Assembly: GCF_900327775.1 (NCBI RefSeq) | Contig: NZ_OUMZ01000007.1 | Coordinates: forward strand, 1,599,606 to 1,663,605 | DNA length: 64,000 nt | DNA from: Roseovarius sp. EL26 | GTDB lineage: Bacteria; Pseudomonadota; Alphaproteobacteria; Rhodobacterales; Rhodobacteraceae | Direction: 5' to 3' | Part shown: positions 1 through 64,000 of the stretch, piece after piece | How the letters are laid out: each line of letters starts with the position of its first letter | Position numbering within the stretch: the stretch's first letter is position 1 | The notes under the pieces: generated by a model | What the model saw: the letters and a program-made list of their open reading frames with translations, nothing else | Database searches by the model: none | What the model was told of the DNA's origin: nothing | Made by a program: the position numbers and the translations under genes

Positions 1-2
1 AG

Positions 3-1058
3 CGGCGCGAATTACAGACATTAACGCGCGGGCGATTGACAGGTCAGTATTTTTTGAATGTGCAGCAATTTGACCGGCTGACATTGGTTGTTGGCCGCAA
101 TGGGCAAATTGTCGATAAGGCCGAAGAACGGTTGACGCTTTGGTTAACGCTCTTTGGGGTGGTTCTGTCATTAATCATCTTGACCTTTGGGCTATGGGCC
201 AGCCGAACCTCTCTCAGAAGGTTGGAGGGGATGGAGCAGGCCCTGCGACAAGTATCAGATGGCAACCTAAAGGCCCGCCTGCCTGTACATCAGCGCAATG
301 ACCAATTTGACCGCATCGCAGTGCAGATGAACCAGAATCTTGATCGGCTGGCGCGGTTAGTGACTGGAATGAAGTCAACGGCCACGGCAATCGCGCACGA
401 TTTGAAAACACCGCTATCGCATGTGCAGATTGCTCTGATGCAAGCCGTAGACAGTGCCGAGGCTCAACGTGATCCTCTGCCAGAGCTTGAAGCCGCCTTG
501 TCAGAGGTTGAGGCACTCAATTCTGTTTTTGAAACCGTCTTGCGGATTTCCCGCATTCAAGCAAACTCGGACCAGAGCCGATTTAAAAAAGTTGACCTGT
601 GGGTGCTGGTTGAAAAGCTGCGCGATTTCATGCTGCCCGCAATTGAAGAACGCAATCAGACGCTTACCTGCACCGGCGACAGTGTAATAATTTATGCGGA
701 TATGGATATGATCCAGCAACTACTGGTCAATCTGATCGAGAATGCTTCGGTACATTCACCGAAAGGCACACAAATCACCCTCATCGCTCAGCAAAAGGAA
801 GGGGTCGCCACCCTCTGCGTATGCGATACGGGTCCCGGAATCCCCGAACATGATATCGATAAGGTTCTGGATCCATTTGTGCGCCTCGACAGTGCGCGCA
901 CCAGCGGCGGCAGCGGCCTCGGCCTAGCGCTGGTGCAAGCCATTGCTGAGCACCATAACGCCATGCTTACGCTCTCTAACTTGCACCCCGGCCTGCGGGT
1001 TGAATTGCGTTTTCGAAAGCAGGGCATCCGATCACAATCCATTTTGCATAACCCTTAA
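3..1058 (+). CDS. Sensor histidine kinase, 5' end outside window
   Basis: Membrane sensor kinase of a two-component system. The frame is open to the left edge, so the N-terminus (probably one membrane segment and the sensor domain) is missing; about 350 residues are visible. Seen in order: a membrane segment (LTLFGVVLSLIILTFGLWA), a HAMP-like linker, the HisKA phosphoacceptor box IAHDLKTPLSHV, then the ATP-binding boxes NLIENASVHSP (N), DTGPGIP (G1) and GGSGLGLAL (G2). It should autophosphorylate on the histidine and pass phosphate to a response regulator, which must lie upstream of the window because the genes downstream are not regulators. The YrhK gene follows after 12 bases. The signal sensed cannot be told. 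Confidence 0.93.
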   Translation, partial: RRELQTLTRGRLTGQYFLNVQQFDRLTLVVGRNGQIVDKAEERLTLWLTLFGVVLSLIILTFGLWASRTSLRRLEGMEQALRQVSDGNLKARLPVHQRNDQFDRIAVQMNQNLDRLARLVTGMKSTATAIAHDLKTPLSHVQIALMQAVDSAEAQRDPLPELEAALSEVEALNSVFETVLRISRIQANSDQSRFKKVDLWVLVEKLRDFMLPAIEERNQTLTCTGDSVIIYADMDMIQQLLVNLIENASVHSPKGTQITLIAQQKEGVATLCVCDTGPGIPEHDIDKVLDPFVRLDSARTSGGSGLGLALVQAIAEHHNAMLTLSNLHPGLRVELRFRKQGIRSQSILHNP

Positions 1059-1070
1059 TCCGGACATCAC

Positions 1071-1343
1071 ATGAAGATTTTCAACCCTGACAGCCATACG
1101 TTCAGCGAGCGACATAAAGCCATCTACGCCTATTGCGAACTGGCATACACTATTGTTGATTTTTCTGCGGCAGCTCTCTTTGTCATTGGCAGCATTCTAT
1201 TTTTTAGTGAAGCAACAACATATGTTGGAACCTGGTTATTTTTAGTTGGTTCAGTTTTGTTTGGGTTACGCCCGACAATCAAACTGTATCGGGAATTCGC
1301 ATATATACGCGCAGGCCAATATCAAAAAGTATCTGACAACTGA
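1071..1343 (+). CDS. YrhK-domain small membrane protein
   Basis: A 90-residue protein with two predicted membrane segments (AAALFVIGSILFF and GTWLFLVGSVLFGLRP) followed by the basic turn RPTIKLYREF, the pattern of the YrhK domain. The biochemical role of that family is not known to me. It starts 12 bases after the sensor kinase, and its TGA stop shares one base with the ATG of the next gene (TGATG), so it is very probably co-transcribed and translationally coupled. With a kinase before it and a phospholipid synthase two genes on, an envelope role is a fair guess but only that. Confidence 0.8.
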   Translation: MKIFNPDSHTFSERHKAIYAYCELAYTIVDFSAAALFVIGSILFFSEATTYVGTWLFLVGSVLFGLRPTIKLYREFAYIRAGQYQKVSDN

Positions 1344-2026
1344 TGCGTATTACCAGCTATAACATCCGCAAGGGTTTCGGGCTGGATTGGCGACGTGATC
1401 CAGATCGGGTGGTGGATGTGCTAGCCGAGATCGAGGCAGATATCGTCGTACTGCAGGAGGCTGACAAACGCATTGGCGAGCGGGCTGGTGTTCTGCCGTT
1501 GGAACGAATGGCGCAAGAGCTGAGGCTTGAATTGGCAGATGTGCGGCTCAGAACGCAAAGTCATGGTTGGCACGGTAATGCAGTGTTTTATCGGCGCGAT
1601 CTTTCCGTGGCAAAAACCGTGCGTCTTGATGTGCCCTCGGTCGAACCGCGCGGGGTGGTAGCAGTTGAATTCACCCTCCCCTCTCTGACGGTCTACGGTG
1701 TGCATCTGGGATTGACGCCAGGGATGCGGCGCAAACAGATGGCAGCAATTGCCAATCATGCGCAGCATATGGAAAGCCCAACAATCGTCGCCGGGGACTT
1801 CAACGAATGGAAAGTTGACTTGGGCCGTTTCGAACAATCTTTTGAAGTTGTGACCCCAGGCCCCAGCTTTCATGCTTCGCGCCCTACGGCAGTATTGGAC
1901 CGCTTTGCCCTGCGGGGGGCGGTTCAACAGGCCCGATCGTGGGTGCATAAGTCACGTAATTCCCGATATGCATCTGACCATCTGCCGATTGTTATGGATT
2001 TTGACTTAAAGGAAACTGCACATTGA
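1343..2026 (+). CDS. Endonuclease/exonuclease/phosphatase-fold protein
   Basis: 227 residues of the metal-dependent EEP fold shared by DNase I, exonuclease III and inositol or sphingolipid phosphodiesterases. Visible motifs are the N-terminal strand SYNIRKG, VLQEAD (metal-binding Glu), GVHLGL, AGDFNEWK (Asp-Asn pair) and the C-terminal ASDHLPI (catalytic His). No signal peptide is seen. It lies between a YrhK gene and a phospholipase D-type cardiolipin synthase and overlaps the latter by four bases, which fits a phosphodiester substrate connected with lipids better than DNA repair; that is inference from context. The true AP endonuclease of this window is a separate gene at 59467. Confidence 0.88.
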   Translation: MRITSYNIRKGFGLDWRRDPDRVVDVLAEIEADIVVLQEADKRIGERAGVLPLERMAQELRLELADVRLRTQSHGWHGNAVFYRRDLSVAKTVRLDVPSVEPRGVVAVEFTLPSLTVYGVHLGLTPGMRRKQMAAIANHAQHMESPTIVAGDFNEWKVDLGRFEQSFEVVTPGPSFHASRPTAVLDRFALRGAVQQARSWVHKSRNSRYASDHLPIVMDFDLKETAH

Positions 2027-3453
2027 TCATTCTCGTCTTGCTACATCTGGCGTTGGTCACCGCCTTCATGATCCGTATTCTCCTGCGCGAAGATGTGTCG
2101 CCGCCGGCTAGGTTGGCTTGGTTTATTATCCTCAATGTCCTGCCCTATGCCGGTAGTGCTATTTACTTCCTGTTCGGAGAGGTTGACCTCGGTCATCGCG
2201 CCAAGAAACGCCATCACGCGGTCTTTGATAACATCCGTAGCAAAGCAGCTGAATATATGGGCCGCGAGGACAAGATCGAAAAACTCATTGATCCGCTCTA
2301 CCGAGCACCTTTTCGTTATATCGGATCAATAAACGGGTTTTACCCTGTGACAGGAAATCAAGCTGAGCTGATGGCCAACGGAGGGGAAACCCGTCAACGT
2401 CTGGTCGCAGACATCGATGCCGCCACAGATCATGTGCATGTACTGTATTACATTTGGCTGGAAGACAAAACCGGCACCGACCTAGCGCAGGCTTTGATCC
2501 GCGCGGCACAACGTGGGGTGACCTGCCGGGCCATGGCCGATGGATTAGGTTCACGCGCATTGGTTAAATCCGGACTTTGGGATCAGATGCAACAAGCCGG
2601 TGTTCACCTGGCCGTGGCTTTACCGTTGGACAATCCCATTCGTACCGTCTTGACCAGCCGTTTGGATTTGCGCAATCACCGCAAGATTACTGTGATTGAT
2701 GGCTGCATCACCTATTGCGGCAGCCGCAATTCAGCTGATCCTGAATTTCTGGTCAAAGCAAAATACGCACCGTGGATCGACATCATGTTGCGTTTTGAAG
2801 GCCCGGTCGTAGCGCAAAACCAGTTGCTGTTTGCCAGTGACTGGATGCAAGCCACCGGTGAGGGATTGGAGCAGTTTCCGCTGATTGCGGAGCCGATTGA
2901 GGGCGGTTTTCCGGCACAGGTCATGGGCGATGGCCCAACTGAGCGGCGCAGCGCCACGCCACAGATGTTCGCCAATATCATCGCCAGCGCCCAGCATGAG
3001 TTAACCCTGAGCACCCCTTATTTTGTCCCTGACGCCACGGTATTTGAGGCGCTTTGTGCGGCTGGGTATCGCGGGGTCAAAGTCACGTTGATTTTCCCAC
3101 AAAACAATGACAGTTGGATCGTCTCTGCGGCCAGCCGAAGCTATTATCGCAAGCTGCTTGAGGCCGGATGTGAAATTCATGAGTTCAAGGACGGGTTGTT
3201 GCATGCCAAGACCTTGACCATAGACGGCAAAATCAGCCTGATCGGATCATCAAATCTGGATTTGCGCAGTTTCGATTTGAACTATGAAAACAACATCATA
3301 CTGCAAGACAGCAAGACCACGCAGGCCATCTATGAACGCCAGCAGGATTATATAGGGCGCTCCGCCCCAGTAACTCGGACAGATGTGCTGAATTGCCCTT
3401 ACCACAAGCGCATCTGGTACAACGTCATCGCAACCATCGGGCCCGTTTTATAA
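2023..3453 (+). CDS. cls: Cardiolipin synthase, phospholipase D family
   Basis: 476 residues; joins two phosphatidylglycerol molecules (or PG and PE) into cardiolipin at the inner membrane. Two hydrophobic segments at the N-terminus, including NVLPYAGSAIYFLFGEV, are followed by two HKD motifs, HRKITVIDG (about residue 219) and HAKTLTIDG (about residue 391), each followed by the usual GSxN. Two HKD motifs in about 480 residues is the normal size for a bacterial Cls. The start is a TTG that overlaps the previous stop (TTGA), with AAAGGAA just upstream; this coupling makes the rare start believable. Last gene of the kinase-YrhK-EEP-cls run. Confidence 0.92.
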   Translation: MIILVLLHLALVTAFMIRILLREDVSPPARLAWFIILNVLPYAGSAIYFLFGEVDLGHRAKKRHHAVFDNIRSKAAEYMGREDKIEKLIDPLYRAPFRYIGSINGFYPVTGNQAELMANGGETRQRLVADIDAATDHVHVLYYIWLEDKTGTDLAQALIRAAQRGVTCRAMADGLGSRALVKSGLWDQMQQAGVHLAVALPLDNPIRTVLTSRLDLRNHRKITVIDGCITYCGSRNSADPEFLVKAKYAPWIDIMLRFEGPVVAQNQLLFASDWMQATGEGLEQFPLIAEPIEGGFPAQVMGDGPTERRSATPQMFANIIASAQHELTLSTPYFVPDATVFEALCAAGYRGVKVTLIFPQNNDSWIVSAASRSYYRKLLEAGCEIHEFKDGLLHAKTLTIDGKISLIGSSNLDLRSFDLNYENNIILQDSKTTQAIYERQQDYIGRSAPVTRTDVLNCPYHKRIWYNVIATIGPVL

Positions 3454-3612
3454 ATCACATCGATCGCGACAGCCCAAAACACACGGGCCAATCGTAGCCC
3501 TTAAGTTTTCATTTGGAAAAAATCACCACTTTAACAAAAGTTATATTTGGCGCGAAGTGCAGGACAACAGGCGCACCTATCTGGGGATCACACCCAAGTA
3601 GGAGACTAAAAT

Positions 3613-4707
3613 ATGCAACTTTCAGGCAAGACAACGGGCACAGGCCTTGCAGCCCTTATCGCCGTAACCGCCATCACCCCGGCCATGGCTGCGGCTCCAA
3701 TCGGCAGCGGCTTTGCCGATCTCGTCGAAGACGTCAGCCCTGCCGTTGTTTTTGTCGAGGTCACGACCAAGGCACAAACTTCGGACGCATCCAGCACGGC
3801 GCAAATGGATCCACGTTTTGAGGAGTTCATGAAACAGTTCGGTGGTCAGATCCCTGCCCCGCAGCGGCAAGCCCCGACACAAGGCGTTGGATCAGGTTTC
3901 CTGATTTCTGAGGACGGATTGATCGTGACCAACCACCACGTCATCGCCAATGCAGAAACCGTTTCTGTCACGTTGGAAAACGGCACAGAGGTTGACGCGC
4001 AAGTTATCGGTTCAGATCCCCTCACCGATATTGCGCTGCTTGATATCGAAGGGGATGGCTATGATGCCGTTGCTTTCGGATCATCAGACAGCATGCGCGT
4101 CGGCGAAGAGGTCATCGCAGTCGGCAGTCCATTCGGGCTGGAGGCAACGGTGACCTCGGGGATTATCTCGGCCAAGTCACGCAACATCAATTCGGGACCG
4201 TTTGATGATTACATTCAGACCGACGCGGCGGTGAACCGGGGCAACTCGGGCGGGCCGTTGTTCAACATGAACGGTGAAGTGGTCGGCGTAAACACTGCGA
4301 TTTTCTCACCTGATGGCGGGTCGGTTGGGATCGGATTTGCCGTGCCATCTGATTTGGTAACCACCATTGTTGCAGACCTGCAAGATGACGGTGAGATTGA
4401 CCGCAGCTGGTTGGGCGTTCAGATCAAACCCCTGTCCGAGGAAATTGCTCATGTGCTGGGACTGCAATCTGGTGAAGGTGTGATGATCGCGGATGTTTTT
4501 GATGAAAGCCCTGCCGCCAGTGCCGGGTTGGAACGCGGCGATGTGATCCTGAAGTTCGGGGAAACCGACATCAAGGAACTGCGCGACCTGACACGTGTTG
4601 TTGCCTCAGAAGAGTCGGGTACGACCGCACAGATCGAGATCTTTCGCGGAGGGCAGCCGATGTCTTTGGATGTCACGCTAACCAAACGCGAAGACAAGGA
4701 AGCCTGA
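3613..4707 (+). CDS. Periplasmic HtrA/Deg-type serine protease
   Basis: 364 residues. A signal peptide ending in a typical AMA-A site (near residue 27) sends it to the periplasm. The trypsin-like domain shows the full triad: His in TNHHV (about 109), Asp in LTDIALLD (about 139) and Ser in GNSGGPLF (about 212). A single PDZ domain follows (about 265-360, GVMIADVFDESPAASAG). One PDZ makes it like DegS or short HtrA proteins rather than two-PDZ DegP/DegQ, but DegS is membrane-anchored and this has a cleavable leader. GGAG sits eight bases before the ATG. It probably degrades or refolds damaged envelope proteins. Confidence 0.92.
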   Translation: MQLSGKTTGTGLAALIAVTAITPAMAAAPIGSGFADLVEDVSPAVVFVEVTTKAQTSDASSTAQMDPRFEEFMKQFGGQIPAPQRQAPTQGVGSGFLISEDGLIVTNHHVIANAETVSVTLENGTEVDAQVIGSDPLTDIALLDIEGDGYDAVAFGSSDSMRVGEEVIAVGSPFGLEATVTSGIISAKSRNINSGPFDDYIQTDAAVNRGNSGGPLFNMNGEVVGVNTAIFSPDGGSVGIGFAVPSDLVTTIVADLQDDGEIDRSWLGVQIKPLSEEIAHVLGLQSGEGVMIADVFDESPAASAGLERGDVILKFGETDIKELRDLTRVVASEESGTTAQIEIFRGGQPMSLDVTLTKREDKEA

Positions 4708-4740
4708 CCCATAACAGGCTTAGGTCCAACAGGGACCAAG

Positions 4741-4768
4741 GGCTGGCGGCGCGCAAGTGCCGTCAGCC
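4741..4768 (+). terminator. Possible hairpin terminator after the HtrA gene
   Basis: A ten-base-pair stem, GGCTGGCGGC against GCCGTCAGCC with one G-T pair and an eight-base loop, starts 33 bases after the protease stop. There is no T run after it, so intrinsic termination is uncertain; it may instead protect the 3' end of the message. Confidence 0.35.
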
Positions 4769-4873
4769 TGACGTTGCAAACCCACCAATCATGATGGCTC
4801 AGATAGCTCCCCGTACCGCCATTCAAGCTGGCAACTTCTAGTTTGACACAAATCAAAGGAGCGAAGGCATATC

Positions 4874-5332
4874 ATGCCTAGGATGGTACCCAAAACGAGG
4901 GAGGCCGTTTTGCGCAGCATCAATCAAAGTTTATTTATCATCGGAATGGGGATCACATTGGTGACCGCATGCAGCATGGACAACAGCAACGAGATGCCCA
5001 CGCGTGCAGATGGTGCCGCTTTCTTTTCTGAAAATTGTGCGTCTTGTCATGGTTCTGATGCTCAAGGATCTGGCCCAGCAGCAAGTGGTTTACCCGTCCC
5101 GCCACCAAACCTGACGACATTGAGCGCACAAAACGGTGGCGATTTTCCAAAAGCACGTGCCTTAAGCTACATCTATGGCAACCCGGAAAAAAGCCACCTA
5201 ACACGTGTCATGCCTGAATTCGGTGAAGACATGGCCTTGGATCTTGTACCTATTGAGATTGACAATGTCCTGACACCTACGCCTCGCGCGCTGGCGGGCC
5301 TTCTCTTTTATCTGGAAGGTATCCAGCAATAG
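4874..5332 (+). CDS. Class I cytochrome c, probable lipoprotein
   Basis: 152 residues. The N-terminus has a hydrophobic stretch ending in the lipobox-like VTAC (LFIIGMGITLVTACS), so the mature protein is probably a lipid-anchored periplasmic electron carrier. One haem-binding motif, CASCH, follows in the context FFSENCASCHGSDAQGSGPAASGLP; a Met in the VMPEFG segment near residue 114 is the likely sixth ligand. GAAGG six bases before the ATG supports this start. Upstream and downstream genes give no redox partner. The downstream transporter gene converges on it. Confidence 0.88.
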   Translation: MPRMVPKTREAVLRSINQSLFIIGMGITLVTACSMDNSNEMPTRADGAAFFSENCASCHGSDAQGSGPAASGLPVPPPNLTTLSAQNGGDFPKARALSYIYGNPEKSHLTRVMPEFGEDMALDLVPIEIDNVLTPTPRALAGLLFYLEGIQQ

Positions 5333-5401
5333 AGGGCACGCCCTGTACTATTTCAGAGTGATCGCGCGACCAATTCCGCGAAAAGGCCTTGGTTAAAGCA
5401 A

Positions 5402-6307
5402 TCAGACCTTTGTCGCGACCACGTCCGGTGTGATGGCCCGGCGTTTGAGCACCATTTCACGCCAGCTGATGAAGCTAATCGCAGCAACGATCAGCAGGCC
5501 ACCGAAGACAACATAAGGGTCGATCCCTTCGTCAAAGAAGATCATGCCCATCAGCACCGCCCAGACCAACTGTAGGAATGTGACCGGTTGTGTCACGGCC
5601 AGCGGAGCCGCGCGAAAGGCCAGTGTCATGGCATAGTGACCGCCAGTGGCCAACGCGGCAACACCGAACAGTATCAAAAGCTCAGTTCCGTTCGGTGTAA
5701 CCCAGTTCATCGCGGCCAAAGGAGCCAGGCCAACGGTCACCACAATTGACAGCATCGCCACAACGATGGCCGCGCTGTAGCGATCCGAGAGTTTTTTGGC
5801 CAAGAGGTAGGAGCCACCAAAGGAAATCGCCGTGAAGATCATCGCAACATGGCCCGGCCCGATCTCGCGAAACCCCGGGCGCAGGATGATCAACGCGCCG
5901 ATCAGGGCCACGCCAATGGCAGCCATCCGGCGAAAGGCCAGTTTCTCGCCCAGAAAAACCGCGGCCCCCAGCGTGACATAAATCGGGGCCATATAGTTCA
6001 TCGCAGTCACATCCGCGATGGGAATGCGCGCCATGGCAAAAAACCACGCCACCACTCCGAAGGTATGCACAAGCCCGCGCGCTGTGAACAGACCCAGCGA
6101 CATTCGATCCATATTTGCCGCCCTAAGAGGCCCAAGCATCGGGATCAAAAACACCAACCCCAAAAAATAGCGCAAAAACGCCGCCTCGGCCGCCGGAATG
6201 CGGGTGCCCATAGATTTGACCAAAGCCAAAACACCGACAAACAGCAGGCCGGTCGTTACCATCCAGAAAACGCCTTTAAGAGGCTGCGCTGTTACATCTG
6301 TTGTCAT
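5402..6307 (-). CDS. EamA/DMT-family transporter
   Basis: 301 residues with about ten predicted membrane segments in two homologous halves (ALVKSMGTRIPAAEAAFLRYFLGL near the start, second half from VAMIFTAISFGGSYLLAKKL), the layout of drug/metabolite transporters of the EamA family. Substrate unknown; members export amino acids, nucleotides or other metabolites. The ATG at 6307 (MTTDVTAQPLKG) is preferred; the open frame extends seven codons to a TTG with no better ribosome site. It lies 82 bases after the DUF1244 gene on the same strand and may belong to that operon. Confidence 0.88.
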   Translation of the reverse strand: MTTDVTAQPLKGVFWMVTTGLLFVGVLALVKSMGTRIPAAEAAFLRYFLGLVFLIPMLGPLRAANMDRMSLGLFTARGLVHTFGVVAWFFAMARIPIADVTAMNYMAPIYVTLGAAVFLGEKLAFRRMAAIGVALIGALIILRPGFREIGPGHVAMIFTAISFGGSYLLAKKLSDRYSAAIVVAMLSIVVTVGLAPLAAMNWVTPNGTELLILFGVAALATGGHYAMTLAFRAAPLAVTQPVTFLQLVWAVLMGMIFFDEGIDPYVVFGGLLIVAAISFISWREMVLKRRAITPDVVATKV

Positions 6308-6389
6308 ATGCGCATGAATACGCCCCAAGACGGGAATGTCGAGGGGCGATACCGCACAGATCTATGTGCCGAAATGCTAGGGTTGCGTT

Positions 6390-6704
6390 TTAGCCGTCTT
6401 TGCCGACATTCTCGGCAAAAGACGTTTTGAACGCCTCTTGCTGCTGCGGGCTGGCATCGGTCTGATAGTTAGATTTCCACTCGGCCATGGTCATGCCATA
6501 GAACGCCTCGCGCGCCTCATCTTTGGACATGTCGATGCCGCGCTCACCGGCCGCTTCTTGATACCAGCGGCTTAGGCAATTACGACAAAAGCCTGTCAGG
6601 TTCATCATGTCGATGTTCTGCACGTCGGTGCGTTTTTCCATCAGATGCGCGCGCAGGGTGCGAAAGGCGGCAGCTTCCAGCTCGATCCGGGTTTGCTCGT
6701 CCAT
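6390..6704 (-). CDS. DUF1244 family protein
   Basis: 104 residues, cytoplasmic, no signal or membrane segment. The central FCRNCLSRWYQEAA and C-terminal GMTMAEWKSNYQ are the hallmarks of the DUF1244 family, which is widespread in alpha- and gammaproteobacteria and whose function I do not know. The two cysteines in CRNC could bind a metal. It starts 18 bases after the stop of the isomerase gene and so is probably the third gene of the N-formylglutamate amidohydrolase operon. Confidence 0.85.
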   Translation of the reverse strand: MDEQTRIELEAAAFRTLRAHLMEKRTDVQNIDMMNLTGFCRNCLSRWYQEAAGERGIDMSKDEAREAFYGMTMAEWKSNYQTDASPQQQEAFKTSFAENVGKDG

Positions 6705-6722
6705 AGGTCTCTCCTTCTCTGC

Positions 6723-7064
6723 TTACAAGATGCGTTTGATGTAGGGCGGGTTCAAGTCATCAAGGCGGACGCTGATACTGCCGATCTCAGGCATTTCTTT
6801 GTCCAATGCATCCAACACCATCTGCGCCATGTCTTGCCTGACTTCATCGCTGCGCCCAGGCAAAAGCAAAAGCGTGGCGTGGACAAAACTTTGCGGTTCC
6901 ACCCCGATGCGCGAGGCGGTCGCGGCAATGGTACGTACACGCACCGTTTCAGGGCCCGTGACCGACGGGTGTGCCACGACAAGTTCCCACATAGTATCGC
7001 AAAGTGCTTGCAGGTCGTGGCCTTGCCCCAGATCAGCCGAGTGTTCGAGTATCAGATGTGGCAT
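6723..7064 (-). CDS. 5-carboxymethyl-2-hydroxymuconate isomerase family protein
   Basis: 113 residues of the tautomerase superfamily. It opens MPHLILEHSADL, with the N-terminal Pro-1 that acts as catalytic base once Met is removed, and shares PHLxxExS with HpaF, which isomerises CHM delta-isomer in homoprotocatechuate degradation. No other gene of that pathway is in the window, so its true substrate may differ. It lies 11 bases downstream of the N-formylglutamate amidohydrolase gene, an arrangement that suggests work on a small carboxylate. Confidence 0.82.
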   Translation of the reverse strand: MPHLILEHSADLGQGHDLQALCDTMWELVVAHPSVTGPETVRVRTIAATASRIGVEPQSFVHATLLLLPGRSDEVRQDMAQMVLDALDKEMPEIGSISVRLDDLNPPYIKRIL

Positions 7065-7075
7065 GTGTCGCTCCC

Positions 7076-7834
7076 TTATACGCCATCGTCAGCCGCAGCC
7101 GCTTTCAGGACCGGTGCCAGACGGCGCGCCCAATTGATCTGGTCTACCTCGGTTTCAATCAGATCATTGCGCAGCTCAATGAGGGTATTGGGCCGCTGGT
7201 ACGCGATCCCATGCCGCGCAATCGCATCACCGGGCAGATGGCCACCGTAAGGTTCATTTGCGCCGACGCAAAGATCACCCTCTTGTTCCAATCGTTTGAC
7301 CAACGATACCGAAAGACGTTCATCGGCGGCATAAAGCACTCCGACATGCCAAGGACGCGTGCCCTTGCCTTTTAATGCCTTCGTGAAACTGTGCATCGAG
7401 ACAATCACAGTATCATCGCGGCGACCGGCCAATTCAGCCAGTGCAGTGTGATACGGGCGGTAGCATTTGTTCAGGCGATTTTCGCGCTCGGCTTCATCTG
7501 CGCGACGGTTGCCCGGAATGATCGTGCCATCATAGAGCTTCATCAACAGCGTTGGGTCATCTTCGCCCCGGTTGGGATCAATCACCAGACGTGAGAAGTT
7601 CGAACAGATTACCGGCCCATCCAACAGCTTTCCCAGCTCGCGCGCGACGCCAGCCGCACCCACATCATAGGCGATGTGGCGGGCCATATCCTCGGGTGAA
7701 ATGCCCAGATCGCCACCACTGACAAAGGGGGGCACATAGTTCGAGGCATGATCGCAGGTGATCAGCCAACGGGTGGGGCGGTCGGCCCCGTCGATGAAGT
7801 ATGGTTGGTAGGTCATAGCGCTTTGTACGTTCAT
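7076..7834 (-). CDS. N-formylglutamate amidohydrolase family protein
   Basis: 252 residues. The family hydrolyses N-formylglutamate to formate and glutamate, the last step of one histidine degradation route, but many members have other N-acyl substrates. Motifs seen are the metal-binding ITCDHASNYVP near residue 27, DVGAAGVAREL, SNFSRLVIDPNR and VSMHSFT. There is no hut gene nearby, so a histidine role is not supported by context. ATG at 7834 is used; an internal ATG at 7816 has no better ribosome site. Divergent from pyk across a 160-base region. Confidence 0.85.
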   Translation of the reverse strand: MNVQSAMTYQPYFIDGADRPTRWLITCDHASNYVPPFVSGGDLGISPEDMARHIAYDVGAAGVARELGKLLDGPVICSNFSRLVIDPNRGEDDPTLLMKLYDGTIIPGNRRADEAERENRLNKCYRPYHTALAELAGRRDDTVIVSMHSFTKALKGKGTRPWHVGVLYAADERLSVSLVKRLEQEGDLCVGANEPYGGHLPGDAIARHGIAYQRPNTLIELRNDLIETEVDQINWARRLAPVLKAAAADDGV

Positions 7835-7893
7835 TCTTTCTGCTCTAGGACAGTTTTACCGAGATGTGAACAGGTGGCGGTATCACAAAAAAC

Positions 7894-7905
7894 GTTAGCG
7901 TTAAC
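7894..7905. promoter_or_regulatory. Candidate CceR operator upstream of pyk
   Basis: The sequence GTTAGCGTTAAC is an imperfect palindrome that matches the core GTTARCGYTAAC of the LacI-family regulator CceR, which controls central carbon genes in Rhodobacter sphaeroides. It lies 89 bases before the pyk ATG and 60 bases before the divergent amidohydrolase ATG. A TTGACA hexamer follows at 7936-7941, though no good -10 is seen 17 bases on. The consensus is from memory; the site itself is seen. Confidence 0.55.
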
Positions 7906-7994
7906 GAAATTTCTGTGACAGAACACGCTGAACTGTTGACAAGAGCCGTACCGCCGCGCATGCCAGCGGTGAAATACATCAAGAAAGACTTGCC

Positions 7995-9449
7995 ATGAGA
8001 CGCCACCGCAACGTCAAGATCGTCGCCACATTGGGCCCCGCCTCTGAGACTTATGAAAGCATCCGTGCACTGCATGAGGCTGGCGCTGATGTGTTTCGTC
8101 TGAACATGAGCCACGGCAGCCACGATTCTATTGCAGAGAAACACCGCATCATCCGCCAGATCGAAGATGAGCTGGACAGCCCGATTGCGATTTTGGCTGA
8201 CCTTCAGGGGCCCAAACTGCGTGTTGGCACCTTTGCCAATGAGGCCGAAGAGTTGGTGTCCGGCGCGGCATTCCGCCTTGATCTGGATGAGACACCGGGC
8301 GATGCAACCCGCGCATGCCTGCCCCACCCTGAGATTTTCGCAGCCCTTGAACCCGGCGCTAGCCTGCTGGTTAATGACGGTAAAATCCGCTTGCGCGTCA
8401 CGACTTGTGGCTCAGATTTCGCCGAGACCGAAGTGGTCATTGGTGGTACGATTTCGAACCGTAAAGGTGTGAACGTTCCTGATGTGGTGCTGCCATTGGC
8501 CGCTCTGTCAGACAAAGACCGTGCCGATCTGGAGTTTGTTTGCGAGTTGGGTGTGGACTGGCTGGCGCTTAGCTTTGTGCAGCGCCCTTCGGATGTTGAG
8601 GAAGCACGCGAATTGGTGAAAGGCCGCGCGGCTGTTCTGAGCAAGATTGAAAAACCATCGGCCGTTGAAAGCTTCTCTGACATCCTTGCCGTATCTGATG
8701 GCATCATGGTGGCCCGTGGTGATCTGGGGGTTGAACTGCCGGTGCAAAACGTGCCGCCCATTCAAAAACGTCTGGTTCGCAAATGTCGTGCCGCTGCAAA
8801 ACCGGTGATCGTGGCCACGCAGATGTTGGAATCGATGATCGAAAGCCCGATGCCCACCCGCGCCGAAGTCAGTGACGTGGCGACCGCAATCTATGAAGGC
8901 TCAGACGCCATTATGCTATCGGCGGAATCTGCCGCGGGCAGCTACCCGGTGGAAGCTGTCACCACTATGGACAATGTCGCCCGAGAGGTTGAGACCGATC
9001 CAACCTATCGCGAGGTGATCATGGCATCGCGCAAGGTTGAACGCACAACTGTGGCCGAGGGCATCGTTTCTGCCGCGCGTGAGATCGCCGAAGCCACCGA
9101 TATCAGCTCAATCTGTTGTTACACGCAATCGGGCACCACGGCCCTGCTGATTGCGCGTGAACGCCCACAGGTGCCAATTCTGGCGCTCAGCAGCCTGCGC
9201 ACCACCGCCCGCCGTCTGGCGCTGAGCTGGGGTGTGGATTGCGTGATGAGCGAGGAGCTGGGTCGCTTCAAACATGCGGTCATTGGCGCCGCCCGTGCGG
9301 CCCGTTCTCATGGCTATGCCACCGAAGAAAGCCAGATCGTTGTCACCGCCGGTGTGCCGTTCAATGTGCCGGGCACCACAAACATTCTGCGGGTGGCCCC
9401 ATGTCAGGAAAGCCTGATCTATCCCAATGAACCTGACGACGGTGAATAA
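7995..9449 (+). CDS. pyk: Pyruvate kinase
   Basis: 484 residues, the usual length. Converts phosphoenolpyruvate and ADP to pyruvate and ATP, the last step of glycolysis and of the Entner-Doudoroff route that roseobacters use. Seen: KIVATLGPAS at the N-terminus, the substrate-loop RLNMSHGSHDS, LADLQGPKLRVG, the active-site LSKIEKPSAVE and MVARGDLGVELP, and the signature VIVATQMLESMIESP. The B-domain (about residues 75-165) and the C-terminal allosteric domain are both present. Followed after 123 bases by rpmI. Control by CceR is suggested by the site at 7894. Confidence 0.97.
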   Translation: MRRHRNVKIVATLGPASETYESIRALHEAGADVFRLNMSHGSHDSIAEKHRIIRQIEDELDSPIAILADLQGPKLRVGTFANEAEELVSGAAFRLDLDETPGDATRACLPHPEIFAALEPGASLLVNDGKIRLRVTTCGSDFAETEVVIGGTISNRKGVNVPDVVLPLAALSDKDRADLEFVCELGVDWLALSFVQRPSDVEEARELVKGRAAVLSKIEKPSAVESFSDILAVSDGIMVARGDLGVELPVQNVPPIQKRLVRKCRAAAKPVIVATQMLESMIESPMPTRAEVSDVATAIYEGSDAIMLSAESAAGSYPVEAVTTMDNVAREVETDPTYREVIMASRKVERTTVAEGIVSAAREIAEATDISSICCYTQSGTTALLIARERPQVPILALSSLRTTARRLALSWGVDCVMSEELGRFKHAVIGAARAARSHGYATEESQIVVTAGVPFNVPGTTNILRVAPCQESLIYPNEPDDGE

Positions 9450-9572
9450 AATAAGACAACACTGCCCTTGCGCCTTAAGGACCAAGCGCGTATAGGGCAG
9501 CTTCCTACCGCGCGTCCGGCCAACTTGGCATGCCGAGTCGCGCGTTCCCTACCGACCAAAGAGGAGCCGGAA

Positions 9573-9770
9573 ATGCCTAAGATGAAGACTAAATCAAGCT
9601 GTAAAAAGCGGTTCAAGATTACCGCAAGCGGCAAGGTTAAGACAGCCCAAGCTGGTAAACAGCACGGGATGATCAAACGCACCAACAAATTCATCCGCAA
9701 TGCACGCGGCACCACCACACTCAGCGAACCTGATGCGAAAATCATCAAGTCGATGATGCCCTACGGCTAA
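9573..9770 (+). CDS. rpmI: 50S ribosomal protein L35
   Basis: 65 residues, [20 protein letters not shown] at the start and a basic body, typical of L35. GGAG is placed seven bases before the ATG. A longer in-frame extension to 9468 was rejected because L35 begins at this Met. It pairs with rplT 14 bases later, as in nearly all bacteria. The usual neighbours infC and pheST are absent on both sides here. Confidence 0.97.
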
Positions 9771-9784
9771 GGAGAATTTGAAAT

Positions 9785-10147
9785 ATGTCACGCGTTAAAG
9801 GTGGGGTAGTTACCCACGCCCGTCACAAAAAAGTCGTCAAAGCCGCCAAAGGCTACTATGGCCGTCGCAAAAATACCTTCAAGGTAGCGCGTCAGGCTGT
9901 CGACAAAGCCAACCAATACGCAACCCGCGACCGTAAGGCGCGCAAGCGTAATTTCCGTGCTCTGTGGATCCAGCGTATCAACGCCGCCGTCCGCAGCCAC
10001 GACGAAGCTTTGACGTACTCACGCTTCATCAACGGCCTGTCACTGGCTGGTATTGAAGTGGACCGCAAAGTTCTGGCCGATCTGGCCGTACACGAACCAG
10101 AAGCGTTCGGTGCCATCGTCGATCAGGCGAAAGGCGCCTTGGCATAA
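9785..10147 (+). CDS. rplT: 50S ribosomal protein L20
   Basis: 120 residues. Opens [19 protein letters not shown] and carries [17 protein letters not shown], the strongly conserved L20 N-terminal arm that binds 23S rRNA early in 50S assembly; the C-terminal globular part holds [28 protein letters not shown] precedes the ATG. In some bacteria L20 represses its own operon, but no pseudoknot leader was recognised here. A strong terminator follows. Confidence 0.97.
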
Positions 10148-10173
10148 TAAGCCAGTCGCATCGAGGGACAAGA

Positions 10174-10205
10174 AAACGCCGCGGGTTATGCCAGCGGCGT
10201 TTTTG
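10174..10205 (+). terminator. Intrinsic terminator after rplT
   Basis: Stem ACGCCGC / GCGGCGT with an eleven-base loop, flanked by an A run and followed by TTTTGTTTG, 27 bases after the rplT stop. Classic Rho-independent form. Confidence 0.88.
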
Positions 10206-10449
10206 TTTGCGGATCACCTGTGCCGGGCAAAGCCTGACCGCGGGTGGGCGTCGAACCCTGTTCTAAGAAACGCTTTATCTATCAAAGCACGTCCGGCATT
10301 TGAAAAATCACCGAACATCACAAAAGAGCCCGCCGGCACGTAAGAGGCATACCAACTACAAACGGCGCGCCTCTGATGCAACAAGACGGTCAGGCTCTGC
10401 CCGGTACGCTAGCGCGCTTGATTCCGGGCAAGAAGCTGTTTTGCAGAGT
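10206..10449. other. Gene-free stretch between rplT terminator and the Rieske operon end
   Basis: About 240 bases with no convincing gene, RNA or repeat. It lies between two converging operons; no terminator for the leftward Rieske operon is obvious in it. Confidence 0.5.
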
Positions 10450-11586
10450 TTACTCCGCTGCGACCAGTGATTGCTCGTACTGGCGGTCTTCTTCGGCCAA
10501 CCACAGCAGGAAGTCGTGCACTGTGCCTTCGTAGTCATCCCCTGCCAGTGGGCCAGATTCTGCATGGGCAGAATTGAGGGACACCTGCATGCGTTCCAAT
10601 TTCTCGCGGTCTTCACGGTTCACATCTTCCCAGAGCGAAATGCGCTGTGCGATGGTCGCATCGTCCAGCTCATCGCCGTAGGTCGACATGGTCCATTTGA
10701 CCTCGATCTCTTCAGGGCCACGTGGGAAGATCATCAATGACACCAGCAATGTCGCCGCTTGACTGGCCACCTGATTGGGGAAACGGGCAAACAGACTGGA
10801 GCGGCGGCGCTCGGCCTCGCTCAGGTCTGGTGCGCCATGGCCACGGGTTTCCGTCGCCTCGGGATAGTTCGCATTGTAGCTGGTAAAGCCCGGGCCGCTG
10901 GCGGCTTTTTTGGCCATGCCCGTGGGGGTGTAGCCGTGCAAGGTCTGTGGATGCACCACCGAGAGGTGATACCCTTCCATAAAATTCTCAACCAAACATT
11001 TCCAGTTGGTTTTCCATGTTTCCTGCGCAGAATGCACCAGGCGGAATTTCTCCGACTCGTAAGGGGCGACCAGCGTATCCAGAGCCTCGGCCTCTGACAT
11101 GGGGCGCGCAACCGGGTTCAGGTTGCAATAGATGAAACCACGCCAGATCGTGACGGCATAGCCATGCAGCTTGCATGATTTTGAATCAAAGCTCGAATTT
11201 TCCATCCGTGGTGCGCGCAACAAATCACCATCGCGACCGTAAGCCCACGCGTGGTAGGAACAGATGAAACGTTTAACGTTGCCCTGCCCCTCGGCCAACG
11301 GCATGCCGCGGTGGCGACAGACATTGGCCAGAACGCGGATTTCATCATCATCGCCTCGCACAACGATCAGCGGTTCTTTCAAGACCTGAATGGTAAAGAA
11401 GTCGCCGGGTTCCGGCACCTCGTCCACCCGGCCTAAACAGTGCCAGCCATCTTTCAGGACATGCTCACATTCCCAATCGAAATAGGCTTGCGAGGTATAA
11501 AACACCCCCGGCAATCCACGTGGGCCATCTTTTGGCAGGGCTGCAAGGTCCTGCAATGTGCTCCGAAGTTCTGCAATCTCAGGCAT
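10450..11586 (-). CDS. Rieske oxygenase large subunit (downstream copy)
   Basis: 378 residues of the ring-hydroxylating/Rieske mononuclear iron oxygenase family. The N-terminal Rieske domain shows CRH, sixteen residues, then CSYH, which bind the 2Fe-2S cluster. The catalytic domain shows ENFMEGYHLSVVH, the two histidines of the mononuclear iron site. Many single-component members of this type demethylate or hydroxylate quaternary amines such as glycine betaine, carnitine or stachydrine, but the substrate here is unknown. GGGAGG just before the ATG at 11586 fixes the start and removes eleven spurious codons; both tandem copies then have the same length. Needs a reductase that is not encoded nearby. 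Confidence 0.88.
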   Translation of the reverse strand: MPEIAELRSTLQDLAALPKDGPRGLPGVFYTSQAYFDWECEHVLKDGWHCLGRVDEVPEPGDFFTIQVLKEPLIVVRGDDDEIRVLANVCRHRGMPLAEGQGNVKRFICSYHAWAYGRDGDLLRAPRMENSSFDSKSCKLHGYAVTIWRGFIYCNLNPVARPMSEAEALDTLVAPYESEKFRLVHSAQETWKTNWKCLVENFMEGYHLSVVHPQTLHGYTPTGMAKKAASGPGFTSYNANYPEATETRGHGAPDLSEAERRRSSLFARFPNQVASQAATLLVSLMIFPRGPEEIEVKWTMSTYGDELDDATIAQRISLWEDVNREDREKLERMQVSLNSAHAESGPLAGDDYEGTVHDFLLWLAEEDRQYEQSLVAAE

Positions 11587-11615
11587 GGTATCCTCCCTTT
11601 GTCCTGTCTTTCTCG

Positions 11616-12752
11616 TCAACTATCTGCGTCGACGCGCGCCATCAGATACTGTGCGAAATCATAATTTGGCCGCTCCAAGTGGCTTAGGTGACCCGGTTTT
11701 GCCATGCCAGAGCTGATCCCGTTGAACACTTTCTCGGTGCAGCCACGATCCTCAACGTTCACGTCATCCAGCAAAGTCTTGAGATCGGCAAAGTTCTGCT
11801 GTGCATCTGCGTCATCTTTGTAATCATCCGACATGCCGCCGCCAAAACGGATATGCACCTTGCCCGGGGCCACAGGATGCAGCGACAGATACCAGAAGTA
11901 TCCGGGCGTCAGTGTGATCAGTAGGCTTGGGTAAATCGCCAATAAGAACGTCGTGCGGCGCTCGTCACCTTGCAGGCGCGTATTGCTGGGATGCGCCATC
12001 GCAATTTTCAGCGATTCCTCCTTGAGGATGGTGTGGTAGTTGAAAGCTGGGAGACCCGGAGGGCAGATCATGTCCTCAAGCTTGGACAGGCCACCGATGG
12101 TTCCCGCGTGACAGACTGGCAGATGATAACTTTCCATGAAGTTCTCGGCCAGAACTTTCCAGTTGGTGTCCCAGACGTGCTCTTCATAGAACGCCTCGGT
12201 ATAGTTAGTCATATCATAACCACCGATCAGCTCTTCGACCTGCGCCAGTTGCTCGGCCACTGGTGGGGCATCAACGTTTAGAGTGATGAACACCCAGCCC
12301 AGCCATTCCTCGCAACGAACTTTGGGCAGCTTGTACTGATCTTTGCAGAAGCCTTCGTTCAGGGTCATCGCAGGCGCACCCCGCAAGGAACCATCAAGGT
12401 TATACGTCCAGGCGTGATAAGGACAGACGATGGACCGCGTATTGCCCTTGCCGTGCAGCAGGGTCGACATCCGGTGCAGACAAACGTTTGACATCGCCTG
12501 CAGATTACCCTCACGATCCCGAATGACCATCACCGGCTGCTCGGCCAGCTTGGCAGTGGTGTAATCACCCGGATTTTTAAGGCTATCTGCGCGGCCCACG
12601 CAGAACCAGTCCTTGGCAAAGACCTGATCCAGTTCCTTTTGCATGAAATCGAGTGAGGTATAGACCTCGGGCGGCATGGCGCGGGCTTGCTCGAATGGCA
12701 CAGCGGTATTTGCGCGCAACGCCTCAACGGCATCGATGTGATCTTTGGCCAT
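11616..12752 (-). CDS. Rieske oxygenase large subunit (upstream copy)
   Basis: 378 residues, paralogous to the next gene, which starts 29 bases after its stop. Rieske ligands are CLH, sixteen residues, CPYH (near residues 92-112); the iron site is ENFMESYHLPVCH, with the acidic third ligand probably in the segment around NVEDRG near residue 335. The two copies differ widely outside these motifs (for example LSKLEDMICPPG against LHGYTPTGMAKK), so they are old duplicates with probably different substrates or a mixed oligomer. Preceded by a 400-base region without genes that should hold the promoter. Confidence 0.88.
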   Translation of the reverse strand: MAKDHIDAVEALRANTAVPFEQARAMPPEVYTSLDFMQKELDQVFAKDWFCVGRADSLKNPGDYTTAKLAEQPVMVIRDREGNLQAMSNVCLHRMSTLLHGKGNTRSIVCPYHAWTYNLDGSLRGAPAMTLNEGFCKDQYKLPKVRCEEWLGWVFITLNVDAPPVAEQLAQVEELIGGYDMTNYTEAFYEEHVWDTNWKVLAENFMESYHLPVCHAGTIGGLSKLEDMICPPGLPAFNYHTILKEESLKIAMAHPSNTRLQGDERRTTFLLAIYPSLLITLTPGYFWYLSLHPVAPGKVHIRFGGGMSDDYKDDADAQQNFADLKTLLDDVNVEDRGCTEKVFNGISSGMAKPGHLSHLERPNYDFAQYLMARVDADS

Positions 12753-13152
12753 GACGAACCTTTCATCTTTAAGCGTGGTGTTAGATGTGCGGCGCGGGCT
12801 TCATCTTGGGCCAGCCACCTACAGGGAAGTCTCTTGCTGAGTCGCAGGTAACTACGCGGGGCCCGTCAGATAAAGTAAAGTATACCTAATTTAATCTTAG
12901 GCAAATTCTAACCGGCTCTGACCAACTAGGGATGCACAGCCCACGATCTGTACTTTACCATATCTAGGCGACTATGCGTGCAAGTCGTATAGGGTTCTCA
13001 GACCTTCTGTTTTCCAGGAATGATGATCCCAACGGCATACACAGTTGACTTTATAGTCAGAGCCGCGAAAATAACCATTACCAACAAGATATATAGAAAT
13101 ATTTATTGCCTCTTGAGATACGTAAATTGAACGATTGATTTTGGAGAATATA
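12753..13152. promoter_or_regulatory. Divergent control region, Rieske operon / peptidoglycan-binding gene
   Basis: 400 bases with no credible gene. The right half is AT-rich. An inverted repeat with five-base arms, CCTAA and TTAGG around a seven-base spacer, lies at 12885-12901 about 135 bases before the Rieske start and could be an operator. GGAG at 13143 serves the rightward gene. No riboswitch or small RNA was recognised. Confidence 0.45.
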
Positions 13153-14355
13153 ATGGGGACCCGCATCAAACCTTCTATCGTCATCGCTTTATCCCTGTCG
13201 GTAGCGTTGCCATCGATTGCCCAAGCAGATTGGAAAGATGATCTTGCGAAAGGTGCGGTTGGTCTCATTATCCTTGAGAGCGCGAAGCAAAGTCAAAAAC
13301 AGAGCAATACGCAAAAGAACACCCAAAAGGATTCTAAAGGAACCAAAAAAAAATCAACGCAGAGTGGGTTTTCACGTGGCGAGCGGATTCAGATACAAAA
13401 TGCGCTGAATGCCATGGGTTATAATGCCGGAGTTGCTGATGGCGCTCTGGGCAAAAAGTCCCGTGCAGCAATCACTCGTTTTCAGGGGGCCATGGGGTAT
13501 TCTCAAACGGGTGCTCTGACACGTCCTCAGTTCAATCATCTGGTCAGTGTCGCACCTGCGGCAGGGTCTGGGAATGCCTTTACGCAGGCCAATCCGGACC
13601 GCCAGCTCAACCCAAATGAAGTAAGCTTGCTGCAACAAAGCCTCGCTAAACTGGGCTATTATTTTGGGTCGATTGACGGGCAAGCAGGCAAGGGCACCGC
13701 CAATGCGGTTTCAAGCTTTCTGACGCAAAATGGTCATGACCCCTATCAGACATCTCCGCTCAAAGCACTGGTACTGGCCGGGCAAAAATCCAACACACCA
13801 ATCCCTGCTCATCTCGTGCAGGAAGCCAGCTCAGGCCATGGGGGATCTGGTGTATTTGACGAGCCATCGACAGGCTCAGGTCAGCAACAGGCAAGCGACG
13901 TTTTCGGCGCCCCTCAATCTGGACAATCTGCGACACAATCAAATGAGGCCGCAGCCATGTTCGGAGGCACGCAAACCGGAAGCACCGACCAGCAACAACA
14001 AGGCGGCGAAGCAGCGCAGGGGCAATCACAAAGCGGATTAGATGTATTTGCCGCGAGCCCTCAACCCGCCGATGCATCGCAACAAACCGGCAATGCAACC
14101 GCAACGACCCAACAACCCCAAAGCAACCTTGATGTCTTCTCGCTTGATGCTGATCAGGCAGAAACCAGCGACACCAGTTCAATAAATGCGGCCCAGATAC
14201 CCGAAAATTCTGAACAGTCATCAATGGCGGAGCTATTCCAAGTCGGTGGGTCTACAACTGATCAGGCAGAAGTGACAGACACTGCGACTGAAGCCAATCA
14301 AAATCAGACCGCCTCGCAGGGCGGCCTGGACGTGTTTGAACTGGGCAGCGAATAA
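13153..14355 (+). CDS. Secreted peptidoglycan-binding protein with repeated LDVF-type motif
   Basis: 400 residues. A signal peptide (VIALSLSVALPSIAQA) exports it. A short Lys/Gln-rich linker (about 45-70) leads to two peptidoglycan-binding-1 domains: ALNAMGYNAGVADGALGKKS (about 84-103) and SLAKLGYYFGSIDGQAGKG (about 163-181). The remaining 170 residues look disordered, rich in Q, S, T, A and G, and hold seven short acidic-hydrophobic motifs ending in Phe (VFDEP, DVFGAP, AMFGGT, LDVFAAS, LDVFSLD, AELFQVG, LDVFELG). GGAG six bases before the ATG at 13153 sets the start. It converges on an unknown secreted protein gene five bases away. Function in the envelope is inferred. Confidence 0.78.
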   Translation: MGTRIKPSIVIALSLSVALPSIAQADWKDDLAKGAVGLIILESAKQSQKQSNTQKNTQKDSKGTKKKSTQSGFSRGERIQIQNALNAMGYNAGVADGALGKKSRAAITRFQGAMGYSQTGALTRPQFNHLVSVAPAAGSGNAFTQANPDRQLNPNEVSLLQQSLAKLGYYFGSIDGQAGKGTANAVSSFLTQNGHDPYQTSPLKALVLAGQKSNTPIPAHLVQEASSGHGGSGVFDEPSTGSGQQQASDVFGAPQSGQSATQSNEAAAMFGGTQTGSTDQQQQGGEAAQGQSQSGLDVFAASPQPADASQQTGNATATTQQPQSNLDVFSLDADQAETSDTSSINAAQIPENSEQSSMAELFQVGGSTTDQAEVTDTATEANQNQTASQGGLDVFELGSE

Positions 14356-14372
14356 GCCTCTTATTCAGAGGC
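14356..14372. terminator. Possible shared hairpin between convergent genes
   Basis: GCCTCT and AGAGGC with a five-base loop lie exactly between and across the two converging stop codons. No T run follows on either strand, so it may be a weak bidirectional terminator. Confidence 0.35.
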
Positions 14373-15665
14373 CTGCTGTGCGGTTGCTTCCACCTTCGTC
14401 AATGTTCCGCTGAAATTTTCCCAACGTTCTTCAGGCTGGGCTTGGCCCAGTTTATTCTTCTGAACAAGTGCCTGACCAGAAATTGGCAACACGCCACCTG
14501 CTGCCTTTTCATAATCGACACTGCCGTAATATGTAACAACCGTATCCGCGACTTTCTTGACCGTGCCATCAATAGCTTTGCTTTCTTTGGTCGGCGTTGA
14601 AATCTGTAGTACAAAGGTCGAGTTTCCAACCGCAGCTGAACCGGTAATATTGGTAACGCTAGGGCCGGTAATATCTGAGCCGGGCGAGTTCAACTCGCCT
14701 TTGCCCACAGCCCGGAACCCCTGTTGCTGAAACTGCGCGGTCAAAGCCTGCTTGACGCCCAAGGTCTCAATGCTCAATGGTGCAGTCAATTTCAGGTAAT
14801 CCGCAGCGCTTTGACTCGGATGGGTATAGGTTTCCACACGTACCACCGCCTCGGATGAGAGACCAAAAAGCTGCCCATCCGTTGGAAACACCTGGATCAT
14901 GCGTTCACCGTTATTGGCAGCCCGTACATTGTAGCTAACGATTGCATACAGCTGGCGCCCAAACGTATTAAATAGAGTTCGCGCATCGTTTTCCGGCAGG
15001 GTCAATGTGGCACCGAATGGAAAGGAATTTCCTGAATGACGTTGGCCACTTTCGTCAACAACGTTGAAGCGCCAGGGGAATTCATTCGCGTTGACCGACG
15101 TCCCTTGCAAAGCACGTTGAGCACAATACTGCACGCCGCTTTGTTCATTTATGGTGCCAGAAATAGGATGTGAGCTTTGCACACTACGGACATTTGTCAG
15201 AGGCAATGCACCGGTCGAAAATGCATATTCTCCGGTGTCGATTGTGTACATCACATCAAAACGTGAACGAATATCTACCCCAGCCACAACGGATCTAATT
15301 TGATCCTTAAGTTCGAAAGATTTCACAAAGTAATCCCTGCGCTCAAATTCGCTGGAAAACGCTGCATCGCAATTAAATTGCGGATCGTGTGACATAATGT
15401 AGATCAAGAAATTCACGTAAAAACTCGGATCATCCCAGACCGCAGGATTGGATCGGATGTATTGAAATAAGGAGCGCGCATAAAGGTCACGCATGCTGAT
15501 GACCTTGGCAGTCTTTATGATGTCCACCTGTGTTGCGCTGCCTTGCGTTTGCGCAAAACTTGCAGAAGCGCAAAGACCAAGACCAGCAGCCCCAATCAAG
15601 GACAACACAGCACGGCGAAGGGAATGATGGATGGGTTTAGGGGCAATAATATTGAATAATTTCAT
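14361..15665 (-). CDS. Secreted protein of unknown function
   Basis: 434 residues; I do not recognise the family. A clear signal peptide (AVLSLIGAAGLGLCASASFAQ) follows a basic start. The mature part contains two single cysteines (in FNCDAAF and QYCAQRA) that could form a disulfide, and a C-terminal half that reads as beta-strand rich (VETYTHPSQ, STFVLQISTPT, VVTYYGSVDY). No transmembrane segment or lipobox is seen. The ATG at 15665 starts the signal peptide; the frame reaches 49 codons further but without leader logic. It converges on the LDVF-motif protein, and no operon partner lies upstream, where an ABC exporter gene is divergent. Confidence 0.72.
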   Translation of the reverse strand: MKLFNIIAPKPIHHSLRRAVLSLIGAAGLGLCASASFAQTQGSATQVDIIKTAKVISMRDLYARSLFQYIRSNPAVWDDPSFYVNFLIYIMSHDPQFNCDAAFSSEFERRDYFVKSFELKDQIRSVVAGVDIRSRFDVMYTIDTGEYAFSTGALPLTNVRSVQSSHPISGTINEQSGVQYCAQRALQGTSVNANEFPWRFNVVDESGQRHSGNSFPFGATLTLPENDARTLFNTFGRQLYAIVSYNVRAANNGERMIQVFPTDGQLFGLSSEAVVRVETYTHPSQSAADYLKLTAPLSIETLGVKQALTAQFQQQGFRAVGKGELNSPGSDITGPSVTNITGSAAVGNSTFVLQISTPTKESKAIDGTVKKVADTVVTYYGSVDYEKAAGGVLPISGQALVQKNKLGQAQPEERWENFSGTLTKVEATAQQASE

Positions 15666-15941
15666 ACTTAACTCGGCTTTATTCAGATGTATTTCTATCA
15701 AGGAGCGTACCATGCTTCCCTTTGATTTCCAGACTCTTTTGGTAGCGGTGCCTCGAAAATTCATCGGAGGTCGACCTATTTCGTCGCCAACATCCGGATG
15801 CCAGCGCTGCATTTGACAACAAATCTACGGCCTTTATTGAAATTTCACCTCATCACACCGCATGTGGTCAAACTGTCCTCTTGACCCCGCGGCTTGTGAT
15901 CGCCAAACAACGCTGCAGCATAAAACAGAAGGTAGAACACC

Positions 15942-17735
15942 GTGCGCACAGCCAAGGCAGACGCAGAGCTCAAGCAACGTGACACCTCGAAGCGGATCGG
16001 GGCACTGTCCAGCCTTTGGCCATTTATCCGCCCCTACCGCATTCTGGCCTTAGGTGCGCTATTGGCGTTAATGCTGACGGCAGGCGTTTCATTGACGCTT
16101 CCACTGGCAGTGCGTCGGGTGATTGACAACTTCAACGCACATGACAGCGCTTTGCTAAACCTCTATTTTACTGCGGCCATCGGCATTGCGGGCCTTCTGG
16201 CCGTGGGAACGGGCCTGCGTTATGCGCTGGTCACCCGGCTGGGCGAGCGGGTCGTGGCCGATATCCGCAAGGCAGTTTTTGCTCGTGTCATCACCATGAG
16301 CCCCACATTTTACGAGCGGGTGATGACCGGAGAGATCATCTCGCGCATCACCACAGATACAACATTGATCCTGTCAGTGATCGGCTCATCAGTTTCTATT
16401 GCTCTACGCAACTTTCTGATCTTTTTAGGCGGGCTGGTTTTGATGCTGTTTACCTCGGCCAAACTGGCCGGGCTTGTCCTGCTGATTGTGCCTTTGGTGA
16501 TTGTGCCAATTCTTACACTTGGACGGCGCCTGCGTGTTCTCAGCCGGATCAATCAGGACCGGATCGCTGACAGTTCGGGCAATGCATCCGAAGCGCTGCT
16601 GAGCCTGCAAACCATTCAGGCCTTTTCGCAAGAGGGCGCAACACGGCAACGCTTTGATACGGTGACCGAAGCCAGTTTTGACGCCGCCCGTAAACGTATC
16701 ACAGTGCGTGCGCTGATGACCGTCATTGTAATCTTTCTGGTCTTCACCGGCGTGGTTGGGGTGCTGTGGATCGGTGCACTGGATGTCCGCAATGGAACCA
16801 TGAGCGCAGGCGCGCTGGTTCAATTCGTGATCTATTCGATCATGGTTGCGGGGTCGGTTGCAGCGCTGTCTGAAATCTGGGGCGAATTGCAACGCGCCGC
16901 TGGGGCAACCGAGCGTCTGATTGATTTGCTGCAGGCCGAAGACCAGGTTCGGGACCCCGCACTGCCAAAAGCCTTGCCCACCCATGTGAGTGGTGCAATC
17001 CATTTCGATGGCGTCTGTTTTTCCTATCCTTCACGCCCCGAGGTCGCCGCGCTAGATCAGATCACACTAGATATCAAACCCGGTGAAACTGTCGCCCTTG
17101 TTGGGCCTTCTGGCGCGGGGAAAACCAGTATTATCCAACTGGTGCAACGGTTCTACGATCCCTCGCAGGGCCAGATCAGTCTGGATGGTGTGCCTTTGTC
17201 TGATATGGCGCGTCATGAATTCCGTCAGGCCATGGCATTGGTCCCTCAAGACCCAGTGATTTTTGCCGCCTCGGCCCGCGAAAACATCCGTTTTGGCCGT
17301 ATGGATGCTAGCGACGCCGAGGTCGAGCAAGCTGCCTGCGCCGCCGCAGCACATGAGTTCATCACCGCCCTGCCCGACGGTTATGACAGTTATGTCGGCG
17401 AACGCGGTGTGATGCTGTCAGGTGGCCAAAAGCAACGCATCGCCATAGCCCGCGCCATTTTGCGAGACGCGCCAGTGTTGCTCCTGGATGAGGCCACCTC
17501 AGCGCTTGATGCTGAAAGCGAGCGCGCGGTGCAAAGTGCCGTTGAAGACATGGCCAAGACCCGCACAACCCTGATCATTGCCCACCGTCTGGCCACAGTG
17601 AAAAAGGCGGATCGGATCATCGTCATGGATCAAGGTCGCATCGTCGCTCAAGGCACCCACGACACCCTCGTGGCTGAGGGCGGGCTTTACGCGCGACTCG
17701 CTCGGCTACAATTCACCGATGGTGAGGCCGCCTGA
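15942..17735 (+). CDS. ABC exporter, transmembrane and ATPase domains fused
   Basis: 597 residues, a half-transporter of the MsbA/ABCB type that would act as a homodimer in the inner membrane. Six membrane segments lie in about residues 30-310 (for example FLIFLGGLVLMLFTSAKLAGLVLLIVPLVI). The nucleotide-binding domain shows Walker A GPSGAGKTS, signature LSGGQKQ, Walker B VLLLDEATSALD and the switch His in IIAHRLATV. A GTG start at 15942 has GAAGG nine bases upstream. Substrate unknown: lipid, peptide or drug export are all possible. A BON-LysM gene follows. Confidence 0.93.
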   Translation: MRTAKADAELKQRDTSKRIGALSSLWPFIRPYRILALGALLALMLTAGVSLTLPLAVRRVIDNFNAHDSALLNLYFTAAIGIAGLLAVGTGLRYALVTRLGERVVADIRKAVFARVITMSPTFYERVMTGEIISRITTDTTLILSVIGSSVSIALRNFLIFLGGLVLMLFTSAKLAGLVLLIVPLVIVPILTLGRRLRVLSRINQDRIADSSGNASEALLSLQTIQAFSQEGATRQRFDTVTEASFDAARKRITVRALMTVIVIFLVFTGVVGVLWIGALDVRNGTMSAGALVQFVIYSIMVAGSVAALSEIWGELQRAAGATERLIDLLQAEDQVRDPALPKALPTHVSGAIHFDGVCFSYPSRPEVAALDQITLDIKPGETVALVGPSGAGKTSIIQLVQRFYDPSQGQISLDGVPLSDMARHEFRQAMALVPQDPVIFAASARENIRFGRMDASDAEVEQAACAAAAHEFITALPDGYDSYVGERGVMLSGGQKQRIAIARAILRDAPVLLLDEATSALDAESERAVQSAVEDMAKTRTTLIIAHRLATVKKADRIIVMDQGRIVAQGTHDTLVAEGGLYARLARLQFTDGEAA

Positions 17736-17808
17736 GAAAAATTCCCCTTCCACGCCCCGGTTAATTTGCCAATTATGCTCGCATAAACACTCAACCAGGA
17801 GATGGAAT

Positions 17809-18234
17809 ATGGGCCTTTGGAGTTTCATGAAAGACACCGGAAAATCAGTCTTTGGCGGCGGCGAACCCGAAGCCGATGCTGTGACACAGGAAATCACCGA
17901 CCTCGGCCTTGATACATCAGGCCTTACCATCGATGTCGTTGGTGACGTGGTCAAAGTATCCGGCGAGGCAGCCAGTCAGGAAGCCAAGGAAAAGATCATC
18001 ATGGCCGTAGGCAACCTTGAAGGCGTATCAGCCGTAGAGGATAATGCCGGTGGTGCAGATCCAGTGTTCCACGAAGTTCAAAAAGGTGACACGCTTTGGG
18101 CTATCTCAGCTGCGGCACTTGGCAATGGTGCGCGTTACGAAGAGATCTTTGAAGCCAACAAGCCAATGCTAAGCCACCCTGACAAAATCTATCCCGGTCA
18201 GCAGCTGCGCATCCCACAGGATGCCTCGGCTTAA
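17809..18234 (+). CDS. lysM: BON-LysM protein (LysM/YgaU type)
   Basis: 141 residues without signal peptide. An N-terminal BON domain (about 25-75, GLTIDVVGDVVKVSGEAAS) and a C-terminal LysM domain (about 85-137, HEVQKGDTLWAISAAALGNG ... YPGQQLRIP) give the layout of E. coli LysM (YgaU, also called Kbp), a small protein that binds potassium and peptidoglycan-like ligands. AGGAG seven bases before the ATG at 17809 fixes the start. A strong terminator ends the transcript. Confidence 0.9.
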   Translation: MGLWSFMKDTGKSVFGGGEPEADAVTQEITDLGLDTSGLTIDVVGDVVKVSGEAASQEAKEKIIMAVGNLEGVSAVEDNAGGADPVFHEVQKGDTLWAISAAALGNGARYEEIFEANKPMLSHPDKIYPGQQLRIPQDASA

Positions 18235-18254
18235 GCATCGTAGAAAAAGACGCG

Positions 18255-18281
18255 AAACGGCCCTCAGTGAGGGCCGTTTTT
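18255..18281 (+). terminator. Intrinsic terminator after lysM
   Basis: Perfect stem AAACGGCCCTC / GAGGGCCGTTT with a three-base loop and a following T run, about 20 bases after the lysM stop. With its A-rich left flank it can also work leftward for the gene ending at 18305. Confidence 0.92.
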
Positions 18282-18304
18282 GCATTCAAAGGCGGCAAGG
18301 TGCG

Positions 18305-18805
18305 TTACCGGCCAATGGCCCGCAACACCGCGACCAGAACAATCCCGTAGAGCACGTGCCCAACCAAGGCGACCCAGACAATTCCACTAAAGTTCAGGAA
18401 AAACGGCAATCCAGCAATTGTGGTTATTCCGCCAATGGCAAAGACCCAAAGACCAAAGCCATAGATCACGGATGGAATGAGCCAACCTTTTGCCCCCATG
18501 ATGCGCCGCCAGATCGGTGCAAAGATGAACAGCCATCCGATCGGATAGCCAATCAAGCCAACCAGGTAGAAATGCACAAAATACCCAGCAAAGTCCCCGT
18601 TCGGCAAACCAAGGCTACCCAACAGGCTTTTGGCCAATCCATGAGGCGACAGGTTTGCAAAGCCCAAGCTGGGGCTGATCATCTGCCCCCACAGGTCGAA
18701 TGCATTGGTCGCAAAGAAGCCTGCGACAAACATGAGACCCAGTGTATGCGCATTAAGCGCAGGGATTGCTCTGATAGAGCGCGAATTATTAGATACTGAA
18801 GCCAC
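18305..18805 (-). CDS. Small integral membrane protein of unknown function
   Basis: 166 residues with four predicted membrane segments (HTLGLMFVAGFFATNAF, FVHFYLVGLIGYPIGWLFIF, SVIYGFGLWVFAIGGI, VWVALVGHVLYGIVLVAVL). I do not recognise the family with certainty; it resembles predicted multi-pass proteins of marine alphaproteobacteria. A GTG at 18805 preceded eight bases upstream by AAGGA is chosen; the frame reaches ten codons further to a TTG without ribosome site. Single gene, divergent from the SnoaL-like gene. Confidence 0.7.
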   Translation of the reverse strand: MASVSNNSRSIRAIPALNAHTLGLMFVAGFFATNAFDLWGQMISPSLGFANLSPHGLAKSLLGSLGLPNGDFAGYFVHFYLVGLIGYPIGWLFIFAPIWRRIMGAKGWLIPSVIYGFGLWVFAIGGITTIAGLPFFLNFSGIVWVALVGHVLYGIVLVAVLRAIGR

Positions 18806-19097
18806 GATAATTATCCTTCTCGGGTTCCATTTCAATTGACTTGCTGCCCACTAAGGGTGATGTGCCGACCGTTTCAACTTAATGAGGCAAATATATCTGA
18901 TTTGTCACAGAGTGTTGACGCCACATTTCATACGCAGATGGAACAACGGTGGGCGTCTCATCCAAACGGGGCAATTACAACCACCCTCGCACGTCAAAGC
19001 AGATTTCTTTGCCGAGAGGTATGAGTATGCTACATTCATTGCGGGGCAGATCTTTCTAAGCAGTTATTTTGAGCATCTTAATTTGAAAGGAAAAGTC

Positions 19098-19541
19098 ATG
19101 AGACTTTTTACCCAAACAATAGCTGCGGTCATAGTTGCATCGTCGCCCTATGTTGTCCACGCTGGAACGGTTGAAGACATCGCCGCCAGAAATGAAACAT
19201 TTAAAGCCGCATTTAACAGCGGTGATGCGGCTGGGGTTGCCGCGCATTATACTGAGGACGCAACTGTTCTTGCGCCCGACGCCCCTCTCCTTGAAGGGCG
19301 CGAAGCTATTCAAGGCATTTGGCAAGCCTACATTGATGCCGGGGTTAAGGAACTAACCCTGACAACCGTCACTCTTGAGGATATGGGCGCGTCGGCAAAC
19401 GAAATTGGAGCCTTCACGCTGATGGCACCCGATGGGAACGGTGGGATGGTGCAGGCCGGCGGCAAATATGTCATCGTTTGGAAGACGGATGCTAGTGGTG
19501 TCTGGCATCTGCATTGGGACATATGGAACAGCACGCCTTAA
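19098..19541 (+). CDS. Secreted SnoaL/DUF4440-like protein
   Basis: 147 residues. A signal peptide (QTIAAVIVASSPYVVHA) is followed by a small cone-shaped fold of the NTF2/SnoaL superfamily: NETFKAAFNSGDAAGVAAHYTEDATVLAPDAPLLEGREAI is the usual helix plus acidic strand, and the end WKTDASGVWHLHWDIWNS is the closing strand pair. Such proteins bind or isomerise small molecules; no substrate is known here. GAAAGGA before the ATG at 19098 fixes the start. About 290 bases upstream hold no gene. It converges on recN. Confidence 0.8.
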   Translation: MRLFTQTIAAVIVASSPYVVHAGTVEDIAARNETFKAAFNSGDAAGVAAHYTEDATVLAPDAPLLEGREAIQGIWQAYIDAGVKELTLTTVTLEDMGASANEIGAFTLMAPDGNGGMVQAGGKYVIVWKTDASGVWHLHWDIWNSTP

Positions 19542-19566
19542 CGCTCCAAACCCGATTCATAAGAAT

Positions 19567-21216
19567 CTAAGCTGACATCAACGCCGTTGCCGCCGCACGG
19601 GCGGCGTCGGTGATACGATCGCCTGACAACATGCGAGCAATTTCATCGATCCGATCATTGGAATCCAATGGCTTGACAGTAGATAAGGTCATCTCATTCT
19701 CGACCCGTTTTTCGACCCGCCAGTGATGTGCAGCAAGGGCTGCAACCTGTGGCGAGTGTGTCACCACTAGAACCTGCCCCTGTCCGGCCAATTGTGCCAG
19801 ACGACGGCCCACAGCATCTGCCGTGGCCCCGCCAACACCTCGGTCTATCTCGTCAAAGATCATGGTGATTGCACCTTCGTCACCCGCCAGGCAGACCTTG
19901 AGCGCCAGCAAAAAGCGGCTGAGTTCCCCACCCGATGCGATCTTGGCCAGCGGACCAGACGGCGCGCCGGGGTTGGTGGCTACACGGAAAGTCACCGCGT
20001 CACGGCCCTCGGGGCCGTCTTCAGCCACCTCAAATGCAGTTTCAAAAACGGCACGTTCCATTTTCAGCGGGGCAAGTTCATCTGTCACGGCCTTATCCAG
20101 CGCCTTGGCAGCTGATTTACGAGCTTGTGTGAGGGTTTCAGCGGCTTGATAATAGCTACGTTGCGCAGCCTCGACAGCGGCTACCAGAGCTTTGAGGTCG
20201 GCATCGCCCTGCTCTAACTGATTCAGCCTTTGACGCAATTCAACAGTCAATCCCGGTAACTCTTCTGCTTGAACCTCGTGTTTGCGGGCCATCGCACGAA
20301 TGGCGAACAGTCGTTCTTCGGTGTGTTCCAATTCAGCTGGGTCAAAATGCAGCTGTTCAAGACAACGCGAAACCGATCCGGCCGCTTCGTCCAACTCTAC
20401 CATGGCACGCGACAGCGCCGATAGCGCCTCATCCAGCATGCCCTCGGCACTTTCTGCCGCGCCTTCAAGCCAGCGCATTGCATCGGTCGCCGCGCCTTCA
20501 GCTCCATCAGAGCCCAAAGCACTTTGCGCCTTGGCAACGTCATCTCGGATCCGTTCTGCCCCCTGCATTAAGCGGCGTTCTGTATCAAGCTTTTCATCCT
20601 CGCCAATTTGCGGATCAAGCGCGTCCAGCTCAGCCACGGCATGACGTAAGAAATCCTCCTCAACGCGAATTTCTTCCAGTGCGGCTTCGGCAGTTTGCAA
20701 TTGCCTGCGCGCCTGCGCCAGATCACGCCAGTATTTACGGGTCTCAGCGCGCAGATCGTCCAGCTGGCCAAAGCTGTCCAACAGGTTGCGGTGGCCACTT
20801 GGGTTTAACAGGCCACGGTCATCATGCTGCCCATGTAATTCGATCAAGGTCTCAGACAGCTTGCGCAGCACTTCGCCAGAACAACGCCGATCATTCACCC
20901 AAGCTGTCTTACGGCCTTCACGAGTGTTAATGCGGCGCAAGATCAGCTCATCTTCGACCGGCAAGCCGTGTTCTTCCAAGACCGTCCGAGCAAGGTGGTC
21001 ATCGGGCAGATCAAACCAAGCCTGCACTTCGCCCTGTTCGGCACCGCTGCGCACCAATTCGGCGCGCCCCCGCCAACCCAGAACAAAGCCTAAAGAGTCC
21101 AACAAGATAGATTTTCCTGCCCCGGTTTCACCGGTTAGCACATTGAGCCCCGGTTGAAACGTCAGTTCCAACCGATCGATAATCAGCATGTCGCGAATAT
21201 CGAGGCCCCTGAGCAT
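19567..21216 (-). CDS. recN: DNA repair protein RecN
   Basis: 549 residues, the normal size. An SMC-like ATPase that acts on broken DNA ends during recombinational repair. Walker A is GETGAGKS near residue 29; the ABC signature region is LAKIASGGELSRFLLALK and Walker B is MIFDEIDRGVGG, with a coiled-coil (about 150-380) between. It starts 19 bases after the bamD stop and so is probably read from that operon. No SOS box was seen directly before it. Confidence 0.96.
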   Translation of the reverse strand: MLRGLDIRDMLIIDRLELTFQPGLNVLTGETGAGKSILLDSLGFVLGWRGRAELVRSGAEQGEVQAWFDLPDDHLARTVLEEHGLPVEDELILRRINTREGRKTAWVNDRRCSGEVLRKLSETLIELHGQHDDRGLLNPSGHRNLLDSFGQLDDLRAETRKYWRDLAQARRQLQTAEAALEEIRVEEDFLRHAVAELDALDPQIGEDEKLDTERRLMQGAERIRDDVAKAQSALGSDGAEGAATDAMRWLEGAAESAEGMLDEALSALSRAMVELDEAAGSVSRCLEQLHFDPAELEHTEERLFAIRAMARKHEVQAEELPGLTVELRQRLNQLEQGDADLKALVAAVEAAQRSYYQAAETLTQARKSAAKALDKAVTDELAPLKMERAVFETAFEVAEDGPEGRDAVTFRVATNPGAPSGPLAKIASGGELSRFLLALKVCLAGDEGAITMIFDEIDRGVGGATADAVGRRLAQLAGQGQVLVVTHSPQVAALAAHHWRVEKRVENEMTLSTVKPLDSNDRIDEIARMLSGDRITDAARAAATALMSA

Positions 21217-21235
21217 AGCAGTTCCTACCTTCGGA

Positions 21236-22102
21236 TCAGAGCCATTGGCCTTTGATCATCTGGCGATGAACCTGGCGAAGCCAACTGTCACCTGCAGCTT
21301 CAAGCGTGAGTCCTTGACCGGTTAGCAAAGCGTAACTGTCTTCGTACCACTGGGTGCCCTTGAAGTTGTGGCCCAGAATGGCGCCGGCAGTTCGCGCCTC
21401 ATTATAAAGCCCCAGCGACAGATAAGCTTCGACCAGACGGTGTAGCGCCTCGGCCGTGTGACTGGTGGTCTGGAAATCTTCGACCACAACCCGAAACCGG
21501 TTAATCGCAGAGCCGTAATGGTCGCGACGCAAATAATAGCGTCCGATTTCCATTTCTTTGCCTGCCAGATGGTCAAAGGCCAGATCAAATTTTAGAATCG
21601 ACGCGCGGGCATATTCACTGTCTGGATACAGTTCAATCACCTGACGCAGGGACTGCAGTGCCTGAAAGGTCAAACCCTGATCGCGGCCGACTTCGTCGAT
21701 CTGATCATAGTAGCTCAGCGCCAGCAAGTACTGCGCATAGGCAGCATCTTCGTCGGTGGGATAGAAATCAATGAAACGCTGGGACGCAGCGCGGCTGTTT
21801 TCGTAATCTTTGGCCTGATGATAAGAAAAGGCCTGCATGATAACAGAGCGCTTCGCCAATTCAGAATAAGGGTAAAGCCGTTCGACCTCGGCAAATACAC
21901 TGGCCGCCAGATCCGGATCATTACGTGCCAAATCATATTCAGCACGCTCGTAGATCTGCTCTGCTGTGAATTCTTCGTAGTTTACGTCGCCGCGTTCAAC
22001 TTTGTTATCAATGCTGCCTGAGCATCCTGCCAGAGCAACAGAAACAATAACACCAGTTAAAAGCTTTGCTCGGAGCGTGCCGAATTTCATGCTCGAACCC
22101 AT
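21236..22102 (-). CDS. bamD: Outer membrane assembly lipoprotein BamD
   Basis: 288 residues. A lipoprotein signal with lipobox LAGC places it on the inner face of the outer membrane, where it helps BamA fold beta-barrel proteins. Five TPR-like repeats follow, with the family signatures AEQIYERAEYDLARND, ASVFAEVERLYPYSELAKRS and FIDFYPTDEDAAYAQYLLALSYYDQI. An ATG five residues in (22090) is an alternative start. lpxC lies 92 bases upstream and recN 19 bases downstream; lpxC-bamD-recN is a common alphaproteobacterial order after ftsZ. Confidence 0.95.
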   Translation of the reverse strand: MGSSMKFGTLRAKLLTGVIVSVALAGCSGSIDNKVERGDVNYEEFTAEQIYERAEYDLARNDPDLAASVFAEVERLYPYSELAKRSVIMQAFSYHQAKDYENSRAASQRFIDFYPTDEDAAYAQYLLALSYYDQIDEVGRDQGLTFQALQSLRQVIELYPDSEYARASILKFDLAFDHLAGKEMEIGRYYLRRDHYGSAINRFRVVVEDFQTTSHTAEALHRLVEAYLSLGLYNEARTAGAILGHNFKGTQWYEDSYALLTGQGLTLEAAGDSWLRQVHRQMIKGQWL

Positions 22103-22194
22103 TTCAGTTTCACCGCGGGGACAACCCCGATCTGATAGTGATCTAGCACATAAATTTCCGGTGCAAAATGTCTTTGGTGGAAATTAAGTCACGA

Positions 22195-23115
22195 TCAGGC
22201 GACTTCCGGAATTTCACCCCAATGCACCCCTGCACCAGGCAGTTTTGCAGCCATTTCAGTGGTGCAGGATACTTTTTCGAAGCATGCAGAGTTAGCAAAC
22301 ATGGTGCGAAGAAGTTCGTTGGTCAGGGAATGGCCTGCACGGAACCCTTCATAATGGCCAAGAATCGGTGCGCCAGCCATGCCAAGGTCGCCCAATGCAT
22401 CCAACATCTTGTGACGTACGGCTTCATCCTTGTGGCGCAGGCCTCCCGGGCTCAACACCTGATCACCATCTACCACTACCGCATTTTCCAGCGTTCCACC
22501 AAGGGCAAGTCCCTGCGCACGCATCATATCGACATCAGCCTGACGACAGAATGTCCGGCTGTTGGACAGCTCACGCACAAAGCTACCGTTAGACATATCC
22601 AGTGTTTTTTTCTGAGCGCCAATAGCAGCGTCTTCGAATTCAATGCTGAAATCGATTAGCAAACGATCCGCAGGTGTAAACCGCGCCCAACTTTCGCCGC
22701 GTCGTACTTCGACCGTGTCAGTGATACGGTAGACTTGCAAAGGCGCACGCATTTCACGCAGGCCTTTGGACAAGATCCCGCGAACGAAAGCTGCCGAGCT
22801 ACCGTCGAGAATTGGAATTTCAGGGCCATCCACTTCAATAACGGCATTATTCACACCGCAACCCACGATAGCAGCCATGATGTGTTCAACGGTCGAAACT
22901 GTTACACCATCATCATTTACAAGACGGGTGCACAACGGGGTCTGCTGAACCATATGCCACAACGCCGGAAGATCGCGATTGCCGGTTACATCATCAACAC
23001 GACGAAAAGTGATACCACTATTGGGCATCGCCGGAAGAATCTTCATTCTTACCGGAGCACCTGAGTGCAGGCCAACACCGTCAAAAGTCACCAAAGATTT
23101 AATCGTCGTTTGCAA
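22195..23115 (-). CDS. lpxC: UDP-3-O-acyl-N-acetylglucosamine deacetylase
   Basis: 306 residues. Catalyses the first committed step of lipid A synthesis in the cytoplasm. Zinc ligands are seen in STVEHIMAA (His near residue 78) and RHKMLDALGDL (His and Asp about 235-240); the active-site loop EFEDAAIGAQ and NSRTFCRQADVD are present, and GHYEGFRAGHSLTNELL carries the catalytic His near the C-terminus. It stands alone downstream of the ftsZ terminator with its own likely promoter in the 157 bases before it. Confidence 0.97.
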   Translation of the reverse strand: MQTTIKSLVTFDGVGLHSGAPVRMKILPAMPNSGITFRRVDDVTGNRDLPALWHMVQQTPLCTRLVNDDGVTVSTVEHIMAAIVGCGVNNAVIEVDGPEIPILDGSSAAFVRGILSKGLREMRAPLQVYRITDTVEVRRGESWARFTPADRLLIDFSIEFEDAAIGAQKKTLDMSNGSFVRELSNSRTFCRQADVDMMRAQGLALGGTLENAVVVDGDQVLSPGGLRHKDEAVRHKMLDALGDLGMAGAPILGHYEGFRAGHSLTNELLRTMFANSACFEKVSCTTEMAAKLPGAGVHWGEIPEVA

Positions 23116-23272
23116 TATAGCCCCTTGGGCGTGTGCCCTCGTTGTTTGGTGAAAGAGATTTAGAGCTGGGACGGTCTACGCTCAACTCAATCTTTGCTAC
23201 GGCCTGAAACACAGCCGAAACAAGGTAAGCAGCTTTCTGCCGATCCAGTATTTATCTTACTGTTTTACATAG

Positions 23273-23301
23273 AAAAAGGGCCGCGAATTGCGGCCCTTTT
23301 T
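23273..23301. terminator. Bidirectional terminator after ftsZ
   Basis: AAAAAGGGCCGC and GCGGCCCTTTTT around a five-base loop, 19 bases past the ftsZ stop. The A and T tracts let it work on both strands; it separates ftsZ from lpxC and ends the dcw transcript. Confidence 0.93.
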
Positions 23302-23319
23302 CAATAATACTATTGAAGC

Positions 23320-24912
23320 TTAGTTTGCCTGACGACGCAAGAAAGCAGGAATTTCAATCTGCTCATCCGTGTCATCTTGCGACTCACGTTGTGGCTGCGC
23401 ACTTTGAACCGGTGGCTGTTGGCGCATCTGACGAACCGAGGCTTGCTCAGCTTCCGCCCCTTGGCCGGTCATTCGGTTGATCAAAGAATTGATGCCAAAA
23501 CGTGGGCGTTCAGCCGGCTCTTCGCTTTGCCGTACCTCTGTACGTTGCTGTGGTTCAGCATTGCGTGCAGGTGCATTGTTCACAGCGGCTTGCAGGCGTG
23601 CCAGTGCTTCTGGTGACGGTGTGCCCGGCTTAGGCGCGATGAAGCTGTCCAACTCTTCCTCGAAATGATCCGAGGTAGTAGCTTCCGCAACCTGTGGTGT
23701 GTAGGCCGGTGCAGGCATTTCTTCTGCATCATCAGAAGCCACATCTTCATCATAACCCATTGGGTTAAAGATATCTTCTGCTGGCTGTCTTGATCCGACT
23801 TCACTCTCGTCGACCTCTGCGAAAAGATTTGGCTCCACCTCTGCAGCAACAGCAGCTGGTGTAACATCTTCTTGCTCGGCTTCGATAGATTGTTTCAGCG
23901 GCTCTGCCAGACTGCGACGTGGAACAGGCATGTCGCTAGGAACATCGCTGGCATCAATACCGGTGGCGACAACACTGACGCGCATCGCGCCTTCAGTCAG
24001 GTCATCCATGGTCGAGCCAACAATGATGTTGGCGTCGCCGTCCACTTCTTCGCGGATACGGTTGGCCGCTTCGTCCAATTCGAACAGTGTCAGATCCGGA
24101 CCGCCGGTGATGTTGATCAGAACACCACGTGCACCACGCAGGCTAATTTCATCCAGCAGCGGGTTGGCAATTGCTTTCTCAGCGGCTTGGATCGCGCGAT
24201 CTTCGCCTGTAGCCTCACCGGTTCCCATCATCGCTTTGCCCATTTCGTCCATCACGGCACGAACGTCAGCAAAGTCCAAGTTGATCAGACCAGGGCGAAC
24301 CATCAAGTCCGTCACGCCTTTAACACCTTGATACAGAACGTCATCTGCCATTGAGAACGCCTCGGTAAAGGTGGTTTTCTCATTGGCCAGACGGAACAGG
24401 TTCTGGTTTGGAATGATGATCAGCGTGTCGACCATGCGCTGAAGAGTTTCAACGCCCTCTTCGGCTTGACGCATACGCTTGGCGCCCTCGAACTGGAACG
24501 GCTTGGTGACAACACCAACAGTCAGAACGCCCAGTTCGCGGGCGGCTTGTGCGATGATCGGGGCTGCGCCGGTTCCGGTGCCGCCACCCATACCAGCGGT
24601 GATGAAGCACATGTGTGCGCCTGCCAGATGATCAACGATTTGTTCGATGCTTTCTTCTGCCGCCGCTGACCCGATAGCGGGTTTTGCGCCTGCGCCCAAA
24701 CCTTCGGTCACTTTGACACCCAGCTGGATGCGGCTGTCTGAATTGCTTTGGCTCAGTGCTTGCGCATCGGTGTTCGCCACAACGAAATCGACGCCATCAA
24801 GCTGCTTTTCAATCATATTATTGACGGCATTGCCGCCTGCGCCGCCAACACCAAAAACGGTGATACGAGGCTTCAGATCTTCATGCCCGGGCATTGTGAG
24901 ATTCAATGTCAT
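23320..24912 (-). CDS. ftsZ: Cell division protein FtsZ
   Basis: 530 residues. The tubulin-like GTPase that forms the division ring. The N-terminal domain carries [13 protein letters not shown], the GTP loop [10 protein letters not shown] and the T7 synergy loop region [11 protein letters not shown]. After about residue 320 a long, Pro/Glu/Gln-rich linker of roughly 190 residues leads to the conserved end [14 protein letters not shown], the peptide that binds FtsA and other partners. The long linker is normal for alphaproteobacteria. The ATG at 24912 ([16 protein letters not shown]) has AGGCGG upstream; the longer open frame lacks support. Last gene of the dcw run. Confidence 0.98.
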
Positions 24913-25087
24913 TTTGCTGTCCGCCTGCTTTTTATCGCCCGCGATTACGGGCCGTTCTCTGCCTATTATTACCAATCATATCGCTCGCCGGCGCTTTCGT
25001 CACCAAAAAAACAAGCAAAAACCACAAAATATAGGCGCTTTTTTACGCCTTTACGCGGTATTTCGCCGAAGTGGCCACATTTTGCGG

Positions 25088-26422
25088 TTACCAGTTGTCC
25101 TTGAACCATTTCACAGCGCGTTTCAACGAGCGTGCTGGATAGCGATCCACCGGAATATCAAAATCCCACCATTCATCCTGCGGGTTTGCCGCAAAAAGGC
25201 ACATGCCCACTGCGCTGGCAAAGCCAGCGCCGGTTGCAGCCTGCGGCAGACCATGGACGCGCAGCGGGCGGCCAAGGCGAACTTGCTGTCCGAGAATACG
25301 ACTTGCCAACCCATCCAAACCCGGAATTTGGCTGCCGCCCCCCGTCAAAACGATTTGCTGGCTGGGTAGATACTCAAAGCCCGCCGCATCCAATCGCGTG
25401 CGCACCTCTTCAAGGATTTCCTCAACACGGGGGCGCATGATGCCGATCAATTCAGTCCGGCTGACCGTCCGGCGGTCATGTTCCCAATCACCGGTCTCAC
25501 CGCCAATTTCGATCATCTCGCGATCATCCATACCAGTGGCCATGACGCCGCCGTAGAAGGTCTTAATCCGTTCCGCCGTAGCCGTGGGCACCTGCAACCC
25601 CATGGAAATATCGCTTGTGACGTGATCCCCGCCAATGCGCACGGTATCGGCATAGATCATATGCTTTTTCATAAAGATCGAGACACCTGCGGAGCCGCCA
25701 CCAAGATCGATGCAGGCTGCGCCCAGTTCCTGCTCATCCTCAACCAGTGACGCTAACCCAGAGGCATAGGCCGAGAACGCCAGGCCGGCGAGTTCCAGAT
25801 CGCAGCGTTTGACGCAATAGGCCAAGTTTTGAATGGCAATGGAATCCACTGTCAGCATGTGCATATCAGTTGACAGAACTTGCCCCAGCTGGCCACGCGG
25901 ATCATTCAGCCCTGACCGATGATCCAGTGCAAAATTCACGGGTTGCGCATGCAACACCTCGCGCCCTTCGCCGTAATCTGGCATATCACACGATGACAAC
26001 ACGCGGCTGATATCCTGCTCGCTGACAAGCTGCCCCTCCAGATCTACTGAGCCCGCAAGGCCATACGAACGCGGCTGTGCCCCAGAAAAACAGGCAATCA
26101 CGTGGTCGACGCGAATGTTGGCCATTTTCTGTGCCGCCTGAACTGCCGTACGAATGGCCCGTTCAGTTTCCTGCATGGCGTCAATCTCGCCGAACCGCAC
26201 ACCGCGTGATCGCGTGGTGGCTGCGCCAATCACCCGAAACCCGGCTTGTCCGGCCATGGTGCCAATACCTTCGGCCTCTTTCAGGCGGTCGGTACCGTCA
26301 AATCGCAACACCAGACAGGCAATTTTCGATGTCCCTACATCCAAGACCGCCACAACACCGCGCTGCATTGCCGCCTTGCGCATATTGCGCATCGCGCGCT
26401 GGCTCTCATATAGCTCAATCAT
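25088..26422 (-). CDS. ftsA: Cell division protein FtsA
   Basis: 444 residues, actin-like ATPase that tethers FtsZ to the membrane and activates septal synthesis. Seen: VVAVLDVGTSKIACLV (phosphate 1), AACIDLGGGSAGVSIF (phosphate 2), and IVLTGGGSQIPGLD (adenosine motif); the C-terminal amphipathic end RSLKRAVKWFKDNW is the membrane-targeting helix. The ATG overlaps the ftsQ stop as ATGA. A 175-base gap to ftsZ leaves room for a separate ftsZ promoter. Confidence 0.97.
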   Translation of the reverse strand: MIELYESQRAMRNMRKAAMQRGVVAVLDVGTSKIACLVLRFDGTDRLKEAEGIGTMAGQAGFRVIGAATTRSRGVRFGEIDAMQETERAIRTAVQAAQKMANIRVDHVIACFSGAQPRSYGLAGSVDLEGQLVSEQDISRVLSSCDMPDYGEGREVLHAQPVNFALDHRSGLNDPRGQLGQVLSTDMHMLTVDSIAIQNLAYCVKRCDLELAGLAFSAYASGLASLVEDEQELGAACIDLGGGSAGVSIFMKKHMIYADTVRIGGDHVTSDISMGLQVPTATAERIKTFYGGVMATGMDDREMIEIGGETGDWEHDRRTVSRTELIGIMRPRVEEILEEVRTRLDAAGFEYLPSQQIVLTGGGSQIPGLDGLASRILGQQVRLGRPLRVHGLPQAATGAGFASAVGMCLFAANPQDEWWDFDIPVDRYPARSLKRAVKWFKDNW

Positions 26423-27291
26423 TCAACTGCCCCCGCCGTCGTCTGAGATACTTGCCACCAGTCATTGGCCGCGTTTTCGTTCATTCTTATTGTTGGTCGA
26501 TCCGCAAGCCGCATATCAACAACGGCCAAATCACGGTTCAACATGTCTTTGACTTCATCTAGCACAATCACGCGTTCCAACGCGCGCCGTGGATCTTGCA
26601 CCGGCAGCATGATGCGCTGCCCGCTTTCCAGAACCACATCCCAGCGACGTTCGCCAATACGGACAAGTCCGCGCAATTCAATATCCAGTGACTTTGCAAC
26701 CTGCGACAGCGTTAATGCCTCGGGCACGGCCTGCTCGGCCCCTGCCCCGGCGAGCACCGGCATTTCCATCAGCTTGGGGTTTTCCAGCACCTTACCGATA
26801 ACCACACCCTCAATATCAACAATATTCAGACCATCACGCACGCGCCACAAGGCCACCGGTTGACGCTCGACCACTTTGGCGACCAGAACGCCGCCCTTGC
26901 GGATCCGTACAGAGGCATCAGCAACCGCTGGCAATTCCTCGACCATGATCCGCACCGCATCAAGATCGGCATCGAACGAGCTGATCGGAAATTTGAAAGG
27001 GAACACTTCGCGAATGACATCCTCAACCGGTGCGCTTGCGCCTTCGACTTCAAGCAATTGCACCATGAATTCTGGGCGCGTTTCGATCTGCTCACGAATA
27101 TCGGCCACTTTTTGAAGCAGCGCCTCTTGCCGGTCCGGGTTGGCAAAGAATGCAATACCCGCGCCAAGTGCCAGGGTAAACGGCAAACCAAAGCGCAGCG
27201 TCTTGCGAAACAGCGGTGTCAACATCAACCGCTGATAGCGGTAAGACCAACGCGACGGGGCCGGATCAAACTTGGGCTCTACCTGTCGCAT
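26419..27291 (-). CDS. ftsQ: Cell division protein FtsQ
   Basis: 290 residues: short cytoplasmic tail, one membrane segment ([19 protein letters not shown], about 30-50), POTRA domain ([29 protein letters not shown]) and the beta domain with the FtsB/FtsL contact face. It links early and late division proteins. The ATG at 27291 has GGAGG seven bases upstream; it lies inside the last codons of ddl, an overlap of 13 bases, so the two are coupled. Overlaps ftsA by four bases downstream. Confidence 0.95.
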
Positions 27292-28199
27292 GAGGCGTCC
27301 TCCACCATCCAACGGCACATTTCTGGGAAACTGATCCCAACATGCTGCGCCTGTTCGGGGCTTAAAGAGGTTGGCGTCATGCCGGGTTGGGTATTCGTCT
27401 CCAGTACGACCAACCCATCGAGTCCACGACTTTCATCCCAGCGATAATCAGTACGGCTAACCCCGCGACAGCCCAGCACATTGTGCGCGGTGATGGCATA
27501 TTCCATGCAGGCGTCAAAAATCTCTTGCGGTACATCTGCGGGCACAACGTGGCGCGACCCACCCGGTTTGTATTTGGCATCAAAGTCGTACCAACCATCG
27601 GTAATGATATCTGTCACCGTCAACGCACGATCACCCATAACGGTGGTGGTCAGCTCGCGACCGGGCGCGTAGGTTTCAACCATCACCAGATCAGGCATAT
27701 CTTCAGCCAGTTTTGGCGGGCCGTTGGCATCTTCATGCACAATATAGACGCCAACCGAAGACCCCTCGTTATAGGGTTTCACCACATAGGGTGGCTTCAG
27801 AACATGGTTCGACGAAACCTCTGCTTTTGAGGCCAGAACACTTTCCACGATCGGCAGACCCACAGATTTGTAGGCCTCTTTGGCGCGTTGCTTGTCCATC
27901 GCCAAGGCCGACGACAGGACACCGGAATGAGTATAGGGAAGACCCATCCATTCCAGCAATCCCTGCACGCAGCCGTCTTCGCCCCAGCGACCATGCAAGG
28001 CGTTGAACACTACATCGGGCGCACAGGTACGCAACACCTCTGGCAAATCCCGATCTGCAATGATTTCCTCGACCAGAAAACCGGCATCCCTAAGCGCAAT
28101 AACACATTCGCGTCCGGACGAGAGCGACACCTCGTTTTCGGACGACGGGCCACCCATAATGACCGCAACTTTAGGGGTGTTTTCGCTTGAAAAACCCAC
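27279..28199 (-). CDS. ddl: D-alanine--D-alanine ligase
   Basis: 306 residues from the chosen GTG. ATP-grasp enzyme that makes the D-Ala-D-Ala dipeptide used by MurF. Seen: [32 protein letters not shown], the ATP-grasp loop [11 protein letters not shown] and the metal site [20 protein letters not shown] lies six bases before the GTG; a TTG four codons earlier is the alternative, and no ATG is available at a sensible place. Sits between murB and ftsQ as in most alphaproteobacteria. Confidence 0.94.
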
Positions 28200-28253
28200 T
28201 CTTTGCCTCAAAATCCCGGGCCGTTTTTCGACCCTGTTACCGTTATGCTCGTT

Positions 28254-29207
28254 TTAGTCTTTGCTCGGGGCTGGTTCGCCAACCCTCATAATTTCCCACT
28301 GTAACTCTATTCCACTATTCATGAAAACCTTTTTTCTCACCAGCTCGCCTAATTCCTCCAGATCCGCCGCCGTCGCGTTGTCCGCGTTAATCAAAAAGTT
28401 CGGATGCTTTTCGCTCATCTGCGCGCCACCGACACGTGCACCGCGCATGCCCGCCTCATCGATCACCTTCCAAGCTTTCAGATCGTGGCGATCATCTGTA
28501 CGCCCTGTAGAACTAAACCCAGCCGGATTGCGGAAGGTGCTGCCAGCCGATCGGTCCTTAGTCGGCTGACTTTCATCACGCCTGCGCAGCTGGTCCTGCA
28601 TCCGTTCCAACAGCGCTTCCGGCTCCGCTGAAGGACCCTCAAATGTCGCTTCGACAATAATGCAATCCGCGGCCAAGTCTGTCTGGCGATAAGCGAAACC
28701 CAAATCCTCAGATGTCAGCCGGATTTCATGACCTTCGCGGGTGATAGCGCGCGCATCAACAAAGGCATCGGCAACATAGCTGCCGTAACACCCTGCATTC
28801 ATCCGCACTGCGCCACCAATAGATCCAGGAATGGTGCGCAAAAAGGTCAGATCGATCCCCGCGTCAGCTGCTTTTTTGGCCACATGCGCATCCAATGCCG
28901 CCGCTCCGGCAATAACACGATTTCCCTCAATCCTGATTTGATTGAAACCACGCCCCATGCGAACAACAACAGCCCGCAACCCCCCATCACGTACAATCAG
29001 GTTACTGCCAACCCCCATTGGAAACACCGGAGTAGCCCCATCAAGGCTGCGCATAAAATGCATCAGATCCTCAACATCCGCAGGCTGAAATAGCCAATCC
29101 GCAGGCCCACCAACCCGCAACCAGGTTAGATCCTCAAGGGAACGACTGGCGGTTAATCGACCACGCACCTCGGGCATTTGGATTGCATTACATTGATCTG
29201 CCATCAT
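28254..29207 (-). CDS. murB: UDP-N-acetylmuramate dehydrogenase
   Basis: 317 residues, FAD enzyme that reduces UDP-GlcNAc-enolpyruvate to UDP-MurNAc with NADPH. Seen: [13 protein letters not shown], the FAD loop [31 protein letters not shown] in the form [18 protein letters not shown], and [13 protein letters not shown] with the catalytic Ser. The start is one of two adjacent ATGs at 29207 after AGGTGG; the frame extends another 70 codons without family match, so that longer form was rejected. The C-terminal [13 protein letters not shown] type end is normal. Confidence 0.95.
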
Positions 29208-29251
29208 CGCGGCCCACCTAAGCCAAACGTCAAAGTATTTACCGCAGTGCC

Positions 29252-29497
29252 TTACCGCAATGTCCGGCGCAACCAGCGCCCCAGATAGATCACCGGCCAC
29301 CGCAGAATGCTCATGCCTGCAGCAAGAACAAACAGTCCTAACCACGGGCCATTCTGATAGGTCACAAAGCCCACCAAAGGTATGCCAATTGCGATCAACC
29401 CATAGGCCACCCGCCAATGATTGTCACGGCTGGGTAGAACCCCGATAACATTCGCAACGACGCCCCAGACACAGGCCAAAACCAGCGAAAGAGTCAT
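29252..29497 (-). CDS. DUF2484 small membrane protein (second copy)
   Basis: 81 residues with two or three membrane segments ([62 protein letters not shown]) and a basic end RRTLR, the pattern of DUF2484, a family I know only from Rhodobacterales dcw clusters. Function unknown. Its ATG overlaps the stop of the first copy as ATGA, so it is translated with it. Both lie between murC and murB. Confidence 0.82.
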
Positions 29498-29745
29498 GGT
29501 GCCGTCTCCCCTGCTCCGCGCCATTTACGCCAAAAATACCGTAGCGGGTTGCGAAACATCGACACAAACGCCAGCACCGCAACCACAGACCAAATCCAGC
29601 CGTGGTCATAACCCAACCAAACGACCAACAACGGAGTGGCGGCCAATAAACCCAATCCCGGAGCGAATTGCCGGCGCATTGGCAAAAACGCCACCAACGT
29701 CGCCAGCAGCACCCAGACACATGCACATATGATTGATAACGACAC
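29494..29745 (-). CDS. DUF2484 small membrane protein (first copy)
   Basis: 83 residues, paralogue of the next gene: both open SLSxxxACVWxxxAxxxxxLP and end in a basic tail after a segment naming R-x-P-x-R-Y or W-P-x-x-Y-L. GTG start at 29745, five bases after the murC stop. The location inside the mur operon suggests a role near lipid II synthesis or the divisome, but nothing in the sequence shows an active site. Confidence 0.82.
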   Translation of the reverse strand: MSLSIICACVWVLLATLVAFLPMRRQFAPGLGLLAATPLLVVWLGYDHGWIWSVVAVLAFVSMFRNPLRYFWRKWRGAGETAP

Positions 29746-29750
29746 GGTCG

Positions 29751-31157
29751 TTAACTCTTTGGTTCGCTTAAGCGCTCTGGCAGGGCATTGGCCCAGGCGC
29801 TGATCGTACCAGCCCCCAGACAGACCACCATATCACCCGGTCTTGCCTGTTCGCGCACAAGGCGTTCCAGATCGTCTTCATCCTGAATTGCCCGCGCATG
29901 GCGATGGCCGTGGCGGATAAGCCCCGCAACCAGATCATCACGGCCTGCACCTTCAATCGGATCTTCACCCGCAGAGTATACATCAGCGATGGCCACAACA
30001 TCGGCATCATTGAAACAGGCGCAAAAATCATCAAACAGCGAATGCAGACGGGAAAACCGGTGCGGTTGATGCACTGCGATAATCCGACCTTCGGTGGCTT
30101 GCCGTGCGGCCTTGAGCACCGCCGTAATTTCAACCGGGTGGTGACCATAGTCATCAATAATGGTAACGCCGCCTACCTCACCCACGCGGGTGAAGCGCCG
30201 ATTAACCCCACCAAAGGCAGCCAGACCTTCGCGAATTTCGTCGCGCTTCATACCCAAATGGCGCGCCACCGCAACGGCGCTCAGCGCGTTTGAAACGTTG
30301 TGATCACCCGGCATCGGCAAAGTACAGTTTTCGATCACTATATCCTCGGCCTGCAGATGAATGTCAAAATGCGCCACACCTGATTTATAGGTCAGGTTGC
30401 GCGCGCGTACATCAGCCTGCGCGTTAAACCCATAGGTCACAACGCGACGGTCGGAAATCCGACCCACAAGCGCCTGCACCTCTGGATGATCAGTGCAACA
30501 CACAGCCAGACCATAAAACGGGATATTGCTGACAAAGTCATAAAACCCCTGACGCAGAGTATCAAAATCACCCCAATGCTCCATGTGCTCAGGGTCGATA
30601 TTGGTGACGATTGCAACAGTCGCAGGCAGCCGATTAAAAGTGCCATCGGATTCATCAGCTTCAACCACCATCCACTCGCCATCCCCTACCCGGGCGTTAG
30701 AGCCATAGGCATGAATGATACCCCCGTTGATCACCGTGGGGTCATACTGCCCGTGATCCAATAGGGCGGCGACCATGGTTGTGGTTGTCGTTTTACCGTG
30801 GGTCCCGGCCACAGCGACGTTGGATTTCAACCGCATCAATTCAGCAAGCATCTCAGCCCGACGCACGACCGGTAGACCGAGTGCACGTGCGCTGTCCAAC
30901 TCAGGATTGCCCGGCTTGATGGCCGAGGAAATCACCACGACCTGTGCACCGTCCAGATTTTCGGCGCGTTGACCTTCAAAGATGGTCGCACCCGCCCCTT
31001 GCAGGCGTTTGGTAATCGGTGATTGTTTGAGATCAGAGCCCTGAACCGTGTACCCGTGGTTTAGCAAAACTTCGGCAATCCCGGACATGCCAATGCCACC
31101 AATGCCAACAAAATGGATCGGCCCAACATCACCGGGAAGTTTGGTTGCTGCATTCAT
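29751..31157 (-). CDS. murC: UDP-N-acetylmuramate--L-alanine ligase
   Basis: 468 residues. Adds L-alanine to UDP-MurNAc in the cytoplasm. Seen: [17 protein letters not shown] at the N-terminus, the ATP loop [34 protein letters not shown] and [10 protein letters not shown], all Mur-ligase landmarks. The ATG overlaps the murG stop by four bases. Confidence 0.98.
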
Positions 31158-32260
31158 TGCGGTTGCTCCCCTGTTGCGGTTGTCTCTACCAAATCGGCCA
31201 AACGTTGCGGCGCATCAGGTGTGGCCACACTCAAAGCGGCATGCGCCATTTTGACCGCCCCTTTTGGGTTCTCAAATACATTGATGATCTGTTCCGCCAA
31301 GGCATCAACTTCGAATTTCGATTCCGGAATAACAATGGCAGCCCCAGCCTCGGCCAGCCCCCGCGCATTCGCGGTTTGATGGTCTTCTGCGGCAGCCGCA
31401 AAAGGCACCAGAATAGACGGGCGCCCAATCACGCTGATGTCGGCCACGCTAGAGGCGCCAGAGCGGCTGATGACAAGCTGCGCCTCGGACATACGGCTGG
31501 GGATGTCGTTGAAAAACGGGGCGACATCGGCATTGACGCCATGTTCTGCATAGAACGTAGCCACGCGCAACTCGTCCTCATCACGGGCCTGATGGCTCAC
31601 GCGAATGTTGCGTAGTACTTCAATTGGCAACTCGGCGATCGCAGGCGGGACGATATCACTCAGAATGCGCGCGCCTTGCGAGCCGCCAATCACTAAAATG
31701 GACATTGGATAATCGCCCGGAGGGATATATCCGGCCTCGGCCCGGTCCAGCACCGTACTGCGCACCGGGTTACCAACATGCACGCCTTCAATGCCTTCTG
31801 GCAGATCAGTGGGCCATGTGCCGCAAGCGATTTGGTCAACTCTGCTCGCAAACAGGCGGTTCACCCGCCCTAGCACACCGTTTTGTTCATGAACCATGCG
31901 CGGACGGCGTAAAAGAAAGGCAGCTGAAAGCGCTGGAATTGTCGGGTATCCACCAAAGCCTGCGACCATATCAGGCTTGTCGCGCAGCATGTTCCAGACG
32001 GCCCCAAGCACACCACCGAAGATTTGAAATGGCGCAACAAGCTTGGCCAGAATGCCACCACGGGCAAAGGTGGCGCTCGAAATCTCGGTCACGTCAACCG
32101 CATCAGGAAACCCACCAGTATAGCGCGCACCGCGCACATCGGTGCTAAGCTTCACACGCCAACCGCGCGCCAGCATCACTTCGGCCAAAGATTGCGCCGG
32201 AAACATATGGCCGCCGGTCCCACCGGCAGCGATCACCAACAACGGTGACTTATCACTCAT
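31154..32260 (-). CDS. murG: Lipid II synthase MurG
   Basis: 368 residues, GT-B glycosyltransferase on the inner face of the cytoplasmic membrane that adds GlcNAc to lipid I. Seen: [65 protein letters not shown] and the donor site [22 protein letters not shown]. Overlaps ftsW upstream (ATGA) and murC downstream (ATGA). Confidence 0.98.
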
Positions 32261-33423
32261 CTCACCATGCCTCTAAGAATATCTCGAATTTCACCCTGCG
32301 GACGGGAACGAGTGAAGGCAAAAAGCATGCCCAGCGCAATACCCCCCGCGATCAGCGATGAACCACCATAGCTGACAAAAGGCAAGGTCATTCCTTTGGC
32401 TGGAAGCAAACGCACGGCAACCCCCATGTTGATCATTGCCTGAACGCCAAAGATCGCGGCCAGACCAGTACCTGCCAGACGGATGAACGGATCACGTTCC
32501 TTCATCAAACGCAGGAACGACCGCACAACAATGGTGGCGTAAAGCGCGATAATGCACAGGACCAGCACCAGACCGTATTCTTCGGCCGCGACAGCAATGA
32601 TGAAATCGGTATGCGCATCCGGCAACGACCATTTCACCTCACCCTCACCCACACCAACGCCAAAAAACCCGCCCTCGCGGATGGCATTGGTGGCGTAACC
32701 CAACTGCGTGGTCGGGTCGACATCGCGGCTTAAGAAACCATCGATACGGCGAGCAAAGTGTTCCGAATTACTGTAAGCAAAGGTGCCACCGGCCACGACC
32801 ATCACGGCAAATCCAACCAGCAGCAACACAGGTGCGCCAGCGACAAAATACATTACACTCCAACCAAAGAGCAGCAAGCAAGCCTGTCCAAAGTCTGGCT
32901 GCAACGCCAGAAAGAGCGTCAGAACGATCACCAGAACAAAGCTCATGCGTTTGCCGGGTGGACCGTTGATCTCAAGACTTGCGGCCATCATCCATGCGGC
33001 GACCACGACAAAGCCGGGTTTAAGGAATTCAGACGGCTGCACACTGGCAAAGCCCAGCGAATACCAGCGCACCGCACCTTTGCCAAAATCAGTGCCAAAC
33101 ACCGGCAATAACGCCAGCGCGCCAAAGGCCGCGATAAACCCGATAATTGCCAGCCGCCGCACCAACGTCGGTGACATCATCGAGGTCAGCATCATCGCAA
33201 TCAGGGCCATAGAGCCAAAAAACGCCTGCCGCTGCACATAATGGAAGGGATCAAACCCGTTCTTGGCCGCCAAGGGGGGCGAAGCCGCCAGCCCCAACAA
33301 AATACCGATACCGAAGAGGATCAGGACACAGGACATCGACCACTTGTCAATTGTGCGCCACCATTTGGGAAGGACGGGTTCGCCTTCCCGGACGGGAACC
33401 GTCCCGTAAACCATTTCTGTCAT
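32257..33423 (-). CDS. ftsW: Peptidoglycan polymerase FtsW
   Basis: 388 residues with ten membrane segments, a SEDS glycan polymerase that works with FtsI at the septum. Seen: [22 protein letters not shown], with the functional acidic region, and the C-terminal [22 protein letters not shown] short cytoplasmic N-terminus precedes the first segment ([20 protein letters not shown]). It is now the first gene of the distal dcw block, since 292 bases without a gene and an unrelated gene pair lie upstream; read-through or a local promoter must serve it. Confidence 0.97.
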
Positions 33424-33699
33424 CGTGAACCGCCGTTCTGCCTCAATACAACGTCCCTTTTCGGGATCTGAGGACAGTGTAGCAGGACATTTGCTCTGTG
33501 GGAAGTCGTGAGCGTGGGGGGAGGGAAATTACATTGAGAGTATGAAGATTACCTTCTTCCGTGACTTATTCGACCCAACGTCCGCTTAGAGCCCATTGTG
33601 CATAATTCTGGAGGTGGTTGTATGTCCGCTTTAGCAAGACCGAAGTAGAAATCTTCGGATGATGCAGATGCGTTATCACCTCGACAACAACAATATGAT

Positions 33700-33741
33700 C
33701 ATTCTGTATCAGCGCCTAGTTAGAAGCACTGATACAGAATG
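33700..33741. repeat. 13-bp perfect inverted repeat across a stop codon
   Basis: CATTCTGTATCAG at 33700-33712 and its exact complement CTGATACAGAATG at 33729-33741, with a 16-base loop that contains the stop of the DUF5666-like gene. Neither strand has a T run next to it. It could be a 3'-end stabilising hairpin, a factor-dependent terminator or a trace of duplication. Confidence 0.6.
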
Positions 33742-34534
33742 ACTTCACCAGCTCGGCATCGCTTTGCGTCAAATCGCTCAGCAAAAAGTCAATCCGGCCA
33801 CTCAGAGAACAGCGCCGAACCAGTTGATCTAGTCCCACATCCCGTTCGCCTTCTGCGCTGGCTATGGCGACACCTTGCAGACTAAGTGAGTTGCTCGCTG
33901 CCATTGGCTGAAAGTAGCCTTCAAGAAGCACAAGGTCAGGTGAAGAGCCCATGAAGGGGCCTTCCATCGCGGTATCCATCACGATTACGCCATTCTCAAA
34001 CTGGCCTGAAATGGAGACAGTTTTACCTGCTGCAAGACCTGTAAGGCCTGCACCCCGCACCGGAACCTGACCAACCAGGCCAAGCTCATCATAGATCCCA
34101 GAGATCTGAACATTGTCCTGTTGGACTTCGACGATACGCGACGCGACAATCCCGTCCTTTGACCAGAAACCATCAATCTGAACTGTTCCCGAGTTCGGCA
34201 ATGCGCCAGTAATCGGAACGCCCATGACTTCTCCTGGGGCTGTTATTGGGCCTGTCAAAATTGGCATATGTTGCAGTGTCTTGATTTGCCAAGAAGCGCC
34301 ATCTCGACCAGTACTTAATGCAAGTGTCATACCCATGCGAAGGTCTTCAAGCTTACTAAGACCCTTCAGTTCAATATCGCTTGCAAAGTCAAATCGCATA
34401 CCGCTGACTTCGAATTCATCAAGTGCGGTTATTTGACCGATAACGCCTGTGCCAATAATGCCTCCCTCTTTTTCTTCAGCAAAAGTGGGCCAAGCGAACA
34501 TTAAACACAGGATTGAAATCAACGTCCGGATCAT
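33716..34534 (-). CDS. Secreted DUF5666-like protein
   Basis: 272 residues with a signal peptide (MIRTLISILCLMFAWPTFAEE). The mature part repeats a short OB-like module several times (GQITALDEFEVSGMRFDFASDIEL, GTVQIDGFWSKDGIVASRIVEVQ, GKTVSISGQFENGVIVMDTAM), with the GTGVIGxITALDxFxVxGxxF signature I associate with DUF5666 proteins. Two cysteines near the end (RRCSLSG and SFCISAS) may form a disulfide. Function unknown. Its ATG overlaps the stop of the DUF6502-type gene by four bases, so the pair is coupled. It has no link to division known to me. Confidence 0.7.
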   Translation of the reverse strand: MIRTLISILCLMFAWPTFAEEKEGGIIGTGVIGQITALDEFEVSGMRFDFASDIELKGLSKLEDLRMGMTLALSTGRDGASWQIKTLQHMPILTGPITAPGEVMGVPITGALPNSGTVQIDGFWSKDGIVASRIVEVQQDNVQISGIYDELGLVGQVPVRGAGLTGLAAGKTVSISGQFENGVIVMDTAMEGPFMGSSPDLVLLEGYFQPMAASNSLSLQGVAIASAEGERDVGLDQLVRRCSLSGRIDFLLSDLTQSDAELVKSFCISASN

Positions 34535-35286
34535 AGGTCTTGCACCTTCTTGTTCACATAGGTCCCGGCGACAAAGAGGGTCATCCCATTCTCCTCGTGC
34601 TGCAAGGCATTCGCTTTCTTATTCAATGCTTGAAGCATGTCCAAGGCCATCCGGGTCGCATCTTTTTCCAGCTCATCGGCCGCTTCCTTTGAAAGATGAG
34701 AATAGCGCAAAGCTTGATCCCAATGCTGGGTTTCGCCTGTCAGATTGCCAACCGTTGTGTCGAGGTGAGGCACAACGGTTGCGACGGCGGCGCGCATCTT
34801 TTCATCTCGATCATGAGGTACCATCGACGCAGTCACAAAACAGATCAGACCATCTTCTTCTGTGACGTTGCCGGAGGCGAGTAGGACCGACAACAGGGTC
34901 GCAGGGGCCGCGTCAACCTTAGCCAGACCAACAAGCGCATCAAATCCGGCGTCTCCCTGACGGGACAGCTTACGAGGTTGCCCATCCTCAAGGTAGCCGG
35001 GTTCATTTTGCCACAATGTAAGAACCCGTGCGGCAGCCGAAGCTTTGCTTGGCGGCTGATTTCCGCGTTCAAGCCTCTTGATGTCTTTTCTGTGCACGCC
35101 TGTCATAAGGCTAACGTGACTTACGGATACTTCTGGCGCCTGCGCATAGGCTTCCGCCACTAAAGCAGACTTAAGCAATTCGACAGCGCCCGCCAGGCCG
35201 ATGCCATTATTGATCATCAGTCTGGCCATCGGTTGTAGCAGAGCCAACAGCATCTGCTCCGAGGGTGTTTTGTCGATCTCTTCCAT
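34531..35286 (-). CDS. DUF6502-type cytoplasmic protein with helix-turn-helix-like segment
   Basis: 251 residues, no signal or membrane segment. The N-terminal third reads LLALLQPMARLMINNGIGLAGAVELLKSALVAEA followed by VSVSHVSLMTGVHRKDIKRLERG, which looks like a helix-turn-helix and is typical of the DUF6502 family. The rest is mostly helical with no active-site motif. ATG at 35286 is used; the frame runs 24 codons further to a GTG that falls in the palindrome at 35343, so the longer form is unlikely. Possibly a regulator of its own operon. Confidence 0.68.
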   Translation of the reverse strand: MEEIDKTPSEQMLLALLQPMARLMINNGIGLAGAVELLKSALVAEAYAQAPEVSVSHVSLMTGVHRKDIKRLERGNQPPSKASAAARVLTLWQNEPGYLEDGQPRKLSRQGDAGFDALVGLAKVDAAPATLLSVLLASGNVTEEDGLICFVTASMVPHDRDEKMRAAVATVVPHLDTTVGNLTGETQHWDQALRYSHLSKEAADELEKDATRMALDMLQALNKKANALQHEENGMTLFVAGTYVNKKVQDL

Positions 35287-35342
35287 TGCAGGCCATTTTA
35301 TAGGGAAGGTACAAGTTTTTGTGAATACATGTTTATATACAA

Positions 35343-35357
35343 TGGGAATAATTCCCA
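35343..35357. promoter_or_regulatory. 15-bp palindrome between divergent DUF6502 and YHS genes
   Basis: TGGGAATAATTCCCA is a perfect palindrome around a central A. It lies 57 bases before the DUF6502-type start and 115 bases before the YHS start, a typical operator place in a divergent control region. Confidence 0.5.
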
Positions 35358-35471
35358 CTACGAATTATATATGTCGTCAGAGACAGTAAATCTAGGCCAG
35401 AAATAGCTGGAAAGAATCCATTTGCGCTTCTTTCTGCCTTTGTGTCTTGCCTCCTAAACAAGGATTGAATT

Positions 35472-35900
35472 ATGAAAAAACTCTTCGCCACCATCGCAAT
35501 TACAGGTTGCTCGGTAATGGCATTGCCTGCAATTGCCGGTAATACCCTTGGAACTGCTTTCGCTGGCTATGATCCAGTAACTTACTTCCAAGACGCGCCA
35601 GCACAAGGTAAAGCAAAGTTCTTCCATCTTTGGGACGGGGCACTCTGGAGTTTTAGCTCGGAAGAGAACCGTGATACCTTCAAGGCTGATCCCACGGCAT
35701 ACGCGCCGCAATTTGACGCTTATTGCGCATGGGCAGCATCGCAGGGTTACAAGCGCCCAGGCGATCCAAATGTGACAGAAATGGTAGATGGCAAGCTCTA
35801 TACGTTTGTGCATGAAGGCGCGCGGGACAAGTGGCGGGCGGACATCGCCAAGCACATCGCTGATGGCGAAACCAACTGGACTCGCATAGAACCTTTCTAA
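35472..35900 (+). CDS. Secreted YHS-domain protein
   Basis: 142 residues. Signal peptide (FATIAITGCSVMALPAIAG) then a YHS-like domain: AFAGYDPVTYFQDAPAQGKAKFFHLWDGALWSFSSEENRDTFKADPTAYAPQFDAYCAWAAS, where the single Cys in DAYCAWA stands where the YHS metal ligand would be. Such periplasmic proteins are common in marine proteobacteria and are thought to bind metal; no partner is near. It is the only plus-strand gene inside the dcw region and splits the cluster. AAGGA precedes the ATG. Confidence 0.85.
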   Translation: MKKLFATIAITGCSVMALPAIAGNTLGTAFAGYDPVTYFQDAPAQGKAKFFHLWDGALWSFSSEENRDTFKADPTAYAPQFDAYCAWAASQGYKRPGDPNVTEMVDGKLYTFVHEGARDKWRADIAKHIADGETNWTRIEPF

Positions 35901-35918
35901 GACTGCGATTATTCCTAA

Positions 35919-35941
35919 GCGGCGGTCAGCTGGGCCGCCGC
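35919..35941 (+). terminator. GC-rich hairpin after the YHS gene
   Basis: GCGGCGG / CCGCCGC with a nine-base loop, 18 bases after the stop. No T run follows, so termination is uncertain. Confidence 0.35.
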
Positions 35942-36087
35942 AAATTCCAATACTACGCGCTTTTCCCCGCCATAGCTGTGTGCCCAAAGGCAACCATTAC
36001 GTTTGTAACACTCGAGGTCCGCTTCGTCCGCATAGCCGACCTTCGGTTAGATTTGTTTTGTGATGGAAGACACCCTTCAGATACTCT

Positions 36088-37488
36088 TTAAGTCAAACAT
36101 CGCTCGACTTTTGCGATAAAATCATCGCCGCGTTTCTCAAAGCTGTCATATTGATCAAAGCTTGCTGCTGCCGGGGCCAAGAGCACGGTATCGCCCTTTT
36201 CCGCATCCTGCGCGGCCTGCGCCACGGCGGCTTCCATGGATGTGCAGATTTCCGTCTCCAAACCTTCGAGCTTCAAGGCAAACTGCGCTGCTTCGCGCCC
36301 GATGACATAGGCTTTGCGCACATTGGGCAGACCGGGTTTCAGTGCGTCCAGACCACCCTCTTTCTCCAACCCGCCGCAGATCCAACGGATGTTATCAAAG
36401 GCTTGCAGTGCCTTCAGCGCACTGTCGACATTGGTGGCCTTGCTGTCGTTCACATAGGTCACGCCCTCCGCCTGCGCGATCACCTGACTGCGGTGCGGCA
36501 AGCCGGCAAAGCTGGCAAAACCCTGTTCGATCAGCTTGGGCGCCAGTCCCAGACAACGGCAGGCGGCGTAAGCAGCACAAGCGTTCTGGTGGTTGTGACT
36601 GCCTGGCAGCCCCTGAATATTGCGCAGGTCAATTGACCCAATCTGCCGCCCCTTACGGTACTCAGACAGAAACCCTTTGCGGGTAAAGACCGACCAGCCC
36701 GGGCCAGTGAGTTTACGTTCAGCTGACACTTTGATCAGCCGATCATCGGTTGCCCCCTCTGACAGTTGTGCCGCCATGAACACGCCCTCAGGTTCGTCCA
36801 CGCCAATAATCGCCCGGTCAGGCCCACCCTCGGCAAACAACCGGCGCTTGGCCGCGAAATAGCCACCGATCCCGGCATGACGATCCAGATGGTCAGGCGA
36901 GAAGTTGGTGAACACTGCAATATCCGGCGTCAGCGCGCGGGCCAGTTCCGTCTGATAACTGCTCAACTCCAGTACCACCACGCCACCATCGCCGGGCGCA
37001 TCAATGTCCAGCACCCCACGCCCGATGTTGCCAGCTAACTGCACGTCCTTGCCCGCGACCTCTAGCACATGATCGATCAAGGCCGAAGTGGTGGATTTGC
37101 CATTGCTGCCCGTGACCGCCACCACCCGCGGTGGCGTGTCAAAATTGGCCCAGGCCCCATTGGCAAAGGATTTGAAAAACAAACCGATATCATTGTCCAC
37201 CGGCACACCAGCGGCATAGGCGGCGGCGATCACCTTGTTCGGCTCTGGATAGAGATGGGGAATGCCGGGAGAAACAATCAGGCTGGCAATCTCTTCGAAG
37301 GCCCCCTCACGGTTTAAATCGTAGACCTCGAAACCTTCCCCCTCAGCAATGGCGCGTGCGGCAGGGTTGTCATCCCAGACAATCGGCGTTGCCCCGCCTT
37401 CGCGCAGGGCCCGTGCCGCAGACAGGCCAGATCGCCCCAATCCCAGAACCGCAACCTTTGCTCCGTCAAATCCTGCCACTGGTATCAT
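36088..37488 (-). CDS. murD: UDP-N-acetylmuramoylalanine--D-glutamate ligase
   Basis: 466 residues. Adds D-glutamate to UDP-MurNAc-L-Ala. Seen: [17 protein letters not shown], the ATP loop [37 protein letters not shown] and [17 protein letters not shown], followed by the C-terminal [22 protein letters not shown] that is diagnostic for MurD. It is separated from ftsW by 2.6 kb of unrelated genes and from mraY by an acyltransferase and an ACT gene. Confidence 0.98.
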
Positions 37489-37574
37489 GCGTCTCTCTCG
37501 TCATTGGTCTGCGCTAATCCCCACGATGTTTAATGGGTTTTGCCGCCCTCTGCGAGGGGTTTACGTTTGCAGTG

Positions 37575-37590
37575 GAGGATATTTATCCTC
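37575..37590. repeat. Short palindromic hairpin between OafA-type gene and murD
   Basis: GAGGATA / TATCCTC with a two-base loop, followed on the plus strand by GGCAAAAGC. Similar GAGGATATTTATCC-like pieces are, as far as I recall, common between roseobacter genes; no second copy is seen in this window. Confidence 0.35.
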
Positions 37591-37641
37591 GGCAAAAGCA
37601 ACAACCAGTGCAAAACAAAATTCCCGCACTTAGTCCTTAGT

Positions 37642-39564
37642 TCATTCAAGGCCGCTCCATTCTCGCTCAAACACCTTGGAAAGCTCTTCAGACATGGAAC
37701 CCGTGACATGGTTGCTATCTGAAAACACCGGGCGCCCATCAATACTGGCCCGGCAGGTTCCATCTGCGCACAGATCCTCAATGAGTGACAAGCGCTTAGC
37801 ATCAATGGCCTGCGCCGCCTCAAACGCTTTGAACAAATAGGAGAACTCTTCGCGGTGCTGGCTGAGCGGCTTGTCCGTGGGCCAATCGCGGTCAAAGGCA
37901 ATGTTCTTGGCCAGTGTTTGGGGCACATGGCCCTTTGCAGCGAAAAATGGATCAATCAAAACGACCTGTTTTCCTGCAGCCTGAAAACCATTGATCGTCT
38001 GCAGCAGCTCTTGTTCAAACGCAGTTTCAATCTGCCCAGGCGCGCTCCAGCGTCCTAAGTGCAGCATGCCGCCCTCATAAGGCTGCCGCCAGATCGACAC
38101 CATCATCACGGTTTTGATATCTGGATTCTCTGTCGCAAACTGCAGCGCCTGATTGGCTTGTTGCATACACCGCTCTGATCCAAGATTGGCAACCGGAAGG
38201 CAGCCGGACGAGAATGCAAACACCGCCGATTGCCCAGTCCGTTTCAGCCATAGATCCATCGCTTGCGAAAATGCATTGGCATGACTGTCCCCATAGATCA
38301 GAAAGCTGGGTTCGACTTCGGGGCCTCCAAGCTGACAAGAGCGATCGGAAGGTGCAACATTGCGTGACAATCTGTTTTCACATTTGCGAAATTTCTTAAT
38401 GCCATCTTTTGAATAGGCAAGAACTTCTGTCACGCTCGGATCAAAACGTTGCGGCATGCCTTGTTGCAACAAGATAGCCGCACTAACCGCGATCAAAACA
38501 ACAGAGCTACCAACAATAGCCTGCAGGTACGCCCGTGGGTTGACCAATGCCCGACCCGATCGAATGGGCCGCTCTACCAGACGGTAGATCAACCAGGCCA
38601 ATAGAAACGATGCGGCAAAGCCGAATAACCGCCACCCATATGAAAAACTGGACAAGGATTCCTTCAACACAATCATGACCGGCCAGTGAACCAGATACAG
38701 CGGATAAGAGATCACCCCGACCCACACCAGAAAACGGGTCGAAAACAACCGTGTCAGTGGGGCTGTAGGCGACAGGCCCGAAATCAGCAAACACAAGGCA
38801 CCACCAACGGGAAACAAGGCGAACCATCCTGGTATTCCCGTGGCTGGCGTATGTAGGTAAAGGCCAAGGAAAATCAGGGCCAGCCCCAAAGGGCCGCAAA
38901 CTTTCAATATCTGTTCTTGTGGTTGAGACCGGATCAGATAAAGCGCCAGAACACCGCCGGCCAGTAGCTCCCATGCCCGTGTTGGCAGCAGATAAAACGA
39001 TGCCCATGGCTTCATCGGAGTTACGATATAACCCAACGCAAACGACCCAACGGTTGCCAACAACACAAAACCGAGTAAGGCCGAGGATCGCCAGCGCAGG
39101 ATCAGCATCACAAACAGCGGATAGATCAGGTAAAACTGCTCTTCCACCGCCAGAGACCAACTGTGCAGCAACGGCACGGTTCCAGCCTGCAGCCCGAAGT
39201 AATTTACACTTCGCCAGAAATAGAAGTTCACTACATAAAGCTGCGACAACAGAGATTCCTTGCCCAACTCCTGAAACGCGCCGGGCAGGAATAGGAAAAA
39301 CCCAACTAGCAGATACAGCGTAAGCGTCGCCAGAAGCGCCGGATAAAGCCGCCGAACCCTGCGATAATAGAAACTGCCCAAGCTGAAACGGCCAGCCGCG
39401 TGGTCGCTGACAATGATCGAAGTGATCAAAAAGCCCGAAATGACAAAGAAAACGTCGACCCCGATAAACCCGGCTTTGCCCACTCCCAAAAGGTCGAAAT
39501 GGAAAATCGTCACAAGCAAAATGGCCAGCGCACGCAGCCCATCGATATCCGGTCTATACGTCAT
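37642..39564 (-). CDS. OafA/YrhL-type membrane acyltransferase with SGNH domain
   Basis: 640 residues. The first 350 form an acyltransferase-3 domain with about ten membrane segments; MTYRPDIDGLRALAILLVTIFHFDLLG holds the conserved Arg and the catalytic His, and GFIGVDVFFVISGFLIT is the family signature. After a further membrane segment (AIVGSSVVLIAVSAAILL) comes a periplasmic SGNH hydrolase-like domain with FLIYGDSHANAFSQ (Ser nucleophile) and FSDSNHVTGS (Asp and His). Together they O-acetylate a surface glycan; in this place peptidoglycan, lipopolysaccharide or capsule are all possible. It interrupts the dcw order between the ACT gene and murD. Confidence 0.92.
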   Translation of the reverse strand: MTYRPDIDGLRALAILLVTIFHFDLLGVGKAGFIGVDVFFVISGFLITSIIVSDHAAGRFSLGSFYYRRVRRLYPALLATLTLYLLVGFFLFLPGAFQELGKESLLSQLYVVNFYFWRSVNYFGLQAGTVPLLHSWSLAVEEQFYLIYPLFVMLILRWRSSALLGFVLLATVGSFALGYIVTPMKPWASFYLLPTRAWELLAGGVLALYLIRSQPQEQILKVCGPLGLALIFLGLYLHTPATGIPGWFALFPVGGALCLLISGLSPTAPLTRLFSTRFLVWVGVISYPLYLVHWPVMIVLKESLSSFSYGWRLFGFAASFLLAWLIYRLVERPIRSGRALVNPRAYLQAIVGSSVVLIAVSAAILLQQGMPQRFDPSVTEVLAYSKDGIKKFRKCENRLSRNVAPSDRSCQLGGPEVEPSFLIYGDSHANAFSQAMDLWLKRTGQSAVFAFSSGCLPVANLGSERCMQQANQALQFATENPDIKTVMMVSIWRQPYEGGMLHLGRWSAPGQIETAFEQELLQTINGFQAAGKQVVLIDPFFAAKGHVPQTLAKNIAFDRDWPTDKPLSQHREEFSYLFKAFEAAQAIDAKRLSLIEDLCADGTCRASIDGRPVFSDSNHVTGSMSEELSKVFEREWSGLE

Positions 39565-39713
39565 TCAAGTCTCATTATCACCAATACACGGTGGCGCAAC
39601 CGAGCCACGCAATAATGGCTCGGAGCTTACAGGAATTCCCAATAGGTGCGAGCTTTAAATGCCGTACAATTCAGATCGCGACAACGGCGTATCAGCCAAC
39701 ATAGCGTGCCAAA

Positions 39714-40115
39714 TTAATCTGCTAAATCTTGCAATAGTTCCAACGCTCGTTCCGCCATCTCTGCCGGAACAAACGCGTGGTCATGGTGGTAGGCTGCAAC
39801 CATGTTACAAGGGATGCCATTGTCGGCCAGCAAGGTCGCAACAGCAGCGGTCAAACCGACACCATCAAGGGCAGAATGGACCTGCAGGGTGATACAGCGC
39901 ATGGGCATTTCATCGGACAGGCCAAGCTCCGTCAGTGCGGGTGCAGGCACGACCAACGACAGCCCCTCATCTTCGGCAAAGCTCGCAATCGACATCAACA
40001 TCGCCCGCGCGGCAAGCTCTGTATCTGCGACATGCACAAAGTGATAGCTGCCGTCGCGCAACGCCGGACGCATCTGACGGATCATCTCTTTGGTATCTTT
40101 GACGCGCTCGGTCAT
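39714..40115 (-). CDS. ACT-domain protein
   Basis: 133 residues with two small alpha-beta repeats of the ACT type: YHFVHVADTELAARAMLMSIASFAEDEGLSLVVP and ITLQVHSALDGVGLTAAVATLLADNGIPCNMVAAYHHDHAFVP. The YHHDHAFVP end is typical of small free-standing ACT proteins that may sense an amino acid. It starts three bases after the mraY stop and is therefore read with the dcw operon. No enzyme domain is attached. Confidence 0.8.
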   Translation of the reverse strand: MTERVKDTKEMIRQMRPALRDGSYHFVHVADTELAARAMLMSIASFAEDEGLSLVVPAPALTELGLSDEMPMRCITLQVHSALDGVGLTAAVATLLADNGIPCNMVAAYHHDHAFVPAEMAERALELLQDLAD

Positions 40116-40118
40116 GAC

Positions 40119-41201
40119 TTAGCGCACTTTCAACGTGGCCAGACCGATCATCGCCAAAATCACCGCGATGATCCAGAAACGGATCACGATCTGCGGCTCG
40201 GCCCAACCCTTTTTCTCATAGTGGTGATGGATTGGTGCCATCAGGAACACCCGTTTGCCAGTGCGCTTGAAATAGAGCACCTGAATGATCACGCTCAGCG
40301 CTTCGACCACAAACAGCCCGCCAATAATACCCAGTACGATCTCGTGTTTGGTGGCGACGGCGATGGCACCCAATGCGCCGCCCAGTGCCAGTGATCCAGT
40401 ATCCCCCATGAACACGGCGGCCGGTGGGGCGTTGTACCACAAAAAGCCGAGTCCCCCGCCAATCAAACCGGCAACGAAGACCAGAATCTCACCAGTGCCC
40501 GGCACGTAATGCACATCGAGATATTCGGTAAAGTCGACCCGGCCAACAGCGTAGGCAATCACTCCGAATGAACCTGCAGCAATCATCACCGGCATGATTG
40601 CCAAACCATCCAGGCCATCGGTCAGGTTCACAGCGTTTGCTGCACCTACGACAACGAACATGGCAAACGGAATGAAAAAGATACCCAGATTCAACAGCGT
40701 ATCTTTGAAGATCGGCAAGGCTAGATGGTATTGCAGCGCCTCGGGATGGCTGATGCTTGCCCAGTAAGCGGCAATGCCCGCAATAAGAAAACCAAGGCCA
40801 AGACGGACCTTACCTGATACACCCGTAACGTTTTGTTTGGATACCTTGGCATAATCGTCAGCAAAACCGATGGCAGCAAACGATAAGGTCACCAGCAACA
40901 CCAACCAGACAAAGGGGTTATCCAGGCGCGCCCACAGCAAGGTCGAGGTCGACAGTGCTCCGACAATAAGTAATCCGCCCATGGTCGGCGTTCCAGATTT
41001 CACGAAATGCGTCTCAGGACCGTCATCGCGAATAGGCTGCCCTTTACCCTGCTTGCGGCGCAACACATTGATCAGCGGCTTGCCAAACAGAAATCCAAAG
41101 ATCAGGGCGGTCATAAAGGCGCCCCCTGCACGGAAGGTGATATACCTGAACAGGTTGAAAAAATCACCGCCATCCGACAGGGTGCTGAGCCAGTATAACA
41201 T
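40119..41201 (-). CDS. mraY: Phospho-N-acetylmuramoyl-pentapeptide-transferase
   Basis: 360 residues, ten membrane segments. Joins UDP-MurNAc-pentapeptide to undecaprenyl phosphate to make lipid I. Seen: [20 protein letters not shown] (metal-binding Asp pair), [26 protein letters not shown] and the C-terminal [12 protein letters not shown] loop with the three histidines. It directly abuts the murF stop. Confidence 0.98.
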
Positions 41202-42638
41202 TTAATCGTCCCTTCGATCCGTCGGTTGCGGGCGGGTGGCGTTGCGCAGAGCCTCAACAATCAGGCTGACGCGGCTGCCCTTTGAGCCCTTGACCAATAC
41301 AATATCGCCGGCGTCTATCATACGGTGCGCCGATTGCACGAGCGCTTCGGCATTTTCGGCCCATTCGCCCTGATGTGTTGCGGGAAGAGCGCTCCAAAGG
41401 TTACGCATCCGTGGCCCGACACAATGCACCACGTCCAGCTGCGTCATATATTCCAACTCTGCCATTCCCGCATGTAGTGCCATTTCATCGGGACCAAGCT
41501 CCAACATGTCCCCCAACACGGCAATCCGGCGGCCTTTTTGGATGCGGCCAACTCCATCGCGCGGTGTGGACGCGGCCAACACCTCTAACGACGCGGCCAT
41601 TGAGGTGGGATTGGCGTTGAAAGCATCATCAATCAGATCAAAAGTCAGCGCCTCATTATCGGCATCCAGAACCAACGTTTCACGGGTGCCACGACCGGCG
41701 GGTGGCTGCCACTGTCCTAATCCGATCCCGGCCAGCGCCCGATCCCCCCCCAAGGCGTCGACACAGGCCAGCACACCCAGACCGTTCATCGCAAAGTGCC
41801 GCCCCATGCTGTTGATTTTATACAGCAAGGGCGCCCCCTCGATATCTGCTTCAACCACGGTGCAACCCTCCACAAAACGCAAATCCGAGAGGGTATAAGC
41901 ACCCTGCTGGCCAAATGTTTTGATCTGTGCGCCTTTGGCATTGGCTTTTTCAAGCAAGATTCCTGTAGTGTCGATATCGGCGTTGATCACGGCAATGCCG
42001 TCAGGCTCCAACCCATCAAAGATCGCGGCTTTCTCATGCGCGATGCCCTCGATATTTTCGAATGCTTCCAAATGCGCGGCCGCAACCGTAGTGATCATTG
42101 CCACATGTGGGCGTGCCATCTGCGCCAAGGGCGCGATTTCACCGGGATGGTTCATCCCGATCTCAATCACCGCATAATCTGTGTCTACGGGCATGCGCGC
42201 CAAAGTCAGCGGCACCCCCCAGTGATTATTGTAACTGGCCTCGGCCGCATGGGTTTTTCCCTGCTGGCTAAGTACGTCGCGCAACATTTCCTTAGTTGAG
42301 GTTTTGCCAACCGACCCCGTCACCGCCACGACGCGGGCGCTGGTACGTGCCCGAGCGTGGCGGCCCATCGCCTCCAACCCTTCAAGCACATCCGGCACGA
42401 TCAGCAATGGCGCATCTTCGGCAACGCCTTCAGGCACATGCGTCACCAGCGCCGCAGCCGCGCCCTTTTCCAAAGCCTGTGCGACAAAATCATGCCCATC
42501 ACGCGCAGCCTTAAGCGCCACAAACAAATCGCCGGGCTGCAAAGTGCGGGTATCGATCGAAACGCCGTTGGCAGCCCAGTCAGATGTTGTTGTACCACCC
42601 GTTGCCTGTGCGGCCTCCTGTGCGGTCCAAAGCGTCAT
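41202..42638 (-). CDS. murF: UDP-MurNAc-tripeptide--D-Ala-D-Ala ligase
   Basis: 478 residues. Adds the D-Ala-D-Ala dipeptide made by Ddl. Seen: GVSIDTRTLQPGDLFVALKA, the ATP loop VTGSVGKTSTKEML, EIGMNHPGEIA and IDDAFNANPTSM, all MurF hallmarks. Its ATG overlaps the murE stop by four bases. Confidence 0.97.
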   Translation of the reverse strand: MTLWTAQEAAQATGGTTTSDWAANGVSIDTRTLQPGDLFVALKAARDGHDFVAQALEKGAAAALVTHVPEGVAEDAPLLIVPDVLEGLEAMGRHARARTSARVVAVTGSVGKTSTKEMLRDVLSQQGKTHAAEASYNNHWGVPLTLARMPVDTDYAVIEIGMNHPGEIAPLAQMARPHVAMITTVAAAHLEAFENIEGIAHEKAAIFDGLEPDGIAVINADIDTTGILLEKANAKGAQIKTFGQQGAYTLSDLRFVEGCTVVEADIEGAPLLYKINSMGRHFAMNGLGVLACVDALGGDRALAGIGLGQWQPPAGRGTRETLVLDADNEALTFDLIDDAFNANPTSMAASLEVLAASTPRDGVGRIQKGRRIAVLGDMLELGPDEMALHAGMAELEYMTQLDVVHCVGPRMRNLWSALPATHQGEWAENAEALVQSAHRMIDAGDIVLVKGSKGSRVSLIVEALRNATRPQPTDRRDD

Positions 42639-44116
42639 GGCTGCACCCCGTCCAAAGCAGAGACCGCCACGCTGGCCTGTTCGACATCGTCAAACGGCAA
42701 GATGTCATCGCCTACGACCTGACCGGTTTCATGGCCCTTACCCGCGATCAAAAGCGCATCTCCCGCCCCTAAAGCGTCAACACCACGCAATATCGCTTCT
42801 GCCCGGTCACCGACATTCATCGCTTTGGGGCAACCACCCATAACGGCAGTGCGAATGCTAGCAGGATCTTCGCTACGCGGATTGTCGTCGGTAACGATGA
42901 CTACATCAGCGTTTACCGCTGCGGCCTGCCCCATCAATGGACGTTTTCCAGCATCGCGATCTCCGCCAGCCCCGACAATGGCAATCAACCGGCCCATCAC
43001 ATGCGGGCGCAGCGCCTTGAGCGCGGTCGCCACAGCATCCGGTGTATGAGCATAATCAACAAAAACCGCAGCGCCATTTTCACGTGTCGCTGCCAGTTGC
43101 ATCCGGCCGCGCACGGTTTGCATTTCCGGCAAAGTGTTAAACACCTGATCCGCGTCAGCCCCCGCCGCGATCACCAACCCGGCTGCCAGCAGAACGTTTT
43201 CGGCCTGAAAACCACCCATCAAAGGCAGATCAACCTGCCGCGCCTGTCCGCCCCAATTGAACCGCAGGACCTGACTGGTTGGTGTAAAACGCTGTCCTTG
43301 CAGGTGCAGATCAGCACTCGCATCGCGACCAACGCGAATGATCTGTTGCCCGCGATCCTTGGCAATCCCGGCCAGCTCCTGACCTTTCGGATCATCGATA
43401 TTCACAACGGCGATGCCATCCTCGGGCAAAACCCGCGAGAACAACCCAGACTTTGCGCTGAAATACGCCTCAAAGCTTTCATGATAATCCAAGTGATCCT
43501 GCGTGAAGTTGGTAAACCCCGCCGCTGAGATACGCACACCGTCCAAACGCCGTTGTTCCAGCCCGTGGCTAGAGGCTTCCATCGCGGCATGCGTGACCCC
43601 GGCCTGCGCGGCCCCCGCCAAGGCCCGATGAAGGGTAATTGGCTCGGGCGTAGTATGGGCAAGCGGAGCCGCCCATGCACCTTCAACCCCTGTCGTGCCC
43701 AGATTAACCGCGTCATACCCCAACGCCATCCAAATTTGGCGGCAAAAGCTGGCCACGGAAGTTTTACCATTCGTCCCGGTAACGGCGACCATAACTTCGG
43801 GCTGTTCGCCAAACCACAGTGCCGAAGTATAAGCCAAAGTTTGGCGCGGATCCTGTGCCACGATCAGGGCGGCCTCGCTGATTTCCAGCTCTTCGGTCGC
43901 GATGCGCGCGCCCTCGGCATCGGTTAAAATTGCCGCTGCACCCATACGCAACGCATATTGGATAAATTCTCCACCATGCACCTGTGTACCCGGAAGAGCG
44001 GCAAACAAAAACCCGTCCTTCACATCCCGACTGTCAACAGCCAGCCCCGTGATGTTAGCCTGTCGCCCCTTTTGGGCGGTCAGGCCCAGCTCTGCTAATG
44101 ATTTAGTCTGCCCCAT
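42635..44116 (-). CDS. murE: UDP-MurNAc-L-Ala-D-Glu--meso-diaminopimelate ligase
   Basis: 493 residues. Adds meso-diaminopimelate to the peptide stem. Seen: AVDSRDVKDGFLFAALPG, VAVTGTNGKTSVASFCRQ, MEASSHGLEQRRLDG and VDYAHTPDAVATALKAL; the motif DNPR in VTDDNPRSEDPASI reads out diaminopimelate rather than lysine. The second of two nearby ATGs (44116) is preferred because AAGGG lies eight bases upstream of it; 44122 is the alternative. Confidence 0.97.
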   Translation of the reverse strand: MGQTKSLAELGLTAQKGRQANITGLAVDSRDVKDGFLFAALPGTQVHGGEFIQYALRMGAAAILTDAEGARIATEELEISEAALIVAQDPRQTLAYTSALWFGEQPEVMVAVTGTNGKTSVASFCRQIWMALGYDAVNLGTTGVEGAWAAPLAHTTPEPITLHRALAGAAQAGVTHAAMEASSHGLEQRRLDGVRISAAGFTNFTQDHLDYHESFEAYFSAKSGLFSRVLPEDGIAVVNIDDPKGQELAGIAKDRGQQIIRVGRDASADLHLQGQRFTPTSQVLRFNWGGQARQVDLPLMGGFQAENVLLAAGLVIAAGADADQVFNTLPEMQTVRGRMQLAATRENGAAVFVDYAHTPDAVATALKALRPHVMGRLIAIVGAGGDRDAGKRPLMGQAAAVNADVVIVTDDNPRSEDPASIRTAVMGGCPKAMNVGDRAEAILRGVDALGAGDALLIAGKGHETGQVVGDDILPFDDVEQASVAVSALDGVQP

Positions 44117-44136
44117 CGCCATAACCCTTTTCCGGC

Positions 44137-45927
44137 CTAGTTCGATGTCAGCGTTATACCAGTCGTCGGCTGAGGTTCAATCTTAGGTCGCAGTCCCATA
44201 AGCGGTGCGATCCTCTGAATGATTTCTGCCGCCACTGGAACCGAGGTCCAACCCGCTGTCCGACGGGGTTTTTTGCCCGACGTTTCAACCGGTTCATCCA
44301 ATGTGACGATCAGCACATATTTTGGGTCATCCACTGGGAACATCGACGCAAAAGTATTGATCACCTTGTCATCATAGTAACCACCCGACGGTTTCGGTTT
44401 ATCAGCCGTACCAGTTTTGCCAGCTACGCCGTAGCCCGGCACCTCACCGAAATTAGCTGTGCCGTCTGGGTCTGATACGACCCGACGCAACATAGCGCGC
44501 GAAGCTTTGGCCACGTTTTCACGCATGACACGCGGCCCATATTGTGGGCCGTCTTGCTTGATCAACGTTGGCTTAACAGCATAACCACCATTAGCAATCG
44601 CTGCATAACCCGCCGCCAAGTGCATCGGGGTGTTAGAAATGCCGTGACCATAAGAAATGGTAACCGCGCTCAGATCCGTCCAACGTTTTGGGATCAAAGG
44701 CTTGCCGCCTTTGGCCTCAACAATCTCAAGTGGTGTGGCGTCAAACATACCCAGCGAGCCCAAAAATTCCTTTTGCCGTTTTGGGCCGATCAGCAGGGCG
44801 ATACGTCCGGTTCCCCGGTTAGAGCTCTTCATAATGATGCTGCTGACATCCAGCATGCCATAATTTTTGCGCTGGAATTCGTTGATGGAATATCCGCCCA
44901 CCTTCAATGGCTTGCCGGTATCGATGATGGTGCTACTCGACACTAACCCTAGTTCCAACGCTTGCGCGGTGGCGAAGATCTTGAAAGTTGATCCCAACTC
45001 ATAAACCCCCTGCACCGCGCGGTTAAACAGCGGACTGTCAGATGGATCACCCGAGACTGGCGGACGGGGCCGGTTATTGGGGTCAAAGTCAGGCAAGGAT
45101 GCAATCGCAATCACCTCACCGGTGTGTACATCCATCAGAATGGCGGCAGCACCTTTGGCATTCATCAAGCGCATGCCTCCATAAAGCACACGCTCAATCG
45201 CTGACTGAATGGTTAGGTCAATCGACAATTGCAGTGGTTTATCACCCTGCGCCGGATCGCGCAGGCGGTCATCAAAATATTTCTCAACCCCGGCAACACC
45301 GATCACTTCAGCCGCATGAACGCCTTCGCGACCAAAACCAGCTCCACCCAATACATGTGCTGCCAGTCGTCCATTGGGGTACAAGCGCATTTCACGGGGC
45401 CCAAACAACAGACCCGGATCACCGATGTCATGCACGGCCTGTTTCTGCTCTGGGCTAATTCTTTTCTTGATCCACAAGAATTTACGGTCGCCGGTAAAAT
45501 CCTTAATCAGACGCGCGTGGTCCAGATCAGGAAAGATTGTGACCAATTTATCAGCGGCCCCTTTCGGGTCGATCATATGGCGTGGCTGCGCATAAAGACT
45601 GTGGGTTTCCAGATTGGTTGCCAGAACCCGACCCTTGCGGTCAACGATATCTGCGCGCTGAGCAACGATCTGCGCCCCAGCTATTGATGTGCGTGGCTCG
45701 GCAGGCTCAGACTGGGCAATCACCCCCATCCGCAGGCCAATGGTACCAAAACCCAAGAAAAACATTACGCCCAACATCAACAACCGCCCCTCTGCCCGGA
45801 TACGGGTACGGTCACGCATGTTTTCATGCCGCTGACGGATATTGTCACGCTCAATTTTATCGGGGTTTTCCCCGCGAGCACGGGCATCAAGAATACGGGC
45901 AAGTGGGCGCAGCGGAGTGCGGATCAT
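44137..45927 (-). CDS. ftsI: Septal transpeptidase FtsI (PBP3)
   Basis: 596 residues. One N-terminal membrane segment (LLMLGVMFFLGFGTIGLRMGV), a pedestal domain and a class B penicillin-binding transpeptidase domain with STFK (catalytic Ser), SSN (in MKSSNRGTG) and KTGT (in AGKTGTADKP). Cross-links septal peptidoglycan with FtsW. The ATG at 45927 overlaps the ftsL stop (ATGA); two codons further up is only a TTG. Confidence 0.97.
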   Translation of the reverse strand: MIRTPLRPLARILDARARGENPDKIERDNIRQRHENMRDRTRIRAEGRLLMLGVMFFLGFGTIGLRMGVIAQSEPAEPRTSIAGAQIVAQRADIVDRKGRVLATNLETHSLYAQPRHMIDPKGAADKLVTIFPDLDHARLIKDFTGDRKFLWIKKRISPEQKQAVHDIGDPGLLFGPREMRLYPNGRLAAHVLGGAGFGREGVHAAEVIGVAGVEKYFDDRLRDPAQGDKPLQLSIDLTIQSAIERVLYGGMRLMNAKGAAAILMDVHTGEVIAIASLPDFDPNNRPRPPVSGDPSDSPLFNRAVQGVYELGSTFKIFATAQALELGLVSSSTIIDTGKPLKVGGYSINEFQRKNYGMLDVSSIIMKSSNRGTGRIALLIGPKRQKEFLGSLGMFDATPLEIVEAKGGKPLIPKRWTDLSAVTISYGHGISNTPMHLAAGYAAIANGGYAVKPTLIKQDGPQYGPRVMRENVAKASRAMLRRVVSDPDGTANFGEVPGYGVAGKTGTADKPKPSGGYYDDKVINTFASMFPVDDPKYVLIVTLDEPVETSGKKPRRTAGWTSVPVAAEIIQRIAPLMGLRPKIEPQPTTGITLTSN

Positions 45928-46292
45928 GGCCAAGTCTCCGTCGAAACGAGAGGATTAGAAACCTCAATCCCGTTGGTGATCGAGAAGATCGTCTCGTCTT
46001 CGTCATTTCGCGGGAAGCTGACCTGATCAACATTGCCAAATTGATCGGGCTGCAAAGGCAGCAAACCCAGTTTTTCAAAGTTAATCTCGGCCAAATCACG
46101 CAAACGATCAGGGCGGTTAAGATAGGCCCACTCAGCATTTAACACGCGCAAACGTGCACGCGCTTGACTGATCTGACGCTGAACGCGTTCCGCTTCGGCC
46201 TGCACAGTTTGGGTTTTGTAATTCTCGTGATAAGCCCAAAAGGCCAAAGCAATCACCGCGCAGGCTGTAAATACATAAAACAGGCTTCGCAT
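45924..46292 (-). CDS. ftsL: Cell division protein FtsL
   Basis: 122 residues. One N-terminal membrane segment (YVFTACAVIALAFWAY), then a coiled-coil (ESYKTQTVQAEAERVQRQISQARARLRVLNAEWAYL-like stretch, residues about 25-65) and a short C-terminal tail. It joins FtsB and FtsQ. Weakly conserved as a family, but size, topology and place between rsmH and ftsI make the call safe. Start and stop overlap both neighbours. Confidence 0.92.
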   Translation of the reverse strand: MRSLFYVFTACAVIALAFWAYHENYKTQTVQAEAERVQRQISQARARLRVLNAEWAYLNRPDRLRDLAEINFEKLGLLPLQPDQFGNVDQVSFPRNDEDETIFSITNGIEVSNPLVSTETWP

Positions 46293-47284
46293 CAGTGCGC
46301 CCCTTTCAACTGTGGCATGCCAATGGCTTTGCGGTCGGTTTTCCCCGCTGGTGCATCCGTACGGATCGCCACCCGCAAACGTGAACTGCGCGAGCGCGGA
46401 TTTTCTGCGAGTTCTTCTGGATCAGGGCCGATGGCCTTACGGTTTTTCAATTCGAACTGTGGCAGTTCCTGCACCATTTGAGGCGCATGGCGGCTCCCTT
46501 GACCAGACTTACCTGCGCGGGCCTGCAAGAAGCGCTTAACCATACGGTCCTCGATCGAATGGAAGGTCACCACTGCCAACTGACCACCAGGTTTAAGCAC
46601 ACGCTCTGCCGCCTCAAGCCCAGCAACAAGTTCGCCATACTCATCGTTCACAGCGATACGGATCGCCTGAAAGCTGCGTGTAGCAGGGTGGACCTGCCCC
46701 GGTTTCGGACGTGGCAGGCATTTCGCGACCACTTCGGCCAATTGCAACGTCGTCTTGAAGGCTTCAATCTCGCGCGTTTTGACGATTGCTCGCGCAATAC
46801 GGCGACTGGCGCGTTCTTCTCCATAAAGATACAGGATATCAGCCAGTTCCGCCTCGGAAGCCGTATTCACTAGATCAGCCGCATCCGGGCCATCCTGGCT
46901 CATCCGCATGTCCAGTGGGCCATCGCGCATAAAGGAAAAGCCACGTTCAGAGAGATCTAACTGCATCGATGACACACCCAGATCAAGCACAACACCGTCC
47001 GCTTCACTGGCGTATTCATCCATTCGTGAAAATGTGCCCTGTACCAGCTCAAGTCGGCCGCCGTATTCAGCGGCCCAGTCCTGCGCCATCGTCAATGCCA
47101 ATGGGTCGCGATCTACACCCACAACCTTGCCAGCACCATCTTGCAACAATGCACGGGTGTATCCGCCAGCGCCCAGCGTCCCATCCAGCCACAAGCCGGA
47201 AATTGGCTTCACCGCTGCAATCAAAGGACGCAGCAGAACCGGAATGTGTGATGAAGTATCGGGGCCATGGGCAGCTGTTGCCAT
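46292..47284 (-). CDS. rsmH: 16S rRNA (cytosine-1402-N4)-methyltransferase
   Basis: 330 residues, formerly MraW. Methylates C1402 of 16S rRNA with S-adenosylmethionine. Seen: [15 protein letters not shown] at the N-terminus, the SAM loop [43 protein letters not shown] and [19 protein letters not shown] eight bases before the ATG at 47284 fixes the start four bases after the mraZ stop. Confidence 0.97.
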
Positions 47285-47288
47285 CCGC

Positions 47289-47792
47289 TTATTCCCCTTT
47301 TGCACCATCAAGATAGATTAACGGGTCGAAATCATCTGGCAGATCCTCAAGCCAGGCTTCGGTTTTGGCCAGCTCTTCTTGCTCGTATGTTTCGGGTTTC
47401 CAGATCTGGAACGTATCGCCAGCGGCAATAAAGAACGCCTCTTTGTCCAACTCGACCTTCTGCCGCAGCTTTGCAGGCAGAACCAGACGCCCTGTTTCAT
47501 CGACAGTGGTTGGGAATGATTGACCGTGGAACAGACGTTGCAACATCTTGCGCTCCATTGAGCCACGCGGAAGCGCGTCGATCTTTTCGTCCACCTCTTC
47601 GATGGCCTCAATAGTGTAGCATTCCAGATAATTGCGGCGGTGATCACCATAAACGATCACCAACTCGGGGGTATCTCCATCGCGCCAGTTGGGGTCAGAT
47701 GCCTCCAGCACACGGCGAAAAGAGGCCGGGATAGACACCCTGCCCTTCGCATCCACCTTGTGGTGGCTTTCACCTCTGAACCTTCGACCCAC
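47289..47792 (-). CDS. mraZ: Transcriptional regulator MraZ
   Basis: 167 residues from a GTG at 47792. Two AbrB/SpoVT-like swapped-hairpin domains: [27 protein letters not shown] and [21 protein letters not shown], each with the DxxGRxxxP core. MraZ oligomers bind tandem TGGGN repeats in their own promoter and repress the dcw operon in E. coli. AAGGA and GAGGG stand upstream of the GTG. The frame stays open 31 codons further to a TTG, but MraZ proteins begin at RRFRGE, so that part is leader. First gene of the cluster. Confidence 0.95.
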
Positions 47793-47847
47793 TGTCCTTG
47801 GCCCTCTGCTTACCCCGGGTTCAATCCCAGGAAAATTCTTACCTCTA

Positions 47848-47892
47848 GAAACGAAACGGCGGACTGAGCTGCTGCCACTGCCCAATCCGCCG
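47848..47892 (-). terminator. Internal terminator of the mraZ leader
   Basis: On the minus strand CGGCGGA (47892-47886) pairs with TCCGCCG (47863-47857) across 22 bases, followed by TTTCGTTTCT. It lies 56 bases before the mraZ GTG. Partial termination here would release a leader RNA and lower dcw transcription. Confidence 0.6.
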
Positions 47893-48055
47893 CCCTCGTC
47901 CCGCTATGCGGGGTGTCCGATCACACGCACCATCTGGGGGGATGTCTGCTCGCTCGCGCGCCGGATCTCTTTGTTCTGATGAAGCGCGGGGCCTGTATGA
48001 AACCTGACTTGGGAGTTTTTTATCTAGCGGGGTCTGCGCCCCTTATCCCGTCCTC
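47848..48055 (-). ncRNA. Putative UpsM-like small RNA in the mraZ leader
   Basis: The predicted promoter near 48062 is about 260 bases before the mraZ start, close to the uncommonly long mraZ leader described for Rhodobacter sphaeroides, which yields the sRNA UpsM of about 206 nucleotides. Here a hairpin followed by TTTCGTTTC would end an RNA at about 47848, giving close to 207 nucleotides. Several GC-rich hairpins lie inside (CCCGC-ATA-GCGGG near 47902-47914). Sequence identity to UpsM could not be checked; ends are inferred. Confidence 0.55.
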
Positions 48056-48061
48056 ATCGTG

Positions 48062-48111
48062 TATATAGGGATGACATGGGAATTCATGGAAATCAAGGAT
48101 AAATTATGGGA
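48062..48111. promoter_or_regulatory. Probable mraZ promoter with 10-bp-phased TGGGA array (MraZ operator)
   Basis: TATATA at 48062-48067 can serve as the -10 element for leftward transcription; no good -35 is seen. On the plus strand, five units start exactly ten bases apart: AGGGA at 48067, TGGGA at 48077, TGGAA at 48087, the degenerate GGATA at 48097 and TGGGA at 48107. E. coli MraZ binds TGGGN repeats spaced by five bases, which is the same ten-base period. The array covers the -10 to upstream part of the promoter, so bound MraZ would block polymerase. Confidence 0.65.
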
Positions 48112-48175
48112 ATTACCTACATCATGTAGTTTCAAGGGTGGATGAAAATCAAGATAATGCGCCCAATTCACTCAA

Positions 48176-48184
48176 TTATCCACA
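48176..48184 (+). promoter_or_regulatory. Perfect DnaA box
   Basis: TTATCCACA, the consensus DnaA box, lies in the AT-rich DNA about 110 bases upstream of the predicted mraZ promoter. No second strong box is seen. Confidence 0.55.
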
Positions 48185-48201
48185 CAATATAGATTAATAT
48201 G

Positions 48202-48216
48202 TACCATGAAATACCA
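48202..48216 (-). promoter_or_regulatory. Paired MraZ-type box (TGGTA-TTTCA-TGGTA)
   Basis: Two TGGTA units ten bases apart on the minus strand, with the spacer TTTCA that recurs in the box at 48413-48427. Confidence 0.45.
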
Positions 48217-48248
48217 CATAAGGTGTTACAAAAATTCACTCAAATTCT

Positions 48249-48263
48249 TCCCATAAATTCCCA
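48249..48263 (-). promoter_or_regulatory. Paired MraZ box (TGGGA-ATTTA-TGGGA)
   Basis: Two exact TGGGA units separated by five bases on the minus strand, a full match to the TGGGN-N5-TGGGN operator form of E. coli MraZ, about 460 bases upstream of the mraZ start. Confidence 0.55.
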
Positions 48264-48412
48264 GTTTTTTCAAAATTTTCACTTCCACACTTCAAATTCA
48301 CGATGATTCCATGAAAATTTACTGATTAATCAAGTGCAAATTATCAATTTTACTCTTTGATGCGTGATTCGAAGCCATGAACAAATAAAAATGGCGACAA
48401 GAATAGAATTTG

Positions 48413-48427
48413 TGCCATGAAATCCCA
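48413..48427 (-). promoter_or_regulatory. Paired MraZ-type box (TGGGA-TTTCA-TGGCA)
   Basis: Two TGG units ten bases apart on the minus strand with spacer TTTCA. A related half, TTTCA-TGGAA, lies at 48307-48316. Confidence 0.45.
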
Positions 48428-48482
48428 CAGCACAGTTAAATCAGCAATCGTAAAGAATTCTCAATACTGAGAAACGCGTCGC

Positions 48483-48992
48483 TCAGACGTTTTCACCAAG
48501 CCATTTGTACATCACTCGTGCGTCCACAAGGCCGTGCTCAGGATGTTGAAATGCCAGTGGCAACCTCCCAACCGTATCAAACCCCAATCTTTCCCACAGG
48601 CGTACAGCGCCGACATTGGTCTCCACCACGCAGTTGAACTGCATCGCCAGATAGCCAAGGTTGCGTGCCTCAATCTGCGAATGGAGACACATCAGTTCGG
48701 CAACCCCACGACCGCGTGCTGAGGGGGCCACCACATAACCACAGTTGCACACGTGCGCCCCACCACCTGCTTGGTTGGTTTTGATAAAATAGGTTCCGAT
48801 AACCCCGCCTGCGTCTTCAACAACGTAGCTTGCGCGCGGGGCGTCCATCCACAAATCCTGCACGGCGACACGCGACAGCTGCGTATCGAGCGCATAGGTA
48901 TCACCGGCCCGGATCACATCGCGCAAAATCGGCCAGACCCGGTCAAAATCGCTCTCTCGTGAAAGACGTATTGTTGGTTGCGCCTGTGTCAT
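48483..48992 (-). CDS. GNAT N-acetyltransferase
   Basis: 169 residues of the GNAT fold. Seen: IRLSRESDFDRVWPILRDVIRAGDTYALD at the start (as in phosphinothricin/ribosomal-type members), the acetyl-CoA loop VAPSARGRGVAELMC and the C-terminal NVGAVRLWERLGFDTVGRLPLAF. Acetylates an amine of unknown identity. GGGGGA about nine bases before the ATG at 48992 sets the start. It transcribes toward mraZ, with the 690-base control region between. Confidence 0.87.
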   Translation of the reverse strand: MTQAQPTIRLSRESDFDRVWPILRDVIRAGDTYALDTQLSRVAVQDLWMDAPRASYVVEDAGGVIGTYFIKTNQAGGGAHVCNCGYVVAPSARGRGVAELMCLHSQIEARNLGYLAMQFNCVVETNVGAVRLWERLGFDTVGRLPLAFQHPEHGLVDARVMYKWLGENV

Positions 48993-49151
48993 CACACCGA
49001 TTCCCCCGTGCATCGTGCGTTCCATGACCATCTTAAGCGCTCCTTTAACTCGCAATTACAATCGAAACATTTCTTCAACCTGACAGAAATCAGGTTGAAA
49101 CATGATGTTTCTACTTTCGGATTCCAGAATTTCTCAGATCCGGAGGCGGTA

Positions 49152-49724
49152 ATGAAGCTCGATAAATCAGGCATATTCGGCAAAAGTAAGACAGCACGCG
49201 TGCCAATGACAGAAAAATCGGCATGGGTTCGAAAACAAAGTTCAGCTGACGCCACGTCACTCAAACACTTCTTTTCCAAGCTTTCCCCGCTGGCCTTATA
49301 TTACCGTTTCATGTCCCCTCTTACCAACGTGCCACCACACATCTTTGAGCTGCTGTGCGACCTTGATCCACAAAGGCATGTGTCCTTTGTTGTCGAAGGC
49401 ATTAACGATGATGGTCCAGCAGTGATTGGCGAAGGCCGTTATGTACGCGATGACGGTACTGAAACCCGCGCCGAATTCGCCCTTTCCATTGCTGAAGGTT
49501 GGCGCGGTCAAAGGTTGGCCTCCACCCTTATTACCCAGCTCGAACAACATGCCCAAGCCAACGACATCCACACCTTTTGGGCAGAGGTGCTGGTCGAGAA
49601 CGCCCCAATGCTTAGTCTGGCACGCAAATTTGGCTATGACGTCACCCCAGATCGCAATGATCCGCGCTGCAAGATCGTATCAAAACACATCTCAGTGTCA
49701 GCTCGCACAAAAAAGGCCGCGTAA
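49152..49724 (+). CDS. GNAT-like acetyltransferase domain protein
   Basis: 190 residues. After a basic N-terminus (GIFGKSKTARVPMTEKSAWVRKQ) comes LKHFFSKLSPLALYYRFMSPLTNVPPHI, the segment that precedes the GNAT domain in the acetyltransferase part of Pat/AcuA-like protein acetyltransferases, then FALSIAEGWRGQRLASTLITQLEQHA (acetyl-CoA loop) and NAPMLSLARKFGYDVTP. It may acetylate protein lysines; no cyclic-nucleotide or ligase domain is attached. GGAGG before the ATG at 49152. Ends in a shared terminator with acuI. Confidence 0.8.
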   Translation: MKLDKSGIFGKSKTARVPMTEKSAWVRKQSSADATSLKHFFSKLSPLALYYRFMSPLTNVPPHIFELLCDLDPQRHVSFVVEGINDDGPAVIGEGRYVRDDGTETRAEFALSIAEGWRGQRLASTLITQLEQHAQANDIHTFWAEVLVENAPMLSLARKFGYDVTPDRNDPRCKIVSKHISVSARTKKAA

Positions 49725-49741
49725 CCGCGGCCTCCTTTTCA
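49711..49741. terminator. Bidirectional terminator between GNAT gene and acuI
   Basis: Stem AGGCCGCG / CGCGGCCT with loop TAAC; T run CCTTTTC on the plus side and six T on the minus side. The GNAT stop codon lies in the loop. It ends both converging transcripts. Confidence 0.92.
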
Positions 49742-49756
49742 ATTTATTCGTGCTGT

Positions 49757-50749
49757 TCAGGCGTTAACGTCAACCACAACACGACCCTGAACTTGACCTT
49801 GCAGAATATCTGCGCCCAATTGCGGTAAATCCGACAGGGTTGCAGGTTTGATCATCGCCTCTAGCTTGTCCATCGGCAGGTCCTTGGCAATCCGCTGCCA
49901 CGCACGCACGCGGTTGTCATAGGGCTGCATGACGCTATCGATACCCAACAGGTTTACACCGCGCAGCAGAAAGGGGATCACGGTCGCGGGCAGGCCAGCA
50001 CCACCGGCAAGGCCTACAGCTGAAACCGAAGCACCGTATTTCATCTGGCCCAAAACCCGCGCGAGCATGGCACCACCAACAGCATCCACACAGCCCGACC
50101 AGCTTTCAGCCTCTAACGGGCGTTTAGTGGTCTCATTCAGCTCTTCACGCGCCACAATCTGTGTGGCCCCCAGTGCTGTCAGATACTCAGCCGTATCAGG
50201 GCGACCGGTGACGCCAGCCACTTCATAGCCAAGGTTGGCCAGAATAGCCGTGGCAACCGAACCAACGCCGCCCGCAGCACCCGTAACCAGAACAGGGCCG
50301 TTACCTGTGGTCAGTCCGTGATCTTCCAGCGCCATCACCGCCAGCATCGCGGTAAACCCAGCGGTACCAACGGCCATTGCCTGGCGCGCATCCAATCCGT
50401 CCGGCAGTGGCACCAGCCAATCTGCTTTGACGCGGGCCTTTTGCGAATAGCCACCCCAATGTGCCTCACCGACGTGCCAGCCGGTCAGGACAACCTTATC
50501 GCCGGGTTTGTAGCGATCATCGCCGCTGGCCTCGACAGTACCGGCAAAATCGATCCCCGGAATATGCGGGTAGTTGCGCACCAAACCGCCACCGGGCCCG
50601 ATGCACAGGCCGTCCTTGTAGTTCACTGTTGAATACTCAACCGCCACAGTAACTTCGGCATTTGGCAGATCATCCAGCCCGATCTGTTTGACTGCCGCGG
50701 CTGTTTTGCCGCTCTCTTCGTCTTTATCGACAACCAATGCGTTGAACAT
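49757..50749 (-). CDS. acuI: Acrylyl-CoA reductase AcuI
   Basis: 330 residues of the medium-chain dehydrogenase/reductase superfamily. AcuI reduces acryloyl-CoA to propionyl-CoA with NADPH, which detoxifies acrylate made from DMSP. Seen: MFNALVVDKDEESGKTAA, YSTVNYKDGLCIGPGGGLVR, GIDFAGTVEASGDDRYKPGDKV and the nucleotide fold VLVTGAAGGVGSVATAILANLGY. No zinc ligands, as expected for this branch. ATG at 50749 has GGAGA six bases upstream; a second ATG five codons earlier is less well placed. It follows dmdA by 62 bases, the same order as in Ruegeria pomeroyi. Confidence 0.94.
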   Translation of the reverse strand: MFNALVVDKDEESGKTAAAVKQIGLDDLPNAEVTVAVEYSTVNYKDGLCIGPGGGLVRNYPHIPGIDFAGTVEASGDDRYKPGDKVVLTGWHVGEAHWGGYSQKARVKADWLVPLPDGLDARQAMAVGTAGFTAMLAVMALEDHGLTTGNGPVLVTGAAGGVGSVATAILANLGYEVAGVTGRPDTAEYLTALGATQIVAREELNETTKRPLEAESWSGCVDAVGGAMLARVLGQMKYGASVSAVGLAGGAGLPATVIPFLLRGVNLLGIDSVMQPYDNRVRAWQRIAKDLPMDKLEAMIKPATLSDLPQLGADILQGQVQGRVVVDVNA

Positions 50750-50811
50750 ATCTTTCTCCGTCATGATTTCTTCGCTCTTATCTCAAACAGAGGCTCATCC
50801 CCCTGCCCGAC

Positions 50812-51918
50812 TTATTTCCAAAAACTGGCTTGAACCGATGCATCCCGCATGCCCTCATGCGTTTCCACCTCAAGCGCTATGCCAGCGTCCCAATGGCTAC
50901 GCTCAACCATCCCAATGGCCACGTTGGTCTCAAAATCCGGTGACCACGCGGCCGAAGTGACCTGCCCCACCTGCTGACCATCGGCAAACACCGGCCAGGC
51001 CCGGTCACAGCCCGGTATCACGCCTTCAATCGCGATAGGGCGGATCATTTGGCGGCTTCCCGCCTCCAGCTCTTCACGCAGCGCACGTCCGCCAAAGCAC
51101 GTCTCCAGACGCCCCCCGTTCACATACATCCCCAACCCACATTCTAGCGGCGTGTTGGCGCGGGTCATATCATTGCCATAGCTCAGCAATCCGCCCTCAA
51201 TACGCTCGATCAGGTTCGGCCCACCCGCGCGCACTTGCAGCTCTTCGCCCTCGGTAAACAGCGCATTCCAAAGCGGCATGGCCAATTCGTTATTGTCGAC
51301 ATAAATCTCGAACCCACCCTGCTTAGAGTACCCAGAACGTGAAATCAGAAACTCATGCCCCTCAAAGGCAAACTTCTTGCAGCCGAAAAACCGCAGCGCT
51401 CGCACATCCTCGCCGAACACGCGCGACATCAGCTCATTCGCCATCGGGCCTTGAACGCCCAAGGGTGAAACCTTCGGTTCGCTCACTTCGACATCTAAAC
51501 TGTTGCAAGCCGCGATGGCATTCACCCACATCAGGACATCGCTATCCGCGATTGAAATCCAATAGGTGTCAGGCCCCGCCTCAATCAGCACCGGATCATT
51601 CAGCATGCCACCATTCTGATCGGTCATCGGAATGTACAAACACCGCTCAGCACTCATCTTGCTCAGATCGCGGGGTGTCAGCAGTTCCACCAGTCGCAGG
51701 GCGTCCGGCCCTTTGATCTGCACCTGCCGTTCACAGGACACATCCCAGATCTGAACATGTGTCTTGAGATGACGACAGTCTTCTTCAACACTGTTGAACA
51801 TCGTTGGCAACAGCATGTGATTATAGACAGTATAGGCCTGAATTCCGGCGGCTTCGACCCCGTCAGAAAAAGGCGTCCTGCGCACCCGGCGCGAGGGTGA
51901 TAAAAGAGGCGTGTTCAC
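50812..51918 (-). CDS. dmdA: DMSP demethylase DmdA
   Basis: 368 residues, a GcvT-family enzyme that moves a methyl group from dimethylsulfoniopropionate to tetrahydrofolate, giving methylmercaptopropionate. The N-terminal SRRVRRTPFSDGVEAAG and YTVYNHMLLPT, the central KQGGFEIYVDN and the LLSYGNDMTRANTPLECGLG segment agree closely with what I remember of roseobacter DmdA rather than with glycine-cleavage GcvT. Length is normal. The start is a GTG at 51918 with GGAG nine bases upstream. Co-transcribed with acuI and probably with DUF2182-DUF1326 upstream (46-base gap). Confidence 0.93.
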   Translation of the reverse strand: MNTPLLSPSRRVRRTPFSDGVEAAGIQAYTVYNHMLLPTMFNSVEEDCRHLKTHVQIWDVSCERQVQIKGPDALRLVELLTPRDLSKMSAERCLYIPMTDQNGGMLNDPVLIEAGPDTYWISIADSDVLMWVNAIAACNSLDVEVSEPKVSPLGVQGPMANELMSRVFGEDVRALRFFGCKKFAFEGHEFLISRSGYSKQGGFEIYVDNNELAMPLWNALFTEGEELQVRAGGPNLIERIEGGLLSYGNDMTRANTPLECGLGMYVNGGRLETCFGGRALREELEAGSRQMIRPIAIEGVIPGCDRAWPVFADGQQVGQVTSAAWSPDFETNVAIGMVERSHWDAGIALEVETHEGMRDASVQASFWK

Positions 51919-51964
51919 GTCACGAACTCCATTAGGTTCAGTTGTGTCTTAAATTACAGCCCGG

Positions 51965-52672
51965 TTACTTACCCGGACCACTCCAATCAATCGGGCAGAT
52001 TTCTGCGGACTTTCCGCCAAAGTCCCAAACCCGGCCAAAGTCGCGTACGCGCGATTTCAGGCCTTTTGCCGCGATGATATCTGGCCCCATCCAGTATTTG
52101 GAATTACTCACCATCACCGGATGATCCGGGCTGGCGCCTTCGATCATCTCAATCTCACCTTGGATTTTCCGGCCAATTGACAGACTGCGCTTTTTGCCAT
52201 CGCGCACAATATCGACCCTGTGGCGCTCTGCCCCGATGATCTCGCTCACCAGCATGGTAAACAGACCCGTAGTCCCCCCAGCCTGTCCCGAAAAGATCTG
52301 CAAAATCCCATTGTAGGCCTTGCCGCTGGCACGTTCATCAACGTAGGCCGCAACCTTCCAGTTACCTTCTCCCATGCGGCCTGGAATATCGACCAGAAGA
52401 CCGACATTCAGCCCACTCAGGTCTTCACCCTCATAATGGCCTTCGTCAATCGCGATGCCCATCCACGCATGGCAGTGGCCTTCTGTGGGGGGATGCTGCC
52501 CCAAAGACACCACGCAGGGGCAAAACAGCTCACAAGAGCAGTTCAAAAACAGCTCTCCCTTGATGGCCCAATCCGTCGGACTGGCCTGACGCCGTTTTGG
52601 GTTCGGCATCCGGTTATCAATCCGCTGCGAGACCGGCAGCTTATCCGCGTTTTCCTTGCGCTGTAATGCCAT
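51965..52672 (-). CDS. DUF1326 cysteine-rich protein
   Basis: 235 residues, no signal peptide. The N-terminal GELFLNCSCELFCPCVVSLGQHPPTEGHCHAW holds five cysteines and two histidines in a metal-site pattern typical of DUF1326. The rest is a beta-rich body (WKVAAYVDERASGKAYNGILQIFSGQAGG). Function unknown; families with this motif travel with DUF2182 membrane proteins. GGAGG seven bases before the ATG sets the start three bases after the DUF2182 stop, so the two are coupled. Confidence 0.85.
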   Translation of the reverse strand: MALQRKENADKLPVSQRIDNRMPNPKRRQASPTDWAIKGELFLNCSCELFCPCVVSLGQHPPTEGHCHAWMGIAIDEGHYEGEDLSGLNVGLLVDIPGRMGEGNWKVAAYVDERASGKAYNGILQIFSGQAGGTTGLFTMLVSEIIGAERHRVDIVRDGKKRSLSIGRKIQGEIEMIEGASPDHPVMVSNSKYWMGPDIIAAKGLKSRVRDFGRVWDFGGKSAEICPIDWSGPGK

Positions 52673-52675
52673 GTG

Positions 52676-53494
52676 TTATCCTCCGTTCCACAGCGGTGTG
52701 CTCAACACGGTCACACCACCCAATATCAATATGACGCCCATCGGCCGTGTCACACGGTGGCCGATTTGCGGTAATTTTTCCAGCACCATGAACAAGGTCG
52801 CCAAACCCATCCATAGCAGATTCATCACACCACCAACAAAACCAAGCGCCATAAAGCCCCAGCAGCAGCCAACGCAAAAGGCCCCTAAACCCAGCCCCAT
52901 ACGCAGCCCGCCCTTGAACCCTGTGCGCCAGTGGCCCAGGAAATAGGTCATCGGGCTGTGACACACCCCGTGGCACAGTTCCTTGGTCCGGGTGAACTGA
53001 AACGCGCCCACCGCCAGTAGCAGCAGCCCGGCAAACAGGGGCGTCTTGGAAATGCCCAGCATGTCGACCACGCCGCCAAACAACAGGCCCAGCTGCACGC
53101 CAGTGATCAACGCAGCAAAGCCGACCCAGACAATGCCATAGCCCAGCAGCACGCCCAGCCAGCCGATCCAGCTGCCATTGGCGCTGAGCATCAGGTCTTC
53201 GTAACTGCGCAGGGTTGGCACCAAGGTCGGCAACATCATCGCCGCCATCATCACCGCCCACATCACGAACAGCGGGCCAAAATTGGCCATCGGCATATAC
53301 ATATCCATGCGCGGGTCCATGTTGCGCATCATCTCGCCCTGCATGCCCGGTCGGCCAATCAGGTCAAGATCCATATCCACGGCCATGGCGTACATCATCC
53401 ACCATGCCGCCAGAATGGCCGCAAAGAACGTCAGCCACAGCAGGTTTCTCGCCGGATATGACAAAATCATCTGCAAGGTATATCTCCATACCAC
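52676..53494 (-). CDS. DUF2182 metal-binding-like membrane protein
   Basis: 272 residues with six or seven membrane segments. Between the first two lies a methionine-rich loop (residues 51-69: eight Met in nineteen residues), then FVMWAVMMAAMMLPT, the signature of DUF2182. Cys/His pairs CHGVCHSP and CVGCCW are further candidate metal sites. Methionine plus cysteine ligands suggest a soft metal such as copper, but this is inference. GTG at 53494 has AAGG eight bases upstream; an ATG at 53470 is the alternative. First gene of the operon that ends in dmdA-acuI. Confidence 0.85.
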   Translation of the reverse strand: MVWRYTLQMILSYPARNLLWLTFFAAILAAWWMMYAMAVDMDLDLIGRPGMQGEMMRNMDPRMDMYMPMANFGPLFVMWAVMMAAMMLPTLVPTLRSYEDLMLSANGSWIGWLGVLLGYGIVWVGFAALITGVQLGLLFGGVVDMLGISKTPLFAGLLLLAVGAFQFTRTKELCHGVCHSPMTYFLGHWRTGFKGGLRMGLGLGAFCVGCCWGFMALGFVGGVMNLLWMGLATLFMVLEKLPQIGHRVTRPMGVILILGGVTVLSTPLWNGG

Positions 53495-53516
53495 GATTCG
53501 CGCCTTGCAACTTAAA

Positions 53517-53525
53517 TGTCAGACA
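53517..53525. promoter_or_regulatory. Candidate GntR/FadR-type operator TGTCAGACA
   Basis: TGTC-A-GACA is a perfect nine-base palindrome of the TGT-N3-ACA kind bound by FadR-type GntR regulators. It lies in the 47 bases between the divergent gntR gene and the DUF2182-dmdA operon, so one bound regulator could control both. Confidence 0.6.
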
Positions 53526-53541
53526 ATTAAAAGTAAGACAA

Positions 53542-54282
53542 ATGAAATCGAACAGTACACGCAAACCCGACCTCTCGGCTCAGATCGCCCAGGCGATCCG
53601 AGATGCCATCATGTCCGGCCAAATGATCGTAGATGAACGGCTTCCGTCCGAAGCAGAACTCGCCGAGCAATTCCAAGTCTCTCGTCCTACCGTGCGTGAG
53701 GCGTTGAAACGTCTGGCGGCACAATCACTGATCCGCACCGAACGTGGTGCCTTTGGTGGGGCTTTTGTCAATCGCCTCAGCTATGAAGAGGCCTATAGCC
53801 AGCAGATCACCACCTCGACGCTACTTCTCAGCATGAATACCGTCAGCTTCGCCACCGCTTGTGAGGCGCGCTATGCCTTGGAACGAGCCTGTACGCGCTT
53901 GGCTGCAGAACGTCGCACGCCAGATCATCTGGCCGCCATGCGCGCCGAAACCCACCGTCAGGCCCAGCCGGGCCTCAGCGATGAATGCTTCTGTGCCTCC
54001 GATGTGGCCTTTCACCGCGCGCTGGTTGACGCCACTGACAATCCGGTGCTGCGTTACCAACTGGCAGGCGCGGTCGAGGCCATGCAACCGCTAATGAACA
54101 TGATCACCTTCACTGCCCGGTCTCGTGAGGAAATCGTCCGCCTGCACAATCGCATCGCCGACGCAATCGAGATGCAAGACCCCGAAACCGCCAGCGCCAC
54201 GCTATCAAAACTTGAGGCTTACACGCTGGAACTGGGTCAGAACGTCATGGCTGAACGAGCCCAAAAGCGCGACAGCGCCTGA
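53542..54282 (+). CDS. GntR-family regulator, FadR subfamily
   Basis: 246 residues. N-terminal winged helix: LSAQIAQAIRDAIMSGQMIVDERLPSEAELAEQFQVSRPTVREALKRLAAQSLIRTERG, the classic GntR signature. The C-terminal all-helical FCD domain carries AFHRALVDATDNPVL and LHNRIADAI, with metal-binding residues. The ATG at 53542 gives the family's length; the frame extends a further 109 codons over the DUF2182 gene, which is an artefact. Divergent from DUF2182-DUF1326-dmdA-acuI, so it is the likely regulator of DMSP demethylation here, responding to a DMSP product such as acrylate or propionate derivative. Confidence 0.92.
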   Translation: MKSNSTRKPDLSAQIAQAIRDAIMSGQMIVDERLPSEAELAEQFQVSRPTVREALKRLAAQSLIRTERGAFGGAFVNRLSYEEAYSQQITTSTLLLSMNTVSFATACEARYALERACTRLAAERRTPDHLAAMRAETHRQAQPGLSDECFCASDVAFHRALVDATDNPVLRYQLAGAVEAMQPLMNMITFTARSREEIVRLHNRIADAIEMQDPETASATLSKLEAYTLELGQNVMAERAQKRDSA

Positions 54283-54306
54283 ACATCATCCTTTAGAAAC
54301 AACGCC

Positions 54307-54498
54307 TCACTCAAGCGCGCGCGCTTCATCCAACAGCATGATTGGAATACCGTTGCGGATGGGAAAGGCCATATTAGCCTTGTCCGAAATCAGCTCCTGC
54401 GCGCTGGCATCATAACGCAGCGTGCTGTGGGTCTGGGGGCAAATCAACGCCTCCAGCATCCGACGGTCAAAGGCGGGGGATGTCAGCGCATCGCTCAT
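54307..54498 (-). CDS. Trm112-family small protein
   Basis: 63 residues, with [41 protein letters not shown], the YcaR/Trm112-like fold. Here only one cysteine of the usual four metal ligands remains. Eukaryotic Trm112 activates methyltransferases; the bacterial role is unclear. The ATG overlaps the LON-domain gene stop by four bases. Confidence 0.88.
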
Positions 54499-55139
54499 TG
54501 CATGATCTCCGTTTCGCCACCGCTGCGCAGGGCGTATTCTATCAGTGTCACCAAAGTCTCGCGTCTGGTACTCAAAGACGGAGCCTCCAACAAGGCCTGC
54601 TTGTCCTCTGGCTCAAACCCCAACAGCATCGACAGGGAATTGACCAGCAATTCATCATCAGCATCCTTTAAGGTTTCCCAATCTGTCTGTAATTCGCGCG
54701 CCTCAAAATATCGCGCCAGCAGGTCCATAAAGGCCCCGCGATTAAACAGCGTATCTGCATCCTGCGGCCCCATATCACGCTCAAATCCGGCCCAAGACAC
54801 GCGCGCCCGACGGTAAGGCGTGAACCCTTCGACCTCGTCCTCAATCCGAAAGCGTGAGATCCCCGATAAGGTGATCATATAACGTCCATCTTCGGTTTCC
54901 GAAAACTGTGTCACCCGCCCTGCACAGCCAATGCACTGCAGGCCAGTGCCCACACGTCCCGGCACCTCATTAGGCTGAATCATCCCAATCAGCCGCCCCG
55001 GTATTTTGAGAACATCATCAAGCATCGCCAGATAACGCGGCTCAAACAAATGCAATGGCAAACGCGAGCGCGGCAGCAACAAAGCCCCCGGCAGCGGGAA
55101 AAGCGGAAGGATCTCTGGTAGGTCAGCCTGATGGAACAT
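54495..55139 (-). CDS. LON substrate-binding domain protein
   Basis: 214 residues: only the N-terminal LON domain of the Lon protease ([38 protein letters not shown], then [26 protein letters not shown]). No ATPase or protease domain follows. Free-standing LON-domain proteins are common in alphaproteobacteria; function unknown, perhaps a substrate adaptor. Lies 27 bases after the thioredoxin gene and overlaps the Trm112 gene. Confidence 0.9.
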
Positions 55140-55166
55140 AAAAGCTAATCTAACCTGTTTTTCCGA

Positions 55167-56078
55167 TCAGGCAAATATCATTGAACTCAACTTACGCCGA
55201 CCGTTTAACACAATCGGATCGTTGGGCTTGAGCGCATCAAACAACGTGAACAGCTGCTGTCTGGCCGCGTCATCATTCCATTCACGATCACGGCGGAACA
55301 GCTCCAGCAATTCATCAACTGCTTCTTGTGTCTGGCCAGCAGCGTGAAGCGCCTGCGCCAGATCAAACCGCGCTTGATGATCATCGGGGTTCGCAGTGAC
55401 CGCGGCCTGCAGCTCGCCGACCGGGCCAGCATTAGCCGCCTGTTTCGCCAGCTCGATTTGCGCGTGGGCTGCTTCCAGCTCGGGCGCGTTTGAAATTTCG
55501 GCAGGTGCACCGTTCAAAATCGCCTCGGCCTGATCCAAATCGTCCAGCGCAACATGGGATCGCACCAATCCGGCGTAGGCCGGGGCGTTCTGCGGGTCTT
55601 CTTCCAAAATCGCGGCAAAGGTTTGCGCGGCATCTGCGGCTGCTCCCTCTTCCAGCATTTCCTCGGCCGCGGCCACGGCCTCGTCCAGCCCACCGCTGCT
55701 GTCACCGCCCGAAGCGACAATCACACGTTCAATAAAAGCCTCAATTTCCGAGGGCGGCTGTGCCCCCTGAAAACCATCAATCGGCTGCCCCTGCCAAAAG
55801 GCATAGACCATTGGCACCGACTGCACCCGCAGTTGGCTGGCAATCATCTGGTTTTCGTCAACATTAACCTTGGCCAGCTTGACCGCGCCTTTGGCTTTGG
55901 TAACGGCGGCCTCGATCGCGGGGATTAGGGTTTTGCAAGGGCCGCACCAAGGGGCCCAGAAATCCACAATCACCGGAACCGTTTGCGAGGTCTCAATCAC
56001 CTCGACCATGAAATCGGCCTCGGATACGTCCTTGATCAGGTCGGTGGCTGGTGGGGTTTGTCCGCCAAGTTCAAGCAT
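55167..56078 (-). CDS. Thioredoxin-TPR protein (CnoX/YbbN type)
   Basis: 303 residues. An N-terminal thioredoxin domain with WAPWCGPCKTLIPAIE (active CGPC) and the cis-Pro in VQSVPMVYAF, then TPR-like repeats to the end (AAQTFAAILEEDPQNAPAYAGLVRS, LQAAVTANPDDHQARFDLAQALHAAG). This is the layout of CnoX (YbbN), a chaperone and redox protein that hands clients to GroEL; E. coli YbbN has lost the CGPC pair, this one keeps it. AGGAG eight bases before the ATG at 56078 sets the start; the frame extends six codons to a TTG. Confidence 0.93.
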   Translation of the reverse strand: MLELGGQTPPATDLIKDVSEADFMVEVIETSQTVPVIVDFWAPWCGPCKTLIPAIEAAVTKAKGAVKLAKVNVDENQMIASQLRVQSVPMVYAFWQGQPIDGFQGAQPPSEIEAFIERVIVASGGDSSGGLDEAVAAAEEMLEEGAAADAAQTFAAILEEDPQNAPAYAGLVRSHVALDDLDQAEAILNGAPAEISNAPELEAAHAQIELAKQAANAGPVGELQAAVTANPDDHQARFDLAQALHAAGQTQEAVDELLELFRRDREWNDDAARQQLFTLFDALKPNDPIVLNGRRKLSSMIFA

Positions 56079-56151
56079 GTTTCGCGCTCCTGACAATGGT
56101 GTCGTTCAATTTGAAGGTTACATGGCGTAGCGCGCCTTAGGTTGCAAGACC

Positions 56152-56445
56152 TCAGTTCGCAAATGGCAGGGGCAAACACCCCGGCAATCCTGCAGGCAAC
56201 ACCAGTCGCCCGCCGGATTGATAAAGTGACCAACCAAGATCGGGCCCTTCACCGCGAATGGCCAGCCAGAAAAGCCCCCCGCCAACCAAAGCAGCATTGT
56301 CCGGTAAACGGGCTGCGAAGTCCGCCGCTGGAAACAGAACAATCGCCCCCGGCGCCGCGTCGGTCAACATCGCGACCGAGGCCAGTACGACAATCCAGCC
56401 GACAAACACCGCCACCAGTGCGCCAATCCAATGCCTAATAGTCAT
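56152..56445 (-). CDS. Small secreted or membrane protein, unknown
   Basis: 97 residues from the ATG at 56445 (MTIRHWIGALVAVFVGWIVVLASVAML), with one membrane segment and a second weakly hydrophobic stretch (AALVGGGLFWLAI). Not recognised. Its ATG lies inside the end of the preceding gene (11-base overlap), so it is the fourth gene of the operon that starts with the FAD oxidase. Confidence 0.62.
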   Translation of the reverse strand: MTIRHWIGALVAVFVGWIVVLASVAMLTDAAPGAIVLFPAADFAARLPDNAALVGGGLFWLAIRGEGPDLGWSLYQSGGRLVLPAGLPGCLPLPFAN

Positions 56446-57490
56446 GGATATGTTCCAGCCACAGCGCCCCCTGATCCATTTCGCGCAGGATGCTAGCCAG
56501 ATCCGCAACCTTTACCATGATCAGATGTCGGTGGTCGCCATATCCCTGCCGCGCAAAACTGTGCAGCGCGCCAGAAGCCTCAGCCTGCGCTGAGATTGCG
56601 GTGAACATGATATCGTCATTGCCTGCAATCTCGACAAACTCGCCGCCCTCATCCGCCATCTGTTTCAGCAGATAGGTCAATTCGCGGTAGCGCGGCGTCT
56701 CAATCTCTGTTCCTTGCGCATGTCGGGTAACCACCTCTACACCATCAATCGAGGTCAGCACCTCGTCTGGCAACCCACTCACAATCATCCGCAAGCGCAA
56801 CTCATCTGCACCCACAGTCGCCACCGCCTGTTCGATCACTTCTGCGTATGCGGCCTTGGCTTTGTATTCCAAACCCAGCGCCAGGCGCCGCTCTGTATCG
56901 CGCAAAACACCTGATGCGTTCTCGCTCAACGCTGCAGCATCAGCGCGAAAACCCCATTGATACCACGGCACCTGTTGAAGGAAATTGGCATAATCTGCCG
57001 CCTGCTGCGCTGACAAATCATCCAGCGGTGCGCGGGTCTCCCCCCGGAACCATGTAGCAACCCGCCCCAATGTTTCCTCGTAGGCAGCTTTGGCCAGTAA
57101 CTCGGCGGTAAAGCTCACCCCAATGACATAGACCATCTGCTTGGTTTCCCCCGGAAACCCACCATGATCAGCCGACGCATAGGATAGCTCACACAGAGAC
57201 GACCAAAAGCCACGGATCTCCTGCCAGTATCCGAATTCATGCGGATCTCCGGTTTCAATCACCTTGGCGTAATCATCATAAGCATGCACGATGTGCCATT
57301 CCGGATAGGTCAGCAACGTGCGCGATTCTGCGCGGTGCTGATCAGACGGCAGAATCGCAATATAGTCATTGTCGATAGGGCTTCGGACACAGGCCAGCTC
57401 GTTATAGCCCACAGGCATCGCCAAACCGACAACTGCCAATAGCAGCAGCAGAACAGCACGTTTCAACCATTTCCACAGCCTGCGCATCAT
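56435..57490 (-). CDS. Membrane-anchored protein of unknown function
   Basis: 351 residues with a single N-terminal membrane segment (WLKRAVLLLLLAVVGLAMPVGY), so the body is periplasmic. Not recognised. Notable stretches are TLLTYPEWHIVHAYDDYA, YWQEIRGFWSSLCELSY and QVPWYQWGF, rich in aromatic residues and possibly helical. A C-terminal DHRHLIMVKVADLASILREMDQGALWLEHIHDY reads as a compact sheet-helix module. The first ATG overlaps the stop of the preceding gene (ATGA). Conserved context only: oxidase, four-segment membrane protein, this, small membrane protein. Confidence 0.7.
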   Translation of the reverse strand: MMRRLWKWLKRAVLLLLLAVVGLAMPVGYNELACVRSPIDNDYIAILPSDQHRAESRTLLTYPEWHIVHAYDDYAKVIETGDPHEFGYWQEIRGFWSSLCELSYASADHGGFPGETKQMVYVIGVSFTAELLAKAAYEETLGRVATWFRGETRAPLDDLSAQQAADYANFLQQVPWYQWGFRADAAALSENASGVLRDTERRLALGLEYKAKAAYAEVIEQAVATVGADELRLRMIVSGLPDEVLTSIDGVEVVTRHAQGTEIETPRYRELTYLLKQMADEGGEFVEIAGNDDIMFTAISAQAEASGALHSFARQGYGDHRHLIMVKVADLASILREMDQGALWLEHIHDY

Positions 57491-57891
57491 ACTTTCCACC
57501 AACGCAAACCGGACCACAATGCAAAGGCCCCCATGGCGATATGCGGCAGATTGGCGAGAAACCGAACAAGGGTAAAAGACATTCCCGCAGACGGATTGGT
57601 GAAGATCGCCAGATCAAGATAGCCATAGCCGGTGAAGATGCCAAAAACACCATCTCCCAAATAAAGCGCACCAAATATCACCAGAAAGATCGTGCAGGCA
57701 CGCGCCCCCATGATCACCGCCGTCAGCGCCCATAAAGCTGACGCGAGGTGCAACGCATCGTCATATGGATCCAGCGCAAAGATACCAAAAGCCAGCCCCT
57801 GATCATCTGTCAGACCGGGAATATAGTTCAGTGACGCTGCAATCAGCAGCGCAATGAAATAGCCAAAGCTGATAATCCGTAAAATGCTCAT
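57487..57891 (-). CDS. Four-segment membrane protein (DUF4383-like)
   Basis: 134 residues with four membrane segments (IISFGYFIALLIAASLNYI, LHLASALWALTAVIMGA, TIFLVIFGALYLGDGVFGIF, LANLPHIAMGAFALWSGL). The pattern of His and Asp at membrane borders (DALHLASALWA, LPHIAMG) resembles DUF4383 proteins, though I am not certain. Start overlaps the oxidase stop as ATGA. Confidence 0.7.
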   Translation of the reverse strand: MSILRIISFGYFIALLIAASLNYIPGLTDDQGLAFGIFALDPYDDALHLASALWALTAVIMGARACTIFLVIFGALYLGDGVFGIFTGYGYLDLAIFTNPSAGMSFTLVRFLANLPHIAMGAFALWSGLRWWKV

Positions 57892-59375
57892 AACGCACCC
57901 ATGTAGTTATCCCATAAACCATTGCGGAAAGTCAGATCGGGGTCGAGCTGTCTTTTTGCCAAAGCAAAGCGCGCCGCCCCCGGATAAGCGTGATGAAACT
58001 GCTCACTCGTCGCGTGTGGGCGGTAAGGCAGATAGTAGGTCCCACCGATATCGGTAATCCGATCGATCAATTCCCGCGTCACCCGCGCCATATCCGCCTC
58101 GGCTCGTGCCGTCATTTCCTGGCTGAACGACATCACGGCCGCTATCCGCGGCGCTGGTGCATAGGTCAGCCAGCTGTCCGGGTCGTGATCAATAAACCGC
58201 AACGTGACATTCAAAAACTCCTGATAAGAGGCAGGAATCACCTCTTGGCAGACGGCAATGAAATCACCAAATCGCTCAGGACTGACAAAATACTCGTGCA
58301 AAATGTCCGTGCGGTTTGGGTCACGGTCATCCAGCGTCACAACCGGCTCATTGATCAAACTGTTGCGCGTCGCGATACCGCTGCTGATCCGTGGGGCCAG
58401 ATCGGTTTCCGTCCACCAGCGCAAGCGCTTCATCCGCTCATGACCCAACTGTGCGCGGTAAACATGACTTGCCAGTTTCGACACCATGCCCGACCCACTG
58501 GCAGGCGGCAGATCTGTCTGATCCTCAGTTGCACGGTAGGTGATCATCAAGGCATGCTCAAAGAATCCGGCGCGATCCACATTCAGGCGGCCGTAAGCCA
58601 TGTTGACCACCCCATCTGACAATGCCTCGACAAACCGCGTGCCAAACTCCTGCACAGGCATTTCTGTATAGGTCGGCTCGAGCCGTTTGTTTGGCTCAAT
58701 CTCAACCTCCATCCGGGTGATAGCACCGGTTAGACCGTACCCCCCCATGGTCATCCCAAAGAGATCGGTATTTTCATCCCGAGAGCAATCCACCAACGTG
58801 CCGTCCGGCAAGACCATCTCAAACCGCCGCACAGTGGCTCCCATCGGACCATGTTTCACCGGCCAGCCATGCGCGTTCACGCAAAACGTCGCCGCTACAC
58901 CGAAGTCATTGTTGGATTGCATCACCTTGGGGCCGTATCTCAAAGGATCCAGCGCCGCGATCACTTGCGACCAACGCGCCCCGGCATGGACCTGCATCAA
59001 TCCCTTATCGATGTCCGGATCCAGCCAACCATTGTCAAATGTGATCGCATGCCCATCCCGAGGGATCGCCTGCCCGCCCATCGAATGCCGCGCAGCACCC
59101 ACGTTCACTGGGCGCCCCTCCGCCCGAGCCTCTTTGATCTCGGCGCGCAAAGCCGCGACAAGCACATCATTGGGGTCATCTTGCAGGACCCTATGGCGAA
59201 AAATCGGCGTTTCGCTTAACCCACTGGCATCGTTGAGCGTGCTGACCTGTCCTGCAGGGGCCAGACTCTGTGTGCCATCCAGAACCGGAGTTGCGGCAGA
59301 AAACCGTTTGACGGCCCATCCCCCCAACACGGCTCCTCCACCAAACAAAGCAGCGCGTCTTGTGATTTTTCTCAT
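57888..59375 (-). CDS. Tat-exported FAD-binding oxidoreductase (sugar lactone oxidase-like)
   Basis: 495 residues. A twin-arginine leader (ITRRAALFGGGAVLGGWAV) sends the folded flavoprotein to the periplasm. The N-terminal FAD domain shows PVNVGAARHSMGGQAI, VHAGARWSQVIAAL and GVAATFCVNAHGW, followed by GMTMGGYGLTGAITRMEVEI; the C-terminal part ends in an ALO-like domain (YLPYRPHATSEQFHHAYPGA). It resembles aldonolactone/alditol oxidases that pass electrons to oxygen, but the substrate is unknown. GGAGG seven bases before the ATG at 59375 fixes the start. First gene of a four-gene overlapping operon. Confidence 0.88.
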   Translation of the reverse strand: MRKITRRAALFGGGAVLGGWAVKRFSAATPVLDGTQSLAPAGQVSTLNDASGLSETPIFRHRVLQDDPNDVLVAALRAEIKEARAEGRPVNVGAARHSMGGQAIPRDGHAITFDNGWLDPDIDKGLMQVHAGARWSQVIAALDPLRYGPKVMQSNNDFGVAATFCVNAHGWPVKHGPMGATVRRFEMVLPDGTLVDCSRDENTDLFGMTMGGYGLTGAITRMEVEIEPNKRLEPTYTEMPVQEFGTRFVEALSDGVVNMAYGRLNVDRAGFFEHALMITYRATEDQTDLPPASGSGMVSKLASHVYRAQLGHERMKRLRWWTETDLAPRISSGIATRNSLINEPVVTLDDRDPNRTDILHEYFVSPERFGDFIAVCQEVIPASYQEFLNVTLRFIDHDPDSWLTYAPAPRIAAVMSFSQEMTARAEADMARVTRELIDRITDIGGTYYLPYRPHATSEQFHHAYPGAARFALAKRQLDPDLTFRNGLWDNYMGAL

Positions 59376-59466
59376 TCCCAAACCTCCGCCCCCTCATAAC
59401 ATTTTGGTGAGGGTAGCGTGATTTCACAGGTAAGGAAATCCTTACTTTGTGCTTTAACCCTATGTT

Positions 59467-60255
59467 TTACAGGTCAAAACTAGCAAAGACCGGTGCGTGA
59501 TCGCTGGGCTTTTCCCAGCCGCGTGCATCCCGCAGGACGCGGCTTGAGTGTCCAGCACTGGCAATATCCGACGTCGCCCAAACGTGATCCAACCGGCGAC
59601 CTTTGTCTGCCACATCCCAGTCACGGGCGCGGTAGGACCACCAGCTATAGAGCAATCCTTCGGGGATATCATTGCGGGTCACATCGGCCCAGCCGCCCGC
59701 CTCCATAACGCTGTTAAAGCTTTCGACCTCAACCGGCGTGTGGCTAACAATTTTTAGCAATTTCTTATGGTCCCAGACGTCATCTTCGCGCGGGGCGATA
59801 TTCAGATCACCGACTAGAATGGATTTTTCCGGCTTTTCCGCATGGAACCAGTCCCGCATGTCGCTCAGGTAATCCAGTTTTTGGCCAAATTTTTCGTTCT
59901 TTTCACGGTCCGGCACATCGCCGCCCGCAGGCACATAGAAATTGTGGATGACAACGCCGTTTTCCAAACGCCCAGCAACGTGCCGGGCATGGCCCAGGTT
60001 GGCAAAATCCTTGTCGCCCACATCCTCGATCGGCAGCTTGGACAAGATCGCAACACCGTTATATCCCTTTTGCCCTCGTGCCACCATGTGGGTATAGCCC
60101 AGCTCGGCGAATGCTTCTGTTGGGATCTTGTCCACCGGGCTTTTGCATTCCTGCAGGCACAGAACGTCGGGGCCTTCTTCCATCAATAACTTGCAAACAA
60201 TCGGCTCTCTCAGGCGGACCGAATTGATGTTCCATGTGGCGAGGGTGAAAGGCAT
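59467..60255 (-). CDS. xthA: Exodeoxyribonuclease III
   Basis: 262 residues, the normal length. AP endonuclease and 3'-5' exonuclease of base excision repair. Seen: TLATWNINSVRLR, LCLQECKSP (metal Glu), YNGVAILSK, HNFYVPAGGD, VGDLNIAPREDD, GRRLDHVWAT and PSDHAPVFA (catalytic His). Distinct in length and motifs from the EEP protein at 1343. Single gene, 91 bases upstream of the FAD oxidase. Confidence 0.96.
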   Translation of the reverse strand: MPFTLATWNINSVRLREPIVCKLLMEEGPDVLCLQECKSPVDKIPTEAFAELGYTHMVARGQKGYNGVAILSKLPIEDVGDKDFANLGHARHVAGRLENGVVIHNFYVPAGGDVPDREKNEKFGQKLDYLSDMRDWFHAEKPEKSILVGDLNIAPREDDVWDHKKLLKIVSHTPVEVESFNSVMEAGGWADVTRNDIPEGLLYSWWSYRARDWDVADKGRRLDHVWATSDIASAGHSSRVLRDARGWEKPSDHAPVFASFDL

Positions 60256-60321
60256 TGCTTTGCTCCTGACGGCAAGGGATTCGCCGCAGGTTATCCGCCC
60301 TTTATCCGGGGTGCCAGCAGA

Positions 60322-61449
60322 TCATGCCCCGTATTTGGAAAACCAGACACTCAGGCGCGGCAAACCGTCGATCAATGCCTGCGTTTCGTTGGCAAACCCA
60401 ATCCTGAGCCCGCCTTCCATCCCCATGACAGATCCCGGCGTCAACATCACACCGGTGTCGCGGATCAGGGTTTCGCATAAATCATAAGACGGGATATCAA
60501 GATCATAGTGCAACAATGCCGTCGTCCCACCCGCTGGCTTCACATAGCTAATCAACGGTTCTGACTGAACCCAAGCATCCAAGGCATTAAGGTTATCGCG
60601 CGTGATCTGTCTGCTGCGCTTTAAGATAGCGGCGGCGTTATCCAAGGCCATCGTGGCGAAATAATCGTCAATCACACCCACGCTGATGGTGTTGTAGTCA
60701 CGATGAATTTCCACATCATGCATCAAAGAATGCGGCCCAACGATCCATCCCAGACGCAGTCCAGCCAGAGAAAACGCCTTAGAGGTTGAGCCGGTGCTGA
60801 TGCCCTTTTCATAATGATCGGCGATCGAGGCCCCCGGCCCCTCCCCAGTTTGCTCTGTCCCACGGTACACCTCATCACACAGCACCCAAGCACTTGAGGA
60901 CCGCGCAATTTCAGCGATCCTCTCCAGCCCCGCGCGATCGATCACCGCGCCCGTCGGGTTGTTCGGATTAGTCAGCGTAATCAATGTGGTATCAGTGCCC
61001 ACCATCTGCTCCAACCGGTTCAAATCAGGCAGATAGCCATCCTCTGACAACAATGGCAAAGTGTGCAGGTCTGCCCCGATACTTTCTGGAATGGCTGTAT
61101 GTTGCTGATAGGTCGGTGTGATTGACACGACCTTGTCGCCCCGGCTGATCAACGTCTGATAGATCAACGCGTTGGCCCCAATTGTACCATGGGTGATCAT
61201 CACATTTTCAGCTTTTTGCCCCGCATATAGCGCTGCGACAGAGCTCCGCAGCGCCTCTGATCCCGGAATATCACCATAGGTCATTTTCATCTTTGCCAGA
61301 TCGCTTGGCATCGCTTGCGTTTTTCCGGCCAGACGTAGCAATTCCTCAATCGTCAACGATGCAACACAGGTTTCAGCCAAATTGATCGCACAGCGGGTTT
61401 CCCACTTGTTCATCCACTGCTCAACACCAAAAGGGGTAATATCCATCAT
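60322..61449 (-). CDS. PLP-dependent aminotransferase, class I/II
   Basis: 375 residues, fold type I. Seen: YGDIPGSEALRSSVAALY, the region LITLTNPNNPTGAVID (Asn that binds PLP), VLCDEVYRGTE (Asp) and STGSTSKAFSLAGLRLGWI with the Schiff-base Lys, and the C-terminal GGLRIGFANET with the carboxylate-binding Arg. Substrate not determined. The first ATG overlaps the hydrolase stop as ATGA, so the two act or are made together. Confidence 0.92.
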   Translation of the reverse strand: MMDITPFGVEQWMNKWETRCAINLAETCVASLTIEELLRLAGKTQAMPSDLAKMKMTYGDIPGSEALRSSVAALYAGQKAENVMITHGTIGANALIYQTLISRGDKVVSITPTYQQHTAIPESIGADLHTLPLLSEDGYLPDLNRLEQMVGTDTTLITLTNPNNPTGAVIDRAGLERIAEIARSSSAWVLCDEVYRGTEQTGEGPGASIADHYEKGISTGSTSKAFSLAGLRLGWIVGPHSLMHDVEIHRDYNTISVGVIDDYFATMALDNAAAILKRSRQITRDNLNALDAWVQSEPLISYVKPAGGTTALLHYDLDIPSYDLCETLIRDTGVMLTPGSVMGMEGGLRIGFANETQALIDGLPRLSVWFSKYGA

Positions 61450-62441
61450 TGCGTTCCGTTTTGAAAAAGTTCCGTCTCAATTTCAACAAGCGCCAGTTTG
61501 AGCGCAAGCATAAACGCCTCAGGTGCTTCAATTTGCGGGATATGGCCCGTATCTGGCAACACATGCAAACGCGCACCGGGCGTCAGGTTCACCAGCTCAG
61601 TACCCTGTGCCAGCGGCGTAATCGTATCCTCGGCCCCCCAGATATACTGCGGCCGCAAGGGCGCCAAAACGGCATAGTTTTCTGCCGCCATGCTACGGGC
61701 ACTTGTTGAGGGGTTCAGCAAAAACGGCAACCAACGCGCAAACTCTTTTGTACTGCCCTTCAGACGCATAGGACGCTGAAGCAATGCGACGATATCATCG
61801 GTTGCCGCCGTCTTTACATGCAGCAACGAACGCAACAACGGCTTGGTTGCCATTGGGTTGGTCGCCGTGACCGCTGTGGCAAATTCCCGGGCAATATGAT
61901 TGCGCAGGAACAAGGGTAACTCTTTGCTTTCCATACCAACGCCCAGCGCACCGTCGACCACAACCAGACCTGCGAAACGCTCGGGGCTGACCATCGCGGC
62001 CTCAACCGCAGCCCCTGCCCCAAAGGAATGCGCGATCAGGACAGGCTGAACATCAAGCGCATTAACCAATTCCAACAGGCGTTCGGCTTGCCGAGCCCGA
62101 CTATAATCCGCGTCCGCAGCCCGGTCAGAATACCCAAAAGGCGGCATATCAAACGCAATCGCACGATACTCCACGTCTGCCATTTCCTGCAAAACAGGCT
62201 GCCAAAGCGCACCCCAAGCCGCCGTTCCATGGGCAAATAACAAGGGCAACCCATCGCTGGGACCAACTTCGATGATATAGATTTCACCACTTTTCGTAGA
62301 AACAAGGCGGCCATTTTCAGGCAGTGATTCTGCTCTGGATTGATTTTCCCGGAGTGCAGCGCCCCCGCGAAATCCAAATAAAACAACCAGAACCGTGATG
62401 AGAATAAAGGAACTTAAGCGTTTAAATATCAGCATGTTCAC
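61446..62441 (-). CDS. Membrane-anchored alpha/beta hydrolase
   Basis: 331 residues. One N-terminal membrane segment (LSSFILITVLVVLFGF), then an alpha/beta hydrolase: oxyanion loop HGTAAWGALW, nucleophile elbow AHSFGAGAAVEAA, and the final DTGHIPQIEAPEAF with the catalytic His; the acid is probably in IWGAEDTITP. Faces the periplasm if the segment is an uncleaved signal. The start is uncertain: GTG at 62441 or ATG at 62435. Coupled to the aminotransferase. Confidence 0.87.
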   Translation of the reverse strand: MNMLIFKRLSSFILITVLVVLFGFRGGAALRENQSRAESLPENGRLVSTKSGEIYIIEVGPSDGLPLLFAHGTAAWGALWQPVLQEMADVEYRAIAFDMPPFGYSDRAADADYSRARQAERLLELVNALDVQPVLIAHSFGAGAAVEAAMVSPERFAGLVVVDGALGVGMESKELPLFLRNHIAREFATAVTATNPMATKPLLRSLLHVKTAATDDIVALLQRPMRLKGSTKEFARWLPFLLNPSTSARSMAAENYAVLAPLRPQYIWGAEDTITPLAQGTELVNLTPGARLHVLPDTGHIPQIEAPEAFMLALKLALVEIETELFQNGTQ

Positions 62442-62484
62442 CCAGATCGGCTAAATCTTGACGAAATACAAGGCGCTTGTTTCG

Positions 62485-62519
62485 AAACGAAAAAAAGACC
62501 TCGGCTACTTGCCGAGGTC
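62485..62519 (-). terminator. Intrinsic terminator after the response regulator
   Basis: GACCTCGGC / GCCGAGGTC with a five-base loop, followed on the minus strand by seven T. It lies about 100 bases after the response regulator stop and separates it from the hydrolase gene. Confidence 0.92.
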
Positions 62520-62621
62520 AGTCCAACAGGGAGGTAAAGTACAAAACTGTACTAAAGTATAGCATACACACTTTGGGCCTTTTGTAAAAGGTTGGTATCC
62601 GTCAGCGCGCCAACTGTGGCT

Positions 62622-63308
62622 TTAGGCCAACAGTCGGTATCCACCGGATTCCGTCACCAAAAGACGCGCATTCGATGGATCGGGTTCAATTTTCTGTCTC
62701 AACCGATAGATGTGCGTTTCCAGCGTATGCGTGGTCACACCAGCATTGTATCCCCAGACCTCATGCAGCAACACATCACGCGCCACCACACCCTCGGTAG
62801 AACGGTACAGAAACTTCAGAATGTTGGTTTCCTTCTCCGTCAGGCGGATTTTGCGCTCATCTTCGGTGAGCAGCATCTTCATTGCCGGCTTGAACGTATA
62901 GGGCCCCAGCTGGAACACCGCGTCCTCAGATTGCTCATGCTGACGCAACTGCGCCCGGATCCGAGCCAACAGAACCGGAAATTTAAACGGTTTTGTCACA
63001 TAATCATTTGCGCCTGCGTCCAGACCCAAAATTGTATCGGCGTCACCATCATGGCCAGTCAGCATCATCACCGGGGCCTTCACGCCCTGCTTGCGCATCA
63101 GGCGGCACAATTCGCGACCATCTGTATCGGGCAGACCAACATCCAGAATGACCAGATCATAAATGGCGTCCTTGGCTTTCACCATCGCCTCAGACCCATT
63201 ACCGGCCTCAAAGACGTCGAAATCCTCGGTCATCACCAATTGTTCACTCAACGCTTCGCGCAGATCCTCGTCATCATCGACAAGTAAGATTTTCTTGAGC
63301 TGTCCCAT
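62622..63308 (-). CDS. OmpR/PhoB-family response regulator
   Basis: 228 residues. Receiver domain with the acidic triad DDDE (11-14), phosphoacceptor Asp near 56 (LVILDVGLPDTDG), MLTGHDGD (Thr switch) and TKPFKFP (Lys near 108). The C-terminal winged helix carries RLTEKETNILKFLYRSTEGVVARDVLLHEVWGYNAGVTTHTLETHIYRLRQKIE. Its kinase is not adjacent. It may correspond to the essential CenR-type regulator of alphaproteobacteria, but that is a guess. The start at 63308 has AGGA eight bases upstream; the frame reads 34 codons further without support. Confidence 0.93.
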   Translation of the reverse strand: MGQLKKILLVDDDEDLREALSEQLVMTEDFDVFEAGNGSEAMVKAKDAIYDLVILDVGLPDTDGRELCRLMRKQGVKAPVMMLTGHDGDADTILGLDAGANDYVTKPFKFPVLLARIRAQLRQHEQSEDAVFQLGPYTFKPAMKMLLTEDERKIRLTEKETNILKFLYRSTEGVVARDVLLHEVWGYNAGVTTHTLETHIYRLRQKIEPDPSNARLLVTESGGYRLLA

Positions 63309-63391
63309 ATCGACCATCCTAGCATTTGTTTGTAAACAGATGAGACATGCAAACCGATCCGGCAAGGTCTGTGACAGACAAATCACGCCCA

Positions 63392-63430
63392 CGTGTAACG
63401 ATCGGTACATTTATTTCATTGTGTTACACG
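63392..63430. promoter_or_regulatory. Inverted GTGTAAC repeats between response regulator and ribA
   Basis: CGTGTAAC at 63392-63399 and GTTACACG at 63423-63430 form a perfect inverted repeat; the second copy is part of the nine-base palindrome GTGTTACAC. They lie in the divergent control region. Confidence 0.5.
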
Positions 63431-63471
63431 CCCCCACAGGCCTTGTATCACCAAAACAGGACAGGACCGGG

Positions 63472-64000
63472 ATGAGCTTTGCCCCCGACATGACTGAAAT
63501 TCTGGCCCGTGCCCGCGCCGATCTGCGCATGGGGGTCCCAATCGTAATCAAAAACGAAGACGAGGCTGTGTTGATTCTGGCCGCCGAAACATTGGACGCG
63601 CAACGCCTGACCAATCTGCAAGCTCTTGGCGGGCAGCCTGTGATCGTGATCAGCGCACGGCGCGCCGAAACCCTAAAAGCCCGCGCCTATGATGGTGATC
63701 TGGCCCGGGTTACGTTGCCCTGCGATGCACGGCTTAACTGGGTGCTTGGCATCGCAGATCCGGCAGATGACCTCAAAACCCCGATGAAAGGCCCATTAAT
63801 CACTCAGCGTGACGGCTCCGCCGATCTGCACCGGCTCGCCCTCAAGGTGGTTAAATCTGCACGCCTTTTGCCAGCGGCATTGGTGCTCAGCCTTCCCGAT
63901 CCAAATAATTTTGCCAAAACCCATCACCTGACCACTTTGCTCGAGAAACCAGCCGCCAATCTACTCTCGCATACCAGCCCGCTGCATCCTGTTGTCAACG
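63472..64000 (+). CDS. ribA: GTP cyclohydrolase II, N-terminal part only
   Basis: The frame opens at ATG 63472 (MSFAPDMTEILARARADLRMG) and runs out of the window after 176 codons. The visible part is the N-terminal extension found on roseobacter RibA proteins: VPIVIKNEDEAVLILAAETLDAQRLTNLQALGGQPVIVISARRAETL, then VLSLPDPNNFAKTHHLTTLLEKPAANLLSHT. The zinc-binding cyclohydrolase domain should follow beyond the edge. RibA opens GTP in the first step of riboflavin synthesis. It has no leader RNA in the short upstream gap. Confidence 0.85.
   Translation, partial: MSFAPDMTEILARARADLRMGVPIVIKNEDEAVLILAAETLDAQRLTNLQALGGQPVIVISARRAETLKARAYDGDLARVTLPCDARLNWVLGIADPADDLKTPMKGPLITQRDGSADLHRLALKVVKSARLLPAALVLSLPDPNNFAKTHHLTTLLEKPAANLLSHTSPLHPVVN

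Follow-up and report, generated by a model that had tools for sequence, protein, structure and literature searches.

A gene pair of predicted copper type (DUF2182-DUF1326) fronts the predicted operon of Roseovarius sp. EL26 for DMSP, an algal sulfur compound, recurs in most of the dmdA-bearing relatives examined and points to an unstudied metal-handling step. Through the DMSP demethylase gene dmdA, sulfur in the sea is directed either into microbial biomass or into volatile gases. In the window (the whole 64,000-nucleotide stretch analysed), DUF2182, DUF1326, dmdA and acuI lie in this order on the minus strand, with a divergent GntR-FCD gene on the plus strand (Table 1). The gaps are 3 bases between DUF2182 and DUF1326, 46 bases between DUF1326 and dmdA and 47 bases between dmdA and acuI; the ORF coordinates bear out the gene order, the first two gaps and the divergent regulator of the original prediction.

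Table 1 Features of the predicted DMSP operon and its regulator in the window.
Feature	Position	Strand	Basis
GntR-family regulator with FCD domain, 246 aa, divergent	53542..54282	+	PF00392, PF07729
Second, degenerate operator, 2 mismatches, 15 bases from the first	53532..53540	.	
Predicted GntR operator TGTCAGACA, exact	53517..53525	.	Conserved in the intervals examined
DUF2182/PpoB2 membrane protein, predicted Cu(I) carrier	52676..53494	-	PF09948, near-invariant Met/Cys, helical model
DUF1326 protein, predicted cytosolic acceptor	51965..52672	-	Five invariant Cys; no signal peptide by eye
DUF1326-dmdA gap, 46 bases	51919..51964	.	No operator, terminator-like or promoter-like match
dmdA, DMSP demethylase, GTG start	50812..51918	-	NF009133
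acuI, acrylyl-CoA reductase (YhdH family)	49757..50764	-	TIGR02823

DmdA passed the equivalog test for DMSP demethylase (NF009133, 570.6 bits vs a cut-off of 410), and its scores against three GcvT models were all under their cut-offs. The acuI product scored above the cut-off of the YhdH/acrylyl-CoA reductase family (TIGR02823, 448.4 vs 297.25 bits) and missed that of the AcuI equivalog NF051456 (422.9 vs 440 bits). The membrane protein matched PF09948, now named PpoB2, copper chaperone, in Pfam (199.1 bits vs a gathering score of 28.7), and its partner matched PF07040 (174.4 bits vs 25). The regulator was assigned to the FCD-type GntR proteins by PF00392 (68.3 bits, cut-off 27) and the FCD domain PF07729 (78.5 bits, cut-off 24.3). 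The start of DUF2182 is uncertain, since by eye the GTG at 53494 has no evident ribosome site, with TTG 53476 and ATG 53470 following a GGAG. No Rfam family matched between positions 46000 and 58000 of the window.

Comparison of dmdA neighbourhoods, as proposed originally, located the pair upstream of dmdA and on the same strand in 96 of the 116 dmdA loci retrieved from Rhodobacteraceae, the family of this strain, which excludes its absence from all relatives. A divergent GntR gene was found in 83 of the 116 loci, 77 of them among the 96 bearing the pair, and this layout, together with the regulator and its conserved operator, recurs over the family. The pair was not found nearby in the other 20 loci, at least one of which (L073) ends at a contig edge. 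The association of dmdA with the pair exceeds chance, the co-occurrence of dmdA and DUF1326 at genome level having an odds ratio of 15.7 (p 1.6e-23, kinship ignored); PF09948 was present in all 151 sampled genomes with DUF1326. A DinB-family gene often joins the operon, in at least 31 of the 49 loci having a gap of 511-781 bases (DinB and ligase counts are lower bounds, from a simple ORF caller). Outside the family, none of 14 dmdA loci had an intact pair within flanks of up to 1.5 kb. A decayed DUF1326 remnant precedes dmdA in one outside-family locus (L324).

The pair also occurs away from dmdA. Thirty-five such loci were hand-picked, not exhaustively, among the matches listed, absence of dmdA meaning no match at E <= 1e-120; two of the 35 did hold dmdA. 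Among these matches listed the pair heads acuI in 24 of 35 loci, and a GntR relative is present in only 8 of those 24. A tie of the pair to dmdA alone is rejected by the loci having acuI only, and a tie to GntR everywhere is unsupported by the 8 of 24.

The sequence TGTCNGACA was present behind GntR, at up to 1 mismatch, in all 104 intervals examined, and exactly in 90 of them. These intervals (the window, 11 named loci, 82 family dmdA loci and 10 other loci) came from 108 loci with a GntR match of at least 200 bits, a few being counted twice under two names (e.g. L040/L062 and L042/L089). At up to 1 mismatch the operator was found in 96 of 96 intervals with the pair first and 8 of 8 with dmdA first (6.3% in shuffles), and exact copies in 85 and 5 of these, respectively (0.05% in shuffles). 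Across 362 internal gaps there were 0 exact copies and 7 at 1 mismatch. Two sites occurred in 87 intervals, 61 of them with a spacing of 15. Because the operator lies behind GntR with either the pair or dmdA in first place, with no exact copy in internal gaps, one GntR regulator probably drives the pair and dmdA-acuI together through this predicted operator. For loci of this layout we consider it very likely that the genes form one operon under GntR, with a predicted common transcript. No separate promoter or terminator for dmdA was seen in the 46-base gap; the sigma-70/terminator scan was weak, being also blank before DUF2182, and its totals of 3 and 5, close to the shuffled means of 2.1 and 4.4, are uninformative either way.

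In Ruegeria pomeroyi (SPO1913-SPO1914), as here, acuI directly follows dmdA, an arrangement that only two of 26 dmdA-bearing roseobacters lack, and both DMSP and acrylate are reported to induce dmdA-acuI (Todd et al. 2012, PMC3338564). GntR is not named anywhere in that account, and the portion consulted makes no mention of an upstream pair. Roseovarius has the pair at the head of the unit, with the operator ahead of it, whereas the inducible promoter of R. pomeroyi was carried by a 350 bp fragment reaching into dmdA (PMC3338564); if R. pomeroyi has the pair, then an internal promoter exists in that organism. Two further papers (PMC9769926, PMC4334477) describe, in the sections consulted, neither this regulator nor the pair.

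The residues to which the original prediction drew attention are present here: DUF2182 has CHGVCH (C174-H179), CVGCC (C207-C211) and a Met-rich stretch, and the Cys-rich DUF1326 has CxCxxxCxC plus C67. A Met/Cys core of DUF2182 is near-invariant and the five Cys of DUF1326 are invariant, each of them in either gene order of the pair. The Met-rich CHxxCH form, correct for this gene, is in relatives one of two main DUF2182 classes (58 of 137 genes, the CLxxC class accounting for 61). At least ten Met within the N-terminal 75 residues were counted in 56 of 58 CHxxC-class genes vs 3 of 61 CLxxC-class genes, and the Met-rich loop was therefore rejected as a defining feature of DUF2182. The predicted structure of DUF2182 is helical (pLDDT 82); a fold search gave no match at E <= 0.001 and the PDB sequences only one chance-level match (E 0.37). 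No sequence relatives of DUF1326 were found in the PDB, and its fold resembles an enzyme (acetoacetate-decarboxylase fold) and no known metallochaperone, with TM-scores of only ~0.4 and ~10% identity. The divergence of DUF2182 correlates with that of DUF1326 (r 0.72); that of the pair is uncoupled from DmdA divergence (r 0.04 to 0.07) and tracks DmdA, AcuI and GntR only weakly (r 0.04 to 0.18).

One of the closest studied counterparts is the PpoB1-PpoB2 operon of Marinomonas mediterranea, which encodes a putative transmembrane metal-binding protein along with its client enzyme; PpoB2 is reported to transfer copper to tyrosinase (PMC2855505). That PpoB2 belongs to COG5486 and is equated with Pfam PpoB2 (PF09948) by name only; unlike M. 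mediterranea, the Roseovarius operon has no tyrosinase, and the portion of the PpoB account consulted mentions no DUF1326 partner. We consider it likely that the pair handles a soft metal, with copper as the probable one, as predicted from conservation and this relative.

The Roseovarius genome has just four copies of the exact 12-mer TTGTCWGACAWT. One belongs to this operon, two others stand ahead of an SBP56 gene (by 82 bases) and of the likely start of an acyl-CoA ligase gene (by ~75 bases), and the fourth, inside a coding region (C6:298921), was set aside. In relatives the exact core was upstream of the ligase in at least 7 of 30 cases vs 8 of 927 other ORFs (300 bases in both; p 8e-8), and upstream of SBP56 in 4 of 34 loci, own genome included (400 bases), vs 8 of 927 ORFs (300 bases; p 5e-4). 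Its occurrence is patchy, the exact operator being absent from 30 of 34 SBP56 loci and 23 of 30 ligase loci; the loci used for SBP56 and the 56 genomes searched for the ligase were hand-picked, and 30 of 59 ligase matches were examined. The regulated ligase is unsupported as a canonical DmdB (310.7 vs a cut-off of 822 for the 3-(methylthio)propionyl-CoA ligase model), and its best NCBIfam match is the acyl-CoA synthetase subfamily PRK08162. Among solved chains, 6ihk/6ijb, labelled AMP-binding domain protein and which we take to be DmdB, rank fourth and fifth.

An SBP56 protein of Hyphomicrobium is reported to be a Cu-dependent methanethiol oxidase encoded in an mtoX-SCO1-mauG cluster (PMC5739008). 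Methanethiol is the product of DMSP demethylation. The SBP56 family and a linked copper chaperone gene are common to both cases. Unlike that cluster, the Roseovarius SBP56 gene (outside the window; PF05694, 589.5 bits vs 34) lies on another contig, the genes after it encode an unknown membrane protein and two Lin0512-family proteins instead of SCO1/MauG, and its product, with no evident signal peptide by eye, is far under the NCBIfam MtoX cut-off (NF052453, 117.4 vs 650 bits). Among genomes without dmdA, SBP56 was commoner with the pair families (15/51) than without (11/128; p 8e-4, kinship ignored). Among dmdA genomes it was equally common with and without them (59/100 vs 8/16; p 0.59, kinship ignored), which weakens SBP56 as a general client; that it is the client of the pair is a tentative and rather doubtful proposal. 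The original suggestion that the metal pair serves DMSP or methanethiol gains indirectly from the operator before SBP56 and the ligase, in this genome and some relatives, and loses in its narrow reading from the pair-acuI loci without dmdA (24/35, among the matches listed) and from the 41 of 100 genomes with dmdA and pair families that lack SBP56.

The same pair-acuI loci would fit a pair that protects rather than supplies, with acuI as its true partner and a role in copper, soft-metal or electrophile defence while acrylate and acryloyl-CoA form. Where dmdA and acuI are apart, the pair stays with acuI in two genomes (G128 and G001), and acuI mutants of R. pomeroyi are reported to be acrylate-sensitive (PMC3338564). 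The frequent DinB-family gene would also suit protection. The DinB fold includes thiol S-transferases. However, in four other genomes with the two genes apart (G125, G056, G140 and G185) the pair stays with dmdA, GntR-FCD regulators are no known copper sensors, and the studied relative of DUF2182 supplies copper; we regard protection as possible, if somewhat unlikely.

The fold resemblance of DUF1326 would suit an enzyme acting on a C3 or methylthio intermediate, with catalytic or structural Cys and DUF2182 as membrane partner. We hold this to be improbable, given the low TM-scores and identity, five Cys that stay invariant in both pair orders and resemble a metal or redox site, and the fact that a common fold proves no function. 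The pair might also be a passenger that owes its place behind the GntR promoter and ahead of dmdA to history and is functionally unconnected with DMSP or acrylate, as its absence near 20 of 116 dmdA loci, its weakly tracking divergence and the filling of one slot by two sequence classes would allow. Its presence in 96 of 116 dmdA loci and, away from dmdA, before acuI in 24 of 35 loci (among the matches listed), and a promoter that retains the operator, make such a passenger very improbable.

On balance, the best explanation is probably a GntR-controlled operon in which a Cu(I)-handling module is co-induced with DMSP/acrylate catabolism. The operon would comprise DUF2182-DUF1326-(in many relatives the DinB-family gene)-dmdA-acuI, and the divergent FCD-type GntR would bind the paired TGTCNGACA operators before DUF2182 and dissociate in the presence of a DMSP or acrylate catabolite. 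DUF2182 may carry Cu(I) across the inner membrane by way of its invariant Met/Cys, and cytosolic DUF1326 may accept it on the CxCxxxCxC + C cluster, as conservation and PpoB2 suggest. Switched on with the pathway, the module would charge a copper enzyme, or keep copper ordered while thiols and acryloyl-CoA form; the favoured candidate client is the SBP56 methanethiol-oxidase-like protein, in strains having it.

A search of the open-access literature, subscription journals being uncovered, found no paper naming DUF1326, DUF2182, COG5588, PF09948 or PF07040; PpoB2 is named there in four papers and COG5486 in one. It is unlikely, though conceivable, that DMSP demethylation in much of the family is copper-coupled, with a GntR regulon of dmdA-acuI, the ligase, a cytosolic SBP56 methanethiol oxidase and a dedicated pair that imports Cu(I) and hands it over from DUF2182 to DUF1326; this would amount to a cytosolic copper-delivery route for sulfur-gas oxidation. 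If a copper module and shared regulation do belong to the dmdA operon usual in this family, the fate of DMSP would be under the direct and testable control of copper availability and of the GntR ligand, and two protein families with almost no literature would gain a pathway.

Profile scores bore out the assignment of all five genes (the four of the predicted operon and the divergent GntR-FCD gene), apart from the strict AcuI equivalog, and the ORF coordinates confirmed the original observation of their order and of the 46- and 3-base gaps: DUF2182 (Pfam PpoB2, PF09948), DUF1326 (PF07040), dmdA and acuI lie in series, separated by 3, 46 and 47 bases. Translation of DUF2182 may begin not at the listed GTG but 18 or 24 bases further downstream. 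Roseovarius albus, the nearest named genome found (DmdA 92% identical), likewise has the DUF2182-DUF1326 pair, dmdA and acuI.

Features of the predicted operon and its surroundings in the window
Feature	Position	Strand	Basis or remark
acuI	49757-50764	-	family score; strict AcuI equivalog cut-off missed by 17 bits
dmdA	50812-51918	-	family score
DUF1326	51965-52672	-	family score
DUF2182	52676-53494	-	family score
Predicted operator site	53517-53525		exact
Second predicted operator site	53532-53540		two mismatches
GntR-FCD gene, divergent	53542-54282		family score
GNAT acetyltransferase ORF	48483-49055	-	downstream of acuI
GNAT acetyltransferase ORF	48978-49724	+	downstream of acuI; 5' ends of the two ORFs overlap as listed
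Further TGTCNGACA core	8506-8514		exact

The pair-dmdA-acuI arrangement is real and family-wide. Among 295 sampled Rhodobacteraceae genomes, dmdA was detected in 116 (E up to 1e-120), DUF1326 in 151 and PF09948 in 156. The comparison of dmdA neighbourhoods proposed earlier, covering 116 family loci (the window's own left out, one genome contributing two), found the pair conserved upstream of dmdA on the same strand in 96, with GntR divergent in 83 and acuI downstream in 93. We found no description of the pair-dmdA arrangement in those passages of the open-access literature that were consulted. Distances between DUF1326 and dmdA fell into three groups, of 8-298 (40 loci), 511-781 (49) and 1464-1668 bases (7); with a simple ORF caller, a DinB-family gene (PF05163) was recognised in at least 31 of the 49 and an AMP-binding ligase in at least 4 of the 7. 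Named loci with dmdA carried the pair in 13 of 22 cases, including a contig titled Rhodospirillales (L054), and no intact pair was present in the short flanks examined of 14 dmdA loci outside the family. L324, from a genome belonging to a different family, has a decayed DUF1326 remnant (~1287-1498) directly upstream of dmdA. Photolyase (50 loci), class V aminotransferase (44), cyclopropane-fatty-acid synthase (32) and BCCT transporter genes (30) recur near the operon in relatives (e.g. L042, L071, L172); none is listed beside it in the window.

The conserved site TGTCNGACA lies between GntR and whichever gene comes first, exact in 90 of 104 intervals (shuffles, 0.05%) and at up to one mismatch in all 104 (shuffles, 6.3%). 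Two sites occur in 87 intervals, most frequently at 15-base spacing (61/87), and the dmdA-first intervals (n = 8) carry the same site. The 362 internal gaps held no exact site and a one-mismatch site in seven. GntR is predicted to bind TGTCNGACA, and the pair would be co-transcribed with dmdA-acuI.

Residue conservation was read for both gene orders of the pair, A and B, over 139 and 5 DUF2182 proteins and over 145 and 6 DUF1326 proteins, respectively. M78, M82, M86, M87, C174, C178, C207, C210, C211, M215 and M224 of DUF2182 are conserved at 0.94 or above, and C45, C47, C51, C53 and C67 of DUF1326 are invariant in all 145 + 6. Such a pattern fits a route for a soft metal that leads to a group of cysteines. 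The form with a methionine-rich first part and CHxxC (originally described as CHxxCH) is present here but is not general, being found in 58 of 137 DUF2182 genes read, against 61 with CLxxC and few methionines (two of them order B) and 18 in neither class or without a class reading. Over 75 loci, the divergence of DUF2182 correlated with that of DUF1326 (r 0.72) but neither with that of DmdA (r 0.07 and 0.04), as if the pair moved as a unit. The DUF1326 model (pLDDT 85.6) resembles acetoacetate decarboxylase in fold; the helical DUF2182 model (pLDDT 82) had no PDB match in the fold search. In the literature consulted, a role was found for one relative only: Marinomonas PpoB2, which is reported to transfer copper to tyrosinase (PMC2855505). 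We infer both copper as the metal of the pair and the direction of transport across the membrane.

The copper client could be SBP56, a methanethiol-oxidase-like protein. The exact operator 12-mer TTGTCWGACAWT occurs at four places in the genome: in this operon, 82 bases before the SBP56 gene, which favours that client, ~75 bases ahead of where an acyl-CoA ligase probably starts (54% identity to the one adjoining dmdA in L165), and within an unrelated ORF. Also in favour of this client, G043 and G240 carry SBP56 ~1 kb and ~4 kb from the pair, and in G066 it directly follows dmdA, the pair being absent there. Likewise, among genomes without dmdA, SBP56 occurs in 15 of 51 with the pair families versus 11 of 128 without, counts that ignore kinship. 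Against this client, SBP56 is missing from 41 of the 100 genomes that have both dmdA and the pair families, it is not associated with the pair families within dmdA genomes, and its own-genome member falls short of the methanethiol oxidase (MtoX) cut-off. Exact cores precede 7 of 30 ligases in relatives (those examined of 59 matches), SBP56 in 4 of 34 hand-picked loci, own genome counted in, and 8 of 927 other ORFs, two of these being a DinB-family gene and a ligase gene adjoining dmdA; a regulon wider than the operon is therefore plausible but patchy. In G003, without dmdA at threshold, a close GntR relative ~1.5 kb from SBP56 lies between it and a divergent acyl-CoA dehydrogenase gene, which it adjoins, with a TGTCNGACA site in the interval (L279 2986-8148). 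The own-genome SBP56 gene is followed by a 219-residue protein without Pfam match and two Lin0512-family genes (L247 2684-5509, C1); a protein similar to the 219-residue one also follows SBP56 in some relatives (L255, L268, L279).

The main rival to SBP56 as client is that the pair provides protection tied to acrylate and acuI. In 35 pair loci apart from the compared dmdA loci, hand-selected among the matches listed, acuI follows the pair in 24; two more have acuI elsewhere, two have dmdA missed by the threshold, and seven lack acuI, one ending at a contig edge. Where dmdA and acuI are apart, the pair sits with acuI in G128 and G001 but with dmdA in G125, G056, G140 and G185. Since acuI-only loci exist and these placings differ, the pair accompanies both genes and is tied to neither alone. 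It can also do without this GntR, matched at 200 bits or more in only 8 of the 24 acuI-followed loci and 12 of the 35, compared with 77 of 96 dmdA loci with the pair. A second own-genome pair of another subfamily, DUF1326 first (L212 5986-7639, C5), had no dmdA or acuI recognised within the 12.6 kb examined.

To the known dmdA-acuI operon the finding adds a predicted copper module, together with a regulator and its operator that are likewise predicted, and the mechanism of the pair is directly testable.
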